From NCBI GenBank assembly GCA_030630935.1, contig DAOVMD010000054.1, forward strand, positions 1 to 11,536: a stretch of 11,536 bases of DNA, read 5' to 3'. This DNA comes from Candidatus Mcinerneyibacteriota bacterium. GTDB taxonomy: Bacteria; AUK180; JAQVHJ01. The notes under the pieces are model-generated. The model searched no databases. It was not told where the DNA came from and worked only from the letters and a program-made list of their open reading frames with translations. Position numbers and translations under genes: made by a program. This document shows positions 1 through 11,536 of the stretch, piece by piece (the first letter of the stretch is position 1; every line of letters begins with the position of its first letter).

Positions 1-9
1 CGCAATGAC
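1..9 (-). repeat. Edge fragment of the GTCATTGCG repeat family
   Basis: The first nine bases, CGCAATGAC, match one end of the repeat copies at 414-452 and 544-585. The rest of this copy would lie outside the window to the left. The match is short, so it is suggestive only. Confidence 0.4.
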
Positions 10-49
10 AAATAAACAACTGTTCTCTGTTCTCAGTTCTCTGCTCTCG

Positions 50-74
50 GTTTGGTTAACAGAGTTAACCAAAC
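50..74. repeat. Perfect 11-bp inverted repeat
   Basis: The arms GTTTGGTTAAC (50-60) and GTTAACCAAAC (64-74) are exactly complementary with a 3-nt loop. No T-run follows on either strand, so it does not look like an intrinsic terminator. It directly follows the T/C-rich microrepeat, and it could be a small repeat element or a protein-binding palindrome. Confidence 0.7.
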
Positions 75-76
75 AT

Positions 77-97
77 GCCCTAATCAAATGAATTTAA
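77..97 (+). repeat. Direct repeat, copy 1 of 2
   Basis: This 21-bp segment (GCCCTAATCAAATGAATTTAA) recurs at 313-333 with a single difference (A to G at the sixth base). Two copies about 236 bp apart in non-coding DNA suggest an interspersed or duplicated repeat. The DNA between them holds several palindromes. Confidence 0.75.
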
Positions 98-147
98 ACC
101 ACCCAAAAGAAATAGAAATTTTTATATCATTGATAAATTCTTTTGAA

Positions 148-161
148 AATCGTTTACGATT
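148..161. repeat. Short palindrome AATCGT-TT-ACGATT
   Basis: Six-base arms at 148-153 and 156-161 pair perfectly around a 2-nt loop. It is one of a run of small hairpins in this region and is weak if taken alone. Confidence 0.5.
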
Positions 162-181
162 CTTATGACAACAATGCGTAG

Positions 182-237
182 CCTGGGGCTTCAGCCCTAG
201 GAAAACGATTGAAGAACAACTAGCCGTTTACGGCTAG
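182..237. repeat. Tandem pair of GC-rich hairpins (REP-like)
   Basis: Two hairpins sit close together. The first pairs 182-189 with 194-201 (8 bp, with one G-T/G-U wobble position) around TTCA. The second pairs CTAGCCGT (220-227) with ACGGCTAG (230-237) perfectly around TT. Paired GC-rich stems in otherwise AT-rich intergenic DNA resemble REP/BIME-type elements. No T-run follows, so a terminator is unlikely. Confidence 0.6.
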
Positions 238-297
238 TATGAAAACAATAAAAAATTATCCTTTCCAAGACCAAAGCATTGTCTCCCAACAAAGTAG

Positions 298-316
298 GGG
301 AGAACGCCGTTCGCCC
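298..316. repeat. Imperfect GC-rich palindrome around GAACGCCGTTC
   Basis: GAACG (302-306) pairs with CGTTC (308-312) around a single C. Outer GGG (298-300) and CCC (314-316) extend the symmetry across one mismatch. It ends inside the second copy of the 21-bp direct repeat, which suggests nested or abutting repeat units. Confidence 0.5.
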
Positions 317-333
317 TGATCAAATGAATTTAA
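313..333 (+). repeat. Direct repeat, copy 2 of 2
   Basis: This segment matches 77-97 at 20 of 21 positions. Flanking bases diverge on both sides, so the shared unit is short. It overlaps the right arm of the palindrome at 298-316. Confidence 0.75.
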
Positions 334-363
334 CCCTTCCGAATGATAAAAAGAAAAACAAAA

Positions 364-383
364 GCATCGATTAACATCGATGC
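364..383. repeat. Perfect 8-bp inverted repeat GCATCGAT/ATCGATGC
   Basis: The arms at 364-371 and 376-383 are exactly complementary around TAAC. It is flanked by A-rich runs on both sides. There is no gene close enough for it to serve as an obvious operator. Confidence 0.6.
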
Positions 384-413
384 ACTCCAAAAGAAAAACA
401 AATAAAAAAAGAT

Positions 414-452
414 GAGATTGCCACACTTTGATAAATCAAGATTCGCAATGAC
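414..452 (-). repeat. Interspersed repeat, GTCATTGCGA...GGCAATCTC type, copy A
   Basis: Read on the minus strand this copy begins GTCATTGCGA and ends GGCAATCTC, the same ends as the copy at 544-585, while the middle differs. It shares CTTTGATAA (plus strand) with the copy at 487-520. Elements with these ends occur in intergenic regions of many unrelated bacteria (recalled, not searched). Conserved ends with a variable middle suggest a mobile or template-switched repeat. Confidence 0.65.
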
Positions 453-472
453 ATTCAGACGTTAAAAAACAA

Positions 473-486
473 GGGAGCAAGCTCCC
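473..486. repeat. Small hairpin GGGAGC-AA-GCTCCC
   Basis: Six-base GC-rich arms at 473-478 and 481-486 flank AA. It directly abuts repeat copy B at 487-520 and may be part of the same composite element. Confidence 0.55.
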
Positions 487-520
487 AGATTGCCGGAGGC
501 ACAGCCTCTTTGATAATGAC
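487..520 (-). repeat. Interspersed repeat, GTCATT...GGCAATCT type, copy B
   Basis: On the minus strand this begins GTCATTATCA and ends CGGCAATCT. Its middle holds a perfect 5-bp hairpin (496-500 with 504-508) that copies A and C lack. The GCG following GTCATT in copies A and C is replaced by ATC. It is a diverged member of the same family. Confidence 0.6.
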
Positions 521-543
521 AAAATGACGTTCTTTTTAAAAGC

Positions 544-585
544 GAGATTGCCGCGGTCGTCACAATGCTTCTCCCTCGCAATGAC
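544..585 (-). repeat. Interspersed repeat, GTCATTGCGAGG...GGCAATCTC type, copy C
   Basis: This is the best-preserved copy. On the minus strand it starts GTCATTGCGAGGGAGAAGC and ends CCGCGGCAATCTC. It is the member closest to the rnf promoter, ending 45 bp before the -35 box. The form recalls a known widespread bacterial intergenic repeat (recalled, not searched). Confidence 0.7.
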
Positions 586-630
586 ACTCAAGCGCTTACC
601 AATTATAAATACATTTTGCTAAGATTTATC

Positions 631-659
631 TTGAAAAAAACTAAAAATTATGTTAGAAT
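631..659 (+). promoter_or_regulatory. Sigma70-type promoter of the rnf operon
   Basis: TTGAAA (631-636) is separated by 17 bp from TAGAAT (654-659), and a TG one base upstream of the -10 (651-652) makes it an extended -10 promoter. Transcription would start near 666, giving a leader of about 100 nt before rnfC. The leader is almost entirely A/T and shows no recognisable riboswitch. This is the only good promoter seen upstream of rnfC, and no comparable one was seen between the following genes. Confidence 0.65.
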
Positions 660-768
660 ACGAAGACATAAAAGTTTTATTTAGTTATATAATTATTTAT
701 TATTTACTAATAAATATAATAAACGATATACAATAATTATAATTCATAATCCTAAAACGAGGTAGAGT

Positions 769-2085
769 ATGAGTTTAACATTTCCGGGTGGAGTTCATCC
801 ACCTGATAAGAAGGGGTTGGCGCGCAATGCACAGATTGAGAAGATGCCTGCTCCGGAAGAGCTTATAATACCCATGTCTCAACACATTGGTGCTCTTTGT
901 TCACCTACCGTGAAGAAAGGTGACAAGGTTTTTATGGGTCAGTTGATTGGTGATTCAGAAGCTTATGTATCAGCACCAATTCATTCATCTGTTTCGGGTG
1001 AAGTGAAGATAATCGAACCGAGACCTCATTTATTAGGTAAGAAAATTTTATCTGTTGTTATTAAGAATGACGGTGAATTCAAGAAGGTTGACGGACTTGA
1101 AGGATGCAGTGATTGTTTTTCATTATCACCTGATGAGTTAAAGAAAAAGATTCGTGCAGCCGGTATTGTAGGATTAGGCGGGGCTACGTTCCCCACGCAT
1201 GTCAAGCTCAGTCCACCGAAGGAATTTCCTATTGACACCGTAATAATTAATGGTGCGGAATGTGAGCCTTATTTAACAGCAGATTACAGGTTAATGGTTG
1301 AAGATCCGGTAAGTATAGTAAACGGTTTAAAATTATTGATGTATATTTTAGATGCGAAGAAGGGTATTATTGCAATTGAAGATAATAAACGCGATTCAAT
1401 TTTAATTTTTGAAGATCTTGTTGCTCGGGAGAACTCGATAGAAATCCTTGGTGTTAAGACAAAATACCCCCAGGGTGCGGAGAAGCAGTTAATTTATTCC
1501 TGTACAAAACGTATTGTTCCCGCTGGTTCTTTACCAATGGCTGTTGGGATTGTTGTTCATAATGCCGGGACTGCCAGCAAGATTCATTACTCATTGAAAT
1601 TTGGTTTACCATTGATCTCAAGAGTTGTAACGGTTTCAGGAGAAGGGATTCAGCATTCGAAGAATCTTGAAATTTCAATTGGTACGACATTTAAGGATGT
1701 AATTAGATTCTGCGGGGGATTCAAAGGAACCCCGGGCAAAGTAATTGCCGGAGGACCTATGATGGGATTTGCTCAGAGTTCATTAGAAGTCCCGGTGATT
1801 AAAGGTACATCCGGAATTTTAATTTTCCCGGAAGATTTCACACATATTCCGGTAGAAGATGTTTGTATCCGATGCGGAAAATGTGTTGATGTTTGCCCGA
1901 TGAAATTAATGCCGTATAAACTTGGGCAATTAGCAGAGTTTGGTTATTTTGATGAGGCAGAGGATTGGAATGCAATGGACTGCATGGAGTGTGGTTCCTG
2001 TTCCTATATCTGTCCTTCAAACAGGAGATTAATACATTATATTAAACTTTTAAAAGCTGATATTCTTTCAAAGAAAAAGAAGTAA
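769..2085 (+). CDS. rnfC: Rnf electron-transport complex subunit C
   Basis: RnfC is the peripheral cytoplasmic subunit that binds NAD(H) and FMN and exchanges electrons with NAD+ in the ferredoxin:NAD+ oxidoreductase. The N-terminus (FPGGVHPP, then QHIGA and the APIHSSVSGEV stretch) is the barrel-sandwich domain of the family. GLGGATFPTH (135-144) and NGAECEPY (161-168) belong to the flavin/NADH-binding core shared with NuoF. Two 4Fe-4S motifs lie at the C-terminus: C366/C369/C372/C376 and C405/C408/C411/C415, each followed by Pro. At 438 residues it matches the short RnfC of anaerobes rather than the extended E. coli RsxC. The ATG is preceded by GAGGT with 5-nt spacing. It is the first gene of the operon, and rnfD starts 9 nt after its stop. 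Confidence 0.97.
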   Translation: MSLTFPGGVHPPDKKGLARNAQIEKMPAPEELIIPMSQHIGALCSPTVKKGDKVFMGQLIGDSEAYVSAPIHSSVSGEVKIIEPRPHLLGKKILSVVIKNDGEFKKVDGLEGCSDCFSLSPDELKKKIRAAGIVGLGGATFPTHVKLSPPKEFPIDTVIINGAECEPYLTADYRLMVEDPVSIVNGLKLLMYILDAKKGIIAIEDNKRDSILIFEDLVARENSIEILGVKTKYPQGAEKQLIYSCTKRIVPAGSLPMAVGIVVHNAGTASKIHYSLKFGLPLISRVVTVSGEGIQHSKNLEISIGTTFKDVIRFCGGFKGTPGKVIAGGPMMGFAQSSLEVPVIKGTSGILIFPEDFTHIPVEDVCIRCGKCVDVCPMKLMPYKLGQLAEFGYFDEAEDWNAMDCMECGSCSYICPSNRRLIHYIKLLKADILSKKKK

Positions 2086-2094
2086 GAGGGAAAA

Positions 2095-3192
2095 ATGGAG
2101 ACTAAGAAATTAATTGTTTCAACCTCACCGCATTTCAGGTCCAAGGATTCTGTTAAATTAATTATGTACCTTGTTGTGATTGCCCTTTTACCAACTGCAA
2201 TTGTCGGTATTTATTTTTATGGACTACCGGCATTAAAAGTGATTTTATTTAGTGTTCTCACAGCAGTAATTACCGAATATATCATTCAAAAGTTTAGGAA
2301 AGTTAAAGTAACAGTTCAAGATGGTTCAGCTGCATTAACCGGCTTACTTCTTGCCCTGACATTACCACCTAACCTGCCGTTTTATATTCCGGTAATCGGG
2401 TCATTCTTTGCAATTGCGATTGGAAAACAGATTTTTGGAGGTCTGGGTTATAATCCTTTTAATCCCGCATTATTAGGGAGGGCATTTTTATTAGCAGCCT
2501 GGCCGGTTTCATTAACTACTACATGGCAAGCGCCCACAAAAGTAATTGGATTATCGGGAATACTCCAGAGCAAACTTGTTGCGGTTTTACAACCATCAGG
2601 AAATGAAGTGTTAATTGAAGCACTTTCATCCGCAACACCTTTGAATCTATTAAAGCAGGTGTTCAATACAATTCAAACAGGTGAATTATCTCAAGAGATT
2701 GGAGATAAGGTTATAAATTTATTATATTCAACAGATAACCTATTTAATTTAATGATTGGCAGAGTAGGCGGGTCAATAGGTGAAGCCTGTGCGATATTAA
2801 TAATTTTAGCAGGACTTTTCTTAATAATCAGAAAGATCATCACATGGCATATCCCTGTTTCTTATATTTTAACAGTCGCTGTTTTTGCCTGGATTTTTGG
2901 AGGTCAAAAAGGCGCATTCTTTACAGGGAATCCATTATTCCATATCTTTGCCGGGGGATTAATGCTTGGTGCATTCTTTATGGCAACGGATTATGTTACG
3001 AGTCCCATGACATCCAAAGGAAAATTAATATTTGGAGTAGGGGCTGGTTTACTCGTAGTAATTATTCGAAGATGGGGCGGGTATCCGGAAGGAGTTTGTT
3101 ATTCAATTCTTTTAATGAATATGGCAACTCCTTTGATTGATCGATTTACAAAACCCAAAGTTTTCGGTTTCACGAAACCGGATAAGGACTGA
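2095..3192 (+). CDS. rnfD: Rnf electron-transport complex subunit D (membrane, FMN-carrying)
   Basis: RnfD is an integral membrane subunit of the NqrB/RnfD family that carries a covalently bound FMN. The 365-residue protein has many hydrophobic helices and the family signature GYNPFNPALLGRAF (118-131). The flavin attachment motif is S178-S179-A180-T181-P-L, with Thr181 as the expected FMN-bearing residue. The base motif in the family is usually written S/T-G-A-T, so the Ser at 179 and the Glu at 175 (where the flavin transferase motif often has Asp) are variations worth noting. GAGGG right after the rnfC stop gives a ribosome binding site 4 nt from the ATG. The rnfG ribosome binding site overlaps its stop codon, implying translational coupling. 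Confidence 0.96.
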   Translation: METKKLIVSTSPHFRSKDSVKLIMYLVVIALLPTAIVGIYFYGLPALKVILFSVLTAVITEYIIQKFRKVKVTVQDGSAALTGLLLALTLPPNLPFYIPVIGSFFAIAIGKQIFGGLGYNPFNPALLGRAFLLAAWPVSLTTTWQAPTKVIGLSGILQSKLVAVLQPSGNEVLIEALSSATPLNLLKQVFNTIQTGELSQEIGDKVINLLYSTDNLFNLMIGRVGGSIGEACAILIILAGLFLIIRKIITWHIPVSYILTVAVFAWIFGGQKGAFFTGNPLFHIFAGGLMLGAFFMATDYVTSPMTSKGKLIFGVGAGLLVVIIRRWGGYPEGVCYSILLMNMATPLIDRFTKPKVFGFTKPDKD

Positions 3193-3202
3193 GGTATCGG
3201 AT

Positions 3203-3847
3203 ATGAAGGAATATTTAAAATATACCGGTGTTCTGTTAATAATTGCAATAATCGCAGCAGTTGCTTTGGGTGGGATCTACAAAGCTACCAAACCAAATAT
3301 TGATAAACAGGAAGAACTCGAAAAAGCTAATGCGTTAAAAATAATCTTTGGCGACTTTGATATGGAGAGTATTGAAGTTTTAAAGATTGATGACGAGACT
3401 GAGATAAAAAAGATATATTCAAAAGACGGTGATTTTATAGGAGTTGCATTTGAAGTTATCGGCAAGGGTTTCAGTAGTAGTATAAAAACTACTGTTGGTA
3501 TGAAGACAGATGGTACAATCATCGGGATTAAGGTAACTTACCAGGAAGAGACTCCCGGACTTGGTGCAAGGATGAACGAGGTGAAATCCTCAAAATATCT
3601 ATGGACTTTCTGGAAGAGCGAACCGTCTTCCGGTCCAAGTTATCCAACATTCCAGCATGATTTTTATAATAAAAAATATGCTGATCTTCGCCTGAGTAAG
3701 AGTGGTGATATTAATGATGAAACCCCTGATATCGAAGCGATTACAGGTGCAACCAGTTCATCGAAAGCTGTTCTTGACAGTGTCGTAATCGGGTGTGAGA
3801 AAATACATGACTACCTGAAAAAAAATCCTGATATTGGAGATAAGTAA
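3203..3847 (+). CDS. rnfG: Rnf electron-transport complex subunit G (FMN-binding)
   Basis: RnfG is a single-helix membrane-anchored protein whose FMN-binding domain faces the outside of the membrane and passes electrons between RnfA/E and RnfD. The chosen ATG gives 214 residues. The same frame is open further upstream inside rnfD, but GAGGT at 3191-3195, overlapping the rnfD stop, fits this start with 7-nt spacing. Residues about 8-27 form the N-terminal membrane helix. E116-T117-P-G-L-G121 is the conserved ETPGLG motif. The flavinylation motif is T181-G182-A183-T184 followed by Ser-Ser-Ser, with Thr184 the expected covalent FMN site. The position six before Thr184 is Glu178 rather than the more common Asp. 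Confidence 0.96.
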   Translation: MKEYLKYTGVLLIIAIIAAVALGGIYKATKPNIDKQEELEKANALKIIFGDFDMESIEVLKIDDETEIKKIYSKDGDFIGVAFEVIGKGFSSSIKTTVGMKTDGTIIGIKVTYQEETPGLGARMNEVKSSKYLWTFWKSEPSSGPSYPTFQHDFYNKKYADLRLSKSGDINDETPDIEAITGATSSSKAVLDSVVIGCEKIHDYLKKNPDIGDK

Positions 3848-3848
3848 T

Positions 3849-4490
3849 ATGGAAGAAAAACAAAGTATTTTTAGCGTCTTTTCAAATGGGATATTCAAGG
3901 AGAACCCGGTTTTTGTTTTGGTTCTTGGAATGTGCCCGCTTCTTGCAGTTACAACATCTGCAATAAACGGCCTCGGAATGGGGCTTGCAGCCAGCTTTGT
4001 CTTAATTATGTCAAACTTAATAATTTCATTGGTCAGAAATTTTATTCCTGATAAAGTTAGGATTCCGGCATTTATTGTTGTAATTGCCACATTTGTTACA
4101 ATTGTTCAGTTTGTAATGAAGGGATTTTTCCCTGCTCTGGATAAAGCATTAGGAATATTCATTCCATTAATTGTTGTTAACTGTATTATCTTAGGTAGAG
4201 CCGAAGCTTTTGCTTCAAAGAACAATCCAATCAGAGCAATAATAGATGGAATTGGTATGGGTATAGGGTTTACACTCGCCCTGCTCCTGATTGGTGGAGT
4301 AAGGGAAGTCCTGGGAGCAAATAAACTTTTTGGATATTTAGTTTTTCCCGAAACATTCAAACCTTTAGTATTCATGATTCTACCACCAGGAGGCTTTCTG
4401 ACGATGGGTTTATTATTAATGTTCTTCAATTGGATCTCTCATAAACGTTCTATTACTGAAGCAAAGAAGCAAATTGCGGCAAAGGAGTAA
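3849..4490 (+). CDS. rnfE: Rnf electron-transport complex subunit E
   Basis: RnfE is a six-helix integral membrane protein that pairs with RnfA. Structures of Rnf and Nqr complexes show a [2Fe-2S] cluster held between the two by cysteines in the middle of the membrane. The matching residues here are C29 in LGMCPLL and C112 in VVNCIILGRAEAFA, both in conserved family motifs. The reading frame also allows a TTG at 3834, inside rnfG, but GGAGA (3836-3840) with 8-nt spacing makes the ATG at 3849 the likely start, one base after the rnfG stop. The resulting 213 residues is a normal length for RnfE. rnfA begins 3 nt after the stop. Confidence 0.96.
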   Translation: MEEKQSIFSVFSNGIFKENPVFVLVLGMCPLLAVTTSAINGLGMGLAASFVLIMSNLIISLVRNFIPDKVRIPAFIVVIATFVTIVQFVMKGFFPALDKALGIFIPLIVVNCIILGRAEAFASKNNPIRAIIDGIGMGIGFTLALLLIGGVREVLGANKLFGYLVFPETFKPLVFMILPPGGFLTMGLLLMFFNWISHKRSITEAKKQIAAKE

Positions 4491-4493
4491 ACT

Positions 4494-5093
4494 ATGATTA
4501 TTGCAAAATTATTTATAATAGTTATTGGTGCGATCTTTGTAAACAACTTTGTCCTTGCAAGGTTCTTAGGAATCTGTCCATATCTCGGAGTTTCAAAGCA
4601 CTGGGAATCTGCAATGGGAATGGGATTAGCTGTTATTTTTGTTATGACTCTCGCTTCATTTATTACATGGATAATCTATAGGTATGTTCTCCTTCCATTT
4701 GAGAGTATTGGAGCAGTTGCAGTTCTTCAAACAATTACATTTATCCTTACAATTGCTGCTCTTGTTCAGGTAGTTGAAATGATAATGAGAAAAACAGCAC
4801 CGGCACTCTACAAAGCATTAGGGATTTACCTTCCTTTAATTACGACAAATTGTGCTGTTCTTGGTGTTACATTACTTAATATTAAAGATAATTTTAATCT
4901 GTTAGAGACACTTATTCATGGTTTCGCTGCGGGGGTAGGTTTTACACTTGCCCTGTTGTTAATGGCAGGAATCAGAGAAAGGTTAGAGTTTGCAAAATTA
5001 CCGAAGGCTGCACAAGGCTTTGCAATTGCATTTATAATTGCCGCTTTAATGTCTTTATCGTTCCTGGGTTTTTCAGGATTAATCACAGAATAA
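4494..5093 (+). CDS. rnfA: Rnf electron-transport complex subunit A
   Basis: RnfA is the second six-helix membrane subunit, homologous to RnfE but inserted with opposite topology. The pair holds the intramembrane [2Fe-2S] cluster that carries electrons across the membrane. NNFVLARFLGICPYLGVS (17-34) is the family N-terminal signature with C28, and C120 lies in LITTNCAVLGV. At 199 residues it has the usual length. AAAGGAG (4481-4487) overlaps the end of rnfE and places the ATG 6 nt downstream, so translation is probably coupled. RnfA and RnfE are distinguished by the RFLGICPYLGVS signature here against LGMCPLLAVT in RnfE. Confidence 0.97.
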   Translation: MIIAKLFIIVIGAIFVNNFVLARFLGICPYLGVSKHWESAMGMGLAVIFVMTLASFITWIIYRYVLLPFESIGAVAVLQTITFILTIAALVQVVEMIMRKTAPALYKALGIYLPLITTNCAVLGVTLLNIKDNFNLLETLIHGFAAGVGFTLALLLMAGIRERLEFAKLPKAAQGFAIAFIIAALMSLSFLGFSGLITE

Positions 5094-5109
5094 TGGAGGA
5101 TCAATTACA

Positions 5110-6162
5110 ATGTCTGAAAATATCATTATAATCGCATCCTTATCCCTTGGGGGATTAGCATTATTCTTCGGAGTATTAATCACTGCAATCTCCAAGAAGT
5201 TCGCAGTTGAAATCGACCCGAAAATCCTTGAAGTGGAAAAGGCATTACCCGGTGCAAATTGCGGAGGGTGCGGGTATCCGGGATGTGCAGGATTTGCAGA
5301 AGCAGTTGTCCTGGCAGGAGTATCGCCTACTTTATGTGCTCCGGGCGGTGAATCATCCGTAAAGGCAATCGCCGAAATCCTCGGTATTACAGTAGAGAAA
5401 AAAGAAAAAATGATAGCAAGATTAACCTGTAATGGTGGAGCTCTTCGGGCAAAAGACCGATATATCTATGAAGGAATTGAAGATTGTAAAGCAGTTAAGC
5501 TTCTTAATAGCTTTAAGGAATGTCCGTATGGATGTTTTGGATTTGGGAACTGCGCAGTTGTCTGTCCGTTTGATGCAATCTATATTTCAGATGAAAATCT
5601 ACCTGTGATCGACCCGGAAAAATGCACTGCCTGTGGTGCTTGTGTTAAGGAGTGCCCCCAGGATATTTTAATCCTGCTTCCTACAGCAAAAGATGTATAC
5701 TTAATTTGTAATAATACTGAAGCCGGGAAATTTGTTTCAAAAGCCTGTGAAGTCGGCTGTATTGCCTGTGGGATGTGTGTAAGAAACTGTCCCATCGAGG
5801 GCGCAATTGAATTAGTAAATAACCTTGCAGTTCAGAATAAGGAGTTATGTGTTAATTGCGGAATCTGTGCTACAGTCTGCCCAAAAAATTGTATCCAGGA
5901 TCACCGTCCTGAAAGTAGGGGAGTCGCACTAATTCTTGAAAAATGTATTGGCTGTACAATGTGTGCAAGAAAATGCCCCGTAAATGCAATCTCCGGAAAA
6001 GTTAAAGAGGTCCATAAGGTTGATCCGGAGAAATGTATCGGTTGCCTGAAATGTTATGATGTATGTCCGGTAAATGCAATTAATATTACAACCGAAATTA
6101 AAAAGATCCCGGAATACTATAAAAATAACCAGTTTAAAAAAGAAGTAAAAGAGAAGAAATAA
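5110..6162 (+). CDS. rnfB: Rnf complex subunit B, polyferredoxin with extra C-terminal clusters
   Basis: RnfB accepts electrons from reduced ferredoxin on the cytoplasmic side. Residues about 4-28 are a membrane helix. The CGGCGYPGC domain that follows has ligands C51, C54, C59 and C76. After C107 and C126 come six candidate 4Fe-4S motifs: C138/C142/C148/C152, C172/C175/C178/C182, C217/C220/C223/C227 (with C213 just before), C247/C250/C253/C257, C279/C282/C285/C289 and C309/C312/C315/C319. With the N-terminal cluster this makes up to seven. At 350 residues it is far longer than E. coli RsxB (about 190) and somewhat longer than clostridial-type RnfB. The last two motifs look like an appended bacterial 2[4Fe-4S] ferredoxin. 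The tail is Lys-rich. GGAGGA lies 9 nt before the ATG. Confidence 0.96.
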   Translation: MSENIIIIASLSLGGLALFFGVLITAISKKFAVEIDPKILEVEKALPGANCGGCGYPGCAGFAEAVVLAGVSPTLCAPGGESSVKAIAEILGITVEKKEKMIARLTCNGGALRAKDRYIYEGIEDCKAVKLLNSFKECPYGCFGFGNCAVVCPFDAIYISDENLPVIDPEKCTACGACVKECPQDILILLPTAKDVYLICNNTEAGKFVSKACEVGCIACGMCVRNCPIEGAIELVNNLAVQNKELCVNCGICATVCPKNCIQDHRPESRGVALILEKCIGCTMCARKCPVNAISGKVKEVHKVDPEKCIGCLKCYDVCPVNAINITTEIKKIPEYYKNNQFKKEVKEKK

Positions 6163-6163
6163 A

Positions 6164-6967
6164 TTGATTTTTTTTGACACACATTCACATATTATTCCTA
6201 ACCTGGATGATGGCCCCGATGATGAATCCGAGACATTGGAATTATTAAAATTATATCAAACCAGGAATATAAAAAAAATTATTTGTACACCTCATATCTA
6301 CCATGGATTATATGAAAATTCAAAGGATTCAATTTTAGCGAAGTTTAAGATCCTAAAAAAACTCATCCGGGATAATAACATTGAGATTGAAGTTTACCCC
6401 GCATCAGAGGTAATGGCTTACATTGGTTTGGAAAAAGATTTATTCTCTGATAAGATTTTAACTGTGAATGATGAAAAAAAATTTGTATTTATTGAGTTTC
6501 CGTTAACCGGCTATCCTGCATTTGTTGAGGATATGGTCTTCAAAGTTCAAGTAGCAGGTTTAATTCCCATTCTTTCCCATCCTGAAAGGTATGCTGCAAT
6601 CGTTAAAAACCCCCTGAAAATATTCGATTATTTGGATAGAGAAATTTTAATTCAGATGAACTCCGGGAGTATTACAGGGAAGTTTGGAAAAAATGTTTTG
6701 AAAACTGCCGAGTTTATTTTAAAGCATAAGCTCTTCCATTTTGTCGGGACTGATACACATTCAATCTCGTCACGACGCCCTGATCTACCGGAAGCTTATG
6801 AAAAATGCAAGACTTATTTAAATGAGGAAGAATTAAAAATCATCTTCAAAGATAATCCGGAAGCATTAATTTCCAATGAGCGGATTCAATACCTTGAACC
6901 CATTCCTTATGAAAGTCAGGAAAAAAAAATCTTCGGGTTCTTCAAAAAAATCTTCAATTCGGATTAA
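6164..6967 (+). CDS. CpsB/CapC (YwqE)-like PHP-domain phosphatase
   Basis: The 267-residue protein belongs to the PHP superfamily and most resembles CpsB/YwqE, the manganese-dependent protein-tyrosine phosphatases that act on polysaccharide-synthesis tyrosine kinases. The N-terminal motif D5-T-H7-S-H9 with L14-D15-D16-G17 matches the family pattern of D-x-H-x-H followed by L-D-D-G. Further metal ligands appear as H44 (CTPH), H139 (SHPER) and D197/H199 (GTDTH). The start must be the TTG at 6164, because the in-frame stop TAA at 6146-6148 excludes anything upstream except non-start codons. Only a weak GAGAAG precedes it. It begins one base after the rnfB stop. No tyrosine kinase or capsule gene is visible, so the substrate is unknown, and histidinol-phosphatase-type PHP activity cannot be fully excluded. 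Confidence 0.88.
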   Translation: MIFFDTHSHIIPNLDDGPDDESETLELLKLYQTRNIKKIICTPHIYHGLYENSKDSILAKFKILKKLIRDNNIEIEVYPASEVMAYIGLEKDLFSDKILTVNDEKKFVFIEFPLTGYPAFVEDMVFKVQVAGLIPILSHPERYAAIVKNPLKIFDYLDREILIQMNSGSITGKFGKNVLKTAEFILKHKLFHFVGTDTHSISSRRPDLPEAYEKCKTYLNEEELKIIFKDNPEALISNERIQYLEPIPYESQEKKIFGFFKKIFNSD

Positions 6968-6973
6968 ATACTT

Positions 6974-7918
6974 ATGACGAAAAAACTTTATGCATCAATT
7001 GATATCGGAACAAATACAATCCGCTTATTAATTCTAAAAAATCCTCTAAAAAAAGATGAAAAGATAATAGTTAACCTGGTTAGAACTGCCAGATTAGGAA
7101 AGAACATTCAATCTACGGGTAAAATTCCTCAGGAAAGTATTGAAACTGCAAAAAAGATTTTCTTAGAATATAAGGAAATTATTGATGTGAATAAAGTAAA
7201 GAATCTCTATTCTGCTGCAACTGAAGGAGTCAGAAAAGCAAAGAATAAAGAAGAGATTCTTAGTATTTTTGAAGATATCTTCTTAATTAAACCTGAAGTA
7301 ATTACAGGTGAACGTGAAGCTGATTTATTGAAAACTGCAAACTTTGAATTCATTAAGATCTATGGTCAGTTTTTATTGTTTGATGTAGGCGGGGGGAGTA
7401 CAGAATTTATTCTCGAATCAACTAAACAAAGTAGGTTTGTTTCAATACCTGTGGGGATTTTAAGAATATTTGAGAAATATTTCAAATCACAACTTTCACT
7501 TGATGAAAATGAATATAGGACAATTTCAGATAAACTCATTGAAGAGTTGAAATTCATTATTGACGAGTTTACTTTTGAGGAGATTCCCCTTATCGGAACA
7601 GGTGGAACTGCAACAACTTTATCTTGCATTTATAAAGGTTTAAAAAAATATAATCATTATAAGGTTCATCATTCACATATACCATTAGAAGAGATTGAGA
7701 TTATTTTCGATACAGTGAATGCTCTCGACCTTGAATCAAGAAAAAGATTAATCGGTATGGATCCCGATAGGGCAGATATTTTATTACCGGGAATATTAAT
7801 AATTAAGGCGATCATGGAAACTTTAAACGAAAATAAATTGATTATTTCTGATAAAGGGATATTATTCGGTTTAATTTATGATAAGATCCAAGATTTGAAA
7901 AAGAAAAAGGAGCATTAG
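6974..7918 (+). CDS. Ppx/GppA family phosphatase (short, single-domain)
   Basis: Members of this ASKHA-fold family hydrolyse polyphosphate (Ppx) or pppGpp (GppA). D10-I-G-T-N-T15-I-R-L is the phosphate-binding loop, D137-V-G-G-G-S-T-E the second nucleotide/phosphate motif, and G208-T-G-G-T-A-T-T the third. ATEGVRKAKN and ITGEREADL correspond to further family motifs. At 314 residues it contains only the catalytic two-lobed domain and lacks the C-terminal HD-like domain of E. coli Ppx/GppA, like the short Aquifex-type enzymes. The ATG is 6 nt after the previous stop, and no strong ribosome binding site is visible (GGA at 6961-6963). Sequence alone cannot separate exopolyphosphatase from pppGpp phosphatase activity. 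Confidence 0.93.
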   Translation: MTKKLYASIDIGTNTIRLLILKNPLKKDEKIIVNLVRTARLGKNIQSTGKIPQESIETAKKIFLEYKEIIDVNKVKNLYSAATEGVRKAKNKEEILSIFEDIFLIKPEVITGEREADLLKTANFEFIKIYGQFLLFDVGGGSTEFILESTKQSRFVSIPVGILRIFEKYFKSQLSLDENEYRTISDKLIEELKFIIDEFTFEEIPLIGTGGTATTLSCIYKGLKKYNHYKVHHSHIPLEEIEIIFDTVNALDLESRKRLIGMDPDRADILLPGILIIKAIMETLNENKLIISDKGILFGLIYDKIQDLKKKKEH

Positions 7919-8410
7919 ATGACCAGCTCAAAATTAACCCAGATTGTGACTTTCGAATTAAATAATGTGATTTTCGGGATTGATGTTTTTGAAATTGATA
8001 AAATTCTTAAAAAAGAAAACTTGATTGACCTTCCCAGAAAAGAGATTACATATTTGATTGCAATGATAAAAATTGAATCAGAAATAATCTCAGTTGTAAG
8101 TTTAAGAAAACGATTCTCAATTCCTATCGCAGACCTAAAAAAAGAGAAAATTATTGTAATTAGACACTTGGACAATCTGATTGGGTTACTCGTGGATAAT
8201 GTTAAGAAGTTAATTGAATTTGAAGAATATGAAAAAATCTCAACTAAAACATGTCATGGTTTACCTTCTGAATTATTCACAGGCAAGATAAATGCCCAAA
8301 ACATGGATATTTTTATCATCGATGTTTTTAAATTATTAGAATATTCAGGCAAGCTAACTTTTAAATTCACTAAAAAGAAAGTAAAGAAACCTCGGAAAAA
8401 GAAAAAATAA
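7919..8410 (+). CDS. CheW-like chemotaxis/signalling adaptor protein
   Basis: CheW-domain proteins couple chemoreceptors to the kinase CheA. This 163-residue protein starts QIVTFELNNVIFGIDVFEIDKIL, the usual CheW beginning. It keeps the strand pattern ISVVSL-R63-K-R-F66 and I88-G-L-L-V-D93-N-V. The loop that in CheW normally carries an R-G (R-G-x-x-I/V-P-V) reads K-I-E-S-E-I-I-S, so the usual receptor/CheA-contact signature is degenerate. The last 16 residues (148-163) are very Lys-rich, a tail uncommon in CheW that could bind nucleic acid or acidic surfaces. The ATG touches the preceding TAG stop, with AAAGGAG 6 nt upstream inside the Ppx gene. No CheA, receptor or other che gene is in view. 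Confidence 0.85.
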   Translation: MTSSKLTQIVTFELNNVIFGIDVFEIDKILKKENLIDLPRKEITYLIAMIKIESEIISVVSLRKRFSIPIADLKKEKIIVIRHLDNLIGLLVDNVKKLIEFEEYEKISTKTCHGLPSELFTGKINAQNMDIFIIDVFKLLEYSGKLTFKFTKKKVKKPRKKKK

Positions 8411-8436
8411 ATTAATCATTGAAAGGAAGAATATTA

Positions 8437-9717
8437 ATGTTTACACATCTCCATAATCATTTTAAAGGGTCCTTTTTTGATAGTATAATTGATGACAAGA
8501 AGGCATTTGCAAAGTTAAATTCTGATAATAACAAGGGATTAGCGATTACAGACCATGGTCAAATGAATTATATTGTAAAATTTTCCAATAACGCCCGGGA
8601 GTTCGGGATAAAACCATTACTTGGAATGGAATTTTATTTTGTTGAAGATGCTACGGAAACTATCAATACAAAAGATAATTTTAGGAACCACTTAGTATTA
8701 ATTGCAAAAGACTCTGAAGGATTTAAAAACCTTGTTAAACTAAATAATATATCCTGGAAGGATAATTACTTTCAACGAACTCCAACAAGTACATTACGCG
8801 GTTTATTAGATTGGAATATGATCGAAGAATACAATAAAGGATTGATCTGTCTTACCGCTTGTTTTTTCGGGTCTTTACCTTATAAAGTCATTAATAGTTC
8901 ACAGAAAGATGTGGAAAAGGAATATTTTAAGTATAAAGAGATCTTTGGAGATGACCTGTATTTGGAGATGAGTTACCATGGTATACCTGAAGAGAAAATT
9001 GCAAATGAAGGTATTGAATTTCTGATTAAAAAATTTAATCAGAAAGGAGTTATAACTCAGGATTCCCATTACCTTAACCCGGATGATTATAAAACTCAGG
9101 ACATTTTAATAAATACAAGATTTGGCTATGCATCAAATTTCCACTTTAAATCTAAGGATTATTATTTCAAAAGTGAAGATGAAATGAGAAAACTTGGATT
9201 CAAAGAAGAATACTTAAATAATACAAATGAAGTTTATGAAAAAGTCAATTTCGATATTATCGAGTTCTATAAAGAAATAAAAAATGATTTTATAGTACAT
9301 GAATCAGATAAGGGGGAGGGGAGTAGTTTTATCGGAGAAGAAATTCCATTCTCCACATGGAAAACACTTGGGCTTAAGGAAACATTGAGAAGAACTAATT
9401 TAGTTGTTGGATATTCTGATAACTTACTCGATAAAATCTATGATGCTATACCTGACTTTAATAAATCACTAAAGGAAAATCTCATTCAGTCGGATGAACT
9501 TAGAGATAATTTTGCAAACACACATAAAAATCTCTTTTCAATTGCCCAAACACTTGAAGATTTCTATATCGACTTTAAAGTATTACTTCAATATAAGATA
9601 AGAGCAAACTCTGATAAAAAAATCTTGGATTACTTCCCTGTAGTAAGGATACAAGATTATAACGGTCTGCTCTTGCAGTATGATCTCGAATCAATGAAGA
9701 TTCTGGGTTTTTTATAA
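8437..9717 (+). CDS. PHP-domain protein derived from DNA polymerase III alpha, polymerase core lost
   Basis: Residues 1 to about 270 match the N-terminal PHP domain of bacterial DnaE-type polymerases: H4-L-H6-N-H8, T-D39-H40-G, G-M-E65, N-H85-L-V-L, T-A-C142, and Q-D209-S-H211-Y. All metal-ligand positions of the active PHP form appear kept. Residues about 298-426 resemble the part of the polymerase just after the catalytic palm (FSTWKTLGLKETLRR, then DKIYDAIPD, then LQYDLESMKILGFL), and the protein stops where a polymerase would continue. The palm segment with the PDxDxD aspartates is absent. At 426 residues it is roughly a third to two fifths of a full PolIII alpha. The ATG with AAGGAAG 7-8 nt upstream is preferred over an in-frame TTG at 8419. 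It could be a PHP phosphoesterase or nuclease acting alone. Confidence 0.85.
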   Translation: MFTHLHNHFKGSFFDSIIDDKKAFAKLNSDNNKGLAITDHGQMNYIVKFSNNAREFGIKPLLGMEFYFVEDATETINTKDNFRNHLVLIAKDSEGFKNLVKLNNISWKDNYFQRTPTSTLRGLLDWNMIEEYNKGLICLTACFFGSLPYKVINSSQKDVEKEYFKYKEIFGDDLYLEMSYHGIPEEKIANEGIEFLIKKFNQKGVITQDSHYLNPDDYKTQDILINTRFGYASNFHFKSKDYYFKSEDEMRKLGFKEEYLNNTNEVYEKVNFDIIEFYKEIKNDFIVHESDKGEGSSFIGEEIPFSTWKTLGLKETLRRTNLVVGYSDNLLDKIYDAIPDFNKSLKENLIQSDELRDNFANTHKNLFSIAQTLEDFYIDFKVLLQYKIRANSDKKILDYFPVVRIQDYNGLLLQYDLESMKILGFL

Positions 9718-9732
9718 AAGGAGCATTTTAAT

Positions 9733-10035
9733 ATGGATTCAATTGCACCTAATTGGTTAATAGTTTTTAGGATTTCAACTTCGTTATTTGCCGGATTAAT
9801 ATTATTAGGATTAATAATCTGGGGGTATTTCAAAACCAAAAACCCCGGGTATATTATAATTGGTGGGGCTAATATTCTGCATATCTTGTTCCAGGTTGTT
9901 AAAGTGGTCTCCTTATTTGTCGCTCAAGCAACTTTCTATCAAATAAATCAAGTATTAATGTACCTAAGTTCTGTGGTATTCTTAATTTTAGTTATTGGTC
10001 TTATAGTTCTTATCGTGAAATCAGAAAAAAGATGA
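9733..10035 (+). CDS. Small hypothetical membrane protein, three predicted helices
   Basis: The protein has 100 residues and is strongly hydrophobic. Helices are expected at about 9-31, 39-64 (IIIGGANILHILFQVVKVVSLFVA region) and 72-96, with a short charged end (KSEKR). No family is recognised. Its ribosome binding site AAAGGAG (9717-9723) overlaps the stop codon of the preceding PHP gene with 9-nt spacing to the ATG, so the two are probably translationally coupled. It is the last gene of the run. Function is unknown, and a membrane anchor or partner for the neighbouring protein is one possibility without direct support. Confidence 0.75.
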   Translation: MDSIAPNWLIVFRISTSLFAGLILLGLIIWGYFKTKNPGYIIIGGANILHILFQVVKVVSLFVAQATFYQINQVLMYLSSVVFLILVIGLIVLIVKSEKR

Positions 10036-10549
10036 ATGTAGTTTAATCTTTAAAAAGTTGCTATATGTAAATTGTTTAAATGTTTATGAAATCGCGACAT
10101 CGTAACTTGAATAAAACAAACCTTATTAAATATTCTTCAGTTGATTTCTACATTAAAATAGATTCGTATGAATAATCAAGTTTCGATTTCATTATTAAAG
10201 TGTATCTTATATGCTGAAGTAAACATAATATATATTATCGGACATTGTGTGAGATTGGAAATTGAACATATTTAGGTTAAAGTTATAGTTTAAGGTTGTT
10301 ACCTATCTGTTGGTATATTGGACATTATTATGATTAGGATTGTTTTTGTTTGCAAAATCTTTTTATATTTATCAATATTTGGGGAAACTTTTTTATAAAT
10401 AAGATTTTTTCAATTGAATTTTTAATTTATTAAAATTACACCCTATTTTTAAAATTACTTTTTTATATTTCTTTTATTACAAGATTTTATATTCTAGAAA
10501 ATGGTTTGAATTACTTAAAGTAACACTTTAAGTAATTCTTGTAATAAAT
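10036..10549. other. AT-rich convergent intergenic region
   Basis: This 514-bp stretch separates the end of the plus-strand operon from the end of the minus-strand solute-binding protein gene. No convincing reading frame, tRNA or repeat family member was seen. About 10340-10500 is extremely A/T-rich with T-runs on both strands. The only strong structure is the hairpin at 10508-10538 with its outer arms. No classical GC-rich terminator follows the 100-residue membrane protein gene. Confidence 0.7.
10508..10538 (-). terminator. Perfect 14-bp hairpin at the convergent end, probable 3'-end structure
   Basis: The arms at 10508-10521 and 10525-10538 are exactly complementary (GAATTACTTAAAGT and its reverse complement) around AAC. 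The hairpin begins 12 nt past the stop codon of the minus-strand gene. An outer pair of 11-bp arms (10473-10483 and 10538-10548) encloses it, sharing one base. The stem is A/T-rich, and no clean T-run follows at once on either strand, so it is an imperfect intrinsic terminator. It may act for either transcript, or only protect a 3' end. Confidence 0.45.
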
Positions 10550-11536
10550 TTATATTTTTGATATTTGCCCATTAGAATAAAATAATTCAAACAAACCATT
10601 AGGACGGATTTTTAGGTTTTCAATATTTTTTCCTGTAATTGCGGTTTCAGATATTGAGAATAATGGAATATGACAAAAGTCTCTTGTTAAAGCTTGTCTA
10701 ACGGCATCTTTATAAAAGATTGATCTAAAAGCTTTATCAGTTTTTGATCTTGCTTTTAGAAGAGAGATATTGACAGAGAAATTATTATAATGGCAATCAT
10801 TTTGCAGACTTTTCCCATGTAACAATGAAAAAGCAAAGAAGTCGGGGTCTGGTCTATCAATCCAAGCTGAGAAGAAGATTCCAGCTTTCCCTTTTGAAGT
10901 TTTTTCATCTAACTGTTCCCAAGGTAGACTATAAGATTCGAGTGTAATTCCAGTACTTTTTTTGAAATTTAGAGCAAGTGTTGCAACGAATTCTTCTCTA
11001 TGTGGATCATTAATACAATAGATAGTTGGCCTGAAATCTTGAGGCATCACCCCATCATGGATTAATTCATTAAATATTTCCTTAGCTTTTTCCGGATTAA
11101 ATTCTAATACTTTAGATTTCAGGTATTCATTATCATCAGGCCAAAGTACATCGGGTATAATATTATAAACTCTTGATATACCATAAGTTCCCATATGTTC
11201 ATCGATTAATTTATCCCAATCAATACTATGGTAGAATGCTTTTCGGAATCTGGTTTCGGAATATATTGGTGTTTTACATGAAAAACCGATATAATAATAA
11301 GAAAGTCCCTTAGTCTCTATTATTTTTACTTTATTTTTATTCTTCATTTTCTCTATTAACGGAGAGTCAATTTCGAGAGCAACATCAATTTTACGATCAA
11401 CTACATTTTTAATTCTATCATTATCTTCTTCAAATGGCAAAAAATATACTTTTGAGAAGTTTGGTTTTCCAGCCCAATAATCTTCATTCCTTACTAAAAG
11501 CACTTCATGATTCTTTTTCCAATGCATAAATTTATA
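10550..11536 (-). CDS. Family 5 extracellular solute-binding protein (ABC transporter), 5' end outside window
   Basis: The 328 visible residues match the C-terminal two thirds of SBP_bac_5 proteins (DppA/OppA/NikA type), which bind peptides, nickel or related ligands outside the membrane for an ABC importer. Recognisable parts are the HEVLLVRNEDYWAGKP stretch with the following PFEEDNDRIKNVVDRKIDVA, the FRKAFYHSIDWDKLI segment, FNPEKAKEIFNELI, and SAWIDRPDPDFFAFSLLH. A Met codon at 11525-11527 is internal. Upstream codons read Tyr-Lys-Phe and run off the edge, completing the usual YKF-x-x-W motif, so the signal peptide and first lobe lie to the right of the window. The ligand cannot be told. 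It converges on the Rnf operon and ends beside the hairpin. Confidence 0.9.
   Translation of the reverse strand, partial: YKFMHWKKNHEVLLVRNEDYWAGKPNFSKVYFLPFEEDNDRIKNVVDRKIDVALEIDSPLIEKMKNKNKVKIIETKGLSYYYIGFSCKTPIYSETRFRKAFYHSIDWDKLIDEHMGTYGISRVYNIIPDVLWPDDNEYLKSKVLEFNPEKAKEIFNELIHDGVMPQDFRPTIYCINDPHREEFVATLALNFKKSTGITLESYSLPWEQLDEKTSKGKAGIFFSAWIDRPDPDFFAFSLLHGKSLQNDCHYNNFSVNISLLKARSKTDKAFRSIFYKDAVRQALTRDFCHIPLFSISETAITGKNIENLKIRPNGLFELFYSNGQISKI

Follow-up and report, generated by a model that had tools for sequence, protein, structure and literature searches.

A stand-alone PHP protein derived from DNA polymerase III alpha and its possible role in chemosensory signalling

The gene at positions 8437 to 9717 of the window, i.e. 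the whole stretch of 11,536 nucleotides of Candidatus Mcinerneyibacteriota DNA analysed here, codes for a derivative of the C-family DNA polymerases (DnaE) that consists of a complete PHP domain, the thumb and the second palm segment. It is one of 14 proteins from 13 genomes of four phylum-level lineages, all of which have the same deletion. Sequence, structure model and tree support the view that this family arose once from a C-family polymerase, through loss of the catalytic part of the palm and of all that follows the third catalytic Asp. We found no description of such non-polymerase DnaE derivatives, and the family is apparently undescribed. Judging from genomic context and domain fusions, its members would be metal-dependent phosphoesterases in chemosensory or second-messenger signalling, an explanation to which, taken as a whole, we assign slightly better than even odds (about 0.52).

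Domain architecture and metal site of the window protein

The genes of the window run on the forward strand in the order rnfC-D-G-E-A-B, CpsB-type PHP, Ppx/GppA, CheW, PHP and small hydrophobic protein, and from the CheW gene onward the intergenic gaps do not exceed 26 nt. The features in and around the PHP gene are the following:

6974..7918, + strand: Ppx/GppA phosphatase, upstream of the CheW gene (PF02541, 3e-45)
7919..8410, + strand: CheW-family adaptor, 163 aa, with a Lys-rich tail (PF01584, 2.6e-16)
8424..8429, + strand: AGGAAG, Shine-Dalgarno-like, 7 nt upstream of the ATG at 8437, read from the sequence
8437..9717, + strand: stand-alone DnaE-derived PHP gene, 426 aa from ATG, plus stop
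8437..9270, + strand: PHP domain, residues 1-278 (PF02811, 6.7e-33; TIGR00594, 6.1e-60)
9271..9339, + strand: linker replacing DnaE ~290-445 (N-terminal palm; PGRGS and PDxDxD absent)
9340..9714, + strand: DnaE thumb and second palm segment, residues 302-426 (hhalign E 1.5e-11; structure model)
9733..10035, + strand: hydrophobic, membrane-like protein, 100 aa

The AGGAAG motif agrees with the good ribosome binding site named in the original prediction. Further upstream, an apparently complete Rnf-type electron transport operon, rnfC-D-G-E-A-B (769-6162), directly precedes the signalling genes, and a second, unrelated PHP protein of the CpsB/CapC type (6164-6967; PF19567, 1.2e-52) is encoded beside the Ppx/GppA gene. 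In genome G138, which belongs to another phylum-level lineage, the stand-alone PHP gene likewise has Rnf-like genes (L092:676-2268) a few kb upstream; their presence near the PHP gene in both places is probably a coincidence.

The original prediction saw in the gene product a post-palm fragment fused to the PHP domain, with the PDxDxD palm segment missing and an early protein end, and this description is borne out by both the alignments and the model. All curated polymerase matches of the window protein (NCBIfam, PDB sequences and PHROG) are to the C family, with no X-family PHP homology among them, and the best PDB sequence matches of its PHP domain are the Pol III alpha subunits of Thermus and M. 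tuberculosis. The match to the DnaE model TIGR00594 covers residues 2-281 only, and the NCBIfam DnaE models are matched over no more than about their first 290 positions. The residues after the PHP domain matched nothing in Pfam or NCBIfam and nothing convincingly in PHROG. Profile-profile comparison related this C-terminal part to DnaE with an E-value of 8e-6 (7-sequence family profile against 33 DnaE sequences) and, in hhalign with 14 sequences, with a probability of 97.4% at the E-value listed above; column-shuffled and reversed controls reached probabilities of 0.0-0.4%. In the multiple alignment, residues ~302-426 run parallel to DnaE 446-570 ('QIATISKMGPKASIRDVGRALDIP...VTQFDKDFIEKVGL'). 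The matched segment, DnaE ~445-565, starts just after PDIDID and ends just before the third catalytic Asp, and DnaE ~290-445, including PGRGS and PDxDxD, has no counterpart. The three-Asp palm active site (PDxDxD and the later Asp) is thus absent from the window protein, as the polymerase site is from all 14 family members, and because the protein ends earlier, the fingers, HhH, beta-clamp motif and OB/CTD are absent as well. By net charge, the stand-alone family and DnaE are not separable.

Structure prediction, which had been proposed as a check, gave a confident AlphaFold2 model (pLDDT 94.1, pTM 0.92; 19-sequence alignment), the sole low-confidence loop of which (residues 294-299) lies in the linker. 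The whole model (1..426) superimposes on residues 5..552 of E. coli Pol III alpha with a Z score of 44.6 and an rmsd of 2.6 over 406 residues, and on M. tuberculosis DnaE1 with a Z score of 40.6 and an rmsd of 2.4 over 412 residues. Other PHP enzymes in the PDB comparison reached Z scores of at most 16, with the PHP part only. Since the DnaE rows in the AlphaFold2 alignment ended after the PHP region (~300 residues), the thumb match was not built in by these rows.

The nine PHP ligands of the window protein are H6, H8, D15, H40, E65, H85, C142, D209 and H211. An active PHP site has the motif HHDHEH[C/H]DH (PMC12926913), and M. tuberculosis DnaE1 holds a trinuclear zinc site whose nine ligands, including D23, E73, H107 and D226 (PMC5636811), correspond to the nine positions in the window protein. 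The original prediction was right in that a full nine-ligand site is present, but it missed H8 and D15 and instead named H4 and D39, neither of which is a ligand; H4 is not conserved and is Ser in three relatives. HHDHEHCDH is invariant in 14/14 family members, which, outside the window protein's own pair, share 27-34% identity with it. Among 60 DnaE/PolC rows the motif deviates in five, and some DnaE proteins, e.g. that of E. coli, have lost metal ligands (PMC3666897).

Apart from the ligands, the surroundings of the site differ from those in DnaE. S100, Y105, K136 and W137 make up the path by which the primer reaches the PHP site of M. tuberculosis DnaE1 (PMC5636811). The residue preceding H85 is aromatic or His in 53/60 DnaE sequences versus 6/14 family members, and two positions before H85 there is Arg or Lys in 13/14 family members, compared with Arg in 7/60 DnaE. 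Moreover, in place of the KPR loop of DnaE the family has a longer segment, in which an LLDW-like motif is conserved. These remodelled residues are suggestive only, and may point to a changed substrate path.

Distribution, phylogeny and selection

The PHP gene is present in all seven genomes examined of the window's lineage. The homologue from genome G001 is 63% identical to the window protein over its full length, while those from the five genomes of the sister family f2 share 41-44% identity with it over the PHP part and, in the cases with a clear start, are 395-404 aa long. In the PHP frame of one f2 genome (G005; L036:6031-7236) no ATG, GTG or TTG precedes the HxH motif, and the gene may use a rarer start codon. 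A profile search of 386 genomes recovered further members, all of which align contiguously through the deletion point; they come from G035 (837 aa), G182 (860 aa), G215 (561 aa), G074 (583 aa), G138 (578 aa) and G275, which has two members, one of at least 1342 aa that meets the contig end and one of ~590 aa. Phylum-restricted searches assign these genomes to three other small phylum-level lineages, in which 2/2, 2/2 and 2/3 genomes carry the protein. Profile searches at E 1e-95 of a 386-genome sample returned no members beyond the four lineages, and there were none in the phyla of G034 (195 genomes) and G018 (40). Single-protein queries return mostly ordinary DnaE, and more divergent members may hide among the DnaE scores; most genomes in the comparison are draft assemblies.

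A phage origin was considered and rejected. None of the 870 phage records with related PHP domains covers 80% of the query, and every matching ORF in the 80 best IMG/VR loci has a better score as DnaE. The match in Bacillus phage vB_BpsS-140 is the first ORF of an apparent split DnaE; at L097:2339-5903, a PHP ORF of 363 aa is followed by an ORF of at least 838 aa, neither of which is annotated as a gene. The assignment to a defence system was likewise dropped, as the window protein had no PADLOC match; in one of the two G275 members (G275a) the cyclase domains alone match Pycsar cyclase models.

In a tree of the PHP domains, the 14 stand-alone proteins form one clade against the 60 DnaE/PolC rows (UFBoot 100, SH-aLRT 99). 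For the pair G002 and G003, computed with our own Nei-Gojobori script, dN/dS is 0.098 overall, 0.075 in the PHP part and 0.138 in the C-terminus, values within the range of 0.03-0.14 found for the neighbouring che genes, OsmC and DnaE, which indicates purifying selection. No stops interrupt the frames of the homologues, and all carrier genomes encode a separate full-length DnaE as well. The original prediction, which saw a stand-alone enzyme that kept the PHP chemistry and lost polymerisation, and which named orthologues with the same internal deletion and dN/dS as checks, is supported on these points. Although the architecture resembles a dnaE gene with an internal deletion, a decaying pseudogene or assembly artefact is refuted, in agreement with that prediction, by the intact homologues of the single clade, the dN/dS of ~0.1, the confident fold and the separate dnaE.

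Genomic context and presumed function

The direct upstream partner of the PHP gene in the window is the CheW-family gene, and a gene of this family lies immediately upstream of the PHP gene in 7/7 genomes of the window's lineage. In G001, a CheW gene cut by the contig end, the PHP gene and a gene for a hydrophobic protein follow one another in the same order as in the window, the two hydrophobic proteins sharing 26% identity over 66 aa (E 1e-8). In family f2, a short CheW-like gene and the PHP gene form the end of a complete che operon with PilT, which reads cNMP-binding protein, CheW, CheY, CheC, CheD, CheB, CheA, CheC, CheW, TPR, DUF4388-TPR, CheR, PilT, short CheW-like protein and PHP. This operon was annotated in G002; G003-G005 have the same order, and its tail was seen in G006. 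The PilT-family ATPase (L033:5321-6914; TIGR01420, 4e-144) lies between CheR and the truncated CheW-like gene of the f2 che operons. In genome G000 the corresponding CheD-CheB-CheA-CheC-CheW-TPR-DUF4388-CheR run lies on another contig, C76 (L114), without PilT, CheW-like gene or PHP gene, so that CheW and PHP are kept side by side at a separate place. Between G000 and f2, the pairing of CheW with PHP is thus retained in two unrelated genomic locations. As there are 4-9 CheW-domain genes among roughly 2,500 genes per genome, we estimate the chance of an adjacent CheW gene at less than 1% per independent context. The two types of CheW partner are only weakly alike (16-21% identity), and may therefore not be strict orthologues. 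In the three other lineages, CheW linkage was not seen and the neighbours, as judged by reading their sequences, look mostly metabolic.

Several members outside the window's lineage are fused to further modules. C-terminal TPR regions occur in G215, G074, G138 and the second G275 protein (G275b). The G182 protein has a weak TPR match and a C-terminal PilZ-like domain (E 2.4e-4; 21.8 bits against a Pfam cut-off of 22.5), and its 55%-identical counterpart in G035 was grouped with it as a TPR plus PilZ-like fusion, with PilZ not found there. In G275a (L089:2-4027), a pair of class III nucleotide cyclase domains, of the guanylate/adenylate type, and an AAA_16 ATPase are fused to the PHP/thumb unit.

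The constant CheW adjacency in the window's lineage suggests the recruitment of part of the replication machinery into cell signalling. We favour a signalling role because of this adjacency, the f2 che operon, the fusions to TPR, PilZ-like and cyclase modules and the remodelled DNA path. By analogy with DnaE1, the metal centre would hold three Zn or Mn ions, and the retained thumb segment would form a rigid wall of the active-site cleft or provide the docking surface. The PHP protein would be tethered to or controlled by the adjacent CheW-family adaptor in the window's lineage; in the other lineages it is covalently joined to TPR, PilZ-like or nucleotide-cyclase modules. Nucleotide second messengers, oligonucleotides and phosphoproteins are candidate substrates. 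A more specific proposal, namely that the replicase PHP and thumb were recruited once and degrade a nucleotide-type messenger or dephosphorylate a signalling protein under chemosensory adaptors, with different input modules in the four lineages, is tentative and stays clearly below even odds.

The main rival to the signalling role is an exonuclease that acts on its own on DNA or RNA, in repair or end processing, and that would be to the C family what noncanonical PolX and PolX-like proteins are to the X family. Noncanonical PolX has lost polymerase activity while retaining an efficient 3'-5' exonuclease (PMC9226535), and PolX-like proteins have lost the polymerase region (PMC12926913). The ligand set of our family is identical to that of the DnaE1 exonuclease, which counts against the signalling role too, since the family may cleave DNA, and in polymerases the thumb makes contact with DNA. 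We nonetheless regard such a nuclease as somewhat unlikely, since no repair or replication genes were recognised beside the PHP gene in the four lineages, the fusion and operon partners are signalling modules, and the DNA-entry residues are remodelled.

Less probable still is a Zn-bound, essentially structural scaffold or adaptor, in which the PHP site stabilises the fold and the protein acts by binding partners such as CheW or TPR. Mutation of PHP ligands destabilises DnaE1 (PMC5636811), so that ligand conservation alone can reflect stability, and both CheW and TPR are protein-binding modules. On the other hand, none of the nine ligands varies in any of the four lineages, whereas some DnaE proteins deviate, as in E. 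coli and in the five rows mentioned above. The trans-acting proofreading or repair function proposed in the original prediction is not favoured. A proofreading subunit acting in trans for the host DnaE would use the same PHP chemistry and is co-encoded with a full DnaE in each genome; yet HHDHEHCDH is itself intact in each host DnaE that was checked, and the partners and context are chemosensory, so that we consider this very improbable.

Relation to known systems

If the signalling role is correct, the PHP domain of the replicase exists independently as a signalling enzyme, and chemosensory systems gain a type of enzyme for which we found no description. The small soluble protein would also offer a clean handle on PHP chemistry freed from DNA synthesis. 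A search of a literature library yielded no paper on a PHP/DnaE-type enzyme in che systems, nor on a DnaE-derived counterpart of polymerase-dead PolX. A survey of C-family polymerases from 2013 kept only sequences whose polymerase site was intact (PMC3919608), and a real derived family could therefore be missed.

The closest known proteins are M. tuberculosis DnaE1 and E. coli alpha, which share the nine-ligand, trinuclear-type PHP domain, the thumb and the second palm segment (Z 40-45 over ~405 residues). Unlike these, the window protein has no PGRGS/PDxDxD, third Asp, fingers, HhH, clamp motif or OB, and it differs from DnaE in its separate clade and in its remodelled DNA path to the PHP site. 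The che operons with a type IV pilus ATPase provide the setting in f2, where the PHP gene is the last of a cheW-Y-C-D-B-A-C-W-R-pilT operon. Stand-alone PHP phosphoesterases, i.e. histidinol-phosphate phosphatase, the CpsB/YwqE phosphotyrosine phosphatase, RNase AM and nucleotide phosphoesterases, are small metal-dependent phosphoester hydrolases with the same fold (Z 9-16), but they are far more distant than DnaE (Z ≤16 versus 45) and have no thumb/palm relic. Noncanonical PolX and PolX-like proteins, finally, are likewise related to DNA polymerases and have given up polymerisation while retaining the PHP nuclease domain (PMC9226535, PMC12926913); in contrast to the window protein, they belong to the X family and are tied to end joining and repair, not to CheW, TPR, PilZ or cyclases.
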